From an uncultured Acidobacteriia bacterium (lineage in GTDB: Bacteria; Acidobacteriota; Terriglobia; Bryobacterales; Bryobacteraceae), in contig CAIVPR010000129.1 in assembly GCA_903907865.1 (NCBI GenBank), forward strand, positions 1 through 64,000: DNA of 64,000 nucleotides, given 5' to 3'. Below are positions 1 to 64,000 of this stretch, piece after piece (within the stretch, counting starts at the first letter, position 1; every line of letters begins with the position of its first letter). The notes below the pieces were generated by a model. The model did not search any database. It worked only from the letters and a program-made list of their open reading frames with translations, and had not been told where the DNA came from. Both the position numbers and the translations under genes were made by a program.

Positions 1-150
1 CCCGTTGCTGGCAGTTGGCGCACCCCAAACATCCAGGTTGCCAGGTTCCGCACCAAAAGTCCAGGTCCGAAGCGAAGTTTTTTCAGACTTTTTTCGCCCG
101 GCACCTTCGCATGGCAATCCGCGGGGCTGAACTGTTACAGAGTCTTTCAG

Positions 151-3100
151 ATGACGAAGAAATTCATCGCCGCAGGCTTGCTCGCCGCGGTGATCATGGC
201 TTCCGGGCCCCTCGTGGCCCAGGAAGTCAGCGCCGGCATGACCGGCCGCGTAACCGACCCCTCCGGGGCGGCCATTGTGAACGCCTCGGTCAAGGCCAAG
301 GACCTCACCCGTGGCACGGATTGGTCGGCCAAGACCAACACGGAGGGCATCTACTTTTTCCCCCGCGTTCCGGTCGGTTCCTACTCGGTCGAGGTCGAGG
401 CCCCGGGTTTCAAGACCTGGTCGCTTCCCAGCATCACGCTCGAGATCAACCAGCGCGCCCGCATCGACGTTCCGATGACGGTCGGCAACATCTCGGAAAA
501 AGTCTCCGTGACGGCCGAGGCACCCGCCCTGCAGACCGACACGACGCAGGTCGGCTCGGTGATCAATGAAACGACGATCACCAACACGCCCCTGATCAGC
601 CGCAACCCGGTCGCCCTGACCCTGCTTACGGCGGGTGTCACCACCCCGGATCCGGCCAGCTTCAACAGCGGCCAGCGCACCACCGGCGGCGGACGTCCCT
701 ACGTGAACGGCAACCGGGAAGAGTCTAACAACTTCCTGCTGGACGGAGCCGACAACAACTTCACGTCGGACAACCTGGTTTCATACCAGCCGAATCCGGA
801 CGCGATCGAGGAGTTCAAGCTCATCACCAACAACGCGTCGGCCGAGTTCGGCAACTTCCAGGGCGGCATCATCAATGTCGTTATCAAGTCCGGCACCAAC
901 AAGTACCACGGTAACGCCTTCGAGTTCTTCCGCAACGACAAGCTGAACGCGGACAACTGGGGCCGCAACTGGCAGGGTCTGCCGCGCACGGCTCTGCGCT
1001 GGAACCAGGTCGGAGGCACCTTCGGCGGTCCGATCCTGAAGGACAAGCTGTTCTTCTTCCTCGACTACCAGGGTCTGCGCCAATCGGTGCCCCCGGTGAT
1101 CAACAACGCCAGCGTGATGCCGACGGCGTGGCGCAACGGCGACTTCTCATCGCTCTTGAACCCGGCAACCCAGACCACCAACGGCGTGGCATTCAACAAA
1201 ACGGTCCAGCTGTACAACCCGTTCTCCCTCACCGGCAGCACGCGCGCGCCGTTCAACGGCAACATCATTCCGCCGAGTCTCTTGAACTCCGCCGCGGTGA
1301 AGCTGCTCAACAATACGGCCGTCTACCCGACGCCGCTGCAGAGCACCATCCAGAACAACTACCAGTACTCCTCGGCCAGCAAACTGGTGTCCGACCAGGG
1401 CGACCTGAAGCTGGATTATCGGCCGAACGACAAGGACTACTTCACGACCCGACTCTCCAAGGGCCGCCAGGACGCGCCGGGTATCAACACCCTGCCCTTC
1501 CTCTACAACAGCTTCAACACCTCGCCCTTCCAGAACGGCGTCATCAACTGGACCCGCACCATTTCGCCCACCATCGTCAACGAAGCGCGTTACGGCGTGA
1601 ACAACACGTTGCTGATGAACGGCGGCGCGGACAAGGGCCTGGGCGACATCGCGTCGGCCGCGGGCATCAAGAATGCCGGACCGGGCTTGTTGTCGCTCAC
1701 CGGCTTCAACTTCATCAGCGGCCTGGGCAACGCCAACATCGGCATCCAGCAGTTGTTCGCCAACACGACCTTCCACTATGCCGACAACCTCAGCATCAAC
1801 AAGGGCCGCCACGCCATGAAATTGGGCGGACAGGCGCTCCGCGAGTGGATCAACGTGTTCTACGCGGGCAATAACGGCCGCAGCGGCTTCATCAACTTCG
1901 GCGGACGCTTCACGGCGGCCAACGCGACTTCGCCCACCGGCACGCTGATCGGCGAAGCGGATTTCATGCTCGGCCTGCAAGATTCCGAAGGCCGCGGCCT
2001 GCAGAGCGGCACTTGGGGCCAGCGCTCCACCATCTGGGGCTTCTACTTCCAGGATGACTGGCGCGTGAGCAACCGGCTGACCCTGAACCTCGGCCTCCGC
2101 TGGGAATACCACACCCCCTGGGTTGAGGTCGCCAACCGCCAAGCCAACTTCGACGAGTATACGGGCCAGTTACAGCTTGCAAACGTGAACGGCAATAGCC
2201 GGGCCCTGTACAACTCCTACAAGAAGGACTTCCAGCCCCGCGTCGGTTTCGCATATACGCCGGAGTTCGGCAAGGACAAGCTGGTGGTCCGCGGCGCCTA
2301 CACGATCTCGTCGTACCTCGAAGGCACCGGCACCAACCTGCGCCTGACGTTGAACCCACCCTACGGCGTGGAATACGGCGCGCTCTACAACACCTCGGCC
2401 TACACCCTGCCCCCGACGACCCTCGACCAGGGCCTCTCGGCGCTCGTGCAGAAGGACCCCTATGCCGGCGCGACGCTGCGCATTTGGGATCCCAAGGTCC
2501 GTCCGGCGGAATCGCAGCAGTGGAACCTGTCGGCCGACTACCAGTTGCCCGAAGGCAACGTGCTGACGGTCGGCTATGTCGGCCAGCACAGCACGCACCT
2601 GATGGTGCCGATGTCCTACAACCAGAAGATCCTGGTTGGCGGCGTGGCCCAACCGGGTCCGTACCTCGCCGGCAACCCGGCGGTTAAGAACGCCATCAGC
2701 GTGGTGTCCGGAACCTCTTCGATCGGCAACCAGAAGTACAACTCGCTGCAGGCGACCCTCAAGAAGCGCCTGAAGGCTGGCTTGGAATACCAAGCGGCGT
2801 TCACCTACTCGCGCGGCATGTCCGATTCGATCGGCTACTACGGACAGGGCGGCCAAGCTGGCGGACAGTCCGCCTACTGGCAGAACCTGTACAACCAGAA
2901 GTCGGAATGGGGCCCGACCTACTTCGACAACAAGTTCGTCTTCGTGCCCTCGTTCGTGTATGAACTGCCGGTCGGCAAGGGCCGGAAGTTCCTGGGCAAC
3001 GCGAACAAGTTCGTCGACGGCGCAATCGGCGGCTGGCAGATAGGCGGCATTTTCACCGCGCATAGCGGCTTCCCGCTGACCATCAAGATGTCCGGCGACC

Positions 3101-3471
3101 CCTCCGGCACCGGCGCGCGCAGCTTCCGCGCCAACGTGATCGGAACCCCGAACGACCCGCACCAGATTGGACCGGGCGCGTTGTGGCTCGATCCGTCCGC
3201 CTATGCGCAGCCGACCAGCGGCACCTTCGGCAACGCGGGTGTGGGCATCGTGCGCGGACCTGGCATGAGCCGGATGGACCTTTCGCTGAGCAAGAACTTC
3301 AACATCAGCGAGAAGCGGTACATCCAGATCCGTGGCGAGGCGTTCAACCTGGCCAACACGCCGATCTTCCTGAGCCCGGCGTCGCAGACCATCACGGCTT
3401 CGACCTTCGGACAGATTCGGAGTGCCGAGGGCGAGCGGAACGTGCAGATCGTGGCGAAGTTCTACTTCTAG
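151..3471 (+). CDS. TonB-dependent receptor with carboxypeptidase-regulatory-like N-terminal domain (Oar-like), receptor 1
   Basis: Outer-membrane receptor-type protein of 1106 residues. A signal peptide (about 1-24, ending in LVAQ) is followed by a CarboxypepD_reg-like beta-sandwich (about 26-105, beginning with a G-RVTDPSGAAI type motif), a plug-like region (about 115-240, with NGNREESNNFLLDGADNN) and a long beta-barrel ending in an aromatic residue (VAKFYF), the usual BAM signal. This architecture is typical of the large Oar/SusC-like receptor expansions of Acidobacteria. The ligand cannot be read from the sequence. The ATG at 151 is preceded by only a weak ribosome-binding site. The gene stands alone and is followed by a strong hairpin. 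A paralogue lies at 21647-24832 on the other strand. Confidence 0.92.
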   Translation: MTKKFIAAGLLAAVIMASGPLVAQEVSAGMTGRVTDPSGAAIVNASVKAKDLTRGTDWSAKTNTEGIYFFPRVPVGSYSVEVEAPGFKTWSLPSITLEINQRARIDVPMTVGNISEKVSVTAEAPALQTDTTQVGSVINETTITNTPLISRNPVALTLLTAGVTTPDPASFNSGQRTTGGGRPYVNGNREESNNFLLDGADNNFTSDNLVSYQPNPDAIEEFKLITNNASAEFGNFQGGIINVVIKSGTNKYHGNAFEFFRNDKLNADNWGRNWQGLPRTALRWNQVGGTFGGPILKDKLFFFLDYQGLRQSVPPVINNASVMPTAWRNGDFSSLLNPATQTTNGVAFNKTVQLYNPFSLTGSTRAPFNGNIIPPSLLNSAAVKLLNNTAVYPTPLQSTIQNNYQYSSASKLVSDQGDLKLDYRPNDKDYFTTRLSKGRQDAPGINTLPFLYNSFNTSPFQNGVINWTRTISPTIVNEARYGVNNTLLMNGGADKGLGDIASAAGIKNAGPGLLSLTGFNFISGLGNANIGIQQLFANTTFHYADNLSINKGRHAMKLGGQALREWINVFYAGNNGRSGFINFGGRFTAANATSPTGTLIGEADFMLGLQDSEGRGLQSGTWGQRSTIWGFYFQDDWRVSNRLTLNLGLRWEYHTPWVEVANRQANFDEYTGQLQLANVNGNSRALYNSYKKDFQPRVGFAYTPEFGKDKLVVRGAYTISSYLEGTGTNLRLTLNPPYGVEYGALYNTSAYTLPPTTLDQGLSALVQKDPYAGATLRIWDPKVRPAESQQWNLSADYQLPEGNVLTVGYVGQHSTHLMVPMSYNQKILVGGVAQPGPYLAGNPAVKNAISVVSGTSSIGNQKYNSLQATLKKRLKAGLEYQAAFTYSRGMSDSIGYYGQGGQAGGQSAYWQNLYNQKSEWGPTYFDNKFVFVPSFVYELPVGKGRKFLGNANKFVDGAIGGWQIGGIFTAHSGFPLTIKMSGDPSGTGARSFRANVIGTPNDPHQIGPGALWLDPSAYAQPTSGTFGNAGVGIVRGPGMSRMDLSLSKNFNISEKRYIQIRGEAFNLANTPIFLSPASQTITASTFGQIRSAEGERNVQIVAKFYF

Positions 3472-3492
3472 ACGATTCGCGCAGCTAATCCG

Positions 3493-3540
3493 ATGGCCGG
3501 GAATCACCGCTTTGGCGGGGTTCCCGGCCATTGGTGTTTT
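3493..3540 (+). terminator. Rho-independent terminator of TonB receptor 1
   Basis: An 11-bp inverted repeat (ATGGCCGGGAA at 3493-3503 with TTCCCGGCCAT at 3521-3531) is followed by TGGTGTTTT, 21 bases after the receptor stop codon. A nearly identical element (hairpin plus TTGGTGTTT) lies at 50623-50670. Confidence 0.8.
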
Positions 3541-3637
3541 GGGGGCAGCGTCGGGGGACGGCGAGAACCTGGAGAATCCGATGCACGGCGTTCGGCCGGT
3601 ACGGCCAACAACGTGCAGGATTGCAATCGGAATCACA

Positions 3638-4159
3638 ATGGAAAACACATCTCACGTATTCGGGATCTACGAGACACAGGAGCATGCCGGGCGGGCCGTC
3701 GACGGATTCGTGCGCAACGGCTTCGACCTTCGATCGATCACGGTGTTGTGCGGCGATAGCCCTACTTCGCGTGATTTCGCCGCGGACAAGCACACGAGGC
3801 TGCCGCCACTCGCGCTGGACCAGCATGGCGACGATGTGGCTCCCGATGGCAGCTGGGGACTGTTGGACCCGCAGTGTGGTCCGCAGGCGGGATCAATCTT
3901 TTCAGCGCTGGTGGAAATGGAGATTTCGTCGGAATGGGCTGAAGGCGCCGTTCTGGAGGGCAAGGTCCTGGTGTCGGTGGATTGCGTCGATCCACAAGGT
4001 GTGCGCCTCGGCACAGAACTGCTGAATAGCACGGGAGCTTTGGAGGTCGGCTTCTCTCCAACGCGGGACGCAGCCGATACACCTGAACAGGTTGCCAAAG
4101 CGTCGGCTGACCATATTCGGTCGAATCGGGACGCTGAAGGACAATCGCTGTGGCGTTGA
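3638..4159 (+). CDS. YflT-like (general stress protein 17M-type) small protein
   Basis: A 173-residue soluble protein. Its N-terminus (VFGIYETQEHAGRAVDGF, then a glycine-aspartate turn near residue 40) resembles the YflT/general stress protein 17M fold, in which a short beta-alpha-beta unit reads as a 'pathway-specific oscillation' of hydrophobic and charged residues. The rest is low in recognisable motifs. The start is taken at the ATG at 3638 because the upstream in-frame stretch runs through the receptor terminator. No partner gene is on the same strand. Its neighbours are stress and envelope genes on the opposite strand, which fits a stress role but does not prove it. Confidence 0.6.
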   Translation: MENTSHVFGIYETQEHAGRAVDGFVRNGFDLRSITVLCGDSPTSRDFAADKHTRLPPLALDQHGDDVAPDGSWGLLDPQCGPQAGSIFSALVEMEISSEWAEGAVLEGKVLVSVDCVDPQGVRLGTELLNSTGALEVGFSPTRDAADTPEQVAKASADHIRSNRDAEGQSLWR

Positions 4160-4162
4160 ACC

Positions 4163-4193
4163 GGCGGCACGCGGATTTGGTCCGCGTGCCGCC
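4163..4193. terminator. Bidirectional hairpin terminator
   Basis: A perfect 13-bp stem (4163-4175 with 4181-4193) with a 5-base loop lies between the convergent stress gene (end 4159) and the P-type ATPase gene (end 4219). Confidence 0.7.
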
Positions 4194-4218
4194 CGCCGGG
4201 CTCTAACAGAACTGAACC

Positions 4219-6099
4219 TTACTGTTCATCACTCTGAAGATCTTTCCCCGGCAATGCGACCCGCAGGGCGTTCAACAGAGCGGCAACATCTATCACTTCC
4301 TGGGTAACAGCGCCGGCCACTGGCGAGAGGTGTCCGGTGGCCGCGGCCAACATGCCCAACATGCTGAGAGACATGCCTCCGATCGCGCACTGCAGCGCTA
4401 TGCGCTTCATGCGCCGTCCGATATGAATCAGTTCATCCACTTTCCGCAGGGAAGTCTCGAAGATCACGGCGTCGGCGGCTTCCGCGGTAACGTCGCCGTT
4501 CTTGCCGAAAGCAATGCCAACAGTGGCAGCCTGCATCGCCGGCGCATCATTTATGCCGTCGCCCAGGAACATCGTGGGTGCCAGTTTCGCCTCGGCTCCG
4601 ACAATGGCTACTTTCTCTTCGGGACTCTTTCCGAAAAGTGCGTCTTTGATCCCAACCTGCCCGGCCAGATACACAACCTCCCCCTCGCGGTCGCCGGACA
4701 CGAGCATGATGTGCTTTACGCCGTGTTTGGGCGCGAGGTGATCAATGAACGAACGGCTGTCCTTGCGCGGCGTGTCGCGAAACCGGAACGTAGCGCCGTA
4801 CCGGCCATTGACCAGCAGGATGGACTCCATTCCCGCCACCACCGGCGGCAACGATGCAGCCATCTCAGGCGACAACGTCAGCGCGACCTTGCGGCCGGTG
4901 ACCTGAATCCGATCCTTCCCAACCAAGCCGTTCAGACCACCGCCCGGCTTTTCCGCTACCTCGGAGACATCGGCAAGGCCGACCTGTTCAGCCTTCGCGG
5001 TCTCCAGAATTGCGGCTGCGAGGGGATGGCGGGAGTATTGCTCGACGCTGGCAGCCCAACCTAACACCTTTTTCCGGTCCACATCGCCCGCGCACAGTAT
5101 TTCCGTCAACGCAGGTTTGCCGTACGTCAAGGTTCCGGTCTTGTCGAAGATCATGGTGCGGCAGGAACTGACTCGCTCCAGCATGGAAGGGTCCTTGATG
5201 ATGATGCCCCTCGAAGCGGCGATGGACACAGCGCCTATAATGGCGACGGGAATCGCGAGCAACAGCGGGCATGGGGTCGCGATCACCAGCACGGCCAGAA
5301 ACCGCGTAGGGTCGCCAGTAATCAGCCAGCTGGGAATCGCGATCCCCAGGGCCACAAGGATGTACCAAGCACCGAGACGGTCCGCGATGCGGCGCATCTG
5401 CGGTCGGTTGAGCTCGGCCTGCTCCATGACGTGAACGATCTTTGCGTATCGGGAGTCGACCGGCAGCTTTTCCACTTTGATGGTGAGCGCGGTCTCGCCA
5501 TTTACCGCTCCTGACATGACATCGGAGCCGGGCAGCTTTGAAATCAGATAGGGCTCTCCGGTCAAGTACGATTCTTCCATCGAACTCTGGCCCTCAACAA
5601 CTTCCCCGTCCACCGGGCAACTCTCGTGGGGAAGGACGACAAGCAAATCACCCAACCGCACGGTGTCGAGCGCAATGTCCTCCAATGCCGCAGCCGTCTT
5701 GCGATGCGCAATCTGGGGCATCCGCTTTGCCAAAGCACCGAGGACCGCCGACGCCCTCTTCATGGCAAACGATTCAAGTGCCGTTCCGCCGGCCAGCATG
5801 AGCAGAATAACCGCGCCAGCGAGGTACTCACCCAGAATCAACGACACAACGATGGAAATTCCTGCCAACAGATCCGACCCGAATTGCAGTTTGAACACAC
5901 CCCACAGCAACTTCAGGACGAACGGCGTGCCGCCGATCACCAGGACAACCAGCATCGGGATGTTGTAGGCTTGCGCGGAAGTGTGCAGCCAGTATCGAGC
6001 CAGCAGATGCCATGCGATCACAAGCACGCACGCCGCGGCCACGTACGGCTCGATCGGTGGAAATGACCAATGTTTCTCGTTCTTGTTCTCGTCGCTCAT
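4219..6099 (-). CDS. Heavy-metal-translocating P1B-type ATPase
   Basis: A 626-residue membrane pump. Visible P-type landmarks are the actuator TGE (180-182), the phosphorylation motif DKTGTLT (Asp319), the P1B-specific HP dipeptide in SRHPLA and the hinge GDGINDAPA. The transmembrane metal motif reads T-P-C-P (275-278), i.e. the TPC type rather than the CPC of classical Cu/Zn/Cd pumps, so the metal cannot be assigned safely. There is no N-terminal HMA metal-binding domain; the N-terminus goes almost directly into membrane helices. The start ATG overlaps the stop of the upstream AI-2E-type permease gene by 4 bases (ATGA at 6096-6099), so the two are translationally coupled. Confidence 0.9.
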   Translation of the reverse strand: MSDENKNEKHWSFPPIEPYVAAACVLVIAWHLLARYWLHTSAQAYNIPMLVVLVIGGTPFVLKLLWGVFKLQFGSDLLAGISIVVSLILGEYLAGAVILLMLAGGTALESFAMKRASAVLGALAKRMPQIAHRKTAAALEDIALDTVRLGDLLVVLPHESCPVDGEVVEGQSSMEESYLTGEPYLISKLPGSDVMSGAVNGETALTIKVEKLPVDSRYAKIVHVMEQAELNRPQMRRIADRLGAWYILVALGIAIPSWLITGDPTRFLAVLVIATPCPLLLAIPVAIIGAVSIAASRGIIIKDPSMLERVSSCRTMIFDKTGTLTYGKPALTEILCAGDVDRKKVLGWAASVEQYSRHPLAAAILETAKAEQVGLADVSEVAEKPGGGLNGLVGKDRIQVTGRKVALTLSPEMAASLPPVVAGMESILLVNGRYGATFRFRDTPRKDSRSFIDHLAPKHGVKHIMLVSGDREGEVVYLAGQVGIKDALFGKSPEEKVAIVGAEAKLAPTMFLGDGINDAPAMQAATVGIAFGKNGDVTAEAADAVIFETSLRKVDELIHIGRRMKRIALQCAIGGMSLSMLGMLAAATGHLSPVAGAVTQEVIDVAALLNALRVALPGKDLQSDEQ

Positions 6100-7271
6100 T
6101 CAGACTCCGTTCCGCTTCCCCGGAGGGCCTTTTCCAGTGGTACAACTTTCAATGGGACGACCTCCAAGGGGACCACTTCCAATGGGACAACGATGCTCCG
6201 TGCCCGCCAGACCTCTGCGAGGCCCGCGGCGACGGACATGAAACACGGTCCGATGACTAGGCCGGCAGGCCCGAACACGACCAGTCCGCCGATGAAGGCG
6301 ACGAACAGGACCAAAGGGTGGAGACCAATTCTTTCGCCAACCAACACTGGGTACAGAAGGTTGTCCACCGGATGAATAATGGCGAAACCCCAAACCGCTA
6401 CGATCACGCCCCGGATCCAGTGTCCCTGGACGACCAGAAACACGCTGGCCGGAATCCAGACGAGAAAAGCACCGAACACTGGCAACAGCGATAAGAGGAT
6501 CATTACCGTGCCCCAGAACAGCGCCGCAGGCAGGCCGACGAGGGCAAATATCAGTCCCCCCAAGACTCCCTGAATGATGCCGATCAGCAGGCGTCCATAA
6601 ACTGTAGCCCTGACGGTCGCCGACACCCGAGCGGTTAGGCCATCGATCTCATCCGCGGAAAGAGGGAGCAGACTCCGTGCGCCGGCCAGTAGACGTGCTT
6701 CGTCCTGCAGAAAGAAGAACAGTGCGAGGAGGACGATGCCCGCCTGGGAGAGCAAGCCTACGGACCGCACCAGGAAGGGGGCAATCGAACGCGCCATCGT
6801 TCCTGCGAGTTGTTGTCCCAGCAGTGCGAGATCCAGTTCGCTGTCGGTCCAGGCTATAACGGTCCCGATCCACGGCCTCGCTGCCACCGCACCTCGCCAA
6901 CCGCCCCCTCTCAGCGACTCTTGCAGGAGTTGCTGCGCCCTGAGGCACTCGTTCACCAATTGCCGCCCGAGCACCGCGCCGGGCAGACTGACGCCAACCA
7001 CAAGAGCCGTCATGATCAGCAAAGTGGCCGCGAGTCCGGGCATCCGACGGGTCAACCAAATCCGCACTGGATAGAAGGCCACGGCGAGGGCGAACGCCCA
7101 CGTGAAGGCACCCAGAAACGGCACCGTCATCATCCAACAGAAATAGACGGCGATCAGAGTCAACGCGGCAAGCGCAAGTGCCCGCTCCATCAACAACACA
7201 CGCCCAGCCGCAGCGAAGGGCTGCTGTCGGCGCCTATGCCGCGGGTGTCGAGGCTCGTGTAGTGAAGGCAT
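6096..7271 (-). CDS. AI-2E/PerM family membrane transporter
   Basis: A polytopic membrane protein of 391 residues with about eight hydrophobic segments. The C-terminal half has the family's glycine-rich PerM pattern (for example IGIIQGVLGGLIFALVGLPA and FIGGLVVFGPAGLVIGP). The start at ATG 7271 (MPSLHEP) is chosen because upstream codons overlap the cytochrome gene that ends at 7309; a later ATG at 7190 is possible, and neither has a clear ribosome-binding site. The gene lies between cytochrome c (38 bases upstream) and the P1B ATPase (4-base overlap). Members of this family export diverse solutes or ions, so the name does not imply quorum sensing. The C-terminus carries an odd VVPLE-type pentapeptide repeat. 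Confidence 0.82.
   Translation of the reverse strand: MPSLHEPRHPRHRRRQQPFAAAGRVLLMERALALAALTLIAVYFCWMMTVPFLGAFTWAFALAVAFYPVRIWLTRRMPGLAATLLIMTALVVGVSLPGAVLGRQLVNECLRAQQLLQESLRGGGWRGAVAARPWIGTVIAWTDSELDLALLGQQLAGTMARSIAPFLVRSVGLLSQAGIVLLALFFFLQDEARLLAGARSLLPLSADEIDGLTARVSATVRATVYGRLLIGIIQGVLGGLIFALVGLPAALFWGTVMILLSLLPVFGAFLVWIPASVFLVVQGHWIRGVIVAVWGFAIIHPVDNLLYPVLVGERIGLHPLVLFVAFIGGLVVFGPAGLVIGPCFMSVAAGLAEVWRARSIVVPLEVVPLEVVPLKVVPLEKALRGSGTESE
6132..6191 (-). repeat. 15-bp tandem repeat inside the AI-2E-type gene
   Basis: Four consecutive 15-bp units (6132-6146, 6147-6161, 6162-6176, 6177-6191; plus-strand form like TTCCAATGGGACAAC) encode the repeated pentapeptide VVPLE/K near the C-terminus of the permease, just before the overlap with the ATPase start. 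Confidence 0.8.
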
Positions 7272-7308
7272 GGGGATGACGTTAGTGGAACTCAAGATAG
7301 GCGAAGTA

Positions 7309-7740
7309 TTACTTCTTCTGGATCTCCTCGATATAGCGCGCGAGATTGGCGATTCGAACAGGCCCGAAGTCCCTATCCCAGGTGACCTGGGAGAAGATAG
7401 GCCCCCAGATAGGCATCTCTCTGGTGCCGTGTCCTCGCGGCAGGGTCTCGGTACCGGCGATGACGTGCTCAATCCTGTCCCTGGAGAAGACGCCGCGATT
7501 GCGACTCGCGATCTTGGTCAAGTCGGGGGAGCGCACTTTGAGGAAACCGGCCATTGGCCCGCCGCCCTTCCCGTCCCAGCCATGACATACCGAACAATAG
7601 GCGGTGTACAGGGCCGGGCCCGTGATCGATTCGATCAGGTGGGTGTTTTGGGCTGTCGGGGTCGCGGGAGCCTGCTCGGCACCAAGCGGCATGGCAAGCA
7701 GGATCCCGGCAATGAGAAGCGTTCCCTGTGTTCTATTCAT
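7309..7740 (-). CDS. Exported monohaem c-type cytochrome
   Basis: A 143-residue protein with an N-terminal signal peptide (about 1-21) and one haem-binding motif, CSVCH at residues 49-53, in a typical class I context (Y-x-x-YCSVCHGWDGKGGGP). A plausible distal methionine lies in REMPIWG (near 115). It is therefore a periplasmic electron carrier. The partner is unknown. It sits between a secreted protein gene (88 bases upstream) and the AI-2E-type permease gene, in a minus-strand run that continues to the P1B ATPase. Confidence 0.85.
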   Translation of the reverse strand: MNRTQGTLLIAGILLAMPLGAEQAPATPTAQNTHLIESITGPALYTAYCSVCHGWDGKGGGPMAGFLKVRSPDLTKIASRNRGVFSRDRIEHVIAGTETLPRGHGTREMPIWGPIFSQVTWDRDFGPVRIANLARYIEEIQKK

Positions 7741-7828
7741 TTGATTCGTCCACTCTTTCTGTACATACCCGCGATCCGTGCCTAACTCAGCACGCGCATG
7801 GCCGTGTTGGCCGGTGCCGCCGGACGGA

Positions 7829-8197
7829 TCACTGTTGCTCCCATGACCCGGGCATTTGCGGTATGTAGTACCAACGAGGTTTCGGATCGGTGGTCGTTAT
7901 CAGAAGTGCCCACCCGCCAACCGTGCGCTGGACTGTCACGACGAAGGAGAGGTTACTCGGCACGGTCCACGTAGTAAATCTCCACGAAGTTCCGGGGACG
8001 AACCCTCCGGGCAACCCCGGTGCCAGGTCGTTGATCACAAAGACAGGCAAGGGGGAGCCGGCGCCAACCTGGGCCACGGTGGTAGGGGGATCACGCTGAG
8101 CCTGGACTTTACCGGGCCTGACAAGTAGCGCGGCCAGAAAAGCCAGCAGGACCAGCGCCAAAGCTGTGGTCGAAAGTCTTCTTGTAGTCATTCGCAT
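7829..8197 (-). CDS. Small secreted or membrane-anchored protein, unknown function
   Basis: A 122-residue protein with a hydrophobic signal or anchor segment (about 10-28) followed by a small beta-rich domain with several tryptophans and aromatics (WRFTTWTVPSNL, WALLITTTDPKPRWYY). I do not recognise the family. An AAGGAA sequence about 10 bases before the ATG at 8197 supports the start. It lies 6 bases after the stop of the membrane protein gene at 8204, so the two are probably co-transcribed. Confidence 0.65.
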   Translation of the reverse strand: MRMTTRRLSTTALALVLLAFLAALLVRPGKVQAQRDPPTTVAQVGAGSPLPVFVINDLAPGLPGGFVPGTSWRFTTWTVPSNLSFVVTVQRTVGGWALLITTTDPKPRWYYIPQMPGSWEQQ

Positions 8198-8203
8198 GTG
8201 TTT

Positions 8204-9160
8204 TCAGTTCCTTGTTGTTTGGGTTCCAGACCTTCTCGATCCGGGATAACGATTTTGCAGGTTGCTGTTATAGCTGTAAATCAGCATCGTGACGATCCCG
8301 AACAGCATGGCCATCAGGGCCAGAAGGGCACCATAGGGCCGTTCCGCCGTAAGGGAAACGCGAATCAGGATGGTCGAGATGACGAACGCCGCGTTCCGGA
8401 AGACCAGTTCATAGCGATCGGAGACGACCAAGGACAGAATCAGGATCAGGACGTCGGTGAAGATCATCACGCTAAATACATCGGTATAGAACAGCGTATT
8501 CGGCTCAAGGTCTCTGGGAAGCCCGTGGGAGATCGAGTGCCAGGAGTCGCGGGCAAACTCGACAAGCGAGTAGAGCGCCACGGCGACCAAGCACACGGTA
8601 AGCGCGAGCGCAATGCCCTTCTTGCGAACGATGAACCGACGAAGCTCCTCCGGCTCCGCCTTGGACACGTCGGCCCGTCTCCGCGACAGCGAAACATGCT
8701 GAAAGACCGTCACCAGCAGAAACATCAACACGCTGGCGCCCACGTCGCTCATGGCGGGAATCATCACGGCCGACGGCTGCCGGACTGCCCCGATATCGTC
8801 CACAGCCGCGACATCTTTGAAGAAGCCACGGACAAATATGAGCGAAACAATCTCAAACTGGCTGGCCACCGACTGCACCGTCGAATGGGGAATCGCCGCA
8901 ACCAGCGCAAGCACTTCGAAGAACAGGATGAAGCTAAACGGTGTGTAAATGGCCGCCAGATAGTTCCTACCCACGGCCGCAATTGCCGCCGGCGGGTAAG
9001 TCAGACTCCGCGCGAGCAGGATCAGCGCCAGATGGCCGACAAACCCCGCAATGCTCAGCCTGACCATCCACCGCTCCAGACGCAACCGGTTCGAATGAGT
9101 AAACAGCCTATCGTAAGCCGCTGCGAGCGAATCACTCCAGCCCTGGAAGTTCATCAACAT
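8204..9160 (-). CDS. Polytopic membrane protein, unknown function
   Basis: About 318 residues with six or so hydrophobic helices, two near the N-terminus (IAGFVGHLALILLA; PFSFILFFEVLALVAAI), one mid-protein (VGASVLMFLLVTVF) and a C-terminal set of three or four, separated by charged loops (LSRRRADVSKAEPEELRRF). I do not recognise a catalytic motif or a named family. The start is put at ATG 9160 (MLMNF), since the longer reading begins at a TTG without support; ATG 9154 is also possible. It lies 46 bases after the BON-domain gene and just before a secreted protein gene. Confidence 0.6.
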   Translation of the reverse strand: MLMNFQGWSDSLAAAYDRLFTHSNRLRLERWMVRLSIAGFVGHLALILLARSLTYPPAAIAAVGRNYLAAIYTPFSFILFFEVLALVAAIPHSTVQSVASQFEIVSLIFVRGFFKDVAAVDDIGAVRQPSAVMIPAMSDVGASVLMFLLVTVFQHVSLSRRRADVSKAEPEELRRFIVRKKGIALALTVCLVAVALYSLVEFARDSWHSISHGLPRDLEPNTLFYTDVFSVMIFTDVLILILSLVVSDRYELVFRNAAFVISTILIRVSLTAERPYGALLALMAMLFGIVTMLIYSYNSNLQNRYPGSRRSGTQTTRN

Positions 9161-9206
9161 ATATCGACGCGCTCCGACGTGGTCAGTCGCCAAGCGCGGC
9201 GGACAG

Positions 9207-9758
9207 TTATCGCTCCACCCTCAGGTTGTTCGTCACTGAAAACACGCCGGAGACACCGCTGGCTCGAATCTTAACGAGGTTCTTGTCGCCTTCGGTGTCA
9301 ACAACTCCTTCCAGCGATAGGTTGCCGTTCTTCACTATGATCCGAATGGGCTTTACGGGTGGCATGGAGTACCGGAATAACGGACTGTATCCGTAGATCG
9401 CGCGATAGGTGGCCATCCGCAGGCGGTCATCATTTGGCGAAAGCGGCAGGACCTCGATGTTGTTTACAACGTTCTCGACGCCCTCGATGTCCCGCAGTTC
9501 GCTCTCAGCCGAGGCTTTGAGGGACGGTCGGGTTACCTGGCCCGATAGGATGAGGGTGTACCCATCGAGGCGCAATTCAATATTGTCGAAGACGTCGAAG
9601 TACGGGAGCGTTACTATTTCATGACGTGCCTCTTTAGCAATTCGGGCCTTGCCCTTGTCTGTAGGAGGCTCACTCTGCGGAGATAGAGGTTGGGTGTTTG
9701 CTGCCGACGCCACAAGAATGGCTGCCAGCAGGACTACGGGAATACCATTCGCGTTCAT
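9207..9758 (-). CDS. Exported BON-domain protein
   Basis: A 183-residue protein with a signal peptide (MNANGIPVVLLAAILVASA) and two BON-like modules: the first, about 45-105, contains the diagnostic pattern LRLDGYTLILSGQV...A-x-x-x-GVENVVNNIEVLP; the second, about 130-183, contains VKNGNLSLEGVVD...GVSGVFSVTNNLRV. BON domains bind phospholipid or the envelope and are typical of OsmY-like stress proteins. ATG 9758 is chosen because it begins a good signal peptide, whereas the longer reading does not. It is the first gene of a minus-strand run that continues to the P1B ATPase. Confidence 0.82.
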   Translation of the reverse strand: MNANGIPVVLLAAILVASAANTQPLSPQSEPPTDKGKARIAKEARHEIVTLPYFDVFDNIELRLDGYTLILSGQVTRPSLKASAESELRDIEGVENVVNNIEVLPLSPNDDRLRMATYRAIYGYSPLFRYSMPPVKPIRIIVKNGNLSLEGVVDTEGDKNLVKIRASGVSGVFSVTNNLRVER

Positions 9759-10226
9759 TTGGTTCACAACTCTTCCGAGAGCAGTTTGAGGGCCATCGCG
9801 AAGGAAGAATGAGTCATGACCACGCTTTCCAAGCTTTGATGGCACCTCCATCCTCTTAAGCCGGTTCGGCGATGACCGGGCAGCGACCTGCATCATTGCA
9901 CTTGAGTAACCCAATCAGCAGTCAAAACGGCGATATGTGGAGCCACCCAATGATCGTATTTGGTCGAACGGCACCCTGTGGGCACATGAAATCTAGCGCG
10001 CTGGTGGCATTCTTTGCAAGGCATTCCCGGCTCCTCGAACAAACGCTTCCTCGCGGTCGCGGCTCTGCGGAATCAGCCCGTTGCCGAGCCACGACCGCAA
10101 GCGAGTGTTTGTCCAACCATGCGAGCGATTAGCGCAAGACCTTGTGTTCTCAACCGAAATCGACGACCTCAACCAGCTTCTGGCATTCGACCTGCTGAAG
10201 CACATCCGGGTTAAGGTCCCCAAAAC
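9759..10226. other. Intergenic region between divergent genes
   Basis: A 468-base gap between the divergent BON and DUF3011 genes. It must hold both promoters and contains one long imperfect palindrome (10039-10112, listed separately). I see no credible gene in it. Confidence 0.6.
10039..10112. repeat. Palindromic member of a dispersed repeat family
   Basis: Two 27-base arms, 10039-10065 and 10086-10112, are near-perfect inverted copies (core CTCGCGGTCGCGGCTC and its complement with a few mismatches), separated by 20 bases. Single-arm copies of the same core occur at 38347, 38492, 48499, 48577 and 51937, plus a shorter piece at 11177-11193. Confidence 0.75.
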
Positions 10227-11105
10227 ATGCATAGTGAACTGAAACGAGCCGGAATCGGACGATGGCTCCACCCATTTGCAGGGTCCGTATGCCTCATGGT
10301 ATTCCCCTTGAGTTTTGTCGCCACGGCCCAAGACCAGCGGAATCCTACGTTTTCGTGCTCCTCAACCAATGGGAGGCGCAACTTCTGTCCCGTGGATACT
10401 TCCCGTGGCGACTTTCGCTTCACGCGGCAACTGAGTAATGTCCGCTGCGTCGAGGGCTACAACTGGGGACGCGAGGACAATGGCGTTTGGGTGGATCGCG
10501 GTTGCCGCGCCGAGTTCGAGGCATTGCCCGAAGCGCGGCGGAGGCCTGAAAGCACGACCATTGAAGCCGGGATGACGTTGTCCATCCGCACGAATGAGGC
10601 AATCAGATCGAAAAGGGCCGACGGGAGGATCTTCACCGGCGTCGTAAACGACGACGTTGAGGGGAGCAACGGCCACCTCGCGATCCCAAGGGGGTCGAAC
10701 GTCGAATTGATCGTTCGTGTCGCCCAAGACCAGGATCTGATTCTGGATCTGGAATCCGTAGTGGTCGATGGGAGGCGGTACGGAATTGACGTCTCACCGG
10801 AACGAATTGAATCCCGGGATGGCGTTGGTGCCAATCAGCGAACGGGTAAGTATGTGGGCGGTGGAGCCGTGATCGGGGCGATCATCGGAGCGCTCGCAGG
10901 CGGAGGTAAGGGAGCGGCGATAGGAGCGGGCGTGGGAGCCGCCGGGGGCGCGGTCGGCCAGATAGCCACCAGCGGACGCGAAGTGAAGGTGCCCTCGGAA
11001 ACGGTGATCACCTTCCGGGTGGAACGGGCTCTCACGATGGGCATTGCCGACAATGGCAGGCTGGGCCGCGGACGCCACTACCATGACGATAGGGAACGCC
11101 GGTAG
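10227..11105 (+). CDS. Exported DUF3011 / glycine-zipper protein
   Basis: A 292-residue protein. A signal peptide (about 1-35) is followed by a DUF3011-like domain (about 42-100) with paired cysteines and the pattern CSSTNGRRNFC...V-RCVEGYNWG...VWVDRGCRAEF. A middle beta-rich region follows, then a glycine-zipper segment (about 205-250, GGGAVIGAIIGALAGGGKGAAIGAG) that probably inserts into or packs against a membrane. The family is envelope-associated and function is not established. It is divergent from the BON gene run, and both point to envelope stress. Confidence 0.78.
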   Translation: MHSELKRAGIGRWLHPFAGSVCLMVFPLSFVATAQDQRNPTFSCSSTNGRRNFCPVDTSRGDFRFTRQLSNVRCVEGYNWGREDNGVWVDRGCRAEFEALPEARRRPESTTIEAGMTLSIRTNEAIRSKRADGRIFTGVVNDDVEGSNGHLAIPRGSNVELIVRVAQDQDLILDLESVVVDGRRYGIDVSPERIESRDGVGANQRTGKYVGGGAVIGAIIGALAGGGKGAAIGAGVGAAGGAVGQIATSGREVKVPSETVITFRVERALTMGIADNGRLGRGRHYHDDRERR

Positions 11106-11238
11106 GCTGGCGCAGTGGCCGGGCGGTCGGGGAGATAGAACAACCCCGCATGGAAACGCGGTGATTCCGCGGACCCGCGACCGCAAGGAGCGTCGCACAA
11201 CCTACCGCCTTGCAAAAAAACTTCCGGCTAGACCGGTC

Positions 11239-11640
11239 CTATTGCCCGCCAGGGCCGCCATCGCCATCGCTGCCGCCGAAGATGGCTTTTCCATTGATGT
11301 AGATGCGCCGGGCGTCCATGAGATGCGAGCCATCCTTGGCTGCGTAGCCGTCGACGATCAGCTTGTCGCCGATCTTGATGTCACCCTTCTTAAAGCCGCG
11401 GCGCGTGAGCGAGAAGGGGTTGGCACCCTCGCAGCCCCAAGTGAGGGTCTTGCCGTTGGCTTCCTTCACGTCAATGTAGAAATAGGAGTGGGGGTTGCTC
11501 CACTCCATGCGGGAGAGCGTCCCTTCGACGCGGATCGGCTTGTTTCCGTCAAACTCCGCGGCGAAGGAATGGTGCGCAAGTGCGGATCCCACCCCGGCAA
11601 GGCCAAGGCAGACCGCAAGCATGGTCAGCTTTCGGTTCAT
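11239..11640 (-). CDS. DUF6152 family exported protein, copy 1
   Basis: A 133-residue protein with a signal peptide (about 1-22) ending at AHHSFAAEFD, the hallmark HHSFAAE-D of DUF6152. A small OB-like beta domain follows with the pattern GTLSRMEWSNPHSYFYIDV and a C-terminal DARRIYINGK. Function is unknown. It is the last gene of the encapsulin operon: its ATG overlaps the desulfurase stop by 4 bases (ATGA at 11637-11640), so it is translated with the desulfurase even though it is exported and the compartment is cytoplasmic. Copies 2 and 3 are at 20617-21018 and 49755-50171. A weak GC stem followed by a run of T bases lies just downstream (about 11210-11236). Confidence 0.88.
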   Translation of the reverse strand: MNRKLTMLAVCLGLAGVGSALAHHSFAAEFDGNKPIRVEGTLSRMEWSNPHSYFYIDVKEANGKTLTWGCEGANPFSLTRRGFKKGDIKIGDKLIVDGYAAKDGSHLMDARRIYINGKAIFGGSDGDGGPGGQ

Positions 11641-13304
11641 GTTATTTCTCCTTTTTTGGTTGCAGCCAGCCGAACCAATACGGTGATGAGCGCATCAATG
11701 TCGGCACAGGTGTTGTAGAAGGCGAAGGACGGCCGGACGCTGCTCTCCACACCGAAGCGGCGCAGAATGGGCTGGGCGCAGTGGTGCCCGGAACGGACGG
11801 CGATCCCCTCGCGGTTCAGAGCGGCACCGACGTCCTCGGTCCGGTGCCCGGCCAAGACGAACGAGAGGACGCCCGCCTTGTCATGTGAAGTCGCCCCATG
11901 GGGATTTCCCAGGATTCGTACCCCGGGAATCTCCGCCAAGTGGCGGGTGGCGTAGGACAGCAAGTGGTGCTCGTACGCGGCGATCCGATCACGTCCGATG
12001 GACAGGACGTAATCGATGGCGGCACCGAGACCGACCGCATCGGCAATGTTGCCGGTTCCAGCCTCGAATCGCGCCGGAGCCGGGTGGTAGACGGTGCGCT
12101 CGAAGGTGACATCCTGGATCATGTTGCCGCCCCCTTGCCAAGGCTGCATCTCGTTCAGGAGAGCCTCCTTGCCGTAGAGCACGCCGATTCCGGTCGGTGC
12201 GAACACCTTGTGGCCGGAAAACACATACCAGTCCGCGTTGAGGGCTTGGACATCCACCGCCAGATGGGAGACAGCCTGGGCTCCATCCACGAGAACCTTG
12301 GCTCCCACTGCATGGGCTGCTTCCACCACTTGTTTGGCCGGAGTCACCGTGCCAAGCGCGTTCGAAACCTGCGTGAACGAGACGAGCTTGGTTTTCGGCC
12401 CCAGCAACTTCACATATTCGGCAAATTGGAGCTGGCCGCTATCGTCGACCGGGATGACGCGAAGCCGCGCACCCTTCTCCGCCGCCAATTGCTGCCATGG
12501 AACGATGTTGGCGTGGTGTTCCAGCCAACTGACGATGATCTCGTCGTCCTTGCCGATGTTTTGCCGACCCCACGCCTGGGAGACCAGGTTGATGGCTTCG
12601 GTGGCACCCCGGACAAAGACGATCTCATTGGTGGAACGCGCGTTGAGGAAGCCGCGAACCTTCTCGCGGGCGCCCTCATAGGCGTCGGTGGCGCGGGCAG
12701 CGAGTTCGTGCGCCGCGCGGTGGATGTTGGAGTTTTCGTGCTCGTAGAAGTACTTGAGCCTGTCGATGACGCACCGCGGCTTCTGGGTGGTGGCCGCGTT
12801 GTCGAGCCAGATGAGAGGCCTTCCGTTTACGCGCTCGTTGAGGACCGGAAAATCCTGGCGGATCTGCCCGACATCGAACGACCCCGCGAGCCCCTGCTGG
12901 GCTGGTTGCGGATCTACGACTTCGACGTGCTCGAGAAAATAGAAAGACGGGCTGGCGGGCGGCACCAGACCCGAAGGACGTTGCGGGACGCCGGGCTCGG
13001 GAGCCGAGAATTCGTCGGCGAAAGCCTGGTAAAGCGCGCGGAGCTCGGCCTCGCCGGGCAGATCGGCTGACAACGGCTCGACGTCGTGCAGGGGCTCGAA
13101 ACCGCCCGAGAGTCCGAATTGCGGAAATGGAACGTCATTCCCGTGGGTAGGAGGCGACGCCGGCGCGGGGGCATCGGGCCAGCCGCCGTAAAGGGTTGGC
13201 GCTGGCCCTTGTGTGCTGGACGCGCCGCCGCCCGTCTGCTGGAAGAATTCGTTCGCGAGCCGGGTCAGCAACTCGACGTCAGGACTAAGCCCACTTGTAG
13301 TCAT
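11637..13304 (-). CDS. Family 2A encapsulin cargo cysteine desulfurase (SufS-like, with disordered N-terminal targeting region)
   Basis: A PLP-dependent class V aminotransferase-fold enzyme that converts cysteine to alanine and sulfane sulfur. From the ATG at 13304 it has 555 residues. The catalytic part (about 144-555) shows LDNAATTQKP, the PLP lysine in SGHK (Lys366) and the catalytic cysteine in RSGHHCAQP (Cys509), all typical of SufS. Ordinary SufS is about 410 residues; the extra 140 N-terminal residues are rich in Pro, Gly and Ala with scattered short hydrophobic motifs (LYGGWPDAPAP, FYFLEHVEV), as in the CyD cargo of family 2A encapsulins, where this region directs packaging. The reading starts 20 bases inside the encapsulin gene end; a TTG 18 bases earlier is possible but has weaker support. 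It is overlapped at its end by the DUF6152 gene. Confidence 0.93.
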   Translation of the reverse strand: MTTSGLSPDVELLTRLANEFFQQTGGGASSTQGPAPTLYGGWPDAPAPASPPTHGNDVPFPQFGLSGGFEPLHDVEPLSADLPGEAELRALYQAFADEFSAPEPGVPQRPSGLVPPASPSFYFLEHVEVVDPQPAQQGLAGSFDVGQIRQDFPVLNERVNGRPLIWLDNAATTQKPRCVIDRLKYFYEHENSNIHRAAHELAARATDAYEGAREKVRGFLNARSTNEIVFVRGATEAINLVSQAWGRQNIGKDDEIIVSWLEHHANIVPWQQLAAEKGARLRVIPVDDSGQLQFAEYVKLLGPKTKLVSFTQVSNALGTVTPAKQVVEAAHAVGAKVLVDGAQAVSHLAVDVQALNADWYVFSGHKVFAPTGIGVLYGKEALLNEMQPWQGGGNMIQDVTFERTVYHPAPARFEAGTGNIADAVGLGAAIDYVLSIGRDRIAAYEHHLLSYATRHLAEIPGVRILGNPHGATSHDKAGVLSFVLAGHRTEDVGAALNREGIAVRSGHHCAQPILRRFGVESSVRPSFAFYNTCADIDALITVLVRLAATKKGEIT

Positions 13305-14211
13305 GGTATTTGTCCGTTTCAACGGCTTCGAGCACGCCCAGCGAGTCCTCGGTCAGGACGGCGAGCGAACAGTAGAGCGAGATCAGATACGAGGCGATGG
13401 CCTTGTGGTTGATCCCCATGAAGCGGACGGAAAGGCCGGGGCTACGCTGGCCTGGAAGATTCGGCTGGTAGAGTCCAACCACGCCTTGACGGCGTTCGCC
13501 GGTGCGGACCAACAGGATGTTGGACTTGCCAGCGGCATCGATCACGACCTTGTCGGAGGGGATTAGCGGTATTCCGCGCCACGTCAGGAACTGGGAGCCG
13601 AACAACGACACGGTGGGAGGGGGCACGCCGCGCCGGGTGCACTCGCGCCCAAAGGCGGCGATGGAGCGGGGATGGGCCAGGAAGAAGCCCGGCTCCTTCC
13701 AAACACGGGCGAGGAGTTCATCCAGATCGTCCGGGGTGGGAGCGCCGGTACGGGTCTTGATCCGCTGCCTAGGGGCCACATTGCTGAGCAGGCCGTACTC
13801 GGGATTGTTGATCAGCTCGCTTTCCTGGCGCTCCTTGATGATCTCCACGGTCAGGCGAAGCTGCTCGGAGATCTGGTTGTAGGGGGTGCTGTAGAGGTCG
13901 GAAACACGCGTGTGGATGTCGACAACCGTGTTGACGGCGCTCAACATGTACTCGCGGGGCTGCTCCTCGTAGTCCACGAAGGTCTGGGGGAGCTCGCGTT
14001 CGTCGCGGCCGGAGCAATCGACGGTGACGCTGGATTCATCCTTGACGCGATTGAGGCGGTAGATACCGGCCTCGACGGGGACCCATTGGAGCAATTGGGT
14101 AAGCCAGCGCGGGGTAATGCGTCCCATTTGGGGCGCAGTCTTGGTCGCATTGGCAAGTTGCCTTGCGGCGACGTCGCCCAACGCTGAGTTTCTTTGTAGT
14201 TCTTCGGACAT
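13285..14211 (-). CDS. Family 2A encapsulin shell protein (SrpI-like)
   Basis: A 308-residue HK97-fold shell protein. The match to the SrpI/family 2A group is direct along its length: N-arm with LGDVAARQLANATKTAPQM, then RWLTQLLQWVPVEAGIYRLN, a PREYMLSAVNTVVDIHTRVSDL segment, KTRTGAPTPDDLDELL and a C-terminal GINHKAIASYLISLYCSLAVL. Length is typical. Family 2A shells assemble in the cytoplasm around a cysteine desulfurase and, in studied bacteria, hold sulfur. The cargo gene follows with a 20-base overlap. A GAAGGAGA ribosome-binding site precedes the ATG by about 11 bases. The gene sits 80 bases after a secreted PDLSG-type protein gene, so the shell is in the middle, not at the start, of its operon. 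Confidence 0.94.
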   Translation of the reverse strand: MSEELQRNSALGDVAARQLANATKTAPQMGRITPRWLTQLLQWVPVEAGIYRLNRVKDESSVTVDCSGRDERELPQTFVDYEEQPREYMLSAVNTVVDIHTRVSDLYSTPYNQISEQLRLTVEIIKERQESELINNPEYGLLSNVAPRQRIKTRTGAPTPDDLDELLARVWKEPGFFLAHPRSIAAFGRECTRRGVPPPTVSLFGSQFLTWRGIPLIPSDKVVIDAAGKSNILLVRTGERRQGVVGLYQPNLPGQRSPGLSVRFMGINHKAIASYLISLYCSLAVLTEDSLGVLEAVETDKYHDYKWA

Positions 14212-14291
14212 TTCTGAGTGTTCTCCTTCGGTCGTAGGGGATTATTTGCAGCCCGTGGTGTAGCGAATTGATTCCCTTGGGCTTGCTGCGT

Positions 14292-15149
14292 CTAGTTCTT
14301 CGTCGGCGTTGTGAACAGGGGCGGCGGCAAGGGTTTGGGGTTGTCGTAGCCGCGCGTGCCGTCCTTGCGGATCGGGCCGGGGCCAAAACCGAGGTGTTCG
14401 CGGTCCACGTTGTTCTCGCTGCAGGAAAACTCGTGGAGCTCGTCGGTCGGCTTGCCCAGCACCCAGGTACGGGAGTAGTTGAAGGGCTTGGTGTAGAACT
14501 TGGGGTCTTCGATGAGAGTCTCGACGTGGATGTGGTCGTAGTCCGGACGGGTCCAACGCTCGACGACGTGCAGTGCGTCGCTATGCGGGTTGGCGTTTTC
14601 GTCCGCCCAGACCTGCGTGTCCTTGAAGCCGATGGAGTCAATGACGAAGGTGTCCCCATCCCAGCGGCCCAGTTCCTCGCCGAAGAAGGAAGGATCGGGA
14701 TCTTCGGAATGTTTCCGGTTGGCGTCCACCGGAATCAGGCGGAAATAGGTATACCAGTAAAGGAAGGCCACTTTGTTGGCCCCTTGGAGCACCTCGAACG
14801 GGAGGCCGCTGGCGTTGTGGCGGGGAATTCCGCCGAGGATGCAGAGGCTCTCGGGGTCGATGGTGGCGGTCAGGTTGTGCTGGAGCGCGGCCTCGCCCGC
14901 CGGTGTGAGAGGAAGCTTGAAGCCGGGGAGATCCTTGCCGATGTTGCCGCCTGGCTTGGTGTCGCGAGTGCCCTTCCAGAAGCCGCTGAGGTCCGGATGG
15001 CCGTCGGCAGTCCGGGGAGTTTTCCGGTCCGACGGCACGTCGGGCGCGGTAAGTCCGCCGCCGTTTTGGGAAAAGGCCGTCCAGGGAGCGATGAGGGCTG
15101 CAACCAGGATGCCGCCGCGCAAAGTAGCTGAAAATTGATTTGTCGTCAT
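14292..15149 (-). CDS. Exported PDLSG-motif protein, copy 1
   Basis: A 285-residue protein with a signal peptide (about 1-27) and the family signature TADGHPDLSGFW (about 47-58). Further shared blocks are an N-terminal cysteine (ESLCILGGIPRHN), WDGDTFVIDSIGFKDTQVW, HSDALHVVERW, and a C-terminal FSCSENN near the end. The same blocks recur in the proteins at 18882, 19856 and 48719. I know this only as an abundant uncharacterised secreted family of Acidobacteria and similar soil bacteria; no enzyme activity should be assumed. Here it lies between a TlpA-like gene and the encapsulin shell gene. Confidence 0.75.
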   Translation of the reverse strand: MTTNQFSATLRGGILVAALIAPWTAFSQNGGGLTAPDVPSDRKTPRTADGHPDLSGFWKGTRDTKPGGNIGKDLPGFKLPLTPAGEAALQHNLTATIDPESLCILGGIPRHNASGLPFEVLQGANKVAFLYWYTYFRLIPVDANRKHSEDPDPSFFGEELGRWDGDTFVIDSIGFKDTQVWADENANPHSDALHVVERWTRPDYDHIHVETLIEDPKFYTKPFNYSRTWVLGKPTDELHEFSCSENNVDREHLGFGPGPIRKDGTRGYDNPKPLPPPLFTTPTKN

Positions 15150-15256
15150 GAGGAACGTCCTATTGGGTGGACCGGTGCCGCGCTGGTCCCGGGCGGGAAT
15201 GAATCCCGCCGCAGGACCAGCACGCAGACGCCGTCTCTACCTATCTCGCCAAATGC

Positions 15257-16510
15257 CTACCGGACGGAAGCGCTCACCACCGGAGCCTTCTCGGCGAGGA
15301 GGCGTTCGATGGTGGAGGTGAACTCCTGCTTCAGCTGTGCGTTGAACTCCCCGCTGGCCGGAGCGGCAAAACCGGAGTGGATGTGGTCCACGCGACCGTC
15401 CTTGCGGACGAAAACGGTGGCAGGCCAGGTATTGAGGTTCACCAGCTGCGGCACCTTTTCCCACATTTCGGCGGGTGCTCCACCGATCAGGTAGGTGTAG
15501 GGAACCTTGTACTGCTTGATAAAGGCGCGGACGCGGGTCGGATCCTCCAACTGCTCGGGCTCCTCGAAGTCCAAGGCCACGATTTCGAGTCCCTTGTCGT
15601 GGTACTTGTTGTAGAGTTCCACCAAGTATTGAGCTTCGTCGTGGCAATTCGGGCACCAGGTCCCGGTCACGATGGCCAGAACAACCTTGTCCTTGAACTG
15701 CGAATCGTCATTGGAGCGCACTTTGCCGGCGAGGTCGGGCAGCTTGTAGGCGAAGATCTCCTTGGCGTCGCGGGCCGTGGTGTGGGTGGTGTAGTCGGCC
15801 GGGGCCGGGATGCCCTTGGCGCTGGCGACTTCCGCGCGATAGGCAAGCAACTCGCCGTCGCGGTTGCTGCCGCGCTGCAGGAGCCGCAGCGATCCATCGG
15901 CGTTCGGAATGATTTCCAACAGGCCCGGGCGGGAGCCGTCAAAATGGCTAACTACGAACTTGCCGTTCTTCCAGCTTCCGGTCAGAGCGCCGGTGTCGCC
16001 GTCGACGCGGAGGACGGTGGCGGTGGCTTCCGCGCCGTTCTGCTTCACGATCAACCTCCAAGCCTTTTCACCCTTGGGGCTTTCGTGCGGGATCACCCAG
16101 GAGCCGGCAATATTCGGGACATTGGCACCGGCGTTGTCGCCATCCACGTGGCGGCTGGCGTGGAACTCGCTGCCTTCGGGACCCTTGTCGCCGCGCATCT
16201 GGATCTTGCCGTCCAGTTGACCGTCCTTGAAGTCGGCAACAATTTTGGTCAAGTAGTGTTCCAAGTTCAGCACCAGCTTGCCGTTCTTGAAAGAAGCGTC
16301 CGTAGTGAACTCCTTGTCCTCACCGTTGTACAGGGTGCCCTTTAGGCCCGGTCCGCTGCCGGACACGTCAAGGCGGAAGGGGATGACCGTGGAGCCCACC
16401 TTGAGCGTTGCATCCCAGCGGCCCTCGGGAGTTTGAGCCGACGCGGACGCGGCGGCCACTGTCATGGCGATGGCTCCGAAGCCAAGCCGTAGTGCGAATG
16501 AGTTTTTCAT
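15257..16510 (-). CDS. Exported TlpA-like thioredoxin-fold protein, copy 1
   Basis: A 417-residue protein with a signal peptide (about 1-25), a large N-terminal beta-rich region (about 28-235; repeats of G-x-LKGTLYNGED and DGDTGALTGSW) and a C-terminal thioredoxin-fold domain (about 255-400). The redox motif is TGTWCPNCHDEA with Cys286 and Cys289; the cis-proline loop is LNTWPATVF. TlpA-type proteins reduce or isomerise disulfides outside the cytoplasm. The CPNC is followed by His290, so it also spells CXXCH. It lies 60 bases downstream of the cytochrome gene and 107 bases upstream of the PDLSG gene. An AAAGGTTG site precedes the ATG. Paralogues: 25844-27178 and two broken pieces at 31910 and 50305. 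Confidence 0.88.
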   Translation of the reverse strand: MKNSFALRLGFGAIAMTVAAASASAQTPEGRWDATLKVGSTVIPFRLDVSGSGPGLKGTLYNGEDKEFTTDASFKNGKLVLNLEHYLTKIVADFKDGQLDGKIQMRGDKGPEGSEFHASRHVDGDNAGANVPNIAGSWVIPHESPKGEKAWRLIVKQNGAEATATVLRVDGDTGALTGSWKNGKFVVSHFDGSRPGLLEIIPNADGSLRLLQRGSNRDGELLAYRAEVASAKGIPAPADYTTHTTARDAKEIFAYKLPDLAGKVRSNDDSQFKDKVVLAIVTGTWCPNCHDEAQYLVELYNKYHDKGLEIVALDFEEPEQLEDPTRVRAFIKQYKVPYTYLIGGAPAEMWEKVPQLVNLNTWPATVFVRKDGRVDHIHSGFAAPASGEFNAQLKQEFTSTIERLLAEKAPVVSASVR

Positions 16511-16570
16511 GCTTTCAACCTTTCCTTTGTTCGTCGCGGTGCTTGTTTTTCGAGGCCGGTTCGTGATCCG

Positions 16571-17917
16571 CTACTTTTGGGCGCGGATCGGAAACGACCT
16601 CCATTCGTCTGGCAGCCCAGGCTTCGTCGCCAGTAGAATCTCGAGAATCGCCCGTCGGTCCTGAGCCGAGAGGCGCGCATAGTCCGGCCGTTGGTCGGTG
16701 CCGGTAAGAATTTCCAGTAGCCGGTGGTAGACGTACGCTTTTGCTGGTTCGGGGATGGCGTCAAAGGCCTCCGAATAGATCAGGTAACTGCAGGGGTAGC
16801 GGAAGGTCCGGGTATTGAGATCGAAGTCACGGAGGGAGCGCCCCTTGGGGTCGCGCGGGCCGATCGACGCGAAGTCCTTGGCATAGTCCGAACTCCCACG
16901 CACAGGCCCGGTGAACGGTGCCTCGTTGGCGAACAGGAGGTAGCGGACCAGTTCCTCCGCCGGCGTTTCGTACTTCTTGCGCTCTTCGGCGGTCAACGCC
17001 GAAGTGGTACCCGCGGCCTTGTCGTGCTCGGCGTGTTCATAGGTGGCGATCCGTGCCCGGTAGTTGGTCAGAGTGATTAGGTTGTGCATCTGGGTCTGGT
17101 GGTCGAGAACCAGATGGGCCACGATGTCACTGCCCTTGTCGAGGAAAGCCCCGGTGTTGATGCGTTTTGCGAGGTCCACCACGTTGGAACCGGCCGCGCG
17201 GTCGATTGTGGTGGGATTCTCGGGATCTTCGGCAAGCACGTTGCCCATGTGGGTTTGGCTCCCGTGCGTGCCGGTCACGTACCAGCCGCCCCAACGCTCG
17301 GACAACGGGCTTTCCTGGCCGGTGATGTAGGTGGGCGAGTGCGCCATTTGCGTACCGGTGGGCTTGGTGAAAATCGATTTCACGAAGACGCCGGGTACAT
17401 TCCGGGTAGCGGGCGCAACGTGGCACTGGGTGCAGTCGAGTTCGGCGCGTTCGAACTTCGGCTTGTCCTGCTTCTGCTCGTCCAGGATGTAGAAGATCGC
17501 GCCCTGCATGGGATCGAAAGAGACGAATTCGAGCACCTTGCCGTCGTGGACTTGGCCGACGTAAACGTCGTCGTTGAAATACATGGCGCGCGGCAGTTCC
17601 GGCGTGATCTTCTTGAACTGGAAGCTGGTCTTCGAGAACACCAATGTCTGGGAGTTGGTGGAAATCTTCAACAGATCCAACACGGACTTCAGGTAGCCGT
17701 GCTCTCCGTCGTGCCGGAGTTGGACTTGGCCCGAGGCGAGGGCCTGTTGGAGCTTTGCAACAGGATCGTGGAGGTCGTCCGATCGGTAGTGGATGGGCGC
17801 ATCGCTAAACGGCACGAAGCCCTGGTTCTTCACCGCGATCTGGGCTTGGACGGGCAGGGCCAAAAGGGCGGCCACGGCCATCGCCGCCGTCCATCGCAGT
17901 TGTCGTCTGGTTTCCAT
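16571..17917 (-). CDS. Exported monohaem cytochrome-like protein, copy 1
   Basis: A 448-residue protein with a signal peptide (about 1-26, ending VQAQ) and one haem motif, CTQCH (162-166). Conserved features shared with its paralogue at 27213-28721 include VFSKTSFQ, PRAMYFNDDVYVGQVHDGK, SPLSERWGGWYVTGTHG, a histidine-rich LDHQTQMHNLITLTNY and a C-terminal DRRAILEILLATKPGLP. I do not know a named family. The start at ATG 17917 is backed by AAGGAG 6 bases upstream and by the signal peptide. It is the first gene of the encapsulin operon, so the promoter should be in 17918-18100. Confidence 0.8.
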   Translation of the reverse strand: METRRQLRWTAAMAVAALLALPVQAQIAVKNQGFVPFSDAPIHYRSDDLHDPVAKLQQALASGQVQLRHDGEHGYLKSVLDLLKISTNSQTLVFSKTSFQFKKITPELPRAMYFNDDVYVGQVHDGKVLEFVSFDPMQGAIFYILDEQKQDKPKFERAELDCTQCHVAPATRNVPGVFVKSIFTKPTGTQMAHSPTYITGQESPLSERWGGWYVTGTHGSQTHMGNVLAEDPENPTTIDRAAGSNVVDLAKRINTGAFLDKGSDIVAHLVLDHQTQMHNLITLTNYRARIATYEHAEHDKAAGTTSALTAEERKKYETPAEELVRYLLFANEAPFTGPVRGSSDYAKDFASIGPRDPKGRSLRDFDLNTRTFRYPCSYLIYSEAFDAIPEPAKAYVYHRLLEILTGTDQRPDYARLSAQDRRAILEILLATKPGLPDEWRSFPIRAQK

Positions 17918-17994
17918 ATGGTCGCTCCTTGGTATCGGGCCGAATGCTGAGAAGGTCACCCTGGCGCCCCGTCGGATCAGCCGCGGATTGCTCC

Positions 17995-18025
17995 GAACAG
18001 TAGACCTCAACTGTAGACATTGTGC
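17995..18025. promoter_or_regulatory. Candidate operator/promoter with two GTAGAC elements, upstream of the encapsulin operon
   Basis: Two direct copies, CAGTAGACC (17998-18006) and CTGTAGACA (18011-18019), have their TAGAC cores 13 bases apart, about 85 bases before the first ATG of the operon (17917). The same pair, with the same 13-base spacing, occurs on the opposite strand at 28834-28860. The remaining gap (17918-18323, 406 bases) contains no gene, though AAATAGACT at 18240 is a further partial match. Confidence 0.45.
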
Positions 18026-18323
18026 ATTGGCTAGACCGGTCCCGATTCGGACCAACAGTGCCAACTGAGAACGCAATCGAATCTCCCCGGACGCCACACA
18101 CGGACCATGTGGGGCGCGTTTTCCAATGTTCGCGCGTTGGGAGACGATCCATCTCTGGAGCCACCGGGGAATCCGCTGGTTACGGATGCGAGAGGCCGGA
18201 CGGAGTCGGAGGACGCGAACCTTTTAACTCCTACTTTCTAAATAGACTTTACCATGGCGATTTTGGATTCGTCAAGCGCGGGCTGAGTCCTGGTGGGGCC
18301 ATCTCCACAGGCGGCCCCGCGTC

Positions 18324-18854
18324 CTACTTGCCCGTCACCGCGTCCAGTCCGGCTTGGGCGAATTTCTCGTCCTGCGACGACTCCGAGCCGCCGACTCCAA
18401 TCCCGCCAATCGTCTTGCCATCCTTGATGATCGGCAAGCCGCCTTGATTGACCGTCAACTGCAGCGAGCCACCCGCAGGCGGCGCGGTCACGTTTGCCGA
18501 GACCGGTTTTCCCGCCGCAATCGAATCCAGTACAGCCTTCGTCGGGAGACCGAACAGAACCGCCGCGTGCGCTTTTCCCTGCGAACTGGCCACGGCTCGG
18601 GCGGTCGCGCCATCCATCCGCTCGAAATAGACCAGGTCTCCGTTGGCATCCACCACTGCGATGCCCACTTTCGCCTTGGCGGCGATCGCCGCCGCCTCCG
18701 CTCCGGCGACAAGCTTCTTCGCCGTCGCGACATCAAGGCTCTGGACCGGCGGAGTATTGTCCCGCGCCCCCTGGCCCCGACCTGCCTGGCCCGGAAGCTG
18801 CCAAGCAGCAAGAAAAAGAACGGCGGACGCTGTGAGAATGTGTTGACGTTTCAT
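18324..18854 (-). CDS. Exported GlcG/HbpS-family haem-binding protein
   Basis: A 176-residue protein: signal peptide (about 1-23), short linker, then a DUF336/GlcG-HbpS domain (about 40-176) with the family blocks A-x-AKVGIAVVDANGDLVYFERMDGA, SQGKAHAAVLFG and NQGGLPIIKDGKTIGGIGVGGSESSQDE-x-x-AQAG. HbpS-type members bind haem outside the cell. ATG 18854 is used; a GTG three codons earlier is possible. It is the last gene of the TonB receptor 2 operon, 27 bases after a PDLSG gene. A haem binder fits the nearby exported haem proteins. Confidence 0.85.
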   Translation of the reverse strand: MKRQHILTASAVLFLAAWQLPGQAGRGQGARDNTPPVQSLDVATAKKLVAGAEAAAIAAKAKVGIAVVDANGDLVYFERMDGATARAVASSQGKAHAAVLFGLPTKAVLDSIAAGKPVSANVTAPPAGGSLQLTVNQGGLPIIKDGKTIGGIGVGGSESSQDEKFAQAGLDAVTGK

Positions 18855-18881
18855 TTGGTTCACCCAAGCTTTGGTATTGCC

Positions 18882-19853
18882 CTACTTGCCGGAGACGACC
18901 ACTTGGCCGTGGTTTCCGTTGCCTTCAACACAGACGCGTTCCCAGATTTCGATCACTGGATCGGATCCGGCGTGTTTGGCGGGGAAGGTTTCGTTGTTCC
19001 AATCGTCGGCCGGGGTCTTGTCGGTTACGCGGCGGTTGGGGATGGTGATGGTAAAGGGACGCGTGAGCACGGTGGGATCCGTGTACGTCGCCTCGTAGGT
19101 AAAGCGCTCTCCCTTGGGGTCGAAAATGAAGCGCTCCTGGATGGTGGCGTTCTCGCTCACGAACTCGCCGGTCCGCCCGAGGCGGGCTTTCGAGTTGTTG
19201 TTGGCGGTATCGACAACAAGGGCGTTGCCTACCCAATGGCCCCGCGAGTCGCCGTTCCAAAGTTTGATATTGGCTGGCAGGTGGCGCGGATTGTCGAGAT
19301 GGATTACGCGGTTGCCCGAATCGAAGAGGAACACCACGTAGCCTGGATACTGGCGGATTTCATAACCATGCCACATGAACGACTTCGAGGGCCCACCGGG
19401 CGCGCAAAGGGCGAAGGGTTCCACGTACTCCGGCTTGATGGGGTTGTTCAAAAACTTCAGGAACTCCTGTTGCTTCAACTTGGCCCAGGGCTGCGCGGGC
19501 CAACTTCCATCAGCGGGATCGCTGATCCGGCTCGGGGCGCGCGATGCGCGGGGTCGCGGCTCGCGCGGCGGGCGCTGGCCACCTTGGCGCGGCGGTGCCT
19601 CGTCGTCGTCGCCCAAGGGACCCTGCGGATCCGTCAGATTGTTGTGGTTCCCAACTGTGTTGGACCAATGGCCGGCGATGTCCGGTTGTCCATCGGGCAG
19701 CTTGGGGCCCGTCCACTCTCCTGCCGCCGTGGGTTGGAAAGCGGTTTCGCGCCAGCCGCGCATCCCCTGTGCGCTCAGGGCGGGAGCCATCACCAGCAAC
19801 ATCGCGGGAAACAGGAGCGGCAGCAAGCGCCGCGTTTCGGAATTGATTCTCAT
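18882..19853 (-). CDS. Exported PDLSG-motif protein, copy 3 (divergent)
   Basis: A 323-residue exported protein. After a signal peptide (about 1-28) comes the degenerate signature LPDGQPDIAGHW, then a Pro/Arg-rich insert (about 80-120) not present in the other copies, a cysteine block EPFALCAPGGPSKSFMW, and the shared GHWVGNALVVDTANNNSKARLGRTGEF and IQERF. It lacks the C-terminal cysteine block of copy 1. It lies 2 bases after copy 2, so the two form a tandem pair, followed by the haem-binding protein gene. Ribosome-binding site GAGAGGTAGAG precedes ATG 19853. Function unknown. Confidence 0.7.
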   Translation of the reverse strand: MRINSETRRLLPLLFPAMLLVMAPALSAQGMRGWRETAFQPTAAGEWTGPKLPDGQPDIAGHWSNTVGNHNNLTDPQGPLGDDDEAPPRQGGQRPPREPRPRASRAPSRISDPADGSWPAQPWAKLKQQEFLKFLNNPIKPEYVEPFALCAPGGPSKSFMWHGYEIRQYPGYVVFLFDSGNRVIHLDNPRHLPANIKLWNGDSRGHWVGNALVVDTANNNSKARLGRTGEFVSENATIQERFIFDPKGERFTYEATYTDPTVLTRPFTITIPNRRVTDKTPADDWNNETFPAKHAGSDPVIEIWERVCVEGNGNHGQVVVSGK

Positions 19854-19855
19854 CT

Positions 19856-20620
19856 CTACCTCTCTGATTTCAGGGTCGGAACGGGATAGTACTTCTCGAA
19901 CTCCTGCAGGGCGCAGTAGTTTTCAATCAGTTGCACGTTGGGCTCAAGCCGACGGTAAAGCAGCAGTTCGATCGCCCACGGCTTGGTGTAGGTCTTGGGA
20001 TCTTCGAAGGTGGCGCGGTAGCGTATGGTGTTCCGGTCGACGAAATTCCAGCGTTCCACCAGATGCAGCTCGTCGCTGCTGAAATCGCCGACGCGATCAA
20101 GCCAGGCCTCGCCGTTGAAGTCCGTCACGTCGACCACGAGCGTATCGCCGTCCCAATGCCCGCGCGAATCGCCGAGCCACAGATCAATGTGGCCCTCCGG
20201 ATGTTCGGTGCCGTTGGTGTGGATCGTACGCACGGGGTGTCCGAATTCGTACATCACCGTAAGGTCGCGCGGCCGCTGGAGGAGCTGAATGGGCTCGCTG
20301 CCGTAGAGCCCGCGCGGCGTGCCGAGCGTGAAGCACTTCGTCCGCGGATCGGCCGTGGCCCGTGCGGCGAAATTCTTTGCCCGTTGTTTCAAGGCTTCCG
20401 GCTTGTAGGGAATTGTGTCGCCGGTAACAATGCCGACGCCCGGGGGGCCGTCCGCCGAGGAGCCGTGCGGTTCCAGCCCGTAGTCGGCACCGCTCAGCGA
20501 CTGCCAGATACCCGAAAAATCCGGCTTCCCGTCCACGCCGCGCGGGATGGCGTTGCCCGTCTGAGCAAACGCCATTCCGGCAAAGGCGACCGTCGCCAAC
20601 CCGATGAGGGCAGGTCTCAT
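19856..20620 (-). CDS. Exported PDLSG-motif protein, copy 2
   Basis: A 254-residue exported protein with a signal peptide (about 1-19) and the signature GVDGKPDFSGIWQSL. It shares TKCFTLGTPRGLYG, DSRGHWDGDTLVVDVTDFNGEAW, DELHLVERW and a C-terminal IENYCALQEF with copy 1. The start ATG 20620 overlaps the DUF6152 stop by 4 bases (ATGA at 20617-20620), so DUF6152 and PDLSG proteins are translationally coupled here, while in the encapsulin operon they flank the shell and cargo genes. Function unknown. Confidence 0.75.
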   Translation of the reverse strand: MRPALIGLATVAFAGMAFAQTGNAIPRGVDGKPDFSGIWQSLSGADYGLEPHGSSADGPPGVGIVTGDTIPYKPEALKQRAKNFAARATADPRTKCFTLGTPRGLYGSEPIQLLQRPRDLTVMYEFGHPVRTIHTNGTEHPEGHIDLWLGDSRGHWDGDTLVVDVTDFNGEAWLDRVGDFSSDELHLVERWNFVDRNTIRYRATFEDPKTYTKPWAIELLLYRRLEPNVQLIENYCALQEFEKYYPVPTLKSER

Positions 20621-21018
20621 TGCTTGGGCACCCCGTCCGAGTTGGAGGCTCCGGTGAAGAAGTTCCGGCCGTCCGGAAGTTTCGCACTGGTGCCATTGAC
20701 CATCTGGGTCCCGTTCTTGGCGAGAAAACCCTTCACTACCAGTTCCGCGCCGAGCGGGAAGTCGGACTTGCGCAGCCCGCGGCGGAGGAGAGCGCCCGGA
20801 GCGCCGAACTCGATCGCCCAGTTCGACACCTTGCCGTTGTCGCCTTTGACATCCACATAGATCCAGCTGTGGGGGTTGGTCCAATCGATTTTGGTCAAGG
20901 TTCCCTGGAGGGTGACCGGCTTCTGGCCGTCGTACTCGGCCGCAAATGAATGGTGCGCCACCGCCGGGAGGGCGGCCAATGCCGCCCCCATCAGTACAGA
21001 AATAAAGATCTTTCTCAT
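20617..21018 (-). CDS. DUF6152 family exported protein, copy 2
   Basis: A 133-residue exported protein with signal peptide and the AHHSFAAEYD hallmark immediately after it. The domain pattern GTLTKIDWTNPHSWIYVDV matches copies 1 and 3. A GGGAGAG site precedes the ATG. It follows the rhodanese-like gene by 24 bases and overlaps PDLSG copy 2 by 4 bases. Function unknown; the conserved double histidine right after the signal peptide might ligate a metal, which is only inference. Confidence 0.88.
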   Translation of the reverse strand: MRKIFISVLMGAALAALPAVAHHSFAAEYDGQKPVTLQGTLTKIDWTNPHSWIYVDVKGDNGKVSNWAIEFGAPGALLRRGLRKSDFPLGAELVVKGFLAKNGTQMVNGTSAKLPDGRNFFTGASNSDGVPKQ

Positions 21019-21042
21019 GACGTCTCTCCCTCGTTGGTGTGT

Positions 21043-21516
21043 CTACTTCGTCGCCGTTGCCGTTGCCGGACGGGGGGGAGGCACCGGAATGTGCAACGCC
21101 TTGCCGCCTTCAGATTCGTAGTCTTCGACGCCGACCGCACCTGCGACTTTGAAGCCCTTGCTGTCCAGAAGGTCGGCCGCAACGCCGGCCCGCGCCGCAT
21201 GGTTGGAAACCGTGATGATGGTCTTGTCCTTCGGAATGTCCCCGAGGTGGTTGGCAAGGTCATTCGCCTGGATGCTCAGGTAGACGGGGAACCCACCATT
21301 GGCAGAGACCTCATCCGGGCGCCGGACATCGATGAACACCGATTCGGACGGCTTCGCGAGCCACGAATCCACCTCGGCGCGGCTGAGCTTCTTCGCCTTC
21401 GGGGCTGGCCTCGTGGTCTTACCCTGGGCGGCGGGTGCCGCGGCCTGTTGCGCGAACACGGCTGTCACCGACAAGGTAGTGGCCGCCATGAGAACGACCG
21501 TCAAGAACTTACGCAT
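21043..21516 (-). CDS. Exported rhodanese-like protein without catalytic cysteine
   Basis: A 157-residue protein: signal peptide (about 1-23, MRKFLTVVLMAATTLSVTAVFAQ), then a Pro/Ala/Lys linker, then a rhodanese fold (about 45-140) with SVFIDVRRPDEV, GDIPKDKTIITV and AADLLDSKGFKVAGAVGVEDYE. Where active rhodaneses have the persulfide-forming cysteine after the central strand, this protein reads ITVSNHAARAG, with a TCC serine codon, so sulfurtransferase activity is unlikely. ATG 21516 is chosen because the signal peptide begins there. It is 130 bases after TonB receptor 2 and 24 bases before DUF6152 copy 2. Confidence 0.8.
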   Translation of the reverse strand: MRKFLTVVLMAATTLSVTAVFAQQAAAPAAQGKTTRPAPKAKKLSRAEVDSWLAKPSESVFIDVRRPDEVSANGGFPVYLSIQANDLANHLGDIPKDKTIITVSNHAARAGVAADLLDSKGFKVAGAVGVEDYESEGGKALHIPVPPPRPATATATK

Positions 21517-21606
21517 TTGATTTGAGATTCCTTTCAAGTTTTCCTGTTGCATTGCTGTTGCTTTCACTTACACGAACCGCTGTCCGCAGGGGACAGCCAT
21601 ATTCCC

Positions 21607-21635
21607 CGCCCTTGCGCCTCCGAGGCGCAAGGGCG
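21607..21635 (-). terminator. Strong hairpin between receptor 2 and the rhodanese-like gene
   Basis: A perfect 14-bp stem (21607-21620 with 21622-21635) lies just after the receptor stop (21647). It lacks a T-run on the minus strand, so it could be a 3'-end stabiliser or partial terminator that lowers expression of the downstream genes relative to the receptor. Confidence 0.5.
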
Positions 21636-21646
21636 GAGGGAGTTCC

Positions 21647-24600
21647 TCAAAAGATCACCTTGATCGCCGCCTGGTTGTCGCGCGGCGACCCTGCCGACGA
21701 GATTTGTCCGAAGCTGGGATTTCCGACCTGTGTGTTCGGGTTGCCCAGCGGCGGCGTGTTGGTCACATTGAAAGACTCGAAGCGCAACTGCGCGTGGATC
21801 CGTTCCGTCAGGCGGAAACTCTTGTGCGCAGCCAGGTCGAGATTGAAAAGGCCCGGGCCGCGCAGTACGTTGCGTCCCGCATTGCCGTACGTGTACACCG
21901 AGTTCTTCGCGAATGCTGCGGTGTTGAACCACTGCTGCACCGTGGGATCGGACCGGTGCCAGTCGCCCACCACGTTGGGACGGTCATTCTGGCCCGTGTT
22001 CGACGGTGTTCCATTCACCGTAAGGTTCAGTGGTTGGCCAGCATTGAGGGTCAAAATCGGCCCCACGCTCCAACCTCCCAGCACGCCGTCGGCAAATCGG
22101 TTCCAGTGGGAACCATAACTCTTTCCATGTCCCAACGGAAGGGCATAGACAGCACTGCCCACAAAGTGCTGCGTCATGTCCTGGCCGGCGACCGCGCGTT
22201 CGGCGGCCCAGTTCAGTGGATTCTGCACGCCCGAGGCATCGCCCAGGGCCAGCGTCTTCGAGTACGAATATGAGGCGATGACCGTCAGCCCGCCGCTGTA
22301 GCGCTTCTCAACCTTGGCAACGAGCGCATTGTAGCGGCTGTAGCCATCCTTGTTGATGCGCACCACGTCGGCCAGAGTGATCGGGGTGGTGGTACCGGGC
22401 ACCAGAGTTTGGGTGTATAACCGCCGGGTGTTGACGTTGCCCGGCCCGGGAGGTGCCGGGTTGCCGTCGAGCTGCCGCCAGTTGTGGTCGAACTTGTTGC
22501 CGTAGTAGCCGACCTCCACCAGCACGCCGCCGCCCAACTGCCGCTGGATATCGAGATTCCACTGTTGCGCCGTAGGCGTCAGACTGCTGCGCTCGTATGA
22601 GATAAGAGTGACGTTGGTCGCGTTGGCAACCGAGAGCGCGTTGGGTGCGAAACCCTGGCTGAGGTAGATGGAGGGTTTCGCCGGATCGGTGCTGAGGTTC
22701 ACGCGCACATTGTTGGGCGGGTTGACTTCCATCGATTGCTGGCCGCCCAGCGTGATCATGTTCGAGTAGAAAATGCCGTATCCGCCACGCACCACGGTCT
22801 TGCCGTCGGGCAGGCTGTAGGCGAAACCGAAACGCGGCGCGAACTGCTTGTAGTTCACACCCATGAGTGCGCGTGCGGCGCGGCCCGAGCCCTCCGAACC
22901 GGCGGGCACCAGATGTGGCTTGCCCGGCGTGGTGTCCATGTCGAAGTTGGAGATCGTGTCATTCTTCTGCAGGGAGGGCGGGCTCAGCTCGTACCGGAGG
23001 CCAATGTTCAGGGTCAGGCTGCGGGAAACCTTCCAGTCGTCTTGAACAAAAACGTGCGTGTAGGGCGTGCGCAGCGCGAGGTACGACCAGTTGGAAAGGC
23101 TGGCCGACGAGGCCGTGCCGAGCAGGAAATCCGCAAAGGCGCTCTTGGTGTACTGTCCGTTGAAGTTGAAAATGCCGCTGGTACGCTGCGAACTCAGGAA
23201 GTTCGTCTGCAGCCAATAGGACTGGGCACCCACCTTGATCGTGTGGCTGCCGCGAGTCCACGTCAGGTCCCCGGACACTTCCCGATTCTGCGAGGCGTCG
23301 GCATTCGGAACGTTCGTCACGCCCAAGCTGGGATAGCCCGTGATCACCATCTGGGAGAAGCCTGGATATTTTTCCGTCACGCCCGGGATGCCAAGGCCGT
23401 GCAGGGACTGGTCTGGAAACACATTGATCCAGCTGAGATCATTCCAGCCCGCGTGGACCGACGTGACCACGCTCGACGACCAAATCCGGTTGTGCACAAA
23501 CACGAAGCTCTTGCTGTCAGAGTTCTGCGCGCCGCCACCGGTGTAGTAGTTGCCTTTGGCATCCGGCGGAAGGTTCGACTGCACGCTGGAGTCTGTGTCC
23601 TGCTTGCTGAAGCGGAAATAGACGTTCTGCTTCTCGCTCAGGATGTGGTCGATGCGGAAATCCCACCGGCTGGGGTTCGAGTATTGGGGGCTGGCGTAGA
23701 CGTAGTTGGCTGTCGCGCTGCCGGTGAGCGGCAGCGGCAGGAAACTGGCGGCCTTCACCGCGATCGGGTCGAGGCGCGAGGCCGGAATCGTGTTCGCCGC
23801 GAACGGGGTGCCGCCCAGCGGATCCGTAATGGCGGAACTGAACTTGCCCGACACTTGCGCCGCCGTCGGCAGCGTGCTGGTGGATGTTCCGCTTTGGCGT
23901 ATCCGTCCCAGTTCGAAATCTCCGAAAAAGAACGTCCGGTTGCGGAGGACCGGGCCGCCGATGGCAGCACCGTATTGGTTGCGCTTGTATGGCGCGCGTA
24001 CCTGGGCGAAATAGTTCTTCGCGTCGAGCGCCTCGTTGCGGAGGAACTCGTATACCGAGCCGTGCAGATTGTTGCTGCCCGACTTGAGCGCCACGCTCAC
24101 CACTCCCGACGAGGACCGCCCGTACTCGGCCGAGTAGCTGTTGGTGACGACTTTGAATTCCTGGATCGCGTCGACAGACGGCTTGATGATCTCCTTCTGG
24201 CCGGAATGTCCGGTGGAGATCTGCTGGTTGTTGTTGTCCTGGCCGTCCAACAGGAACGCGGCTTGCGCGCCCGACTGGCCGCCGATGCTCACCCCCACCC
24301 CGCCGCCGGGCGTGGTGCCCGCCGATAGAGCGGCAAGTTGAAGGTAGTCGCGCCCGTTGAGCGGCAAGTCTTCAATCTGCCGGTTGCCAATGACGGTGCC
24401 AACCGTGGAATCGGCGGTCTGAAGGAGGGGTGCCAGTGCCTCCACGTCGAGCGACTGGGTGACTTCGCCGATTTCGAGAACGGCATTCACGTGGCGGACA
24501 TCGCCAATATTGAGGACCAGGCCGCGCTGGTGGTAGCGCTTGAAGCCTGGGGCCTCGATGCCGATTGAATATTCGCCGATGCGGAGCGGCGGTGTGCGGA

Positions 24601-24832
24601 AGTTGCCCCGTTCGTCGGTCTTGACTTCCGTGGAGGCGTTCGTGGCGGCGTGGATCAGGGTTACGTTGGCGCGGGTTACCCCCGCCTTGGTTCCGTCGAG
24701 GACGGTTCCGACAATCACGCCGTCGCCGGATTGCTGGGCGAAGGCGGAACTGGCCATTAGAAGAAGCGCGGTCATGGTCGCCGAAAACTGGCGGCTGACC
24801 GTCGCTTCGAAGACACTTCGAGCGTTCAACAT
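21647..24832 (-). CDS. TonB-dependent receptor with carboxypeptidase-regulatory-like N-terminal domain (Oar-like), receptor 2
   Basis: A 1061-residue outer-membrane receptor. Signal peptide (about 10-32), CarboxypepD_reg domain (about 38-120, GVIVGTVLDGTKAGVTRANV and GEYSIGIEAPGFKRY), plug (about 125-260, IEDLPLNGRDYLQLAAL and a QAAFLLDGQDNNNQQ block), then barrel with AKSGSNNLHGSVYEFLRN-type motifs, ending AAIKVIF. It heads an operon with rhodanese-like, DUF6152, two PDLSG and a haem-binding gene. A GAGGAA site precedes ATG 24832. The substrate is unknown; the downstream genes suggest a haem- or sulfur-containing compound, as inference only. Confidence 0.92.
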   Translation of the reverse strand: MLNARSVFEATVSRQFSATMTALLLMASSAFAQQSGDGVIVGTVLDGTKAGVTRANVTLIHAATNASTEVKTDERGNFRTPPLRIGEYSIGIEAPGFKRYHQRGLVLNIGDVRHVNAVLEIGEVTQSLDVEALAPLLQTADSTVGTVIGNRQIEDLPLNGRDYLQLAALSAGTTPGGGVGVSIGGQSGAQAAFLLDGQDNNNQQISTGHSGQKEIIKPSVDAIQEFKVVTNSYSAEYGRSSSGVVSVALKSGSNNLHGSVYEFLRNEALDAKNYFAQVRAPYKRNQYGAAIGGPVLRNRTFFFGDFELGRIRQSGTSTSTLPTAAQVSGKFSSAITDPLGGTPFAANTIPASRLDPIAVKAASFLPLPLTGSATANYVYASPQYSNPSRWDFRIDHILSEKQNVYFRFSKQDTDSSVQSNLPPDAKGNYYTGGGAQNSDSKSFVFVHNRIWSSSVVTSVHAGWNDLSWINVFPDQSLHGLGIPGVTEKYPGFSQMVITGYPSLGVTNVPNADASQNREVSGDLTWTRGSHTIKVGAQSYWLQTNFLSSQRTSGIFNFNGQYTKSAFADFLLGTASSASLSNWSYLALRTPYTHVFVQDDWKVSRSLTLNIGLRYELSPPSLQKNDTISNFDMDTTPGKPHLVPAGSEGSGRAARALMGVNYKQFAPRFGFAYSLPDGKTVVRGGYGIFYSNMITLGGQQSMEVNPPNNVRVNLSTDPAKPSIYLSQGFAPNALSVANATNVTLISYERSSLTPTAQQWNLDIQRQLGGGVLVEVGYYGNKFDHNWRQLDGNPAPPGPGNVNTRRLYTQTLVPGTTTPITLADVVRINKDGYSRYNALVAKVEKRYSGGLTVIASYSYSKTLALGDASGVQNPLNWAAERAVAGQDMTQHFVGSAVYALPLGHGKSYGSHWNRFADGVLGGWSVGPILTLNAGQPLNLTVNGTPSNTGQNDRPNVVGDWHRSDPTVQQWFNTAAFAKNSVYTYGNAGRNVLRGPGLFNLDLAAHKSFRLTERIHAQLRFESFNVTNTPPLGNPNTQVGNPSFGQISSAGSPRDNQAAIKVIF

Positions 24833-25091
24833 TGTTACGATTCCTCGTTCATCAGCTTGTTGGCTGTTTGTGTACTGGCGCGTCCGCTAGATCGCGGGGT
24901 CTTGGGACGCCGTCCATGCCCGTCAGGGCGAACTCCGTTCTGCGCTCCATTTCGTTGCGTGGCGGCTACGCCTTTTGACCCCGACGGAGGGGTCGGAAAA
25001 GGGCTTCGTGCCAAGTCGATACGATGCGTGACCGGAACAGGCAGCCGGGACGACAAGTGTCAAAGGGTCCCAGACAGCCTTATGTACGAGT

Positions 25092-25230
25092 AACTATATA
25101 GACATTAACATGATCACCTGACGGGCGTCAAGCATGGTCAGAATGAAATTATAGCGGCAGCTAGAGCCAAACACGCTCCTCGTGCAAGACGCTGCGATTC
25201 GATCTTATAATACTTAAACAGTAGACAATC
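25092..25230. promoter_or_regulatory. Candidate regulatory sites upstream of TonB receptor 2
   Basis: Two members of the GTAGACA-type element lie in the 458-base gap before the receptor: ACTATATAGACATTAA (25093-25108) and ACAGTAGACAATC (25218-25230). On the coding (minus) strand they read TAATGTCTATATAG and GATTGTCTACTGT. The gap has no gene. Confidence 0.4.
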
Positions 25231-25290
25231 TATGCGTGGGTCGGCAGGATGGGGGCACAGCCACGGGGCGGGCTGCGGAAACTGCGGAAT

Positions 25291-25782
25291 CTACGGCCGT
25301 CGGACGCAGAGGGCGCGGTTCAGGCCCGAATCCCCCGTTGCAACCGACGCCCTTCCGCCGTCCCCGAAATCGAAGGCCCAGCCTTCCCCCTCCTGTTGAC
25401 CGGCAGTTGCACTCCACTGCCAACCTGTCAGCTTGATCGGAGCCCTCAGATGAAACCCGCCATGATTTTCGTCGCCGCCGAAGAGGCCCTGCAGTTCTTC
25501 AATCGTGGGGAGTGTCCAGTCTTTGAAGCCGCCCAGCGCCGAGGCACGGCAGTACCGTAGCGCCTGTCGCCGGCTCAGTCCCGAACCGTTGTCGGAGGCG
25601 GCCCACATCAGACGCGTGTTGGGATCGACCCAGTAGGCGGGAACCGGCGCACTGGCGGCCGCAACCTGTGGAAGAATGCGGACTGGACTTGCGCCGCGGC
25701 AGTTGCCCGCCACCAGCAGCGAGGCGACGGACACGGCCAAAAATAAACGCACAACTCTGAGTAATTTAACAAGTGTATTCAT
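25291..25782 (-). CDS. Exported DUF1566 (Lcl-type, C-type-lectin-like) protein
   Basis: A 163-residue protein: hydrophobic signal region (about 10-32), then a DUF1566/Lcl domain (about 50-163) with the family pattern YWVDPNTRLMWAASDNG, SRRQALRYCRASALGGFKDWTLPTIEELQGLF and a terminal GLNRALCVRR; the two cysteines fit the domain's disulfide. Such domains occur in surface and adhesive proteins. ATG 25782 is used. It begins right after the terminator of operon C, so it has its own promoter or is read through. Confidence 0.8.
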   Translation of the reverse strand: MNTLVKLLRVVRLFLAVSVASLLVAGNCRGASPVRILPQVAAASAPVPAYWVDPNTRLMWAASDNGSGLSRRQALRYCRASALGGFKDWTLPTIEELQGLFGGDENHGGFHLRAPIKLTGWQWSATAGQQEGEGWAFDFGDGGRASVATGDSGLNRALCVRRP

Positions 25783-25786
25783 AAGC

Positions 25787-25823
25787 AAAAACGCCCGCCG
25801 CCCGTCTTTCAGGGACGGCGGGC
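25787..25823 (-). terminator. Rho-independent terminator of the cytochrome/TlpA operon C
   Basis: On the minus strand an 8-bp GC stem (GCCCGCCG, plus-strand arms 25793-25800 and 25816-25823) is followed by TTTTT, 21 bases after the TlpA copy 2 stop (25844). Confidence 0.8.
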
Positions 25824-25843
25824 AACCCGATGGGGAAAACGGC

Positions 25844-27178
25844 CTACCGGCGGGCGACCACTTCTCCGGCTACTGCCGGAAGAGCCGTCCGCTGTCCGTC
25901 GCTGGAGGCCAGAAGACGGTTGATCGTCGAAGTGAAGGTCTTCTTCAGATCATCGTTGTAGACCCCGGCCGCTGCGGAGGCGAAGCCGGAGTAGGTGGCT
26001 TTCACGCGGCCATCCTTGCCGATGAAGAGCGTGGCGGGCCAAGTGTTGAGGTTGACTACCTGCGGCACCTTGTCCCACATCTCATCCGGAGTACCCGCCA
26101 AGACGTAGGTGTACGGGATCTTGTACTGCTTGATGAAAGCGTTCACCCGAGTCCGCGAGTCCAGCTGGTCGGCCTCTTCGAAGTCGAGAGCCACAATCTC
26201 CACGCCCTTCTTGTGATACTCCTCGTAGAGCTTGGCCAGGTACTGCGCTTCGTCGTGGCAGTTCGGGCACCAGGTGCCGGTGACGATGGCGAGGACCACC
26301 TTGCCCTTGAACTTCGGATCCTCGTTCGACAGCACTTTACCGTTCACGTCGCGGAACCGCCAAGTGAATACTTCATCGGGGTTCCTCACACTGGTGTGCG
26401 TGAGGTAGTTGGCGGGCTCGGGAAGACCCTTGGCCCGAGCAACTGCGGGGCGCCATGCCGCGAATGTCTCATCGCGCGGTTCCGCCTTGAGTTTCACGAG
26501 AAGCGATCCGTCCGCCTGGGGCGTCAGATGCACGAGGCCGGGCCTCGACCCGTCAAAATGGCTCGCCACAAAACTGCCGTCCTGCCAACTGCCGGTTAGG
26601 GCGCCCGTGTCGCCGTCTACCCGCAGCACGGTGGTTTCAATCTCCGCGCCCTTCTGCTTCACAATCAGCCGCCAAGCCTTTTCACCCTTGGGAGATTCGT
26701 GGGGGATTTCCCACTGTCCGTCAATGTTGGGCACATTGGCAGCGTTGATCGGGGCTGCCGCGACGTAGCGCTTGGCGTGGAAGGCGCTCACGCGGTCGGA
26801 CGCGGTGGCCTGATAGGCCCCCGGAGTGATGTTAATGGGACTGCGGGAGGTCACAGTGACCTTCCCGTCAAGCTCGCCATCTTTCACATTGGCCGAGATG
26901 GTCGTCAGATAGTGCTCGAAAGCCAGCGACACGGCACCGTTGCCGACGCTCGCGCTGGTGGTCGTCTCCACATCCTCGCCATTGTGAAGGGTGCCGACGA
27001 CGCGGCCGTTCTTGGTCGCGATGTCCAGACGGAACGGAATGACGATGCTGCCCTGGGTAAGGGTTGCAGCCCAGCGACCGTCGAGGTTTTGTGCCTGGGA
27101 GAGGGCCACGCTGCCGAGTGAAACGGTGGCTAGAAGCAACGCGTTTCCCGAACTGTGTAAGAGCTTCTTGAGTTTCAT
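25844..27178 (-). CDS. Exported TlpA-like thioredoxin-fold protein, copy 2
   Basis: A 444-residue paralogue of the protein at 15257-16510, co-linear along the whole length. Signal peptide about 1-29; N-terminal beta-rich region about 31-260; thioredoxin domain about 275-425 with TGTWCPNCHDEA (Cys304, Cys307, His308), DFEEADQLDSRTRVNAFIKQY and LNTWPATLF. It follows the cytochrome copy 2 gene by 34 bases, reproducing the cytochrome-TlpA order of the encapsulin operon, but here the PDLSG, shell and desulfurase genes are missing and a terminator follows. AAAGGAA precedes the ATG. Confidence 0.88.
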   Translation of the reverse strand: MKLKKLLHSSGNALLLATVSLGSVALSQAQNLDGRWAATLTQGSIVIPFRLDIATKNGRVVGTLHNGEDVETTTSASVGNGAVSLAFEHYLTTISANVKDGELDGKVTVTSRSPINITPGAYQATASDRVSAFHAKRYVAAAPINAANVPNIDGQWEIPHESPKGEKAWRLIVKQKGAEIETTVLRVDGDTGALTGSWQDGSFVASHFDGSRPGLVHLTPQADGSLLVKLKAEPRDETFAAWRPAVARAKGLPEPANYLTHTSVRNPDEVFTWRFRDVNGKVLSNEDPKFKGKVVLAIVTGTWCPNCHDEAQYLAKLYEEYHKKGVEIVALDFEEADQLDSRTRVNAFIKQYKIPYTYVLAGTPDEMWDKVPQVVNLNTWPATLFIGKDGRVKATYSGFASAAAGVYNDDLKKTFTSTINRLLASSDGQRTALPAVAGEVVARR

Positions 27179-27212
27179 GGGTTCCTTTTGTGTGGGGTTG
27201 GTAATGCGAGGT

Positions 27213-28721
27213 TCAGGGTTGGCGGTTGACCGCGGCAGGTGAGGCCGCGATCATGGTTGTCGAAGCTTGTTCCCGGGAGAACTGTTGCCATTCCTCCGGA
27301 AAACCGGGCTTCGTTGCGAGAAGAATCTCCAGGATGGCCCGGCGGTCCTCGCTCGACAGCGAGGAGAATTCGGGACTCCTGTCGTTGCCGCCCAGGACTT
27401 CAAACAGGCGACGGTGGATGTATGTCCTGGCCGGCTCGGGAAGCGCATCGAAGGCCTCCGAGTAGATCAGATAGCTGCACGGGTATTTGAAGATGCGTGT
27501 ACGGAGGTCGAAGTCACGCAGCGAACGACCTTGGGCGTCGCGCCGCCCCGGCGTCCCGAAATCGGCGGTGAAGCCTGAGGTGCCCTCGATCGGCTCGCGC
27601 AGCTTCTCCTCATTCGCGAACAGGAGGTAACGGACGAGTTGTTCGGCTGGCCCTTCGATCTGCTTCCGAGCAGCGTCGGAGATCGTCCCCGCCGGTTGGT
27701 TCCGCTTTTGGTCGGCAAAGAGGGCCAGCCTCGTCTGATAGTTGGTCAGCGTGATCAGGTTGTGCATCTGGGTCTGGTGGGCCAGCACCATGACCGCGAC
27801 GATGTCGCTGGAATCGGTCAAATAGCCGGATGTGTCGAGGCGTCCGTTCAGCGTCGCGAGGTTCGTGGAACCTTTGGTGTTCAGTTGCTCGGGATGCTTC
27901 GGGTCCGATATGGTCACGTTCGCCAAGCCACCCTCGCCGCCGTGCTTGGAAGTGACGTACCATCCGCCCCAGCGCTCGTTCAGGGGACTCTCGTGCCCGG
28001 TGACAAACGACTTCGAAGCCGCGTCGGGATACCCGTTCGGCCGCGTAAACACGGACTTCACGAGCACACCGGGAACACCGCGCGTCGAGCCAGCCACGTG
28101 GCACTGGATGCAGTCTACAGCCGCCCGCTCAAACCGTGGCTCGGACGATTCCTGCTCGTCCAGCACGTAGAAGATCGCGGCCTGCTTGGCATCGAATGAG
28201 ACGAATTCCAGAAACTTCCCGGCGTGCACCTGTCCGACGTAGACATCGTCGTTGAAGTACAGAGCCCTGGGTGCGGTCGGAGAGATGTCTGGAAACTGAA
28301 AGCTTGTCTTCGAGAAAACCAGCGTTTGGGAGCTCACCGGGATTCGCAAAGCGTCGAGCACGGCCTGCAGGTAGCCATGGCGCGGATCGTAGTGAAGGGA
28401 AACCTCGCCACTTTCGAGGCGCTTCTCAAGTCGCGCGATCGGATCGTTCAGTTCCGCCGAGCGGTAGTTGATCGGCGGACCCGCGAAGGGCAGGAAGCCC
28501 TGATTCTTCACGACGGCACCCGGGGTATTCCCGGTGGATTCTCCCCGCGCAGGCAACCCGCTGAAGACCATCGCAACCGCGCAAGCTCCGCAGCCAAGGA
28601 CTGCCAACCAGTGGCAACGGATGCGCCAAGACTGCGTAAATATCAAATTGCGTCGGAGCCACATCCCGGCCCTTCCAAGCGCGGTTGTTGGGCGCGGAAG
28701 AGCGGCGAACAGTGATTGCAT
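27213..28721 (-). CDS. Exported monohaem cytochrome-like protein, copy 2
   Basis: A 502-residue paralogue of the protein at 16571-17917, with a longer N-terminus (about 60 residues, including a hydrophobic stretch around 38-57 that would serve as signal or anchor). The haem motif is CIQCH (204-208). Shared blocks: VFSKTSFQ, PRALYFNDDVYVGQVHAGK, SPLNERWGGWYVTSKHG, HQTQMHNLITLTNY and DRRAILEILLATKPGFP. ATG 28721 has GGAGGA 6 bases upstream. It is first in operon C and divergent from the sulfate-binding protein gene. Confidence 0.8.
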   Translation of the reverse strand: MQSLFAALPRPTTALGRAGMWLRRNLIFTQSWRIRCHWLAVLGCGACAVAMVFSGLPARGESTGNTPGAVVKNQGFLPFAGPPINYRSAELNDPIARLEKRLESGEVSLHYDPRHGYLQAVLDALRIPVSSQTLVFSKTSFQFPDISPTAPRALYFNDDVYVGQVHAGKFLEFVSFDAKQAAIFYVLDEQESSEPRFERAAVDCIQCHVAGSTRGVPGVLVKSVFTRPNGYPDAASKSFVTGHESPLNERWGGWYVTSKHGGEGGLANVTISDPKHPEQLNTKGSTNLATLNGRLDTSGYLTDSSDIVAVMVLAHQTQMHNLITLTNYQTRLALFADQKRNQPAGTISDAARKQIEGPAEQLVRYLLFANEEKLREPIEGTSGFTADFGTPGRRDAQGRSLRDFDLRTRIFKYPCSYLIYSEAFDALPEPARTYIHRRLFEVLGGNDRSPEFSSLSSEDRRAILEILLATKPGFPEEWQQFSREQASTTMIAASPAAVNRQP

Positions 28722-28750
28722 GACGAGTCCTCCCCAGACTCCCGAGTCCC

Positions 28751-28822
28751 GTTCTCTCGGCTTGGAGGAACTTGACGAAAAAGATGGTTCTCTCGGCCTG
28801 GAGGAACTCGAGCGAAAAAGTT
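28751..28822. repeat. 36-bp tandem direct repeat in the cytochrome copy 2 leader
   Basis: Two adjacent 36-base units (28751-28786 and 28787-28822) start GTTCTCTCGGCYTGGAGGAA and differ at about seven positions. They lie 30-100 bases upstream of the ATG at 28721, between it and the candidate operator at 28834. Confidence 0.8.
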
Positions 28823-28833
28823 GGACCGCAGAA

Positions 28834-28860
28834 TTGTCTACTAGATAGGTCTAGTATAGG
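28834..28860. promoter_or_regulatory. Candidate operator of operon C (paired GTCTA elements)
   Basis: Plus-strand TTGTCTACTAG (28834-28844) and GGTCTAGTATAG (28848-28859). On the minus strand the TAGACC and TAGACA cores are 13 bases apart, exactly as at 17995-18025 upstream of the encapsulin operon. A TATACT that could act as a -10 for the minus strand is part of the site. Confidence 0.45.
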
Positions 28861-29036
28861 GCGATAGTTGGCGAGCGTCAAGTGGGACACGCAGGAAAAA
28901 TGAAACGCAATTTCGCTCGGGCAGCGGCAAGGAGCCCTAACAAGCCAGACATCCACTGCGGACGCCGGGACGGGATTGACCGAATTGCCCCTTGCATGCC
29001 GGACGTGCTGGGGACGGCATCCCTCTACTCCCGCGC

Positions 29037-29054
29037 ATACTAGTCTACTAGACA
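29037..29054. promoter_or_regulatory. Candidate operator of the sulfate-uptake operon D
   Basis: ATACTAGTCTACTAGACA (29037-29054) is a compact near-palindromic version of the same element, 45 bases before the GTG start of the sulfate-binding protein. The 377-base divergent gap 28722-29098 holds no gene. Confidence 0.4.
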
Positions 29055-29098
29055 GATGGAATATAAGGTGTTACGATGACAGACGTCAAGGAGAAAAC

Positions 29099-30139
29099 GT
29101 GGGAACCCGACGACAAAGCGCCTTCTGGCTCAACCTGCTGGCTCTGGCCGCGGTGGCCCTATCGGCGGCGCTGGTCGTCACGGGCAACGCCGACACGGGC
29201 AATTCGAACCAGATCCTGAACGTCTCGTACGACTCGACACGCGAGCTGTTCCAGGAGTTGAACCAGCAGTTCACGGCCAAGTATCTGAAGGAGACCGGGC
29301 GCAAGTGGGGCATTCAGCAATCCCACGGTGGCTCGTCGCGCCAAGCCCGGGCCGTGGTAGATGGCCTCCGGGCGGATCTGGTCACCCTCGGGCTGTTTCC
29401 CGATGTCGACTTGCTGCGCAGGCGCGGCCTCATTGCAGAGGGCTGGAGCCAGCGTCTTCCGAACGATTCGCGACCGTTCACATCTACCATCGTTTTCGTG
29501 GTTCGAAAAGGCAATCCGAAGCACATCCGCGACTGGCCAGATTTGATAGGCCGGGATGTTTCCGTCATTACGCCGAACCCGAAGACCTCGGGCAACGGAA
29601 AACTCAGTGTGCTGGCGGCGTGGGGCCAGGTGATCCGCCGGGGCGGCACCGAGGCGCAGGCCCGCGACTACTTGGTCCGTCTCTATCGGAACGTCCCCGT
29701 CCTCGGTTCCGGCTCGCGCGACGCCACAGCCACTTTTGCCTATGACAATGTCGGCGACGTGCATCTGACTTGGGAGAGCGAGGCGCTGTTCGAAACAGAG
29801 GCGTCGGGCGGCGAACTGGAAATCGTCTATCCGCCGGTGAGTATTCTGGCTGAACCGGCGGTGGCCTTGGTGGACGCGAACGTCGCCGGCACGCGCAAGG
29901 AGTCGTTCACGAAGGCCTATTTGCGGTATCTGTTCACTGATCAGGCGCAGGAGGTCATCGCAAGGCATGGGTACCGGCCAGTGAACGCCGAGGTACTGCG
30001 CCGCTATTCCCATCGCTTCCCGGCAATCGATTTGTTCCCCGCAACGCTGCTCGGCAAAGACTGGAATGAGATCGGCCTGAAATTCTTCGCCGACAACGGG
30101 ATTCTTGATTCGATCCCCTTGGAACGGGCTGCGTCATGA
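29099..30139 (+). CDS. sbp: Periplasmic sulfate-binding protein (Sbp/CysP family)
   Basis: A 346-residue solute-binding protein: hydrophobic export segment (about 8-30), then the Sbp pattern LNVSYDSTRELFQELNQQF, QSHGGSSRQARAVVDGLRADLVTLG and, further on, ITPNPKTSGNGK and TFAYDNVGDVHLTWESEAL. These are the sulfate-contact blocks of Sbp/CysP. The start is GTG 29099 with AAGGAG 5 bases upstream; upstream in-frame codons cross the regulatory site. It normally delivers sulfate to a CysTWA ABC transporter, but no CysT, CysW or CysA is here; the next gene, overlapping by 4 bases, is a SulP permease. Confidence 0.9.
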   Translation: MGTRRQSAFWLNLLALAAVALSAALVVTGNADTGNSNQILNVSYDSTRELFQELNQQFTAKYLKETGRKWGIQQSHGGSSRQARAVVDGLRADLVTLGLFPDVDLLRRRGLIAEGWSQRLPNDSRPFTSTIVFVVRKGNPKHIRDWPDLIGRDVSVITPNPKTSGNGKLSVLAAWGQVIRRGGTEAQARDYLVRLYRNVPVLGSGSRDATATFAYDNVGDVHLTWESEALFETEASGGELEIVYPPVSILAEPAVALVDANVAGTRKESFTKAYLRYLFTDQAQEVIARHGYRPVNAEVLRRYSHRFPAIDLFPATLLGKDWNEIGLKFFADNGILDSIPLERAAS

Positions 30140-31908
30140 TCTTTCGGCGAAACTACTCGTGGTCCGACCTGCAGAACGACCTGCTGGCAGGTGTCACGGT
30201 GGCGGCAATCTCGCTGCCTCAGGCGATGGCTTACGCTCTTATCGCCGGGGTCGATCCCCGTTTCGGCCTCTATTCGGCAATTGTGGTGACACTGGTCGCA
30301 TCCGTCTTCGGATCGTCTTCCCACCTGATCAACGGGCCCACGAACGCCGTCTCGCTGGTGGTCTTCAGCGCCCTCGCCTTCTTCGATCCCGAAGCCCGCT
30401 TCGACGCGTATCAGGGCATGTTTCTTCTCGGAATCATGGTCGGCGCAGTGCAGATCCTGATTGCGGTGTTCAAGCTGGGCGACCTGACGAGGTACATCTC
30501 GGAGTCGGTCGTGCTTGGTTTCATGACCGGGGCGGGCTTCCTGGTGGCGCTGGGGCAGGTCGGCAATCTGGTTGGCCTGCGCGACAAGGGTACGGGCCAC
30601 ATGCACGTGCTCTATCGCTTCTGGCTGACGGTTACGCAGGACGCGCACGTGGACCCGCGCGCTGTCGGAATCGGGACCGGCACCATCGTGCTGGCCGTCG
30701 CGTTGCGCAGCGTGGCGCGGAAATACCGGCTGCCCCAGGTGGACATGTTGGTTACGCTGATCGCCACAACATGGATCGCCACCAGCCTTGGGTGGTCCCA
30801 ACCGGGCGCGGCTGGAAAGGCTGCCCTTGCGGTGGTTGGAAATGTCCCGGCTACCCTGCCGAAACCGCATATCCCTGAAATCCAGTTTTGGTGGATCCGC
30901 GAAATGTCGGGCAGCGTGCTGGCTATCGCCTGCCTGGGGCTGCTGGAGGCGCTCGCCATCTCGAAATCAATCGCCCATGAGACACGCCAGACGCTCGATT
31001 TCAACCGCCAATGCCTTGCCGAAGGTCTCGCGAACCTGACGGGGGGCTTTTTCCAGTGCCTGCCCGGGTCCGGCTCGCTCACCCGCTCCGCGATCAATTT
31101 CCAAGCGGGCGCAGTCAGCAGGATGTCGGGCATTTTTGCGGCCGGGTCGGTGGCAATCGTGCTGGTGCTGTTCGCGCCGCTGATGCGGTACGTGCCCCGT
31201 GCGGCGTTGGCGGGGTTGCTCATGGTCACGGCATCGCGACTGGTCGACTGGAAACGGCTGCGTTCCGCTCTGGGCGCTTCCGGATATGACGCCAGTCTGG
31301 TGGCGTTGACGGCGTTTGCCGCGGTGTTCATCAGCGTGGAGTTCTCGATTCTGATTGGAGTTGGCGTCTCGATCCTGCTGTTTGTGCCCCGTGCCGCGCG
31401 GCTCCGGGGGGCCGAACTCATAGTGAGCGAAGACCGCGTGGTGCGCGACCGGCTGCCGTCCGATCCGGATTGCACGGGCATGATCATTTTCGATTTCGAA
31501 GGGGAGTTGTTTTTTGGGGCGTCGCCCGAGCTCGACGGCCATTTCGCCGGTCTTGAGCGACGCGTGCGCGACGAGGGAATTCGCTGCATCGTGCTGCGGG
31601 TGAAAGGCACCAGCAACCCGGATATGGTCTGCATGGAGCGCTTTCGTCATTTCATCCAGGGAATGGAGCGGCGGGGCGTCTTCGTCCTCCTCTGTGGCGT
31701 CCGTCCCGACTTCGGGCGGGTGATGAAGAACATGCGCTTCGGCGAAGTGCTGCCGGACTCGCGCGTCTTCCGCGAGGAGCCGACCCTCTATTCATCGACC
31801 CAGAAAGCGGTCCGCCACGGCTACGATCTCATGGGCGACGCGGACTGCGAGCATTGCGCCCGACTGCAGGTGTCGGAAGCAGCACACGATCTGTACTACC
31901 AAGTCTGA
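30136..31908 (+). CDS. SulP family inorganic anion permease with STAS domain
   Basis: A 590-residue permease. The N-terminal SulP signature (LLAGVTVAAISLPQAMAYALIAGVDPRFGLYS, read as two overlapping blocks) is complete; about twelve hydrophobic segments run to about residue 420; the C-terminal STAS domain (about 440-560) has DPDCTGMIIFDFEGELFFGAS and RCIVLRVKG. SulP proteins move sulfate or bicarbonate by secondary transport. The start ATG overlaps the sulfate-binding protein stop (ATGA, 30136-30139). The coupling to Sbp suggests sulfate as the substrate. Confidence 0.92.
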   Translation: MIFRRNYSWSDLQNDLLAGVTVAAISLPQAMAYALIAGVDPRFGLYSAIVVTLVASVFGSSSHLINGPTNAVSLVVFSALAFFDPEARFDAYQGMFLLGIMVGAVQILIAVFKLGDLTRYISESVVLGFMTGAGFLVALGQVGNLVGLRDKGTGHMHVLYRFWLTVTQDAHVDPRAVGIGTGTIVLAVALRSVARKYRLPQVDMLVTLIATTWIATSLGWSQPGAAGKAALAVVGNVPATLPKPHIPEIQFWWIREMSGSVLAIACLGLLEALAISKSIAHETRQTLDFNRQCLAEGLANLTGGFFQCLPGSGSLTRSAINFQAGAVSRMSGIFAAGSVAIVLVLFAPLMRYVPRAALAGLLMVTASRLVDWKRLRSALGASGYDASLVALTAFAAVFISVEFSILIGVGVSILLFVPRAARLRGAELIVSEDRVVRDRLPSDPDCTGMIIFDFEGELFFGASPELDGHFAGLERRVRDEGIRCIVLRVKGTSNPDMVCMERFRHFIQGMERRGVFVLLCGVRPDFGRVMKNMRFGEVLPDSRVFREEPTLYSSTQKAVRHGYDLMGDADCEHCARLQVSEAAHDLYYQV

Positions 31909-31909
31909 G

Positions 31910-32529
31910 GTGGAAAACGGTGCGCTGACGCTAAACTTCGACAGCTATGCGTCGACCCTGAAGGCCACGGTGAAGGACGGTGCCATTACGGGCGATTAGG
32001 TCCAGCGGTGCAGCAAAAGGGAGCGGAGGTTTCCGCCGCGATCCTCCGCATCGATGGCGACACGGGAACGCTGACGGGCGGGTACAAGGACGGCAAATTC
32101 GTTCTCAGCCATTTCTCCGGCGCGCGCCCGTCACAGGTATTTCTGACGCCCCAGGCCGATGGAACGATCACCCTTGAAGTGAGTGGCCAGCACCATGAGG
32201 GTGCCGTAATCGGATACCGCCCGGAGACGGCGCGCGCCAAAGGCCTGCCGGAGCCGAGCGACGCCGACCAACACACGGAAGTGAAGGACCCGTCGCAGCC
32301 CTTCACTTTCAGCTTTCCCGACCTGAACGGACAGCTAGTTTCCAACACCGACGCCCGCTTCCACAACAAGGTGGTCCTGATCAACATCACCGGCAGTTGG
32401 TGCCCGAACTGCCACGACGAAGCTCCGTTTCTGGCCGAGCTCTACCGCAAGTACCACAAGCAGGGCCTCGAGATCGTTGCCTTGTCCTTCGAGGAAGGTC
32501 TGCTCGCAAACAAGCTCTCCGCGAAGTAA
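31910..32529 (+). pseudogene. Broken TlpA-like gene, copy 3 (N-terminal and central part)
   Basis: Right after the SulP stop, a reading beginning at GTG 31910 gives VENGALTLNFDSYAST and KDGAITGD, matching residues about 75-105 of TlpA copies 1 and 2, then hits a stop at 31999. In another frame (from GTG 32008) homology resumes about 65 residues further on (QQKGAEVSAAILRIDGDTG) and runs through the intact redox motif GSWCPNCHDEA to EIVALSFEE, then ends abruptly at 32529. The signal peptide, an internal part and the whole C-terminal third are missing. The missing C-terminal third matches the fragment at 50305-50601. Confidence 0.8.
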
Positions 32530-32555
32530 GCCCTGTCGCATTCCAAGCGAGATTG

Positions 32556-32586
32556 AACCGGGGTCGCCGTGGCGGCGACCCCGGTT
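32556..32586. terminator. Bidirectional hairpin terminator
   Basis: A perfect 13-bp stem (32556-32568 with 32574-32586, AACCGGGGTCGCC and its complement) lies between the plus-strand TlpA fragment and the minus-strand serine acetyltransferase gene. Confidence 0.75.
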
Positions 32587-32600
32587 GGCTCGCTCAAGCC

Positions 32601-33521
32601 TCAAATCTGGTAGTCGAAAGAACCGCTGTCGGGCGTGCTCTTGGGAGTCACCCTCACTTTGGTCGCCTCGGAGACCACGAGCGAGTTTTCCGGAACGCTG
32701 CTGGTGAGGAAGACGTTTGCGCCGATGGTGGTGCCCGCCCCCACGACCGTATCGCCACCTATGATGGTTGCCCCGGCGTAGACCGTCACGCGGTCGCCCA
32801 GGGTCGGATGGCGTTTCTGTCCGCGCAGCGCCTGCCCCGCCGCCAATGACCTGGCCACCAGGCCAACGCCCTGATACAGCTTGACGTGGCTTCCGATCAC
32901 AGCCGTCTCGCCCACCACCGTTCCGGTGCCGTGGTCGATAAAGAAGTGCGTGCCGATGCGCGCACCGGGATGGAGGTCGATTCCGGTACGAGAGTGCGCC
33001 CATTCCGTCATGATGCGTGGAATGAGCGGGATGTTCTCGAGGTAGAGTTCGTGCGCGAGCCGCTGCACCGAAATCGCTTCGATGCAAGGATAGGCGACAA
33101 TCACTTCGTCCCGGCTGAAGGCGGCGGGATCGCCCGAGAAGGCGGCGTCAGTGTCCGTGCGGAGCAATTCCCGGACCCTCGGCAGGTTGCCGAGGAACCG
33201 GCGGGTGAGCGCGGCAGCCGCTTCAGGCGGTTCCGCGTCGCCCCGTTGGGCGGAGGCGGCATACCGGAGGCTCTTGCGGATCTCGGTCTCCAGACGGGCA
33301 AGGACACTGTGCAGCATGGCCCCGGCGACATCCTCCATTTCGGAGGAGTGGACGGGCTTCTCGTCGAAGAATCCGGGGAACAAGAGACGCAGGAGGTCGG
33401 TCGCGATTGCGGCGACGGCGTGCTTCGACGGCAGGTTTCTGCCATCCACGTGATTGGTCCCGCCCACGCGCTGATACGAGGCCAGCAGACGTTCGGTCAA
33501 TTGGGCAACTGTTAACGACAC
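32601..33521 (-). CDS. cysE: Serine O-acetyltransferase (EpsC/CysE family)
   Basis: A 306-residue enzyme that makes O-acetylserine from serine and acetyl-CoA, the committed step to cysteine. An alpha-helical N-terminal part (about 1-165) is followed by the left-handed beta-helix with hexapeptide repeats: IDLHPGARIGTHFFIDHGTGTVVGETAVIG, read in pieces, then GDRVTVYAGATIIGGDTVVGAGTTIGANVFLTSSVP. The catalytic Asp-His (IDHG) and active-site HPGA are present. Length fits the longer EpsC type. Start is GTG 33521. It is 72 bases from the ssu genes and transcribed the same way, but without overlap. Confidence 0.92.
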   Translation of the reverse strand: MSLTVAQLTERLLASYQRVGGTNHVDGRNLPSKHAVAAIATDLLRLLFPGFFDEKPVHSSEMEDVAGAMLHSVLARLETEIRKSLRYAASAQRGDAEPPEAAAALTRRFLGNLPRVRELLRTDTDAAFSGDPAAFSRDEVIVAYPCIEAISVQRLAHELYLENIPLIPRIMTEWAHSRTGIDLHPGARIGTHFFIDHGTGTVVGETAVIGSHVKLYQGVGLVARSLAAGQALRGQKRHPTLGDRVTVYAGATIIGGDTVVGAGTTIGANVFLTSSVPENSLVVSEATKVRVTPKSTPDSGSFDYQI

Positions 33522-33593
33522 GGTTCGATGTTCACCTTGGGCAAGCCGGCGCGGCGGTGGCTGGCACTTGCGATGATAACGCGGGGCAGCGGG

Positions 33594-34313
33594 CTACACC
33601 TCCATCACATGGCCAAGCACGGACTGCACGAGGCCGGAGAATGCCGGATTGGAGCGGTCGCGGGGTCTGGGCAGGTCGACCAGCCACTCGTCTTCGGCAT
33701 GCCCCCGTTTTAGAAGGACGATCCGGTCAGCCAGCGCCACCGCCTCCTCCACGTCATGGGTGACAAGGATGGTTGTCGCGCCGGACTGGTGCCAGAGCGA
33801 CTCGATCAACCCCTGCATTTCGAGCCGAGTTAGCGCGTCGAGACTGCCCAAGGGCTCGTCCAACAGCAGCAAGCCGGGGTTGGCAGCGAGGGCGCGCGCG
33901 AGTGCCACCCGTTGTTTTTGACCGCCAGACAAGATCGCCGGCCAGTCCCGGATCCGGTCCGCGAGGCCGACACGGTCCAACATGTCGCGAACCCGTCCGT
34001 CATTGTCCTTGGGAAGACCAAGCGCCACGTTGTCGCCCACCCGCAGCCAAGGCAGCAACCGGCCATCCTGAAACACCATGCGAGCCGAAGAGCACAAGCC
34101 GATAAGGACCTCCCCCGAAATCTGGATGGAGCCGCGCTCCGCCCGGTCGATGCCCGCCAGCAGACGCAGGAGGGTACTCTTGCCGCAGCCACTACGACCG
34201 ACGATGACCACGAACTCCCCTGGCTCGGCGTGGAAGTTCAGATCCCGCAGGACAACCTTCGCGCCGAACTGCCGGTGCAGGTTCGCAGCCTCGACGGCGA
34301 CACCCGTACTCAC
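33594..34313 (-). CDS. ssuB: Aliphatic sulfonate ABC transporter ATP-binding protein
   Basis: A 239-residue ABC ATPase: Walker A GRSGCGKST, Q-loop FQDGRLLPW, signature LSGGQKQRVALARAL, Walker B LLLLDEPLGSLD and the switch histidine in LVTHDVEEA. Closest by pattern to SsuB/TauB. It starts at GTG 34313, which overlaps the SsuC stop by 4 bases (GTGA). Last gene of the ssuA-ssuD-ssuC-ssuB operon. Confidence 0.9.
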   Translation of the reverse strand: MSTGVAVEAANLHRQFGAKVVLRDLNFHAEPGEFVVIVGRSGCGKSTLLRLLAGIDRAERGSIQISGEVLIGLCSSARMVFQDGRLLPWLRVGDNVALGLPKDNDGRVRDMLDRVGLADRIRDWPAILSGGQKQRVALARALAANPGLLLLDEPLGSLDALTRLEMQGLIESLWHQSGATTILVTHDVEEAVALADRIVLLKRGHAEDEWLVDLPRPRDRSNPAFSGLVQSVLGHVMEV

Positions 34314-35098
34314 GCGCCTTCCCCCGGCAAGGCGGCAGGCAGCGCCACCGCGTGTGCCGGGTGCCACGGCAACAGCCGCCGCTCCAGCCAGCGGGCCACG
34401 CTGTCGGCGAGCTTGCCTAGCAGCGCATAGAGCAGGATGCTCAGCACGACCACGTCCGTTCGCAGGAACTCCCGCGCATTCATGGCGAGATAGCCGATTC
34501 CGCTGGTGGCGGCGATGGTCTCGGCAACGATCAGGGTCAGCCACATGACGCCCAAGGCATAGCGGACCCCGATCAGGATGGACGGCAACGCACCCGGCAG
34601 GAGAACCTTTCGGAACAGGTCCCAGCGTCCCAAGCCGTAAACCCGGGCCATCTCTATCAACCCCGAGTCCACGGTCCGCACGCCATGGTGCGTGTTGAGG
34701 TAGATCGGAAACAGCACGCCGAGAGCGACCAGAAAGATCTTGGCAGCCTCCCCGACTCCGAGCCAAAGAATCACCAGCGGAATGAGAGCCAGGTGGGGTA
34801 CCGTCCGGAGCATCTGGACACTGCCGTCGATCAGGTCCTCGGCAATGCGCGAAGAGCCGGTCAGGATTCCCAGCAGCAGGCCGATACCGCCGCCTATCGC
34901 AAAGCCGACCGCGGCCCTTTGCGCGCTGATCGCGATGTGGCTGGCAAGTTCGCCCGACGCCCCGAGATGCCAGCCTGCAGCCAGAACCGCCGCGGGCGTG
35001 GGGAGCACCCGATTTGAAAGCCAGCCGACGCTACCTGAAACCTGCCAAAGCAAGAGCAGCGCCAGCGGAACCAGCCACGGAATGAGCTTCCTCCTCAT
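34310..35098 (-). CDS. ssuC: Aliphatic sulfonate ABC transporter permease
   Basis: A 262-residue inner-membrane permease with about six helices and the BPD_transp_1 EAA-type loop (about 155-185, EMARVYGLGRWDLFRKVLLPGALPS, in two parts), typical of SsuC/TauC. Overlaps SsuD upstream by 4 bases and SsuB downstream by 4 bases, so the operon is tightly coupled. Confidence 0.9.
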   Translation of the reverse strand: MRRKLIPWLVPLALLLLWQVSGSVGWLSNRVLPTPAAVLAAGWHLGASGELASHIAISAQRAAVGFAIGGGIGLLLGILTGSSRIAEDLIDGSVQMLRTVPHLALIPLVILWLGVGEAAKIFLVALGVLFPIYLNTHHGVRTVDSGLIEMARVYGLGRWDLFRKVLLPGALPSILIGVRYALGVMWLTLIVAETIAATSGIGYLAMNAREFLRTDVVVLSILLYALLGKLADSVARWLERRLLPWHPAHAVALPAALPGEGA

Positions 35099-36219
35099 CT
35101 GGAACTATTGGCGGCACCCGGAATAATCGCGTTGCCGACCACCTCCCCCAGCCGGTCGGCATCCGGCCCGCGCGATAGGTTCAGGTGCGGGAAGACATGC
35201 TCGGCGAAGTGATAGGCCTCCTCGAGGTGCGGATAGCCGGACAGGATGAACGTGTCGATCCCGAGCGCTGCGTACTCCTGCATCAAAGCTGCGACCGTGG
35301 CGCCATCTCCGACCATCGCGGTTCCCGCGCCACCCCGAACCATACCGACGCCGGCCCACAGATCCGGCCGGAGCCAGGGACCTTCCCGCCCGCCGCGTTG
35401 GAGGTCGAGGATGCGCTTCTGGCCCTCCGAATCGAACTTCGCCAGGAGCTTCTGCCCGGCGGCGGCCATCTCCGGCGTGACATGTTGAACCAGCTTCTCG
35501 GCATCGCGCCGGGCGTCGGCGACCGTGTCGCGCACGATGACGTGGAACCGGATGCCGAAGCGCAGTTCCCTGCCCGCTTCCGCAGCGGCTTGGCGCATCA
35601 GCGCGATCTTCTCGGCGACCTGTTGCGGCGGCTCGCCCCACGTCAGGTAGAAATCCACATATTTGGCGGCAACCTTCATCGCCGCTGGAGACGAGCCCCC
35701 GAAGTAGAGGGGGATGTGCGGCTGGAACGGCTTGAAGAGATCCCGCGCGCCCCGGACGCGCAGGTACTTGCCATCGTGGTCCACCGTCTCGCGGCGATCC
35801 AAACCGCCCCAGATATCAAGGAACTCGTCCGCCTGGGCGTAGCGTTCGTCGTGCGGGAGGAACAGGCCATCCCCCTCAAGCTCTTCCGTGTCACCGCCGG
35901 TGACGATGTTGATCAGGATCCGGCCCCGCGTTTGGCGGTCGAAGGTGGTGGCCATGCGGTACGAAACCGTGGGACTCACCAGGCCCGGGCGCACTGCCAC
36001 CAGGAACTTCAGCCGCTGCGTGACCGCCGCCAGTCCCGACGCAGTCACCCACGCGTCTTCGCAACCGCGTCCGGTGGGGAGCAGGACCCCCTCATAGCCA
36101 AGCGTATCGGCAGCCCTCGCGATCTGCGAGTAGTAGTCGAACGTGGCGGGCCGTCCGCCCGTGGTGGTACCTAGAAAGCGTCCGTCGCCGTGCGTCGGTA
36201 TGAACCAGAAAACATTCAT
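35095..36219 (-). CDS. ssuD: FMNH2-dependent alkanesulfonate monooxygenase
   Basis: A 374-residue luciferase-like (bacterial TIM-barrel) flavin monooxygenase that cleaves the C-S bond of alkanesulfonates to an aldehyde and sulfite. SsuD features: N-terminal MNVFWFIPTHGDGRFLG, LPTGRGCEDAW (the cysteine of the SsuD active site region), RGRILINIVTGGDTEELEGDG and a C-terminal FILSGYPHLEEAYHFAEHVFP. Length is normal for SsuD. The flavin reductase SsuE is not encoded in this window, so reduced FMN must come from elsewhere. It lies 11 bases after ssuA. Confidence 0.93.
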   Translation of the reverse strand: MNVFWFIPTHGDGRFLGTTTGGRPATFDYYSQIARAADTLGYEGVLLPTGRGCEDAWVTASGLAAVTQRLKFLVAVRPGLVSPTVSYRMATTFDRQTRGRILINIVTGGDTEELEGDGLFLPHDERYAQADEFLDIWGGLDRRETVDHDGKYLRVRGARDLFKPFQPHIPLYFGGSSPAAMKVAAKYVDFYLTWGEPPQQVAEKIALMRQAAAEAGRELRFGIRFHVIVRDTVADARRDAEKLVQHVTPEMAAAGQKLLAKFDSEGQKRILDLQRGGREGPWLRPDLWAGVGMVRGGAGTAMVGDGATVAALMQEYAALGIDTFILSGYPHLEEAYHFAEHVFPHLNLSRGPDADRLGEVVGNAIIPGAANSSR

Positions 36220-36230
36220 CTTGATGGCCT

Positions 36231-37184
36231 CTATTTTGAAGCAGGCTCAAGGACCGCTTTCCGGACGTCGATATGTTTGGGCAACAAGCCCAGTTCCAAA
36301 TACCGATCCGCCAGAGACTGCTGCGACGCGATCAGGTCTTCCGTGATCGGCTCGGTCTCGTAGCGATTCCGACGCGACTCGGCCAGAGCCACGGCCGCGA
36401 CCGGGATTCCAGTCTCGTCGGAGAGGAACTTGTTGACCTCGCCGGGACGCTGTTTGGCCCACACCTGCATGTTGCTGAGTTCCGTCAGGAAGTCCTTCAG
36501 CAACTGGGGATGGCCTTCGACGAAGCTCCGCGAGGCAAGGTAAAACTCACGGCTCTCCACGTAGCCTTTGCCGGATGTGAGCGCGCGGTAGCCGCCGGTC
36601 TGTTCACCAGCCGCGAGATACGGGTCCCAGATCGACCATGCATCGATGGAACCGGCTTCGAGAGCGACCCGCCCGTCGGCGGGAGGGAGATAGACCGGAA
36701 CGATGTCCGAGAACGAAAGGCCGTTCTTTTCCAGATAGCGCAGCACCATGGTATGGGCGCTGGTGCCCTTTCCGAAGCCGACACGGCGGCCCCGGAGATC
36801 GGCGGGCTTTTGGAGCTTGGAGTCGCTCTTCACCAAGATGGCCGAACTATCGGGACTGGAAGACGAGACGGCGAAGTACACGAAAGGGATATCGGCAGCC
36901 TGGGCGAACAGAGGCGGGGAATCCCCGGCGTGGCCGATGTCGATGCTGCCCGCGTTCATCGCTTCCAGCAAGGGTGGTCCAGCGGGAAATTCCGTCCATT
37001 CGACACGGACTCCCTTCGGCTCGAACGCCTTGGCAAGTTCGCCCGACGCCTTCAGGATGGAAATGGTACCCCATTTCTGGTACCCGATGCGCAGCGTCTG
37101 CTTCGGAGCGTCAGCCTTGGGCGCGCAACTCTGAAGGACTGCGAAGGGTACAAGTGACAACAGCAGAGATGTTCGGCGCTTCAC
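36231..37184 (-). CDS. ssuA: Aliphatic sulfonate-binding lipoprotein
   Basis: A 317-residue solute-binding protein of the SsuA/TauA (NMT1-like) fold, with a lipobox-like VLQSC near residue 20 and the pattern LRIGYQKWGTISILKASGELAKAF, WTEFPAGPPLLEAMNAGSIDIGHAGDSPP, read in pieces, and GSIDAWSIWDPYLA. The GTG at 37184 is chosen because GGAGGAG lies 7 bases before it; the upstream ATG 37202 has no ribosome-binding site and contains that sequence. First gene of the ssu operon, after a terminator for cyanophycinase. Confidence 0.9.
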   Translation of the reverse strand: MKRRTSLLLSLVPFAVLQSCAPKADAPKQTLRIGYQKWGTISILKASGELAKAFEPKGVRVEWTEFPAGPPLLEAMNAGSIDIGHAGDSPPLFAQAADIPFVYFAVSSSSPDSSAILVKSDSKLQKPADLRGRRVGFGKGTSAHTMVLRYLEKNGLSFSDIVPVYLPPADGRVALEAGSIDAWSIWDPYLAAGEQTGGYRALTSGKGYVESREFYLASRSFVEGHPQLLKDFLTELSNMQVWAKQRPGEVNKFLSDETGIPVAAVALAESRRNRYETEPITEDLIASQQSLADRYLELGLLPKHIDVRKAVLEPASK

Positions 37185-37245
37185 TGTTTGGCTCCTCCAC
37201 ATGTCTCGGTGGATTGTTCCAGCATAGTGCATCGGTAAGCCGGAA

Positions 37246-37283
37246 GGAGCCGCCACGGTTCCAAAACGGTTCCTGGCGGCTCC
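37246..37283 (-). terminator. Hairpin terminator of the cyanophycinase gene
   Basis: A 10-bp stem (GGAGCCGCCA at 37246-37255 with TGGCGGCTCC at 37274-37283), with extra pairing inside the loop (GGTTCC/GGAACC), lies between the cyanophycinase stop and the ssuA start. Confidence 0.6.
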
Positions 37284-37301
37284 ACTGTTCCGGGGCCCAT
37301 T

Positions 37302-38195
37302 TCATTTGGCCGACGGCTTCGCGATCACCGCGGGCACCAAGACTCCAGTCCCGTATTTCTCGATTTTCCGAGTCTTCATGTTGTAGACATCGCCGGGCGA
37401 GAGGACGTAGTACGGCTTCTCCCAGGGCTCGTAGACCCGGGTGTTGTCGTGGATGGCCACTTTCCATTTGCCTATCACCTGGAAGCGGTCGCCGGTGACG
37501 ACGATGGCGGTACCTTCCGACAAGCCGATCCCAAGCAGTTCCGGGAATTTCTTGATGACCGGGATGATATCGTCCCAGCGGTTCCGGGTGTTGATGTGTT
37601 GGTCGATGGCGGAATGGCGGAGGAATGCGAAGGCGCGTTGGTGGTCCGGCTCGGGCGACATGACGATCTCCGAGCCTGAAATGGCTCCGCGAACCAGATA
37701 GTCGCCCTGGATGGTGGCACCCGCCGAACTGCCCCCGATGACGCCTCCGCGCTTGAGCACCTCATGGAACTCGCGCAGTGTGAGGGTGTTGGCGTAGGAA
37801 TCGACGCAATTCCACTGACGACCTCCGTTGAACCACACGCCCTTGGCATCGCGCAGGGTGGCGGCGAAAGCTTCGGTGTTGGCAGCGGCCGGGTCGGCCG
37901 TGTGGAGCATGTGAACGTTGGACAAGCCCAGCTTTTTCCACGGGGCGATGATCTTGTCTTCCTCGTAGGCGATGAGCTTGCCGTCGCGCCCACGGTTGCC
38001 ACCAGCGGTGGGAATGATGATGATCTTGGCGTCAGGACCGCCCGCAAGGTTTACGAACGTTTCCTCGATGCCGGTGCCCTCGGCGGAACCGCCGCCCTGG
38101 ATCACCAGCGTGCCTTTTTCCGGGCCGTATTCTGGAGCCTGTCCGTGCAGGGAAGCGACGAAAAGGGCGGTCGCAATGATGGTTCGAAATTTCAT
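37302..38195 (-). CDS. Exported cyanophycinase-like S51 peptidase
   Basis: A 297-residue protein with a signal peptide (about 1-19) and the S51/cyanophycinase core: GTLVIQGGGSAEGTGIEE, FNGGRQWNCVDSY, the nucleophile elbow VIGGSSAGATIQGDYLVRGA and LLGIGLSEGTAIVV. Cyanophycinases hydrolyse the Asp-Arg polymer cyanophycin to beta-Asp-Arg; exported forms scavenge it. ATG 38195 has GGAAGG 6 bases ahead. It stands between the ssu operon and an accessory region. A GTAGACC (38223-38229) just upstream resembles the sulfur-region element. Confidence 0.87.
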   Translation of the reverse strand: MKFRTIIATALFVASLHGQAPEYGPEKGTLVIQGGGSAEGTGIEETFVNLAGGPDAKIIIIPTAGGNRGRDGKLIAYEEDKIIAPWKKLGLSNVHMLHTADPAAANTEAFAATLRDAKGVWFNGGRQWNCVDSYANTLTLREFHEVLKRGGVIGGSSAGATIQGDYLVRGAISGSEIVMSPEPDHQRAFAFLRHSAIDQHINTRNRWDDIIPVIKKFPELLGIGLSEGTAIVVTGDRFQVIGKWKVAIHDNTRVYEPWEKPYYVLSPGDVYNMKTRKIEKYGTGVLVPAVIAKPSAK

Positions 38196-38231
38196 AGTCA
38201 CCTTCCAATGTATATTGTTTGAGTAGACCGT

Positions 38232-39365
38232 TCAAAAACGGCGGGGACCGGACGCGCGAGTCACAGTGCGCGTCCGGTCGCGCCGGGGTGTGGTTGATCC
38301 GAGGAACGGGAGTTGGCCGTGCCTAGGAGTGGTTTCGGTTCCCGAGTAAACGCTCCCTCGCGGTCGCGGCTCGGCTTGAGGAGCGGTTTCGGTCACCCTA
38401 GAAACGGCAGTGGCTGCGTTCTGCCGAGAACAAGCCGTGGCTTGCAAGGGTCTTGCGCTGGTGGCTCGTTGAGCTGTTGGGTGGGCAGTTCGAACAAACA
38501 CTCCCTTGCGGTCGCGGCGCGGTGGCATGTTCGGGCGGATTCGACGTTGCGTGGAGCGAGCCCGAAAGCGCGGGTGGCGACGGTTGCCGCATGTAGTTCG
38601 ATAGCCGGAAGCGACGACGGAAACAGCGGAATCGGACTCGTAAATTGTTGATTCCATTGGAATATCTGGCCGATTGTGGTCGTCCCGGGGGCACGGTTCC
38701 GGGGCCGAAACAGAGCCGAACAGACCCAATAAATCCTCCGGGATGGTGCCGGGCGGGTCGGCGGGCGGGGGGATGACGGGGCGGTCGTACTTGCCTTTGT
38801 AGAAGGGGTCCTCGGAGTTGGGTCCAGATTTCGGCGCGGGCGGGTTCTGGGCCTGTGTGGCGCGGAGGCGGAGGAGGGTGGCGAGCGCTTTGTGGAAGTC
38901 GCGGTTGTGCCGGGCCGCATCGCGGGAGAGTTGGGGGAGCACCTTGGAGGTGTCAACCAGTTCGCGGTAGCCGAGGGCGTTGCGAAAGGCGACGGGGCTG
39001 TGGTCGGGATGCGGGGCCGGAGCGTCGGGGGCCTGTTCAGGGAGCAAGGGCGCGGGGATGGTGTTGTAGGAATGGTCGATGAGACGTGCTTCGAGGACTC
39101 CGAGGCGGTCCCGTCGCCAGGAGGCGGCGACCATGTCGTTGACCAGGGACTTTTCGAGGTGACCGACCGGCTGGAACTCGCGGTGGTAGCGGCGGGAGTG
39201 GCGGATGAACTGGGTGCGGTCTTCGCAGGCGAGGAGGACTTCGTCGGCGAGTTTGGCATGGCGGGAGGCATTTTGGGCGCATACCGATTTGCCTTCGGCG
39301 GTGCGGGGGCCGGTGGATTTTTGCGCGTTTTGGCGGTTGGCTGCGAGTTGTCGTTCCGAGAGCAT
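38232..39365 (-). CDS. Uncharacterised soil-bacterial protein (LSERQLAANRQNAQKSTGP type)
   Basis: A 377-residue protein whose N-terminus (MLSERQLAANRQNAQKSTGP, then RTAEGK and ASRHAKLADE) marks an abundant family in Acidobacteria and other soil bacteria, often multicopy and close to repeats. A central charged helical part (about 45-150) is followed by a Pro/Arg-rich C-terminal third with low complexity. The C-terminal coding part runs through two copies of the dispersed repeat (38347-38374 and 38492-38521), seen as RRDRKGVFV and RPRGSVYS, so the gene has either absorbed repeats or lost its original end. Start ATG 39365 with GGAGG 9 bases upstream. Function unknown. Confidence 0.6.
   Translation of the reverse strand: MLSERQLAANRQNAQKSTGPRTAEGKSVCAQNASRHAKLADEVLLACEDRTQFIRHSRRYHREFQPVGHLEKSLVNDMVAASWRRDRLGVLEARLIDHSYNTIPAPLLPEQAPDAPAPHPDHSPVAFRNALGYRELVDTSKVLPQLSRDAARHNRDFHKALATLLRLRATQAQNPPAPKSGPNSEDPFYKGKYDRPVIPPPADPPGTIPEDLLGLFGSVSAPEPCPRDDHNRPDIPMESTIYESDSAVSVVASGYRTTCGNRRHPRFRARSTQRRIRPNMPPRRDRKGVFVRTAHPTAQRATSARPLQATACSRQNAATAVSRVTETAPQAEPRPRGSVYSGTETTPRHGQLPFLGSTTPRRDRTRTVTRASGPRRF
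38347..38374 (+). repeat. Dispersed repeat copy
   Basis: Core AAACGCTCCCTCGCGGTCGC followed by GGCTCGG; flanked by repeated GGTTTCGGT. Confidence 0.7.
38492..38521 (+). repeat. Dispersed repeat copy
   Basis: AACAAACACTCCCTTGCGGT followed by CGCGGCGCGG; same family as 10039-10112. Confidence 0.7.
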
Positions 39366-39706
39366 AGAGGTTCCTCCGAGGTGGAGTATGGCATGCGGGG
39401 TGAGGGAAACGAACTCTGGGTGGGGGATGTTGTTGATTTGGCTGGAAATATAGTTTGTGACTGGGTGGCGGGACGGGTGCATTTTGTGGCGGCCCCTGTG
39501 GCTGGGCCTGTGTGGAGTGCAGGAAAGGCGGCCCGTGGCGTTTGAGTCGTGCGCGCAAGTCACGCAGCCGACCCCGGTAGTCGCCATGCCCAGCCGCGCG
39601 CAGATTCCGAAGATCGACAGGCCTACCACTCCGCGGCTTCTGGTTCCCGCAACCCTCGTTTAGCGGCCTCGGTGCGGACGATAGGCAACACGCCTAAATC
39701 TCCGCC
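39366..39706. other. Intergenic stretch, no gene seen
   Basis: Between two divergent accessory genes. It contains a GT-rich segment (39410-39540) but no credible coding region or structured RNA that I can support. Confidence 0.4.
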
Positions 39707-39844
39707 TTGACCACTGACCCGGAAGGCGTCAAACGCCTACTGGAAACGGCAGCGGACCGGGAGCGCGAAGAACGAACCATCGGAATCGTGTGTGTCCGGT
39801 TGCTCGAAGCAGCCGACTTGCTCCAGTCCCGGAGGTCGGCATGA
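39707..39844 (+). CDS. Possible 45-residue protein coupled to the AAA_25-like ATPase gene
   Basis: From TTG 39707 a short frame reads TTDPEGVKRLLETAADRERE and continues helical to LLQSRRSA, with the stop at 39842-39844 overlapping the ATPase ATG by 4 bases. The charged helical composition and the overlap favour a real small gene, but there is no ATG and no clear ribosome-binding site. Confidence 0.3.
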   Translation: MTTDPEGVKRLLETAADREREERTIGIVCVRLLEAADLLQSRRSA

Positions 39845-40824
39845 TGGCGGCGATGGAGGATCTTTCCATTCCCTTGGATGCGGTCAAGGCGAGGGCCCGT
39901 TTCTCGATTGAAGACATACCGGACATCTGGGAGATGGATGCCCGCGTGAACTGGCTGGTAGATGGGGTTATCCCGGAAGGTGCCATAACACTGGTGTCGG
40001 GCGATTCGGGTGTGGGCAAGTCAACTTTCGTGCTTGCTCTCGCTGGAGCCGTTGCAAACGGACAGCCATTCCTAGGGCTGAACTCAATCCGACGGCGGGT
40101 CTTGATCATGGACAAGGAAAACGGCTTGCCCGTGACCCGCGAGCGCATTGGACGCTATGTGGTCCGCACGGACCAGCTCACGTACTGGGGAACTTGGGTA
40201 GACCCGCCACCGCCAGGGGCGCGCGATGGCAGCTTGCGCGCGTACGCATCCCAGCACAAGCCCTTGATAGTGTTTGATTCGTTGGTGGCATTCCACACCG
40301 GCAGCGAACAGGACGCCACGGAGAAACGGCGGTTCATGCAAGGTTTCCGCGACCTTGCCAGTTTGGGGGCCACAGTGATTGTCATCTGCCACGCAGGAAA
40401 AAGCGAGAACTCCAAACAGTACCCGGGGTAGCAGCGACATTCGCGCCAGTGTGGACCGCGCGTTCCTGCTTGAGGCCGTGGGCGACACCGGGGGCGGAAT
40501 TACGACCCTGAAGTTGAGCACGTTCAAGGAACGTATGGCGGCACAGTTCGAGCCGATCCAAATCGAATTCAAGGACGGTGAATTCATTCTTGCTGGTCCC
40601 GTGAAGGGAGCGGCGGCAGAACGGGGCCTTGAACGTGTCACGGCCCTTGTGGCGGACAATCCGGCCAGTCCCAATCATCGCTGGTGGAGCTTGCCAGCAA
40701 GGTTGGAATCAGCAAGGAACAGACCCGCGCCTTGCTGGATGAACGGGAACGGAACCAGCGCTTCAAAGTCGTCACCGGCCCCAGAAACGCAAAGCTCTAC
40801 TCGGTGGCACCACCGGGCGGATAG
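39841..40824 (+). pseudogene. RepA/AAA_25-like ATPase gene with two frameshifts
   Basis: From ATG 39841 the reading gives a RecA-like ATPase of the AAA_25/RepA kind: WLVDGVIPEGAITLVSGDSGVGKST (Walker A GDSGVGKST), RRVLIMDKENG, PLIVFDSLVAFH (Walker B-like) and VIVICHAGK. At KQYPG the frame meets TAG (about 40429), but one frame over the family sequence goes on as RGSSDIRASVDRAFLLE and EFKDGEFIL. A second shift near 40663 returns to the original frame with LVELASKVGISKEQTRALLDE (helix-turn-helix-like) to a stop at 40824. The first break is in a CCCGGGG run and could be a sequencing error. Family members occur in plasmids, phages and integrated elements. Confidence 0.75.
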
Positions 40825-40971
40825 GCGAAATCGACCGTTCCGGGCACGCGTTTTCGCGGTTGGGCCCGGAACGGTCACCAGCAGGTGATCAACCGGCCCT
40901 AGAGGAACGCTGGAAGCGGAGCGACAATGCGTTGGGTTCGATGCTCACTGGCACGCATGAACCGATCCTCA

Positions 40972-41517
40972 CTAGGCGCGGGCTTCCTCCGGCGCTTTCA
41001 TTGGGGGAGTGTAATCGCTGTGCGGACTCGATGCTCGTAGGTCTAACATGGGCTCCGTGGGCTCTGGTTCCAGAAACGCAATGCCCGGAAGGCGAAAGCC
41101 TTGCCCCTTCTTGATCATTCCCTTATCGAGAGAATAAACGGTGCTGGCCTCATTGACCACCGCGCAAGCGATGTGAAAGCAATCGATTTTTCTGCGTTTG
41201 TTCTCTTGCGCCTTGTCTGCAGCGTTCGACGATGGGAAGGAATCTAGCGCATGCGCCTCGTACTTTGCCGCCGTCAGGGCTATGTCTTTGTCAATTGACA
41301 AGATTCTTGCCATCTTATTGATGACAGCATAGTTGTCCAGTGCTGGAACGCCGCGCCGGAAGGTGCTGACAGACACTTCTTGGACCGTAATGATGGAAGT
41401 GATAATTCTAACTTTGCGTCTCTTTAGTTCGCTGACCAACAGGCGGATGTTCTCCGCTTGCGGCGCTCCGCCAATGATCGCTAGGAATACAGACGAGTCG
41501 AAATATACGGATTTCAT
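40972..41517 (-). CDS. PIN-domain nuclease (VapC-like)
   Basis: A 181-residue protein whose N-terminus VYFDSSVFLAII gives the first PIN aspartate. The central part has TSIITVQEVSVSTFR (with the conserved Glu), KKIDCFHIACAVV-type block (RRKIDCFHIACAVVNEAS, second Asp) and a third acidic position near YSLDKGMIK. PIN nucleases cleave RNA, often as toxins. The C-terminal tail (about 150-181) is Pro-rich and atypical. It lies 9 bases downstream of a 340-residue gene, where an antitoxin would normally be. Confidence 0.82.
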   Translation of the reverse strand: MKSVYFDSSVFLAIIGGAPQAENIRLLVSELKRRKVRIITSIITVQEVSVSTFRRGVPALDNYAVINKMARILSIDKDIALTAAKYEAHALDSFPSSNAADKAQENKRRKIDCFHIACAVVNEASTVYSLDKGMIKKGQGFRLPGIAFLEPEPTEPMLDLRASSPHSDYTPPMKAPEEARA

Positions 41518-41526
41518 TGCAGAGTC

Positions 41527-42549
41527 CTAACGGTCAATCAAATCTTCGAGACTTGTGTCGCCAAGCATGTCGGGAAATATCCCATAGATCTCGTCAAATG
41601 CGGCCTCATAGTCCCTGTTGTCGTCCTCGGTGATGCTACTGGCTATTAGCTTGGGCGCGCGTCCGTCAAAATAGTGCGCTACCCCAGTAACCGAAACTTG
41701 ATGTCCAAAGAGAGGAGCGGTGGCGGCCATCAATTCGCGACGGAATTGGACCCTCCAGCGCTTGTGATTGTCAAGCCGCAACTCGCCCCAGAATACCGTA
41801 CGACCCTCTTGAAGTTCTTGACTCTTATCCTTCAACTGGAACAGCTTACCGTATAGAGTAACGCCTTGTTCAATGAATACCGCTTCTGGACTATATTCCC
41901 GGATCTGCTCGACGGTGTGGCTATCGAACGTCGCTTTCACGGGAAGCCTCTTGCTGCCGGGAGGCGGAATATACGACGGGGGTTGCTGCAGCGCGAACTT
42001 GGCCTCCACCTTGCTCTGCGTGTTGATAAACGCCATTTTGTCAAGGCGATGGACTACGGCGGCATAGACTGCCGGTTGCCGATGCGGACCTTTGCGGTTT
42101 GTGTTCAAGGACTGGATAGTGTCAAGGACAGTAGCAACCGCCAACGCTCCGATGTCGGGAGAACGTGTAATGGCGATGCTGGCTCGCACGCTGCCCTTGA
42201 AAAGAAACTTTCCGGTGCCGTCGGCCAGAATCTCCAATCCGTAGTCACCGGTAGGGTCTTGGATTCCACGTGCCTTTTCGATTTCCTTTCCGGTTTCACT
42301 CACCAACGCCTTGAGATCAGTGAGGAAGCGGATCACGTCTGCCAACGGCATTCGGTGTCTGGATGCCATTCCATGCTCCAACGTGACGGTGAAAATCGGT
42401 TCTGTCCGCACGGCTGTCTTCGCACGTACATTTGTCGTCGCTTTTGGTGCCACTTTTGGCGCTTCCGTCGTGCTTGTCATTGCGTCAGGCCGCGGTGAAA
42501 CGGTTGTCCCGCTACGATTGCCGTTGGGCAGATGCGGAGGCTTGCCCAT
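41527..42549 (-). CDS. Uncharacterised partner of the PIN nuclease
   Basis: A 340-residue soluble protein (a shorter start at ATG 42480, residue 24, is possible; the first 25 residues are Lys/Thr/Ala/Pro-rich). N-terminal half is alpha/beta (LADVIRFLTDLKALVSET; IAITRSPDIGALAVATVLDTI). C-terminal half looks like an OB-type beta barrel (GVTLYGKLFQLKDKSQ, VFWGELRL, LFGHQVSVTGVAHYF). I do not recognise the family. It is too long for a usual antitoxin, yet forms a two-gene unit with PIN, so a toxin-antitoxin or nuclease-regulator pair is the simplest reading. Confidence 0.6.
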   Translation of the reverse strand: MGKPPHLPNGNRSGTTVSPRPDAMTSTTEAPKVAPKATTNVRAKTAVRTEPIFTVTLEHGMASRHRMPLADVIRFLTDLKALVSETGKEIEKARGIQDPTGDYGLEILADGTGKFLFKGSVRASIAITRSPDIGALAVATVLDTIQSLNTNRKGPHRQPAVYAAVVHRLDKMAFINTQSKVEAKFALQQPPSYIPPPGSKRLPVKATFDSHTVEQIREYSPEAVFIEQGVTLYGKLFQLKDKSQELQEGRTVFWGELRLDNHKRWRVQFRRELMAATAPLFGHQVSVTGVAHYFDGRAPKLIASSITEDDNRDYEAAFDEIYGIFPDMLGDTSLEDLIDR

Positions 42550-43010
42550 GCAAAAGTGCCCCCGGACTCCAACTGAACCTCACCATGATACATCAGTGCA
42601 ATGATTTTCTGTGCGTCACGTCGCACAAATTACCAACTTCGGTCTTTTCTAAATTTTGGCTTGACGCGCGAGAGACCCCCAGCGGTTCACGCGGGGTGAG
42701 CCGGTAGGGATTTGACCGGCCCCCACCCGGCAATGCGTCACCCCCTTTAACCGTTAACCTGTTTTCGCGTAAAATCTACCGCGACCATGCCGCTAATCGA
42801 CCCGCGACCGCTGGACCCCTAGGAAGGACCCTGAAAACTGCCGTGGGGGGTAGGGTGTCCAGTCCATGCCCGTTCTTCGTCGTGACCGTGGGAACCGCAA
42901 CCGCGAAAATCCGCGCAATTGGAAAATCGCAAAGCTGGGAAGCCCGTTGGCCGGTCAGGGCTATTGAACAACCGGGTATTCGGGGTTACCTGCCCCCATC
43001 CCCCAAGCCC
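42550..43010. other. Divergent intergenic region, no gene seen
   Basis: About 460 bases between the PIN-partner gene and the hypothetical gene at 43049. Base composition is lower in GC than the flanks around 42590-42780. It should hold both promoters; no RNA gene is evident. Confidence 0.4.
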
Positions 43011-43037
43011 ATTGTAGCGCCGCAAATTCGCTACAAT
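43011..43037. promoter_or_regulatory. Operator-like palindrome before the gene at 43049
   Basis: A perfect 9-bp inverted repeat, ATTGTAGCG (43011-43019) and CGCTACAAT (43029-43037), with a 9-base spacer ends 11 bases before the ATG. The right arm includes TACAAT, a good -10 candidate. Confidence 0.5.
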
Positions 43038-43048
43038 GAACCTTCACA

Positions 43049-43759
43049 ATGCCTGAAGACGTACGGCTGACGCGGACGGAAAAAAACGCCATCTTCATCA
43101 TGATCGAGGAAAGCGGCCTCAGTCCAGCGGTTTTCACATGGAAAGAACGCCGACACGAAGAACCCGTCGAGATGTTTGGCATGACCTGTGCCACGGCCTC
43201 GGTCCTCCTTCACCCTGAGTCAGATTATTTCTACACGTTTGGCAACTACTGCGATTCCTGTTCGCCCGGTGGATATGAGCGAATCGAACGCCAAGAAACT
43301 TTCAAAGACGGCGTCAAGGGACGCTGGAACTATCGGCACCGTGCCGTCAAGTCGTGGCTGGAAAGGCTCAAAGAGGAACTGGACGCCCCGGACCTATGGG
43401 GTAAGCTATTCGAAGGCAAGGCGCTGGCAATTCGCAGCGCTCTGACGCCACCGACTGCACGGTTTACTCAAGAACAGGTCAGGTCGCTGTCTTTTGAGTT
43501 CAGGCGGATCGAGCAACGGACCGCTGATCTTCACGAACTGACCGTCGCCCAGAAAGAGGCGATGCATGAAGGCTTCGAAGAGATCAAGGCTGAAATGAAT
43601 CGGTTCGGCATCAAGGATTGGGTGAACCTTGCGTGCGGCCTCCTGTTCAACGTGTTGGTCGGTGCGGCTTTTGCACCAAATGCTGCGTTTGATCTGTACA
43701 ACAGCTTCGCTGCTGCGGTCTCGCCGTTGCTGGATGCGACGCAAAGACTGATTCCGTAG
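43049..43759 (+). CDS. Uncharacterised protein with C-terminal membrane segment
   Basis: A 236-residue protein, probably soluble for 1-185 with a helical, charged centre (SFEFRRIEQRTADLHELTVA, a possible coiled coil) and ending in hydrophobic stretches (about 190-232: WVNLACGLLFNVLVGAAFAP). The N-terminus (LTRTEKNAIFIMIEESGLSP) is shared in style with phage/defence-associated proteins that couple a sensor to a membrane segment, but I do not recognise the family. The gene stands alone with a palindromic operator-like site immediately upstream. Confidence 0.55.
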   Translation: MPEDVRLTRTEKNAIFIMIEESGLSPAVFTWKERRHEEPVEMFGMTCATASVLLHPESDYFYTFGNYCDSCSPGGYERIERQETFKDGVKGRWNYRHRAVKSWLERLKEELDAPDLWGKLFEGKALAIRSALTPPTARFTQEQVRSLSFEFRRIEQRTADLHELTVAQKEAMHEGFEEIKAEMNRFGIKDWVNLACGLLFNVLVGAAFAPNAAFDLYNSFAAAVSPLLDATQRLIP

Positions 43760-43978
43760 CTCGCTCCCGGACGGCGTAATGGTGTTTCTGGGTGCGCGCA
43801 AAGGATAAGGCTCGTCCGGGAAATCTGATGCGTAGCGCGCCCGGATGTCCGGCCCGTCCAAGTCCGACCAAACCCCGATTGCCAAGCCGGATTCCAAGGC
43901 CATCAACCGCACGCCCTTGGAATTCAGGACCGACACGCCCCGAGGTCGGACCGCCACGCATATCGGTTTTCCCGCGAA

Positions 43979-43994
43979 GTACGCGCGCGCGTAC
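43979..43994. repeat. CG-alternating palindrome, copy 1
   Basis: AGTACGCGCGCGTACC-type palindrome, first of five related copies (see 45888-45939 and 46097-46167). Confidence 0.7.
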
Positions 43995-44138
43995 CGTTCG
44001 GGGTGGGGTGCGACCATCGGTCGGAGCGTTTTGATAGAAGGGAAGGGAAACGATGGAACCAATGCAGAAAACAGAATCCGCGTTGACGCCCAAGAAGCCC
44101 GCACGTGCACTCGGCGCACGGCGCACCGGCCTAACAAG

Positions 44139-44633
44139 GTGGAGGTGTCTGTAGCTGGAAGTTTAGACAGCAAGTTGGCAAAGCTGCCGACCCTTACCGG
44201 CATTCAAAGGCCTGAAGTTGGGATCAGGGTTGCATCCCAAGTGTCCGGCATGCTGAGATCGCCCAAGCTGGAAGATGCGGACAGATCCTTGTTCGTGGCA
44301 ATCGGCGCGGTTGCGGAGTTGTCGCCCCGGAACGGGATGGAAGGGATGCTGGCGGCGCAAATGGTCGCGACCCACGAAGCCGCTATGGGTTTCATCGAGT
44401 TGGCAACCCGCGAGGGTCTGACCTGCCAAGAACGTGACGCCAACGCGGCACGGGCGACGCGGTTCATGCGGTTGCAGTTGGAGCAGATTGAGGCCATGCA
44501 GAAACTGAAGGGGCAAGCGGGACAGCAGCGCGTGACCGTGGAACACGTGCATGTGCACAAGGGCGGGCAAGCGATTGTCGGGGCGGTGTCGTCTGGGGTA
44601 CCGGGGGTGGGGGGTGGAACCGGAACGCGTTGA
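44139..44633 (+). CDS. Phage/element-associated hypothetical protein, possibly frameshifted at its start
   Basis: The recognisable part reads GMLAAQMVATHEAAMGFIEL, an Arg-rich helix and a terminal QQRVTVEHVHVHKGGQAIVG. This C-terminal EHVHVHxGGQAIVG block typically precedes an HGGxSTG gene, as here. About 164 residues from GTG 44139. An ATG at 44053 with a strong AAGGGAAGGG site opens another frame (MEPMQKTESALTPKKPARAL) that stops at about 44151, so the original start may be there with a frameshift around 44130. Role unknown. Confidence 0.5.
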   Translation: MEVSVAGSLDSKLAKLPTLTGIQRPEVGIRVASQVSGMLRSPKLEDADRSLFVAIGAVAELSPRNGMEGMLAAQMVATHEAAMGFIELATREGLTCQERDANAARATRFMRLQLEQIEAMQKLKGQAGQQRVTVEHVHVHKGGQAIVGAVSSGVPGVGGGTGTR

Positions 44634-45087
44634 ACGACCCCATGAGGCGCGGCGCGGGTGGCTGAAAAACGGAAGCCCACCCGGCGACCTTTCGAAGGCC
44701 ATCCCGTGCGGCGCAACCACCCGGCGCGGATCGACTTGCCAGTGTCCGGCGATGGCGAACGGGCGGTGTCGGCTCCATGGCGGATTGAGCACGGGGCCAA
44801 GAACGGCTGAAGGGTTGGAGCGAGTCCGGCGGGCCGTCACCAAGCATGGGCGGTATTCCATCGCGGCGAAGGCGGAGAGGCTTTACTACCGGAACCTGCT
44901 GAAGATGTGCGAGACCACGCTGGGCGAGATTGACGGCACGGGGGGGTGGTTGAGAAGCTGGCGGCCCGGAGCGCCGGAGCCGATGCAGGGGCCAAGCGGA
45001 CGTGGAAAATCGGTGGTAAGATGGAGGAAAGGTATCGGGCACGCACACTACGGGTTGTGCCCGGAAAAATCGGACCGCTTTCGCTAG
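44614..45087 (+). CDS. HGGxSTG-domain protein
   Basis: About 157 residues from GTG 44614, overlapping the preceding gene by 20 bases. The family core is complete: CGATTRRGSTCQCPAMANGR, CRLHGGLSTGPRTAEGLER, and KHGRYSIAAKAERLYYRNLL. The cysteines and histidine (C-x-C...C-x-x-HGG) suggest a small zinc-binding head. Such genes are common near phage and integrated-element genes, next to the EHVHVH-type gene as here. Role unknown; a packaging-related role is sometimes suspected. Confidence 0.65.
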   Translation: MEPERVERPHEARRGWLKNGSPPGDLSKAIPCGATTRRGSTCQCPAMANGRCRLHGGLSTGPRTAEGLERVRRAVTKHGRYSIAAKAERLYYRNLLKMCETTLGEIDGTGGWLRSWRPGAPEPMQGPSGRGKSVVRWRKGIGHAHYGLCPEKSDRFR

Positions 45088-45227
45088 CGGTAGTGTAGTA
45101 CGGTTGACTCCATCATACCGCCCTCAACCGCTACTCGTCAAGTCCGAATGCCCTTTCCGGGCCGACGTAATTCGTCTGCCCCGAAGTAGATGCAACGCAA
45201 GCTACTGAAAGGAATACAGTTACAACC

Positions 45228-45584
45228 ATGAATGACGTCTATCAAACCATCCGAAAGGCTATCCTTGCTAAGCGAGCCATCCTGATCGAATACGACGGTC
45301 TTCCGCGCCTCTTATGTCCGCACGTGCTGGGAAAGAACCGCGACAAGACTACCGGCGGCCTTCGGGGCCAGTTTCTCTCCTATCAATACGCCGGGGAAAG
45401 CAGCCGACTGCTTTATCCCGTGAACAGTCCGCAAGCCCACCAAAACTGGCGGTGCATGTTGGTCGAGAAAATCACCTCAGCCCAGATCATTGACGGGCCG
45501 TGGTATTCAATCTCTCGCCACACGATGCCTCAGACGTGCGTGCGGCCTGAATTCATCGACGTCGAAGCTGCAGGCTGGGACTGA
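45228..45584 (+). CDS. Small hypothetical protein (WYL-like fold suspected)
   Basis: A 118-residue protein: helix (VYQTIRKAILAKRAILIEYD), then GLPRLLCPHVLGKNRDKTTG, SYQYAGESS, WRCMLVEKITSAQIIDGPWY and SRHTMPQTCV. The order of blocks resembles the ligand-binding WYL-type beta barrel of small stand-alone proteins. The ATG follows GAAAGGAAT at about 14 bases. Its 3' end overlaps by 55 bases the end of a convergent small gene. Confidence 0.6.
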   Translation: MNDVYQTIRKAILAKRAILIEYDGLPRLLCPHVLGKNRDKTTGGLRGQFLSYQYAGESSRLLYPVNSPQAHQNWRCMLVEKITSAQIIDGPWYSISRHTMPQTCVRPEFIDVEAAGWD

Positions 45585-45754
45585 GCTGATCGGCGTAACG
45601 GAGGATTCTTCCAATCAGCATATTCCTGCGCCAGCGCTTGTGAGTTGCCCGCAAAGAATTCAATGATTGTGGCTGCTCCATCGCTGTCGTAATCGATTGC
45701 TTCACACGCGTAACCGCCGGGATTGCGCAGCGACGGGACGATTTCAAAGTTCAT
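45530..45754 (-). CDS. Small hypothetical protein
   Basis: A 74-residue reading, MNFEIVPSLRNPGGYACEAI then DYDSDGAATIIEFFAGNSQA and LAQEYADWK, with GGAAGGAG 9 bases before ATG 45754. The strong ribosome-binding site and sensible composition support a gene, although its end overlaps the convergent gene at 45228-45584. Confidence 0.5.
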   Translation of the reverse strand: MNFEIVPSLRNPGGYACEAIDYDSDGAATIIEFFAGNSQALAQEYADWKNPPLRRSAQSQPAASTSMNSGRTHV

Positions 45755-45887
45755 AGCTGTTGCTCCTTCCATCTGAACAGCATATCCCATGCCAATGGAC
45801 GCGAGTGTGGCCCTGCGCGATTTTCGGGGCCACAACTTGCGCGGGCCAATTGCTCTTGGCTCACCACTGTTGGCGGTTTAGGTCGCG

Positions 45888-45939
45888 GTACGCGCGCGCG
45901 CACCGGTTTTGCCCCGCAGTACGCGCGCGCGTACTGGTT
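45888..45939. repeat. CG-alternating palindromes, copies 2 and 3
   Basis: Two units 30 bases apart: GGTACGCGCGCGCGCACCGG (45888-) and AGTACGCGCGCGCGTACTGG (45918-), each followed by TT. Located in the 437-base gap 45755-46191, which has no gene. Confidence 0.8.
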
Positions 45940-46096
45940 AGGGTGGCGTGCCAGTTGACGTGCGGAATCGTCCAAACAAGACGGAACGCCATTAACGCGG
46001 TTCACCTAGACTGGTCGGATGTGGAGCGGAACGCGGTTTACGCCCTTGCTCCGCTTCGCCCGCAGCTTCCAGCACGTTTGCGGCGGCTTAGTCCGC

Positions 46097-46167
46097 GATA
46101 CGCGCGCGCGTACCGGTTAGGCCAAACCAGCGTCGACGGGCTGGACGATACGCGCGCGCAACCATTG
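46097..46167. repeat. CG-alternating palindromes, copies 4 and 5
   Basis: GATACGCGCGCGCGTACCGG (46097-46116) and GATACGCGCGCGCAACC (46147-46163), 50 bases apart, just downstream of the nuclease-like gene. Confidence 0.8.
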
Positions 46168-46191
46168 CGGCCAATCTGGGGTGCGACGGCC

Positions 46192-47181
46192 TCACGTTAG
46201 GAGGTTTATTGAAGGTCCTTCGAAGCGCCCTTCGTTCAGCCACACGAGCTTAAGACCACGGTCACCGGCCAAATAGTCTATGTACCATTGGGACGACGGT
46301 GCCTGGGAGAACACAATCCACAACGACGCATCTGCCAGCGAATGCAAGAAGCGGTACTCGTACAACTGGCTCAGCGCGTGCCGGATCTGGTCGCGTTCAT
46401 TCGCCTCATTGATGCTTTTGATCTCGAAGATTGCAGGACCGGTCGTCAAGACTGAGTAGGCGTCTATGAGTTTGCTCGCCGAGACGTCTCGATTCCGTAG
46501 GGTTAGATGTGCCCTCAGGGCTTCGAGGGTGCTTTGGTGGAGGATGTTGGCTCGCTCTGTCTTGGCCCGCGCAGCCTGTGAGACGACATACGGGTCGCTG
46601 TCAGGCTCGCTAGGAGCCCTCTTGGGCTTTGGGGCCGGAGGGACTGAAATGGGCGTCAGTTCAAATATGCGCGGTTTTGCTTGTGAATTGTCTGGAAGTT
46701 CTTCCGAAACATCAACCGACGCTGGTGTGATTTCGGAGCTCAGGATTTCTTGCTCTCGGAGTTTCGCGAACTTGCGCCGCCATGCCTCCGTGTCGTTCAT
46801 CCGCCGAACTGCGTGCCAACCAATGGCCTCATCGACCTCAGCCCTCAGGGCGGCGTAGACGTCGAACCGATAGGCCTGCTTCAGGAGAGTCGGAAGGTCA
46901 CGGTTCTCATGCAAGCGCTTCAAGAGATGGAGAATTGAGTACTCGCCGAAAGCACCGCACATGTAGTAGGCACTCAGGATCGTTCCGTAGCACTTCTTGG
47001 CATATAGCCGGTCCAAACACCGGTCAAGGTCCGGCCTCAGATGGGTCTTTAGCAGCCCCGACCCAGCGCGGCCAAGGAACTTCATCAGGTCAAGATTCTC
47101 TAGCTGCGCCTTGGCCCTAGCATCTGAGCCCATCGGCAGCGCGACTTGATCGTACTTCAAAACCTGCCCCCTTGCGGCCAT
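46192..47181 (-). CDS. Hypothetical protein with PD-(D/E)XK nuclease-like C-terminus
   Basis: A 329-residue protein. N-terminal helical part (about 1-150) contains no clear motif; a linker rich in Pro/Ser/Lys (about 165-200) follows. The C-terminal part (about 215-320) reads SKLIDAYSVLTTGPAIFEIKS, with D...xEIK, and then ERDQIRHALSQLYEYRFL, the helix with Gln and Tyr that accompanies the catalytic D-ExK in restriction-type nucleases. Distal VWLNEGRF closes the fold. This suggests a DNA nuclease, possibly of a defence or element-maintenance kind. ATG 47181 has GGTGG upstream. Confidence 0.55.
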   Translation of the reverse strand: MAARGQVLKYDQVALPMGSDARAKAQLENLDLMKFLGRAGSGLLKTHLRPDLDRCLDRLYAKKCYGTILSAYYMCGAFGEYSILHLLKRLHENRDLPTLLKQAYRFDVYAALRAEVDEAIGWHAVRRMNDTEAWRRKFAKLREQEILSSEITPASVDVSEELPDNSQAKPRIFELTPISVPPAPKPKRAPSEPDSDPYVVSQAARAKTERANILHQSTLEALRAHLTLRNRDVSASKLIDAYSVLTTGPAIFEIKSINEANERDQIRHALSQLYEYRFLHSLADASLWIVFSQAPSSQWYIDYLAGDRGLKLVWLNEGRFEGPSINLLT

Positions 47182-47302
47182 GCTACCACCGGGTGAATTT
47201 TAGCGCATAGCTGTTCAAGGTGGCGGTGGCCCAAAGTTGGCACCAGCCTTGCTGGGACCGCTTGTAATGTAACGGGACGGTTGCATGACAAACCGCCGAT
47301 GT

Positions 47303-47548
47303 TCAGGCGTTCTTGGCGTTCGCGTTCGCCTTCGCCCTGCGCGCTTCCACTCCGGCTTCGGAGGCCTTTTTGGCCCGCGCCGTCCGTTGCTCCGGCGTCA
47401 TCCCCTCCACTGCCTTCCGACCGCCCGCGCTGCCACCCGGCGGCTCTGGCGGACATCGGAATACAGGATAGAGAAGTTTCGGCTGTATCAGAAACGGAGT
47501 GGTGCCGCAACCAACTCCGCGCCTCCCGGCGCGTGCGGAGGTTGGCAA
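47303..47548 (-). CDS. Possible small gene or remnant (MTPEQRTARAKKASEAG type)
   Basis: An 81-residue frame whose second half reads GGSAGGRKAVEGMTPEQRTA then RAKKASEAGVEARR, resembling a short basic repeat protein common in soil bacteria. The first half is of poor composition and overlaps a repeat, so this may be only a fragment. Confidence 0.25.
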   Translation of the reverse strand: MPTSARAGRRGVGCGTTPFLIQPKLLYPVFRCPPEPPGGSAGGRKAVEGMTPEQRTARAKKASEAGVEARRAKANANAKNA

Positions 47549-48452
47549 CCTCCGCGCAGGATGCCATCCTGCCCCACAACGGAAACCGTTGCAGGCCGCT
47601 AAGAAGTTGCGGTTAGGTGATACAAAGGGCAGTTTACCCGTTGGGCCCCCTGCTCGAAAATTAGGCGACTGAGCTATTGGGGTTGGACCCCAAGTGGAGA
47701 CGCTAGGCGACTCTTCCCAGACGCAAGACCAGTATAGCCGTGGATTTGAGGGCCGGTCAAGCGTGGGATGCGCGGGGGGCGGGTATGGAACGGCTCTTGG
47801 TAGGAGGAGCGAAGACGATCAACCTGCGCCTTGCGGCGCATGAGGCAGCTGAAAGCCTTGAGTGCATGTGCGGAGGCTGGAACATCGCGTAGGATGCCAT
47901 CCTGTCAACATGGACGTCGGCGGCTTCGCGCCTACGGCCCACAACAAGCGACGATAACGTGCTGCCACGGGCGGTGCGTTTACGGCTTGCTGAAGCTCGC
48001 CGCGGCCAATATTGGCCGCCCCACGCGGGCAGTCCCGGTTATGCCAGGCTGAAAGCCTGGCGCAGCCAAAAATGGCTAATGCCACTTACTTTTCCAGTCG
48101 GTGCCGGTTGCATCCAGCGGGGAGCTGTGAGCAACCTGCGCCCTGCGGCGCATGAGGCGGCTGAAAGCCACCTCGCAGCCAAGAATGGCTGCCCCACAAC
48201 GGACACGAGCACCTTATGGAAACGGCGGGATAGCATAACGCCCTATTGTCGCTCAAGGCTATAGGAGAAAATATGCGGATGTTGGGACGGAGTGAGGTTG
48301 GGGCCGAATTCCGTCAGGGCCCGTTGGGTTGAGAACTGCGCATAGGTCCAAACAAACGCGCTGTTGACGGTTTGCCCGTTTGAACGCTGCATTCGGCATC
48401 CGGTTACGGCTGCCTGAAAGGCCGCCGTGGCCAATATTGGCCGCCCCACGGG
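47531..48452. repeat. Field of palindromic intergenic repeats
   Basis: About 0.9 kb without a gene, built of repeated units. Type 1 (GCGGAGGYTGG...AGGATGCCATCCTG): 47531-47579 and 47867-47910. Type 2 (37 bases, AACCTGCGCC-TGCGGCGCAT, two mismatches): 47821-47857 and 48133-48169. Type 3 (GC-flanked palindrome GGCCAATATTGGCCGCCCCA or AGCCAAGAATGGCTGCCCCA): 47999-48030, 48061-48082, 48174-48200, 48421-48452. All can fold into hairpins. Confidence 0.75.
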
Positions 48453-48498
48453 TAGTTTATTTGCGTTGGTGTGGGCTGTCGGTGGGCTGAAGGCCGGT

Positions 48499-48525
48499 GG
48501 ACACTCCCTTGCGGTCGCGGCTCGG
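48499..48525 (+). repeat. Dispersed repeat copy
   Basis: GGACACTCCCTTGCGGTCGC followed by GGCTCGG. Confidence 0.7.
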
Positions 48526-48576
48526 TAACATGTTGAATGGCTGCGCTACATCTGGATTGGCGGGCTTACAGCCCAT

Positions 48577-48600
48577 GGACACTCCCTTGCGGTCGAGTAG
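48577..48600 (+). repeat. Dispersed repeat copy, truncated
   Basis: GGACACTCCCTTGCGGTCGA, 78 bases after the preceding copy, loses the match after GGTCG. Confidence 0.65.
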
Positions 48601-48718
48601 TGGTGGGCAAAACTGCCCGGGCCACGTCCGGACCGCTTTTCTCCTACATGCTCGGTGTACAATGGGCCCTTGTGTGGCCGGGTACGGTTTTGCACGCATT
48701 TTCCAGGGAGGCCTGTCT

Positions 48719-49714
48719 GTGAAGTTACTGATTCTATTGCTAGCTGCAATGACTGCGTTCGGCCAGTCCGACCGGGGAGCCATCGCCGGTGTCGTGAAAG
48801 ACCCGGTCGGCGGGGCTCAGGCGGGCGCGACGATTACGGCCAAGAACGTTGCGACTGGAGATTCGCGGACAGCCTCCAGTTCCGCGCAGGGCGCGTATAC
48901 GCTGGCGGACCTGCCGGTGGGAAGCTACGATGTGTCGCTGTCCATACCGGGCATGGCGCCGTTCTCGCAAAAGGGCGTGGCTGTCACGGCTGGCAACACG
49001 GCGCGTGTCGACATTGGCCTGAAAGAGGGATCGCAGATGAGTACGCTGGGCGAAGATGCGCTGGCCATCGCGGCGGACCAGAAGCTGCACCATCCCCCTA
49101 CGGGTCCCGCACCCCGTACCACCGACGGAAAGCCGGACCTCTCCGGCGTGTGGTGGGCACCCAGAACGGTCGACCCCGGCAAGCCGGAGTTCCTGCCGGG
49201 TGCCGTGGAGGTCGCCAAACAGCGGATGGCGGACAATCGGAAAGACAGCCCGCAGGTGCGTTGCCTGCCGGGACCGGTGACGCGCACCGGGCCGCTGTAT
49301 CAATTCGTGCAGTCGGCGGCTTACCTGGTAATGATTTCCGATGACGACAGTCCGGGCTTCCACCAGATATATCTGGACGGCCGGGAGCATCCGAAAGAGC
49401 CGGATCCAAGGTGGTACGGGCATTCGGTCGGGCACTGGGAGGGGGACACGCTGGTGGTGGACCGGGTGGATTTCGAGGAAGCGGTTTGGCTCGACCAGGA
49501 GGCGCACCCGCATTCGGACAAACTGCATGTGACGGAGCGTTACCGGCGGGTGGATCTGGGGCATCTGGAGACGGTGATCACGATTGAGGATCCGGGCGTG
49601 CTGGCCAAGCCGTTGACGTTGAAGCGGCTTTCGGACCTTGCGCCGGGATTGGAGGTTCGCGAGTTCATGTGCACGGAGAACAATCGGGATCTGGACCATT
49701 TGGTGGGCCGTTAG
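48719..49714 (+). CDS. Exported fusion: carboxypeptidase-regulatory-like domain + PDLSG domain (copy 4)
   Basis: A 331-residue exported protein. Signal peptide (about 1-16), CarboxypepD_reg domain (about 20-100: GAIAGVVKDPVGGAQAGATI and GSYDVSLSIPGMAPFSQKG), linker, then the PDLSG domain (about 130-331: TTDGKPDLSGVWWAPR, QVRCLPGPV, HWEGDTLVVDRVDF, HSDKLHVTERY, EFMCTENNRDLDHL). The fusion puts the domain otherwise found at the N-terminus of TonB receptors directly onto the PDLSG module. Start is GTG 48719 with GGGAGG 8 bases upstream. The DUF6152 copy 3 gene follows 40 bases later. Confidence 0.78.
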   Translation: MKLLILLLAAMTAFGQSDRGAIAGVVKDPVGGAQAGATITAKNVATGDSRTASSSAQGAYTLADLPVGSYDVSLSIPGMAPFSQKGVAVTAGNTARVDIGLKEGSQMSTLGEDALAIAADQKLHHPPTGPAPRTTDGKPDLSGVWWAPRTVDPGKPEFLPGAVEVAKQRMADNRKDSPQVRCLPGPVTRTGPLYQFVQSAAYLVMISDDDSPGFHQIYLDGREHPKEPDPRWYGHSVGHWEGDTLVVDRVDFEEAVWLDQEAHPHSDKLHVTERYRRVDLGHLETVITIEDPGVLAKPLTLKRLSDLAPGLEVREFMCTENNRDLDHLVGR

Positions 49715-49754
49715 GCGCGGGAGTCATTGGGTGCGTAAGGAAAAGAGAACAGAC

Positions 49755-50171
49755 ATGAATCAATCAGGGAAGAGGTGGCTTTTGGGGCTGGCAGTGGCGG
49801 CTGGCCTGACTGTGCCGGCGGTCCCGGTTTTTGGCCACCACTCGTTCGCGGCGGAATTCGACGCGAACAAGCCGGTGACGCTGACTGGAACGGTGATCCG
49901 GCTGGAGTGGACCAATCCTCACGCGCATTTCTACATCTCGGTGAAGGACAACGCCCCAGCCGGTGTGACATGGGAGTTTGAGTTGGCCAGTCCCAACGGG
50001 CTGATGCGGCACGGGTGGACGCGGAATTCGATGAAGCCGGGAGATCTGGTCACGGTGGTGGGCTATCTGGCGAAGGACGGGTCGAAGCTGGCCAATGCGC
50101 GGTCGGTGAATTTGGCGGATGGGCGCAAGATCTTTGCGGGGTCGTCGGAGGACGGCGGTCCGACCCAATAG
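49755..50171 (+). CDS. DUF6152 family exported protein, copy 3
   Basis: A 138-residue exported protein: signal peptide (about 1-26), GHHSFAAEFDANKPV, GTVIRLEWTNPHAHFYISV, and a terminal NARSVNLADGRKIFAGSSEDG. The start ATG 49755 begins the signal peptide. It follows the PDLSG fusion gene, repeating the PDLSG/DUF6152 pairing found in operons A and B. Confidence 0.88.
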   Translation: MNQSGKRWLLGLAVAAGLTVPAVPVFGHHSFAAEFDANKPVTLTGTVIRLEWTNPHAHFYISVKDNAPAGVTWEFELASPNGLMRHGWTRNSMKPGDLVTVVGYLAKDGSKLANARSVNLADGRKIFAGSSEDGGPTQ

Positions 50172-50304
50172 GGACAACGGGTCGCAGACCACGGCAGTCC
50201 GTTCTAGATTTCGATGGACCAAGCATAGGAACTGTGGTCACTTGGGCTGTTGAGACGGCCGGCCCCAAATCATTGTCACGAGGTGGCGTGAAGAGGGGCG
50301 TTGT

Positions 50305-50601
50305 TTGGCGGATGGTCCGCTACGGGATCCGACTCGGCTCAGGGCCTTCATCAAGCGATACGGAATCCAGTACACCGTCTTGTTGGGCGGCGTACAAGAT
50401 ACGGTGCACGAGCGCCTTCCCCAAGCTGTGAATCTCAACACCTGGCCCGCGACCTTTATCCTCGGGCGTGACGGCTTGGTCCGGAGCACGCATGCCGGAT
50501 TTGCCGGTCGCGCGACCGGCGAACTACATGAGGAGATGGTGCGGGAGATTACGCACACCGTGGAGAAGCTGCTTGGCGAGCAAATCACGGCGTCCAAGTA
50601 A
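50305..50601 (+). pseudogene. C-terminal fragment of a TlpA-like gene
   Basis: The reading RDPTRLRAFIKRYGIQYTVL, LNTWPATFILGRDGLVRS and a terminal EITHTVEKLLGEQ corresponds to the last 90 or so residues of TlpA copies 1 and 2, starting just past the point where the broken copy 3 at 31910-32529 ends. There is no signal peptide, no N-terminal domain and no CPNC motif, so it cannot be a functional thioredoxin. It lies 134 bases after DUF6152 copy 3. Confidence 0.8.
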
Positions 50602-50622
50602 GGGCACGTTGGGGATGGATAG

Positions 50623-50670
50623 AGGGCCGGGAACCTCCGTTTCGACGGGGTTTCCGGCCCTTGGTGTTTC
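50623..50670 (+). terminator. Rho-independent terminator
   Basis: An 11-bp stem (AGGGCCGGGAA at 50623-50633 with TTTCCGGCCCT at 50651-50661; one G-T pair) followed by TTGGTGTTTC, 22 bases after the TlpA fragment stop. Nearly the same element ends TonB receptor 1 (3493-3540). Confidence 0.75.
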
Positions 50671-50882
50671 TGGGGGATCGATTGCAGGGTGGCTTGTTGC
50701 CGGTGGCTGCGTCGGCGACCACGCCGTCGGTCACCAATCCCGCTACACCGCCGAGTTAATCAATACTCGTCACCAGCTACTTTAAGTGTAAGAGAAAGCA
50801 AGTGAACGGTCAATCCCGCTGTTTTGTTGGGTTTTCGGAGGGAGGGGCGGAGTTGTCCACAGGTGTGATAGACTGTCTGTCC

Positions 50883-51305
50883 ATGGAAGAACCACGAGAA
50901 CTCATGGCAAAGTCGTATGGCGATGCGATTGACCTGCTTAAGGTGGGGGCGGACATAACCAAACACCTAGCAACACTATCCACTGCCTCGATTGTTTTGG
51001 CTGCAACATTTCAAGATAAATTTCAAAAGGCGCACTGCATGCCGTGGGCTCCGGCACTGGCAATCGTGTTGATGGCAGTCTCGCTGGTGGCTAACGTTGG
51101 GGGCCTCACTCACTTGATGCAATCAATTTCCTCACTCAATGCACTGAGGGACAATGTAAGGGCCGGGACTCAAGCGCGCCCGCATCATCCTGCAAAGATG
51201 CATGATGGAGTTAGAAACTTCAATAGGATGTTTGGGATTTGTGCGTGGTCGTTCATTTTGGGAATCCTGACGCTCGGCACGTTCGCGATTGCAAACAGTT
51301 TTTGA
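50883..51305 (+). CDS. Small membrane protein, unknown function
   Basis: About 140 residues from ATG 50883 (MEEPRELMAKSYGDAIDLLK). Three hydrophobic stretches: HLATLSTASIVLAATF, MPWAPALAIVLMAVSLVANV and MFGICAWSFILGILTLGTFA. Codon choice is less GC-biased than the neighbours, consistent with acquired DNA. No family recognised. Confidence 0.55.
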   Translation: MEEPRELMAKSYGDAIDLLKVGADITKHLATLSTASIVLAATFQDKFQKAHCMPWAPALAIVLMAVSLVANVGGLTHLMQSISSLNALRDNVRAGTQARPHHPAKMHDGVRNFNRMFGICAWSFILGILTLGTFAIANSF

Positions 51306-52026
51306 GTGCCGTATCCCGACCTTAACTATAGACTAGACTGGCTCACCCCACTTGCTCAATCCGTTTCCATCCGAAGCACAATGAGTCGAGGGAAGGAGTC
51401 GGCAGGCTTGGAATGGCTACGAGCATGTGTGGAGTGTTAAAGAACTGAAATTATCGCCGCGCGAACTGTTGCGGCCATCGTGCTTGCGGTGTGGTATCCG
51501 GTGTGAGGCAGCTTATCGCCCGTTTACTAGTCCGGCGATACCCGCTAGAAGGGTGGGGAGGACTTTCATACTAACGAACACACCGCCCCGAACCTGTCGG
51601 GAAAGTGTTACTGCAAGTTTAGTGTGAGTTGTCTTTTGGCTTCATATTTGTGTGCTAAGAGCTGGCGGTAGGGATTTGCAACGGATTTGGGCCGGGCGCA
51701 TACGCCGTGCTTGTTTCTCCAGCGTACCCGGAGCTCCTCAGTTTGTACCCGAGGACCATCATTCAGCGAACGTCCACAACGGTCGCATGGGAGCGACTTA
51801 TGCGGTGCCTGTTATTAAGGATGATTTGCATTACTCAAAAGCACGACATATCGGCGGATAGGGATAAGTTACGTGGCCCAACACCAGTTAGACCCACAGG
51901 GTTAACGACGGAGTTCCGGTGCGGGCTGACGACGCACCAAACGCTCCCTCGTGGTCGTGGCTCGGCATAAGATGGCTCCGGCACCTTTGCGCAGGACTTC
52001 AGCAACAGCTATACTTTCTATGCACC
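51306..52026. other. 721-base stretch without a supportable gene
   Basis: Short frames here have poor composition. It holds one dispersed repeat (51937-51965) and, at its left end (51325-51340), ACTATAGACTAGAC, a partial match to the GTAGAC-type element. Otherwise I see nothing. Confidence 0.5.
51937..51965 (+). repeat. Dispersed repeat copy
   Basis: CCAAACGCTCCCTCGTGGTC followed by GTGGCTCGG, about 60 bases before the GH16 gene. Confidence 0.7.
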
Positions 52027-53523
52027 ATGAAAAGCAGACTTGCGTTTATCTTTCTCGTGACGCCCTTGCTGGTCCACGGCCAGACCACCGGATGGAAACT
52101 GTTCTGGTCTGACGAATTCAGCGGCAACGCGGGCAGCGCTCCCGATACCGCCAAATGGGGGTACGACACCGGGGGCGGGGGCTGGGGAAACAACGAGCTG
52201 GAGACCTACACCTCCTCGACCGCCAATGCGTTCCAAGACGGCCAAGGACACCTGGTCATTCAGGCACTGAGTGCCAACGGCGGCTACACCTCGGCACGGC
52301 TCAAAACGCAGTCGACGTTCTCCTTCACCTACGGCAAGGTGGAGGCACGAATCAAAATGCCCTATGCACAAGGCATCTGGCCCGCATTCTGGATGCTCGG
52401 CTCGAATATCACGACAGTCAGTTGGCCGAAATGCGGCGAAATTGACATCATGGAGAATTTCGGCGTCACCGCCAACGACGCCGCCATCAACCACGGAACC
52501 ATCCACGGCCCGAACTACTCGGGTGCGGGAGTGGGCGCGAACTACACCTTGCCCGGTGGCGCAAAGCTCGCCGACGACTTCCACATCTACGGTGTGGCCT
52601 GGGGGCCGGGCAGCGTGGAGTTCCTGGTCGACGGGGTCTCGTACTTCAAGGCCACCACAGCCTCGTTACCTTCCGGCGGCACATGGGTTTTCGATAACAA
52701 CCCGATGTTCCTTCTGCTGAACATGGCAGTTGGCGGTAGCCCGGCACCAGTGGGATACCCGAATGCCACCACCACCTTTCCCCAACAAATGCTGGTGGAT
52801 TACGTCCGGGTGTACCAACAGACGACAGTGGCGTCTGGAGTGCCCAACATCACGCCCAATGGCGTGGTTGACTCGGCACTTGGATCTTCCAACATTGCGG
52901 CTGGAGGGCTGGCCACAGTCTATGGCACCGATCTGGCGGATGGAACATACCCCTCGACCTTCGACTCGCGGTCCGGGGCGTTCGCGACGAGCACGCCCTC
53001 GGGCGTATCGGTGACAGTCAATGGAGTCGCGGCACCGCTGACCTACGTGTCCCCGCAGCAAATCAATTTCGAAGTACCGTGGGCCTCTCCAGTCAACGGC
53101 GCGCCGGTCAGTGTCACGGTCGCGCGAGGGCAGAATGTGAGTTACGCCGAGCCCGTGTCGTTGGCAACAGCGGCTCCGGGCGTTTTCCAGGATTACGCCG
53201 CAGGAACAGCGCTGGTCACTGGTTGTAGTCCGAAAGCCGGGGCGGCATGTGTGATGTGGGGCAACGGCTTCGGGCCGGTTGGGACTGGACTGGTGGACGG
53301 GGTCCCCGCACCATTGGCAGCGAATTGGGTCACCGGGTCATGCCAACTGGCGATCGCCGGTGCGAACGCGCCCGTGGGATATTGCGGGTCGGCCCCCGGA
53401 CTGGTGATCGACCAGTTGAACTTTACGTATCCTCCATCCGTTTCGGGAACCGGTGCGAAGGTTTCGGCTGTTCTCACGGTCAACGGAGCATCCACGAACT
53501 TGATGTTGCCGGTAAGCCGCTAG
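52027..53523 (+). CDS. Exported GH16 glycoside hydrolase with TIGR03437 C-terminal domain
   Basis: A 498-residue exported enzyme. Signal peptide about 1-18. GH16 domain (about 20-265): LFWSDEFSG, YGKVEARIKMPYAQGIWPAF, and the catalytic GEIDIMENFG with its two glutamates (nucleophile and acid/base) around the Asp; this pattern is that of beta-1,3(4)-glucanases/laminarinases. A linker leads to the TIGR03437 domain (about 280-498): NGVVDSALGSSNIAAGGLAT, PLTYVSPQQINFEVPWA and QLNFTYP. TIGR03437 is a C-terminal module largely restricted to Solibacter relatives. The substrate is probably a beta-glucan. It ends 6 bases from the convergent kinase gene. Confidence 0.92.
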   Translation: MKSRLAFIFLVTPLLVHGQTTGWKLFWSDEFSGNAGSAPDTAKWGYDTGGGGWGNNELETYTSSTANAFQDGQGHLVIQALSANGGYTSARLKTQSTFSFTYGKVEARIKMPYAQGIWPAFWMLGSNITTVSWPKCGEIDIMENFGVTANDAAINHGTIHGPNYSGAGVGANYTLPGGAKLADDFHIYGVAWGPGSVEFLVDGVSYFKATTASLPSGGTWVFDNNPMFLLLNMAVGGSPAPVGYPNATTTFPQQMLVDYVRVYQQTTVASGVPNITPNGVVDSALGSSNIAAGGLATVYGTDLADGTYPSTFDSRSGAFATSTPSGVSVTVNGVAAPLTYVSPQQINFEVPWASPVNGAPVSVTVARGQNVSYAEPVSLATAAPGVFQDYAAGTALVTGCSPKAGAACVMWGNGFGPVGTGLVDGVPAPLAANWVTGSCQLAIAGANAPVGYCGSAPGLVIDQLNFTYPPSVSGTGAKVSAVLTVNGASTNLMLPVSR

Positions 53524-53529
53524 GCTCAG

Positions 53530-56478
53530 TCACCTTCCGGTGCCATGCCCGGCGGCAGCACGGTTTTGCCCACCCGCCAGAGCGGTTTCGGTCGTGGCAA
53601 TCCGGCGCGCCAACTCGCGCGGGTCCGCGCCATTTGCCTTTCGGAATTCCTCCAACGCCCGCCGGTACGCGGCCACGGAATTCGCAGCCTCCTGAGTCGC
53701 ATCGTGGCCTGGAAGCTCCTCCATATAGGCGTGCAAGCCACCCAGCGCGGCCCACGCCGTGCCCGGGTACAAGACCATCTCCGCTCTCGGCTCCTTGGAT
53801 GCGAACTCTTCCGCAAACCTTATCGCTTTTTGAGCCAATTCGAGCGCCCCGGTCCGGTTCCCGGTTCTGGCGAGGACGCGCGACTGCAGATCGTACGCAC
53901 GTAGCAGCCACTCCCGCATGGGTGGAGAATCCAAGCGCCCGTGGACAATCGCCTCAGTTGTCTGGACGGCCCGGGCCGCTACCTCCAAGGCCTCCGCACT
54001 ACCCGAATCGTCAAGCGCCCGCGCGAGGCAATGGAGGTTGATGGCCCGATTCTGGTTCTTTTCGCGCGACGCGGGATCGCGCTGCAAATCGGCGTCGAAC
54101 GTCGCCAGAGTGCGCCGGAGCGCGGCGATGGATTCTTCGCGCCTCTCGGGAACCCGGCAGGCGGCAAAGCGCATCAGGACGATGGTGTAATCCTCCTTGA
54201 TTGAGGGATTGTCGGGATCGGCCTTCAGCATGGCCTCCGCAAGGCTGACGCTTTTGCCGTAGAATTCCCGCGCGGCCCGCTCGTCCGCCCTGGGCCCGCC
54301 GTAAACCGGACCACCACTCAGGTCCGCCAGCCGGACGTAGCTCATCATCAGTTCCCGGCGCATGCGGATGTCGTCGGGATGCTGCGCGACACGTACTTCC
54401 CTCGTTTCCAGTGCCTTCTTGGCGTACACCAACGCCTCGTCATACTCGCCGGCCATCCGCAACATTTGCGATAGCGTGCTGTAAGAACCTCCCACATAGT
54501 TGGACGCCGCGTCGCGTTTGGGATAAAGGGCAGCGTAGCGCTGTTCCGCCTCAGCGCCAAGCCGGGCGTAGCGGACCGCGGCCCGCGGGTCCTGGTCCCC
54601 GACCACGGCTGCGGCGACTCTCAACCCGTCGGCCTGATTGCGCAAGACATCCTGTTGGCGGGGAAAACGTTGGACCGCCGCGTCCAGCCTCGGCTGGAGA
54701 TTGGCGACGATTTCGCGCGCCGCGACGACTTCGCCGGACTGGTACAGCCGTTGCACCATGCGGGGTTGTACGTCCCCGTCCAGTATCGACCGTGCCGGTT
54801 CATCGCCCGGTCCGAGCTTTTTCACCTCCGCGGCGGCCTTGCGATAGCTGCGCAGGGCACCCTGGAAATCTCCCAAGTTGGGTTTGCCCGGCGCTCCGAG
54901 CGCATCCCCCATCGCGTTGTACCCATGCACGATGGCGATGGTCAGGGTCGCGGGCGCATACTTCTCCGAAGACAGGTGGTCCAAGTAGGTCAGGGCGGAT
55001 TCGATAACCTTGCGCCGGGTCTCGGTGGTTCCCGACGTCCGCGACAGCGCGTCATTTACGTCGAAGAAGGACGTGTTCGCGAGCTTGACGATGTCCTGGA
55101 GGCGTTCGTCCGCCCTTCCGCGCTGCTGCAGGGCGCTTTTCGATTCCGCTTCAGCCCGGTCGCGCTCCGCGACCGCGATACGTCGCTGGGTTTCGGCGTT
55201 GTCGTGTTCCTCGACCGCTTGGCGACGGAGCGCGTCGGCCCGGTCCCTTTCGGCGATGGCGATCCGACGCTCGGCTGCGGCGATCCGGGCCTCGCGATGG
55301 GTGAGCAACACCCCCGACAGGATACTCGCGGAAAGGGCCACTCCGGCGGCAACGGCGAAGGCGTTGCGGCGTACGAATTTTCCCGTCCTGTAGCCGAGCG
55401 AATCCTCATGGGCAAGGACGGGTTGTCCAGCGAAGTGCCGCTCCAGATCCTCGCGCAATTGGTCCACAGAGGCGTAGCGGCGATTCGGTTCCTTGCGCAT
55501 CGCCATGAGCACGATGCGGTCCAAGTCGTCGTGGAGGCGGCCCGGCATTGTGGTACCGGCAACACGGCTCGGCCGCCGGGTCTCTTCGGCGCAGACAACG
55601 CGCCGGAGTTCCTCGTGCGTGCGGGTTGAGAACTGGTGCGGGGCGCTCCCGGCAAGGAGGTGGAAGAGGATGGCGCCGAGCGCGTAGACATCGGTCGCAG
55701 TGGTGGCGGGCTGCCCCAGGACCTGCTCGGGACTGGCGTATTCCGGGGTCAACATCCGGTGCTGGAAGGCGGTTGCCCCGGCATCGGCTCCTGGTTCGGC
55801 TAGTTTCGCGATGCCGAAATCGAGGAGCTTGGGGGTGCCTTCCGGCGTGACCAATATGTTGCCGGGCTTGAGGTCGCGGTGCACCACCAGATTGCGGTGG
55901 GCGAACGCGACGGCATCGCAGACCTTGGCGAAGATCCGGCATCGCTCTGCGGCGGATAGGTTGCGGCGGGAGCAATGGTCGATCAGAGGCTCGCCGTCGA
56001 CGTACTCCATGATCAGGTAGGGGCGGCCGTCGGGCAGCGAGCCGCCGTCCAGAAGCCCCGCGATGTTGGGATGTTCCAGGCGCGCAAGGATTTGGCGCTC
56101 TTGGCGAAAGCGATGGAGGAGTTCATCCCAGTCGAGGCCGCGCTTGATGACTTTGACAGCGACGCGCTTTTCGAATTGGGCGTCGGCACGCTCGGCGAGG
56201 TAGACGGCCCCCATGCCGCCGCGTCCGATCTCGCGGATAATCCTGTACGGGCCGACTTCAACTCCCTCCAAGGTATCGTCGCGGACCTCCGTCACGGAGC
56301 GTTCAATGGCGTTGGAAAAGAGATTGGCTGTGCGTGCATCGGCGGCGAGCATTTCCTCGACGCCTTGGCGGATGTCGGAATCGCCAGCGCAGGCCTCGTC
56401 GAGATAACGGCGGCGCGCGTCGCCTTCGATTTCGAGGGCTGCGAGGAAGATTGATTCCAGTTGGCGGAGGTCTGCCAT
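53530..56478 (-). CDS. Large membrane Ser/Thr protein kinase with TPR-like C-terminus
   Basis: A 982-residue PknB-type receptor kinase. The N-terminal 75 residues form a helical lead. Kinase domain about 77-345: glycine loop IGRGGMGAVYLAE, VAVKVIK (Lys), HRDLKPGNILV (catalytic Asp), DFGIAKL (Mg Asp) and APE-like TPEYASPEQVLG. A transmembrane segment at about 373-393 (AFAVAAGVALSASILSGVLL) is followed by a coiled-coil of repeated ERDRAEA-like heptads (about 400-455) and a long helical region of TPR-like repeats (about 470-960). This is the common acidobacterial kinase-TPR type for extracytoplasmic sensing. No phosphatase is nearby. Confidence 0.92.
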   Translation of the reverse strand: MADLRQLESIFLAALEIEGDARRRYLDEACAGDSDIRQGVEEMLAADARTANLFSNAIERSVTEVRDDTLEGVEVGPYRIIREIGRGGMGAVYLAERADAQFEKRVAVKVIKRGLDWDELLHRFRQERQILARLEHPNIAGLLDGGSLPDGRPYLIMEYVDGEPLIDHCSRRNLSAAERCRIFAKVCDAVAFAHRNLVVHRDLKPGNILVTPEGTPKLLDFGIAKLAEPGADAGATAFQHRMLTPEYASPEQVLGQPATTATDVYALGAILFHLLAGSAPHQFSTRTHEELRRVVCAEETRRPSRVAGTTMPGRLHDDLDRIVLMAMRKEPNRRYASVDQLREDLERHFAGQPVLAHEDSLGYRTGKFVRRNAFAVAAGVALSASILSGVLLTHREARIAAAERRIAIAERDRADALRRQAVEEHDNAETQRRIAVAERDRAEAESKSALQQRGRADERLQDIVKLANTSFFDVNDALSRTSGTTETRRKVIESALTYLDHLSSEKYAPATLTIAIVHGYNAMGDALGAPGKPNLGDFQGALRSYRKAAAEVKKLGPGDEPARSILDGDVQPRMVQRLYQSGEVVAAREIVANLQPRLDAAVQRFPRQQDVLRNQADGLRVAAAVVGDQDPRAAVRYARLGAEAEQRYAALYPKRDAASNYVGGSYSTLSQMLRMAGEYDEALVYAKKALETREVRVAQHPDDIRMRRELMMSYVRLADLSGGPVYGGPRADERAAREFYGKSVSLAEAMLKADPDNPSIKEDYTIVLMRFAACRVPERREESIAALRRTLATFDADLQRDPASREKNQNRAINLHCLARALDDSGSAEALEVAARAVQTTEAIVHGRLDSPPMREWLLRAYDLQSRVLARTGNRTGALELAQKAIRFAEEFASKEPRAEMVLYPGTAWAALGGLHAYMEELPGHDATQEAANSVAAYRRALEEFRKANGADPRELARRIATTETALAGGQNRAAAGHGTGR

Positions 56479-56668
56479 CTTTTATACGCTAACAGGGTGC
56501 CGGCAAGGTTGGCCAGCCGACCGCAACACAGGTTGTCGATGGCTCAAACAGCCGGTCCGTGGGCCTTGAACGCAAATGCGAAGAACGCGGCGACACCGAG
56601 GAACACGAACGCCACGACATGGTTCCACGCGAGTACCGGACGGCCCTCCCGACGTCGTTAAACCCCGG

Positions 56669-56974
56669 CTAGCTTGCGCGGGGCAGGACTTCCCGCTCGA
56701 CCAACGCGGCACCCTTCTCACGCGCGACGTCGAGTTCATAGTCCAGTTGGAGGCCCAGCCACAGCTCCGGCGACGTGCCGAAGTAACGGGACAGCCGCAA
56801 CGCCAACATGGCGCTGATGCCTCGCTTGCGGTTCACCACATCCGAGACGTGGTTGGGCGGCACGCGAAGGGCGCGGCCGAGGGCGTTGCGGGAAAGCTCC
56901 AACGGCACCATGAATTCCTCAAGGAGGATTTCGCCGGGGTGCACCGGGTCAAGATGAATCTTTGTTTCCAGCAT
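56669..56974 (-). CDS. higA: HigA-family antitoxin
   Basis: A 101-residue XRE-type helix-turn-helix protein of the HigA/VapI group: HPGEILLEEFMVPLELSRNA, LGRALRVPPNHVSDVVNRKR and SRYFGTSPELWLGLQLDYEL. ATG 56974 has AAAGGAG 7 bases upstream. It binds the toxin and represses its own promoter in known systems. It follows the toxin gene by 36 bases, the usual higBA order. Confidence 0.92.
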   Translation of the reverse strand: MLETKIHLDPVHPGEILLEEFMVPLELSRNALGRALRVPPNHVSDVVNRKRGISAMLALRLSRYFGTSPELWLGLQLDYELDVAREKGAALVEREVLPRAS

Positions 56975-57010
56975 GAACAAACTCCTTTTGTTTCCAGCAC
57001 CACAAACTGC

Positions 57011-57289
57011 CTAATGATAATCAACCAATTCCACATCGAAGGCGTCGGTACCCTCCCATCGGAAGCACACCCGGTACTGGTCGTTCACCCGAATGCTCAA
57101 CTGTCCGGAGCGATCTCCCTTCAATGACTCCAAGCGATTGTTTGGGGGTGCTTTCAGATCCTCCAGCGAGACCGCCCGATTCAGAATCCTGAGCTTCCGC
57201 AACGCCACCCGAGCGATACCCGCCCAACGCCGCGATGCTTCCCGTTGAAACAAATCCTCGGTATCGGAATCATGGAACGAACGAATCAT
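57011..57289 (-). CDS. higB: HigB/RelE-type toxin (plasmid-maintenance family)
   Basis: A 92-residue protein of the HigB type: MIRSFHDSDTEDLFQREASR, ALRKLRILNRAVSLEDLKAP, NNRLESLKGDRSGQLSIRVN and DQYRVCFRW. These toxins cut mRNA on the ribosome. First gene of the higBA pair. Confidence 0.92.
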   Translation of the reverse strand: MIRSFHDSDTEDLFQREASRRWAGIARVALRKLRILNRAVSLEDLKAPPNNRLESLKGDRSGQLSIRVNDQYRVCFRWEGTDAFDVELVDYH

Positions 57290-57342
57290 GCCCTAGACGC
57301 CTTCTCTATTACCAAAACCATAATACCATCTCCCGCCTACCC

Positions 57343-57684
57343 CTACTTCTTCCGCTTACCCACCGGAGCCGCCAACTTGTACCCCGTCGTCAACAACTCC
57401 GCCACCTCCTCCCAATCCACTTCCCCGACATCCAGCCGCAGTGCGACCCACCCCCGGTGCGCCATGTAAGCAGGCAGGTAAAACCGCGCCGGGTCGGCCT
57501 TCGCCAGAACCTCGTTGTCCCCCGGATACACCTTGCACGTGACCGACACGATCCCGTCCCCGTGGTGGTTGTCGAGGAAATACGCGAACGTCTTCTTCTT
57601 GACCAGGAACTGCGAGTGGCTGTCGTGGTCCACACGCGAGGTGTCCGGGAACGCGAGGCAAATCTCCGCTACCCGCTCCCTCAT
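57343..57684 (-). CDS. MmcQ/YjbR family protein
   Basis: A 113-residue protein (MRERVAEICLAFPDTSRVDH, FLVKKKTFAYFLDNHH, and a C-terminal RGWVALRLDVGEVDWEEVAE with LLTTGYKLAAP). The family has a CyaY-like fold and DNA-binding is suggested for some members. The ATG overlaps the peptidase stop by 4 bases (ATGA, 57681-57684), so it is translated after the peptidase. Confidence 0.85.
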   Translation of the reverse strand: MRERVAEICLAFPDTSRVDHDSHSQFLVKKKTFAYFLDNHHGDGIVSVTCKVYPGDNEVLAKADPARFYLPAYMAHRGWVALRLDVGEVDWEEVAELLTTGYKLAAPVGKRKK

Positions 57685-60017
57685 TTCGCTGGCAACTCCC
57701 ACAGGAACTTGCGCAGGAACGTCTCCATCCGCCCCAGCGTGTAGATCCACCGGCTGTGCAGCAGCGATTCGTGGACATCGTCCGGGAACACGATTAGTTC
57801 CGTGTAAACGTCGCGTTGCCGCAGCATCTGCATCAAACCTGTCATCTGCTGGAACGCGACATTGCGGTCGTCGTCGCCCTGGATCAGCAGCACGGGCGAC
57901 TTCCAGCCTGCGATCGCGCTGATCGGCGACGACTTGTACGACACCGATTCCGGGTCGATCGAGCTTCCGAACAAATGCACGCCCGCCAAGTCGACGCCGG
58001 CCTTGAAGACGTCCGAATTCCGCGCCAGCGCCTGGGCCGTCAGCAAGCCGCCGTACGACAGGCCCCAGATCCCGACCCGGTTCGGGTCCACGTCCGCCCG
58101 CGTTTGCAGGTATTTGCCGCCCGCCAAGACGTCCTGATACTCGCTGTTGCCCGCCGCCCCCGCGTTGGCCGCGCCACGGAAACTCCGCCCGTAGCCGATG
58201 CCCAGCCGGTAGTTGATCGACATCACAACGTACCCTTGGTTGGCCAGCCACTGGTTGATCCCGTACGCCCAGTGGTAGAACTGCATGTAGTGGTAAGCGG
58301 GCATCATCTGCCGCTGCGGTCCGCCGTGCACGAAAACGATGGCCGGACGCCGCTCTCCCGGCTTCAAGTCCTTCGGCAGAAATACTTGGTTGTGGATCTC
58401 GGTGCCGTCCGGAGCGTGCGTGATCACGATCTCCGGCTTGACGTGGAGATCCTGCGGGAACCCTGCGAGCGACGCGGGGAACACGATTTTCTGCGCCGGA
58501 GCGGCCGCGGACAACGCGTCGGTCTTCCAGATCCCGACCGACTGCGGCAGATTCCAATTGGCGCTCATCGTGGCCAAGTTCTTTCCAGACGCCAACACGG
58601 CGGGAGATGTCTCGACGCCGTCGCCCGTCGTCAGTTGGACCGCCGTCCCGCCCGCGACCGCAACGGCCCAGATGTGCCGCCGCTCGATGTCTTTGGCGTT
58701 GGTGCAGTAGAAGAAGGTCTTGTTGTCGGCGGAGATCGTGGTCGATGTGGCATCCTCGATCAGCCCGTCGGTCTTGGTGAGAAGGACGGGGCGAGACGCC
58801 GGATCGGCGATGTTGAGGGAGTAGTAGCGGTCCCATTCGTCCGTGTTGGGAGGAGCCGCCGGAGCCGCCGCGCCGCCACGACCTCTACCACCACCGCCGC
58901 GTCCGCCGCCACCCGCGAGGACGGGAAACACGAGGTAGTCCCCGGCCAACCGGACCTGGCCGGCATTGGACAGGATCGGATCGTTCGGCATGTTGTGCCA
59001 GACTTCCTTGGCCTCGCCGGTCGCAACGTCCGCCTTGTAGAAGGCCAAAGTGTACCCGCCTTTGAAGGTCGCTTGCATCACGCCGGGGGTCGTGTTGGCT
59101 GCTGCAGGCGCAGGAGTTTGGGCCGCAGCCTGGCCCGCGCCACCCCTTCCACCGCCACGGCCGCCCGTGACCGGAGTTCCCGCCTGCAACGCCGGGCCGT
59201 TCGGCAATCCGACGCCTCCCCCGCCCTGCTGCGCCTGCTGCCCGAACGGCAGTCCGGGCCTGCGGGTGAATACGAGGTGCGCGCTGTCGTCCGTCCACAA
59301 CGGCGCGGTGTCGAAATCGACACTGGGAGACATGTATTTCACGGCACGGGTCGCCACGTCGTAGACCACGATGAAGCTGTGGTCGGTTCGGGTGCTGACG
59401 AACGCGATCTTCTTCCCGTCCGGCGACCATTTCGGATTGCTCTGCACGCCCCACTCGGTGATGAACGCCTTTTCGCCGCGGTCGACCTCGCTGGCTGGCT
59501 TTGTGGGGGACAGCTTCGCACGGTAGATCTGGCCATTCTTGACGAACAGGATCGAGCTTCCGTCGGGTGCAAGCTCGGGATTTGCGGTGTCAACGACCCG
59601 CCATGCCCCGCCGCCGCTAGTCTTCGCCGCCCAGATCGCGTGTTCGGGGCCGTTGGGATCGGCAGAGGGATTGGGAGCCCAGCCGTCGCGGTTTGGCGCT
59701 TCGCCGCGCAGGAAAATGACCGTGCTGCCGTCGTCCGAGATCTTGACCGCGGACATCATGATGCCGTCGTCCTTCAAGAAACTGGTGAGACGTACCGGCG
59801 CAAACGAGGGAGCGGAGGCAACGTACGCGTTGCGCTTCCCCTCCGCGTAGTCCGCCCAGGCGATCTTGTCGGCCTTGCGCGCCGACACCAGTTCCTGCGG
59901 CGAGGCCGGGCTCAAGAACTGTTGGTGGAGGGGGACCGCCGGGGGCGCGGAAGCCAGTGGCAGCGTGAGGAAAACCGCCGCGGCGGGAAGGATGCAAAGA
60001 CGGAATGGGATTCGCAT
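57681..60017 (-). CDS. Exported S9 family (prolyl oligopeptidase-type) peptidase
   Basis: A 778-residue exported peptidase: signal peptide about 1-24, N-terminal beta-propeller of PD40/WD40-like repeats (about 60-500, with a Gly-rich insert near 265-300 and another near 375-395), then an alpha/beta-hydrolase domain (about 530-778) with nucleophile GLSYGG, acid GDDDRNV and base DDVHESLL. Such enzymes take short peptides or release dipeptides outside the cell. It is coupled to the MmcQ gene. A small cytochrome gene lies upstream. Confidence 0.92.
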   Translation of the reverse strand: MRIPFRLCILPAAAVFLTLPLASAPPAVPLHQQFLSPASPQELVSARKADKIAWADYAEGKRNAYVASAPSFAPVRLTSFLKDDGIMMSAVKISDDGSTVIFLRGEAPNRDGWAPNPSADPNGPEHAIWAAKTSGGGAWRVVDTANPELAPDGSSILFVKNGQIYRAKLSPTKPASEVDRGEKAFITEWGVQSNPKWSPDGKKIAFVSTRTDHSFIVVYDVATRAVKYMSPSVDFDTAPLWTDDSAHLVFTRRPGLPFGQQAQQGGGGVGLPNGPALQAGTPVTGGRGGGRGGAGQAAAQTPAPAAANTTPGVMQATFKGGYTLAFYKADVATGEAKEVWHNMPNDPILSNAGQVRLAGDYLVFPVLAGGGGRGGGGRGRGGAAAPAAPPNTDEWDRYYSLNIADPASRPVLLTKTDGLIEDATSTTISADNKTFFYCTNAKDIERRHIWAVAVAGGTAVQLTTGDGVETSPAVLASGKNLATMSANWNLPQSVGIWKTDALSAAAPAQKIVFPASLAGFPQDLHVKPEIVITHAPDGTEIHNQVFLPKDLKPGERRPAIVFVHGGPQRQMMPAYHYMQFYHWAYGINQWLANQGYVVMSINYRLGIGYGRSFRGAANAGAAGNSEYQDVLAGGKYLQTRADVDPNRVGIWGLSYGGLLTAQALARNSDVFKAGVDLAGVHLFGSSIDPESVSYKSSPISAIAGWKSPVLLIQGDDDRNVAFQQMTGLMQMLRQRDVYTELIVFPDDVHESLLHSRWIYTLGRMETFLRKFLWELPAK

Positions 60018-60077
60018 GGGACCTCTTGTCGCCTTGGTTTATCAAAGGGCGATGAGGGATTGTAGCACGGGAAACTC

Positions 60078-60290
60078 CTATTTCTTTGTTGCCGGAGGGG
60101 GAGTGACGGGCGGGACAAACCCCTTCAGGGATCGGTGCTCCTTATAGTACTTGCCCGCGTCGTTGAGCCGGAAGGTGTTGGCAGGGTGGCAGTAGTTGCA
60201 CTCTTTGCCGGTACGCCGACTGTACTCGGGGTTGGCCCACGCCGCCATCGCCAAAAGCCCGCCGAGTACGACCACCATGAGAATCCGCAT
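60078..60290 (-). CDS. Small exported monohaem cytochrome-like protein
   Basis: A 70-residue protein: signal peptide (MRILMVVVLGGLLAMAAWA) then a single haem motif in GKECNYCHPANTFRLNDAGKYY and a Pro/Thr-rich tail. With only about 50 mature residues it is smaller than most class I cytochromes. The start of this gene is copied in the tandem duplication (fragment at 61070-61090). Upstream of the peptidase gene by 60 bases. Confidence 0.75.
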   Translation of the reverse strand: MRILMVVVLGGLLAMAAWANPEYSRRTGKECNYCHPANTFRLNDAGKYYKEHRSLKGFVPPVTPPPATKK

Positions 60291-60352
60291 GCCGCCATCG
60301 TATCAGGAAGGACACGGCCCTAGGTAGTCGCAGTCGGGAAGGAGTTACTGGA

Positions 60353-60856
60353 TTAGCGGGCCAGCAGGCGCCGCCGAATCGCGGACGCCACTACCGCACC
60401 GCCAAACAGAGCCCATGAAGCGGGCTCCGGGGTGCCCGAACTTGAATTCGAGGTAGACCAAGTACCGGCATTGCCGACGTCAGCGCAGCCGAGGCTGCAG
60501 AGAGCCCAAGGTCCTGAGGACGAGGAGTCGAATTCCCAGGCAGCGCCCGAAGCGGTGCGGCCACTCAGAAAGATCTCCAGGTACCCGGAAGTAAAGCTCA
60601 CGGGAATGTTCACGGTGTTAAACAGACTGAAGCCATGGTCCAAGGTCAACGCGGAAACCAGATTCGTGCCATTGTAGACGAAATCCACAATGTTCGAAGT
60701 CGTCAGCGTGGTTCCGAAGACATAGGCTCCAGACAAGTCGAGCTTGGCGGTTGCGGTGCCGGAACAATCGTCGCAGGTTCCGGTGAAATAGAGGGAGCCG
60801 GCGAAAGCCGGCGCGGCGAAGCCGAGCAGTGCGAGGGCGAAGGAAAGTCGTTTCAG
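60353..60856 (-). CDS. PEP-CTERM protein, copy 1 (apparent CTG start)
   Basis: A 167-residue exported protein ending in a PEP-CTERM sorting signal (TPEPASWALFGGAVVASAIRRRLLA, in two parts: TPEPASWALFGG, then a hydrophobic stretch and RRR). The N-terminus is a good signal peptide, KRLSFALALLGFAAPAFAGS, but no ATG, GTG or TTG precedes it in frame; the codon before AAA CGA is CTG at 60856, with AAAGGA 10 bases upstream. Mature part starts YFTGTCDDCSGTA. The exosortase is elsewhere. Confidence 0.75.
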   Translation of the reverse strand: MKRLSFALALLGFAAPAFAGSLYFTGTCDDCSGTATAKLDLSGAYVFGTTLTTSNIVDFVYNGTNLVSALTLDHGFSLFNTVNIPVSFTSGYLEIFLSGRTASGAAWEFDSSSSGPWALCSLGCADVGNAGTWSTSNSSSGTPEPASWALFGGAVVASAIRRRLLAR

Positions 60857-61153
60857 GGGTATGTGTCCTTTCGGTGTAGTCGACAGTAGTGCTGAGACCG
60901 CGTCACAGCATCCCGATAGGATATCAGAGCACCAATAGGCCCCGCAACCCGTGTCATCGCCTTGTAACGGAGTTTTTATGGTCGGACGGACTTGCCTCGT
61001 CGATCAATCACGGCGTCACTTGAGGTGTCAAGCAATACTACCAGCATGGCCTAAGGCCCGCCGAGTGCGACCACCATGAGAATCCGCATGCCGCCATCGT
61101 ATCAGGAAGGACCCGGCCCCCAGGCAAGTCGCAGCCCGGAAGGAGTCACTGGA

Positions 61154-61660
61154 TTAGCGGGCCAGCAGACGCCGCCGAATCGCGGACGCCGCCACCGCAC
61201 CGCCAAACAGGGCCAAAGAAGCGGGCTCAGGTGTGGCTGCATTTGAATTCGAGGTAGACCAAGTACCGGAAGTGCCCATGTCACTGCAGCCATTGGAGCA
61301 GAGAGCCCAAGCTCCGCCGGTGGTGCTGAAGAATTGCCATTCGGCGGTGCTTGAAGAGTTTAGGCCATCGAGATCGATATTCAGGGCCCCGGAAGTAAAG
61401 CTGACGGGAATCGATTGGGTGCCAAGCAGAGTGAACCCATGGGTCAAGGTTAACGCGGGAACCAAATTCGAGCCATTGTAGACGAAATCCACAATGTCCG
61501 CAGCCGTCATCCTGGTACCGAAGACATAGGCATCGGACAAGTGGAGCGTGGCGGTTGCGGTGCCGGAACAATCGGTGCAGGTTCCGGTGAAATTGATGGA
61601 GCCGGCGAAAGCCGGCGCTGCGAAGCTGAGAAGCGCGAGGGCGAAGGAAAGTCGTTTCAG
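61154..61660 (-). CDS. PEP-CTERM protein, copy 2 (apparent CTG start)
   Basis: A 168-residue paralogue of the preceding gene product, with TPEPASLALFGG, a hydrophobic stretch and RRRLLAR at the end, and the KRLSFALALL signal peptide at the start. The same CTG AAA CGA CTT TCC opening and AAAGGA motif occur, again without a canonical start codon in frame. The middle (IDLDGLNSSSTAEWQFFSTT) has diverged from copy 1, which suggests the duplication is not very recent. Confidence 0.75.
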   Translation of the reverse strand: MKRLSFALALLSFAAPAFAGSINFTGTCTDCSGTATATLHLSDAYVFGTRMTAADIVDFVYNGSNLVPALTLTHGFTLLGTQSIPVSFTSGALNIDLDGLNSSSTAEWQFFSTTGGAWALCSNGCSDMGTSGTWSTSNSNAATPEPASLALFGGAVAASAIRRRLLAR

Positions 61661-61833
61661 GGGGAGTTGGGTCCTTTCGAAGTAGTTGACAGTCGGGCTG
61701 AGACCACGTCACAGCTTCCTGATAGGATATCAGAGCACCAATAGGCCCGGCAACCACTGTCATCGCCTTGTGACGGTATATTTTCTAGTTGGACGGACTT
61801 GCCCGGTGGTCCGATCACGGCGACACTTGAGGT

Positions 61834-63426
61834 GTGCAACCCAACGTCCAACTCCTCTGCGACGCGGTCTCGGCCAACGATGCTCCCCGGGTCCGGGCCA
61901 TTCTGACCGCCCGCCCCGAGCTGATTGGTTTCGATTTGTCGGGCGGCGACGAACGCCGGGCGCTGCATTTCTCCGTCCTGAACCGCGTCCCTGAAATGGT
62001 GGCGCTGCTGATGGAGCACGGCGCGGACGCGCGGCACGGCGTGTATCCCTACCGGCGGCTGACGACCCCACGGGCGCTGGCGCTCGACAGGCGCTACACC
62101 GAACTTGTCGCCATCATCGACGACGCCGAATCGAAACGGCCCCCGGACTCCGCGGCGGGAGCGCCCGGATTGTCGCCCCTGCACCAAGCGGCGCGCGACC
62201 ACGACCTTCCCGCGCTTGCCCGACTCCTCAAAGCCGGTGCCGACGCCAACGCCCCGACCGCCAACCAGTGGACGCCCCTCGACTTCGCCGCGGGCTTCGG
62301 CGGAACGAGCCTCTCCGACACCACAGCGTTCCAAGCAGCTGCCGGTCTTCTCCGCCAGTCCGGCGCGCACCTGACACCCCGTTCCGCCGCAGCACTCGGC
62401 GAAACCGGCTGGCTCCGCCAACGCCACGCCGATGGATCATTGGAAAACCCCGTAGACTGCGACGGCGGCATGCTCTCGCTGGCCGTCAAATACAACCAGC
62501 CGGAGGTCCTGCGGCTCCTGCTGGATCTCGGCTTCGACCCCGACGAGCGCTTCCGCCTCCCCGGCTTGGAAGAGGATGTCTATTCCCAGGCCATGCCCCT
62601 CTACTGGGCCGCCGATTCCGGCCAACATGCAATGGCTGAGCTCCTACTCGCGCACGGGGCCGACCCCAACGGCCACGTCTACTGCAGCGGCACCCCGACC
62701 CACGCGGCCGTGAGCCGCCGCGACCGCGCGACGGTCGATCTTCTGACCCGGCATGGAGGTGTCGTGTTGGCCGAGTCGCCGGGATATTCCCGGTCGCCCG
62801 GCTTGGCCCGCGCACTGGTGGCATTGGACGAGGCCGGACAATTGCCGGTAGCCTCGCTGAATCCCGGCCGGACGTTCGGCGAAGACCTGTTGCAGGGCGG
62901 CAGCAGCGGCGGCGACCCCGAGATCGTACGCATGGCCTTGGAGCGAGTTACGTGGGGGCGCTCCGACCCGCGCTGGCATGGACAGCTTTGGAACGTGCGC
63001 TGCTTCTGGAACCACATCCCGTGGGTCCGCCATGCCAATCCGGCCTTCGACCGCAACGCGTATCTGGAGTGCTACAAGTGGATCCTCGCGCGCGCCGACG
63101 CCAGCGTGAGTGGAACATTCGGCAGAACCATCCTGCACGACATCGCGGCCATGGGCGACTGGGTCAACGACGAGGAAGTGACGGAATTCGCCTCCGCCGC
63201 GCTGGACGCTGGGGCCAATCCGCACCTACGCGACGAGTTCCTGGGCAGCACGGCGCTGGGTTGGGCCTGCCAGCATGGACGGGTCGGAATGGCACGGTTG
63301 CTGCTGTCGCGAGGAGTCGATGCGGCGGAGCCCGACGCCGAGACATGGGCGACGCCCGTCGCGCGGGCGCAGAAGTCGGGCAGCCCGGAGATCCTTGCGC
63401 TTCTCCGCAGCGTGGGTATATACTGA
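61834..63426 (+). CDS. Ankyrin-repeat protein
   Basis: A 530-residue protein with ankyrin repeats throughout: RRALHFSVLNRVPEMVALLM, GLSPLHQAARDHDLPALARL, MLSLAVKYNQPEVLRLLLDL, HAMAELLLAHGADPN, GSTALGWACQHGRVGMARLL. It has no signal peptide, so is probably cytoplasmic. Start is GTG 61834; its ribosome-binding site is poor and the true start could be later. The upstream flank is the end of the tandem duplication. Ankyrin proteins bind other proteins; partner unknown. Confidence 0.85.
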   Translation: MQPNVQLLCDAVSANDAPRVRAILTARPELIGFDLSGGDERRALHFSVLNRVPEMVALLMEHGADARHGVYPYRRLTTPRALALDRRYTELVAIIDDAESKRPPDSAAGAPGLSPLHQAARDHDLPALARLLKAGADANAPTANQWTPLDFAAGFGGTSLSDTTAFQAAAGLLRQSGAHLTPRSAAALGETGWLRQRHADGSLENPVDCDGGMLSLAVKYNQPEVLRLLLDLGFDPDERFRLPGLEEDVYSQAMPLYWAADSGQHAMAELLLAHGADPNGHVYCSGTPTHAAVSRRDRATVDLLTRHGGVVLAESPGYSRSPGLARALVALDEAGQLPVASLNPGRTFGEDLLQGGSSGGDPEIVRMALERVTWGRSDPRWHGQLWNVRCFWNHIPWVRHANPAFDRNAYLECYKWILARADASVSGTFGRTILHDIAAMGDWVNDEEVTEFASAALDAGANPHLRDEFLGSTALGWACQHGRVGMARLLLSRGVDAAEPDAETWATPVARAQKSGSPEILALLRSVGIY

Positions 63427-63439
63427 AACAGAACAGGAC

Positions 63440-63514
63440 GCGGGAGTAATTCAGCGGTAGAATGTCAGCTTCCCAAGCTGAACGTCGCCGGTTCGATCCC
63501 GGTCTCCCGCTCCA
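63440..63514 (+). tRNA. tRNA-Gly (anticodon CCC)
   Basis: Acceptor GCGGGAG (63440-63446) pairs with CTCCCGC (63504-63510), followed by T and a genomically encoded CCA. D arm contains TCAGCGGTAGA; anticodon arm TCAGC-TTCCCAA-GCTGA gives CCC; T arm GCCGGTTCGATCCCGGT. The cloverleaf is complete. Confidence 0.95.
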
Positions 63515-63568
63515 TGTTTTCAACAGCTTGGGCGAATCCAGCAACTTCGTCCACTCCAGGCCACTCCG

Positions 63569-63706
63569 TTAAGCCGCGAAGACGCTGTTTTCGAGCGTTT
63601 TGGCTGCTTCCGCCTTCTTGTTGAGAGCGGTCTTTGTATAGACATCCAACGCGGTGCCGATTCCGTGCCCGCGCTGGTCGGCGGAAACCTTCGGATCGAT
63701 TCGACG
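63569..63706 (-). pseudogene. C-terminal remnant of a tyrosine recombinase (integrase)
   Basis: The reading DPKVSADQRGHGIGTALDVY then TKTALNKKAEAAKTLE is the C-terminal block of phage-type integrases, which contains the catalytic His-x-x-x-Gly-like GHG and the Tyr nucleophile in DVYTKT. The rest of the enzyme is gone. It ends 55 bases from the tRNA-Gly 3' end, where such elements integrate. Confidence 0.7.
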
Positions 63707-63738
63707 GCTCGGGCTACCGGATGCACACCCGGTGCCGT

Positions 63739-63992
63739 TCATGAGCAGATAACCCGGAGCATCTGGTCCCCCAAAACACCAAAGCTGGTCCCGCCGTTTA
63801 GCTTCAGGGCCAGGCGGTTGGCTTCCTGGCGGACTGACATGGCAAACTTTCATCGGCCGCCCTCATGGCGCGGTCGTGGCTTTCGATCAGTCTGCGGTAG
63901 ACTGGAAGGGTGGCGGACATTTCGCCCGGCAGGTGAGTTGTTTCCTGCGCTTCGAGAGCTTCACCAAATCCGAATCCAAGTTGCTGGGCCAT
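63739..63992 (-). pseudogene. Broken element-associated gene
   Basis: MAQQLGFGFGEALEAQ, then LPVYRRLIESHDRAMRAADE in one frame, and after a frameshift near 63845 RQEANRLALKLNGG to a stop at 63739. The LKLNGG block is typical of a short protein found near integrases. The gene may begin beyond the window edge. Confidence 0.55.
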
Positions 63993-64000
63993 CGAGATGG

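Follow-up and report, generated by a model that had tools for sequence, protein, structure and literature searches.

The window analysed here is a 64,000-nucleotide stretch of DNA from an uncultured Acidobacteriia bacterium, and two adjacent genes on its forward strand form the locus of interest. The first gene, sbp (29099..30139, +), starts with GTG and codes for an Sbp-family sulfate-binding protein of 346 amino acids (TIGR00971, 331.6 bits). A ribosome-binding site, AAGGAG (29088..29093, +), lies five bases before the GTG, and codons 3-30 (29105..29188, +) encode a predicted membrane-anchor helix, a hydrophobic segment between a W-L-N motif and N30. The second gene, sulP (30136..31908, +), starts with ATG and codes for an SLC26/SulP permease with a STAS domain (590 amino acids; PF00916, PF01740). 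The stop codon of sbp (TGA, 30137-30139, +) and the start codon of sulP are joined in a start-stop overlap, ATGA, of 4 bases (30136..30139, +). The gene pair is read directly from the DNA, and the 4-base overlap claimed in the original prediction was confirmed.

A perfect palindrome, ACTAGATAGGTCTAGT (ACTAGA-N4-TCTAGT; 28840..28855, +), lies 5' of sbp and is the sole exact match in the window. A second, ACTAG-rich site (29039-29052) is also found in the divergent region 5' of sbp. It is possible, judging from sequence alone, that the two sites are operators of a sulfur regulator. In addition, ACTAGAC is present 5' of the Sbp-SulP pair in two other loci (L043 and L047). The gene divergent from sbp (27213-28721, -) codes for a protein of 502 amino acids with a haem motif, IQCHV (CxxCH), and this protein had no Pfam or NCBIfam match.

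On the other side, the pair is convergent with a run of serine acetyltransferase and ssuBCDA genes, which we regard as context. The serine O-acetyltransferase (32601..33521, -) is not part of the transporter; it scored under the cut-off of TIGR01172 (144.6 bits) and also under that of the EpsC model NF041874 (142.6 against 150). Serine O-acetyltransferase leads to cysteine synthesis. The ssuB, ssuC, ssuD and ssuA-like sulfonate-scavenging genes (33594..37256, -) were identified by profile matches, for instance to SsuC (NF008470, 375 bits, cut-off 347) and SsuD (NF001939, 543 bits, cut-off 510), and the ssuA-like product is an NMT1-type binding protein. Meanwhile, three thioredoxin/TlpA-domain proteins of the same type are encoded in the window (25844-27178, -; 31909-32529, +; 15257-16510, -). 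The copy directly 3' of sulP (31909-32529) appears truncated, and a homologue of these proteins adjoins the pair in another genome, G009 (L031, 278-1507).

The Sbp of the window passed the cut-offs of TIGR00971 (331.6 bits against 155.5) and of the sulfate-type model PRK10752 (325 against 288), whereas its score with the thiosulfate-type CysP model (295) was under the cut-off of 308. Its AlphaFold2 (AF2) model (pLDDT 93) best matched 1SBP in the PDB, with a TM-score of 0.95 by target and 47% identity. Furthermore, the alignment showed that D11, S45, S130, G131 and W192 of 1SBP, which we take to be its sulfate ligands, are retained in the pair Sbps. Beside the anion site, the clade of pair Sbps has the signature SGNGKL, including a G132-to-N change, whereas the others have SGGARW. 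As a separate observation, one pair Sbp (L049 4952-5920, equal to G032:C26:7629-8603) has lost 11 residues, the HGGS loop with the ligand Ser45 among them; it sits on a long branch, and the neighbouring SulP is intact. The deletion and the long branch suggest, again from sequence alone, a possible decay of Sbp function in this locus.

The SulP of the window scored over the gathering scores of both PF00916 (283.5 bits) and PF01740 (STAS, 30 bits), and under the cut-off of TIGR00815 (343.5 against 380.45). Its AF2 model (pLDDT 84) resembles the transmembrane domains of BicA and SLC26Dg (TM-score 0.85-0.87 by target, rmsd 3-4 A) and is also close to AtSULTR4;1, and it met the criterion of a 7+7 UraA-type fold. 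In their folds, Sbp and SulP are thus both ordinary representatives of their families. In AtSULTR4;1, the residues Gln112, Tyr116, Ser390, Arg393 and Glu347 are needed for sulfate binding and proton coupling. The corresponding residues of the window SulP are Q29, Y33, S314, R317 and E271, and all five are invariant in the 48 aligned members of the SulP clade. The presence of these symport residues is shown. The SulP of the pair is most likely an H+/sulfate symporter of the AtSULTR4;1 type, with proton coupling and uptake inferred from the residues.

The window genome is 7.5 Mb and 98.3% complete, and it encodes a single Sbp. The original prediction had stated that CysT, CysW and CysA are missing. 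None of the three was found near the sbp-sulP pair, and CysT and CysW are also absent from the genome as a whole, where the TIGR00969 profile search yielded nothing over the cut-off of 240. The top TIGR00969 match (149.7 bits) is a ModB-type permease, which is followed by a ModC-type ATPase, and a CysTWA elsewhere in this genome was therefore rejected. Two more SulPs are encoded in the genome; they are distant (28% and 26% identity), and neither has an adjacent Sbp. In addition, three PF01507 proteins (PAPS-reductase/CysD family) were found, and they would be compatible with sulfate assimilation in this organism.

To look for adjacent Sbp-SulP pairs in other genomes had been proposed in the original prediction. 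Scanning one genome per species yielded the 80 closest SulP loci (52-80% identity), many of them from isolates. These loci span at least six phyla, and their taxa include Acidobacteriota, Verrucomicrobiota, alpha-, beta- and gammaproteobacteria, Cyanobacteria, Mycobacterium and Binataceae. An Sbp gene lies directly 5' of sulP on the same strand, with a gap of -4 to +83 nt, in 71 of the 80 loci, and 22 of these 71 pairs overlap or abut by 1-4 bases. The junction is as tight in two genomes, G009 and G032, as it is in the window. Among the mycobacteria, a pair-type SulP was found in 32 of 198 genomes, and the pair was present in all 28 stretches that were read, from 26 genomes. By comparison, none of the 34 control SulPs from outside the clade (29 from the window and related genomes, 5 from plasmids) had an Sbp within about 1.5-3 kb on either side. 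Thus, chance adjacency can be ruled out, and the conservation of the pair is shown. Among plasmids, the only SulPs recovered were distant ones. No Sbp-SulP fusion was found in the 71 loci or in the 28 mycobacterial stretches; the long open frames of the mycobacteria proved not to be fusions. The original prediction would have been refuted by a cysTWA elsewhere together with an unconserved pair, and both parts of this refutation fail.

The absence of CysTW is not restricted to the window genome. CysTW is encoded in 36 of the 49 genomes that have the pair-type SulP clade. Twelve of the 49 have no CysTW match; the pair occurs in eight of these 12, or in nine such genomes once that of the window is counted. 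However, completeness figures among the pair genomes were available only for G000 (98%) and G032 (93%), and thus the absence in the other genomes rests on repetition. The genomes with CysTWA as a rule have a second Sbp, which is 31-50% identical to that of the window; it is often in the cysTWA operon, and many copies are on the same contig, a few hundred bases from cysT or cysW. Across phyla, most pair Sbps share 50-70% identity with the window Sbp. In relatives from the Bryobacteraceae, most Sbps head sbp-cysT-cysW(-cysA) operons. One 14-kb contig of G009 has both the Sbp-SulP pair and a separate complete sbp-cysTWA with a different Sbp. This contig (L031 1-14010; G009:C119) is a sulfur island, on which the pair is accompanied by a family 2A encapsulin, a cysteine desulfurase and the complete porin-sbp-cysTWA operon.

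The result of phylogenetic analysis showed that the pair Sbps formed one clade (SH-aLRT 100, stem 0.6), apart from the CysTWA-associated Sbps, including the second Sbp of the same genomes. Three rows of this clade were not classed as pairs: one repeats the locus L084, and the other two come from contig ends, an Sbp (L183) and a fragment (L185). In the SulP tree, a branch (support 97) separated the pair and solo SulPs from all controls. Branch support is given as SH-aLRT values of a rapid search, and long rows were flagged by the program. For 47 partners, the pairwise Sbp distances correlated with the pairwise SulP distances (r = 0.81; maximum of 2000 permutations, 0.19). Furthermore, both trees grouped Methylovirgula (L053) and Acidocella (L107) with the mycobacteria, which is taxonomically odd; the same odd grouping in both trees indicates that the pair moves as a unit. 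The reciprocal clades are shown, and together with the 71 of 80 loci they satisfy the criterion that a secondary carrier has its own binding protein, to which it is genetically coupled. Meanwhile, the criterion for a TRAP system, membrane parts of the DctM and DctQ type, was not met, and the sole membrane partner is the PF00916 SulP.

The N-termini also separate the two kinds of Sbp. An AxA site was found in only 4 of 67 pair Sbps versus 23 of 37 CysTWA Sbps, and a lipobox in 1 of 67 versus 6 of 37; the window Sbp has neither. The N-terminus of the pair Sbps reads W-[LVI]-N, a hydrophobic stretch and then (K)-N, and N30 is present in 92% of them versus 2% of the CysTWA Sbps. However, the length of the hydrophobic run did not discriminate an anchor from a signal peptide (median 16 versus 15), and only the missing AxA or lipobox and the conserved N30 separate the pair Sbps from the CysTWA Sbps. 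The AF2 model of the window Sbp has a single helix at residues 3-30. The missing cleavage site is shown. From the lack of AxA and lipobox, the W-[LVI]-N...N30 pattern and the AF2 helix, we infer that nearly all pair Sbps have an uncleaved N-terminal membrane anchor, and we have no cleavage or anchoring data.

Nine of the 80 SulPs have no adjacent Sbp. Four of these nine (L039, L041, L042 and L044) are from Acidobacteriaceae genomes that have the SulP and neither an Sbp nor CysTW. Since the SulP is retained in these four genomes without any Sbp, strict dependence is doubtful and the carrier can persist alone; the dependence of SulP on Sbp is probably not absolute. The missing Ser45 loop in the Sbp of the related G032 likewise speaks against strict dependence. 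The solo SulPs in Acidobacteriaceae look like the result of secondary loss of Sbp in one lineage, which seems the likely history on the sequence evidence. Another solo locus, L097, has Sbp remnants and a broken SulP. We also considered whether the clade-specific SulP residues mark a face for docking of Sbp. These residues were not enriched on the periplasmic side (11/88 versus 46/271 in the transmembrane part), and the solo SulPs keep the periplasmic ones, so nothing marks a docking face and this idea is unsupported.

The recurrent neighbours of the pair are genes of sulfur scavenging, including a family 2A encapsulin with a cysteine desulfurase (about nine loci), Ssu genes and serine acetyltransferase. 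A previous study reported that sulfate starvation induces the family 2A encapsulin in the cyanobacterium S. elongatus (PMC8049743). No sulfate-specific ABC permease was a recurrent neighbour across the pair loci. In addition, a beta-carbonic-anhydrase-like frame lies directly 5' of SulP in L039 and L044 and 5' of Sbp in L040. This frame might be a relative of carbonyl sulfide hydrolase and not a true carbonic anhydrase.

We propose that sbp and sulP form one sulfate-uptake system, a SulP assisted by a binding protein. This is the likely reading, and there are no transport, binding or interaction data. Sbp would be held at the outer face of the inner membrane through its N-terminal helix, an anchoring in the cell that is inferred, and the tethered protein would capture sulfate at low concentration. 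The sulfate-loaded Sbp would then dock onto SulP and load the carrier; both docking and transfer are inferred. SulP would move sulfate inward, most likely with protons, and this coupling is likewise an inference. The pair would be a high-affinity importer without an ATP pump for use under sulfur limitation, and the gain in affinity is also inferred. One of two readings in the original prediction was that Sbp hands sulfate to SulP. It is supported by the conservation of the pair and the absence of CysTW, and the handover itself has not been shown biochemically.

Three other explanations should be considered. First, Sbp, tethered to the membrane, could sense sulfate or act as an accessory and regulate SulP or a sulfur regulon without handing over sulfate. 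The predicted anchor and the fixed partnership would suit a sensor equally, SulP survives without Sbp in one Acidobacteriaceae lineage, and the change from SGGARW to SGNGKL next to the anion site could alter affinity. However, the protein lacks an output domain, no signalling gene is conserved in its neighbourhood, its 1SBP fold and ligands are preserved, and a pure sensor need not accompany the carrier through transfers between phyla. We regard this explanation as unlikely. Second, Sbp could serve a remote ABC transporter (CysTWA or a Mod permease), with SulP as an independent carrier in the same starvation operon. CysTW is indeed encoded in 36 of the 49 SulP-clade genomes, and the window genome has a ModB-type permease and ModC. 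However, CysTW is absent from the window genome and eight other pair genomes, the CysTWA genomes generally own a second, different Sbp, the pair Sbps form a separate clade, and a sulfate-type ABC permease is not a recurrent neighbour. This was the other reading in the original prediction, and it is disfavoured by the lack of CysTW here and by the pair-specific Sbp clade; we consider it very unlikely. Third, it is just as improbable that the coupling is real and the physiology different, with another oxyanion (thiosulfate, selenate or bicarbonate) as substrate: the carbonic-anhydrase-like frame 5' of SulP (L039, L044) or Sbp (L040), the many anions transported by the SulP family and the G132-to-N signature speak for it, but the sulfate-type Sbp models were over their cut-offs and the CysP thiosulfate model was under, the ligands are retained, and the neighbours belong to sulfur assimilation.

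An Sbp ordinarily supplies an ATP-driven pump, whereas here, across dozens of bacteria that are unrelated, its partner is a SulP permease. Under the preferred reading, a binding-protein-assisted SulP, the pair would likely be a high-affinity sulfate importer of an undescribed kind, free of an ATP pump, with its function inferred. No description of Sbp with SulP was found in the open-access literature searched, which did not include subscription journals or preprints, and this is not proof of novelty. If the reading is true, it would explain sulfate scavenging by bacteria without CysTWA, many of which come from peat and soil. It also bears on annotation: database models name the pair Sbps "ABC transporter substrate-binding", and the cell may have no such ABC transporter. 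As of 2025, TRAP, TTT and TAXI-GltS were the only named secondary carriers using a soluble binding protein (PMC12344293), and the authors of that study called for more classes so that the need for an elevator mechanism could be tested. Sbp-SulP would, if true, be a further class, in a family with human SLC26 and plant sulfate transporter relatives.

Among the known systems, the SulT ABC transporters (CysP/Sbp-CysTWA, TC 3.A.1.6) share with the pair the binding-protein family, with 47% identity to 1SBP and the same sulfate ligands. However, the pair has no CysT, CysW or CysA, its partner is a SulP, its Sbp belongs to a separate clade, and this Sbp lacks an AxA signal peptide or lipobox and has a predicted uncleaved anchor. 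The SulP/SLC26 carriers (TC 2.A.53; AtSULTR4;1, BicA and SLC26Dg) have PF00916 and STAS, the 7+7 fold, and the sulfate-site and proton-coupling residues in common with the pair SulP. However, the known members are described as operating without a binding protein, and the pair SulPs are a distinct clade in which the TM7-TM8 loop has an insert of 5-6 residues and the loop between TM5 and TM6 has the motif WLT. In TAXI-GltS of Bordetella pertussis, a new class of 2025 that was argued from translational coupling, fusions and ligand binding (PMC12344293), translational coupling likewise links a binding protein to a secondary carrier from an unrelated family. The binding-protein family, carrier and substrate differ, and fusions are known there whereas none was found for Sbp-SulP. 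TRAP and TTT are also binding-protein-dependent secondary uptake systems, but their membrane parts are DctQM or TctAB and not SulP, and they use other binding-protein families. By analogy, Sbp-SulP may follow the same logic as TRAP, TTT and TAXI-GltS, with an ABC-type binding protein and a carrier of the SLC26/SulP family as its components.
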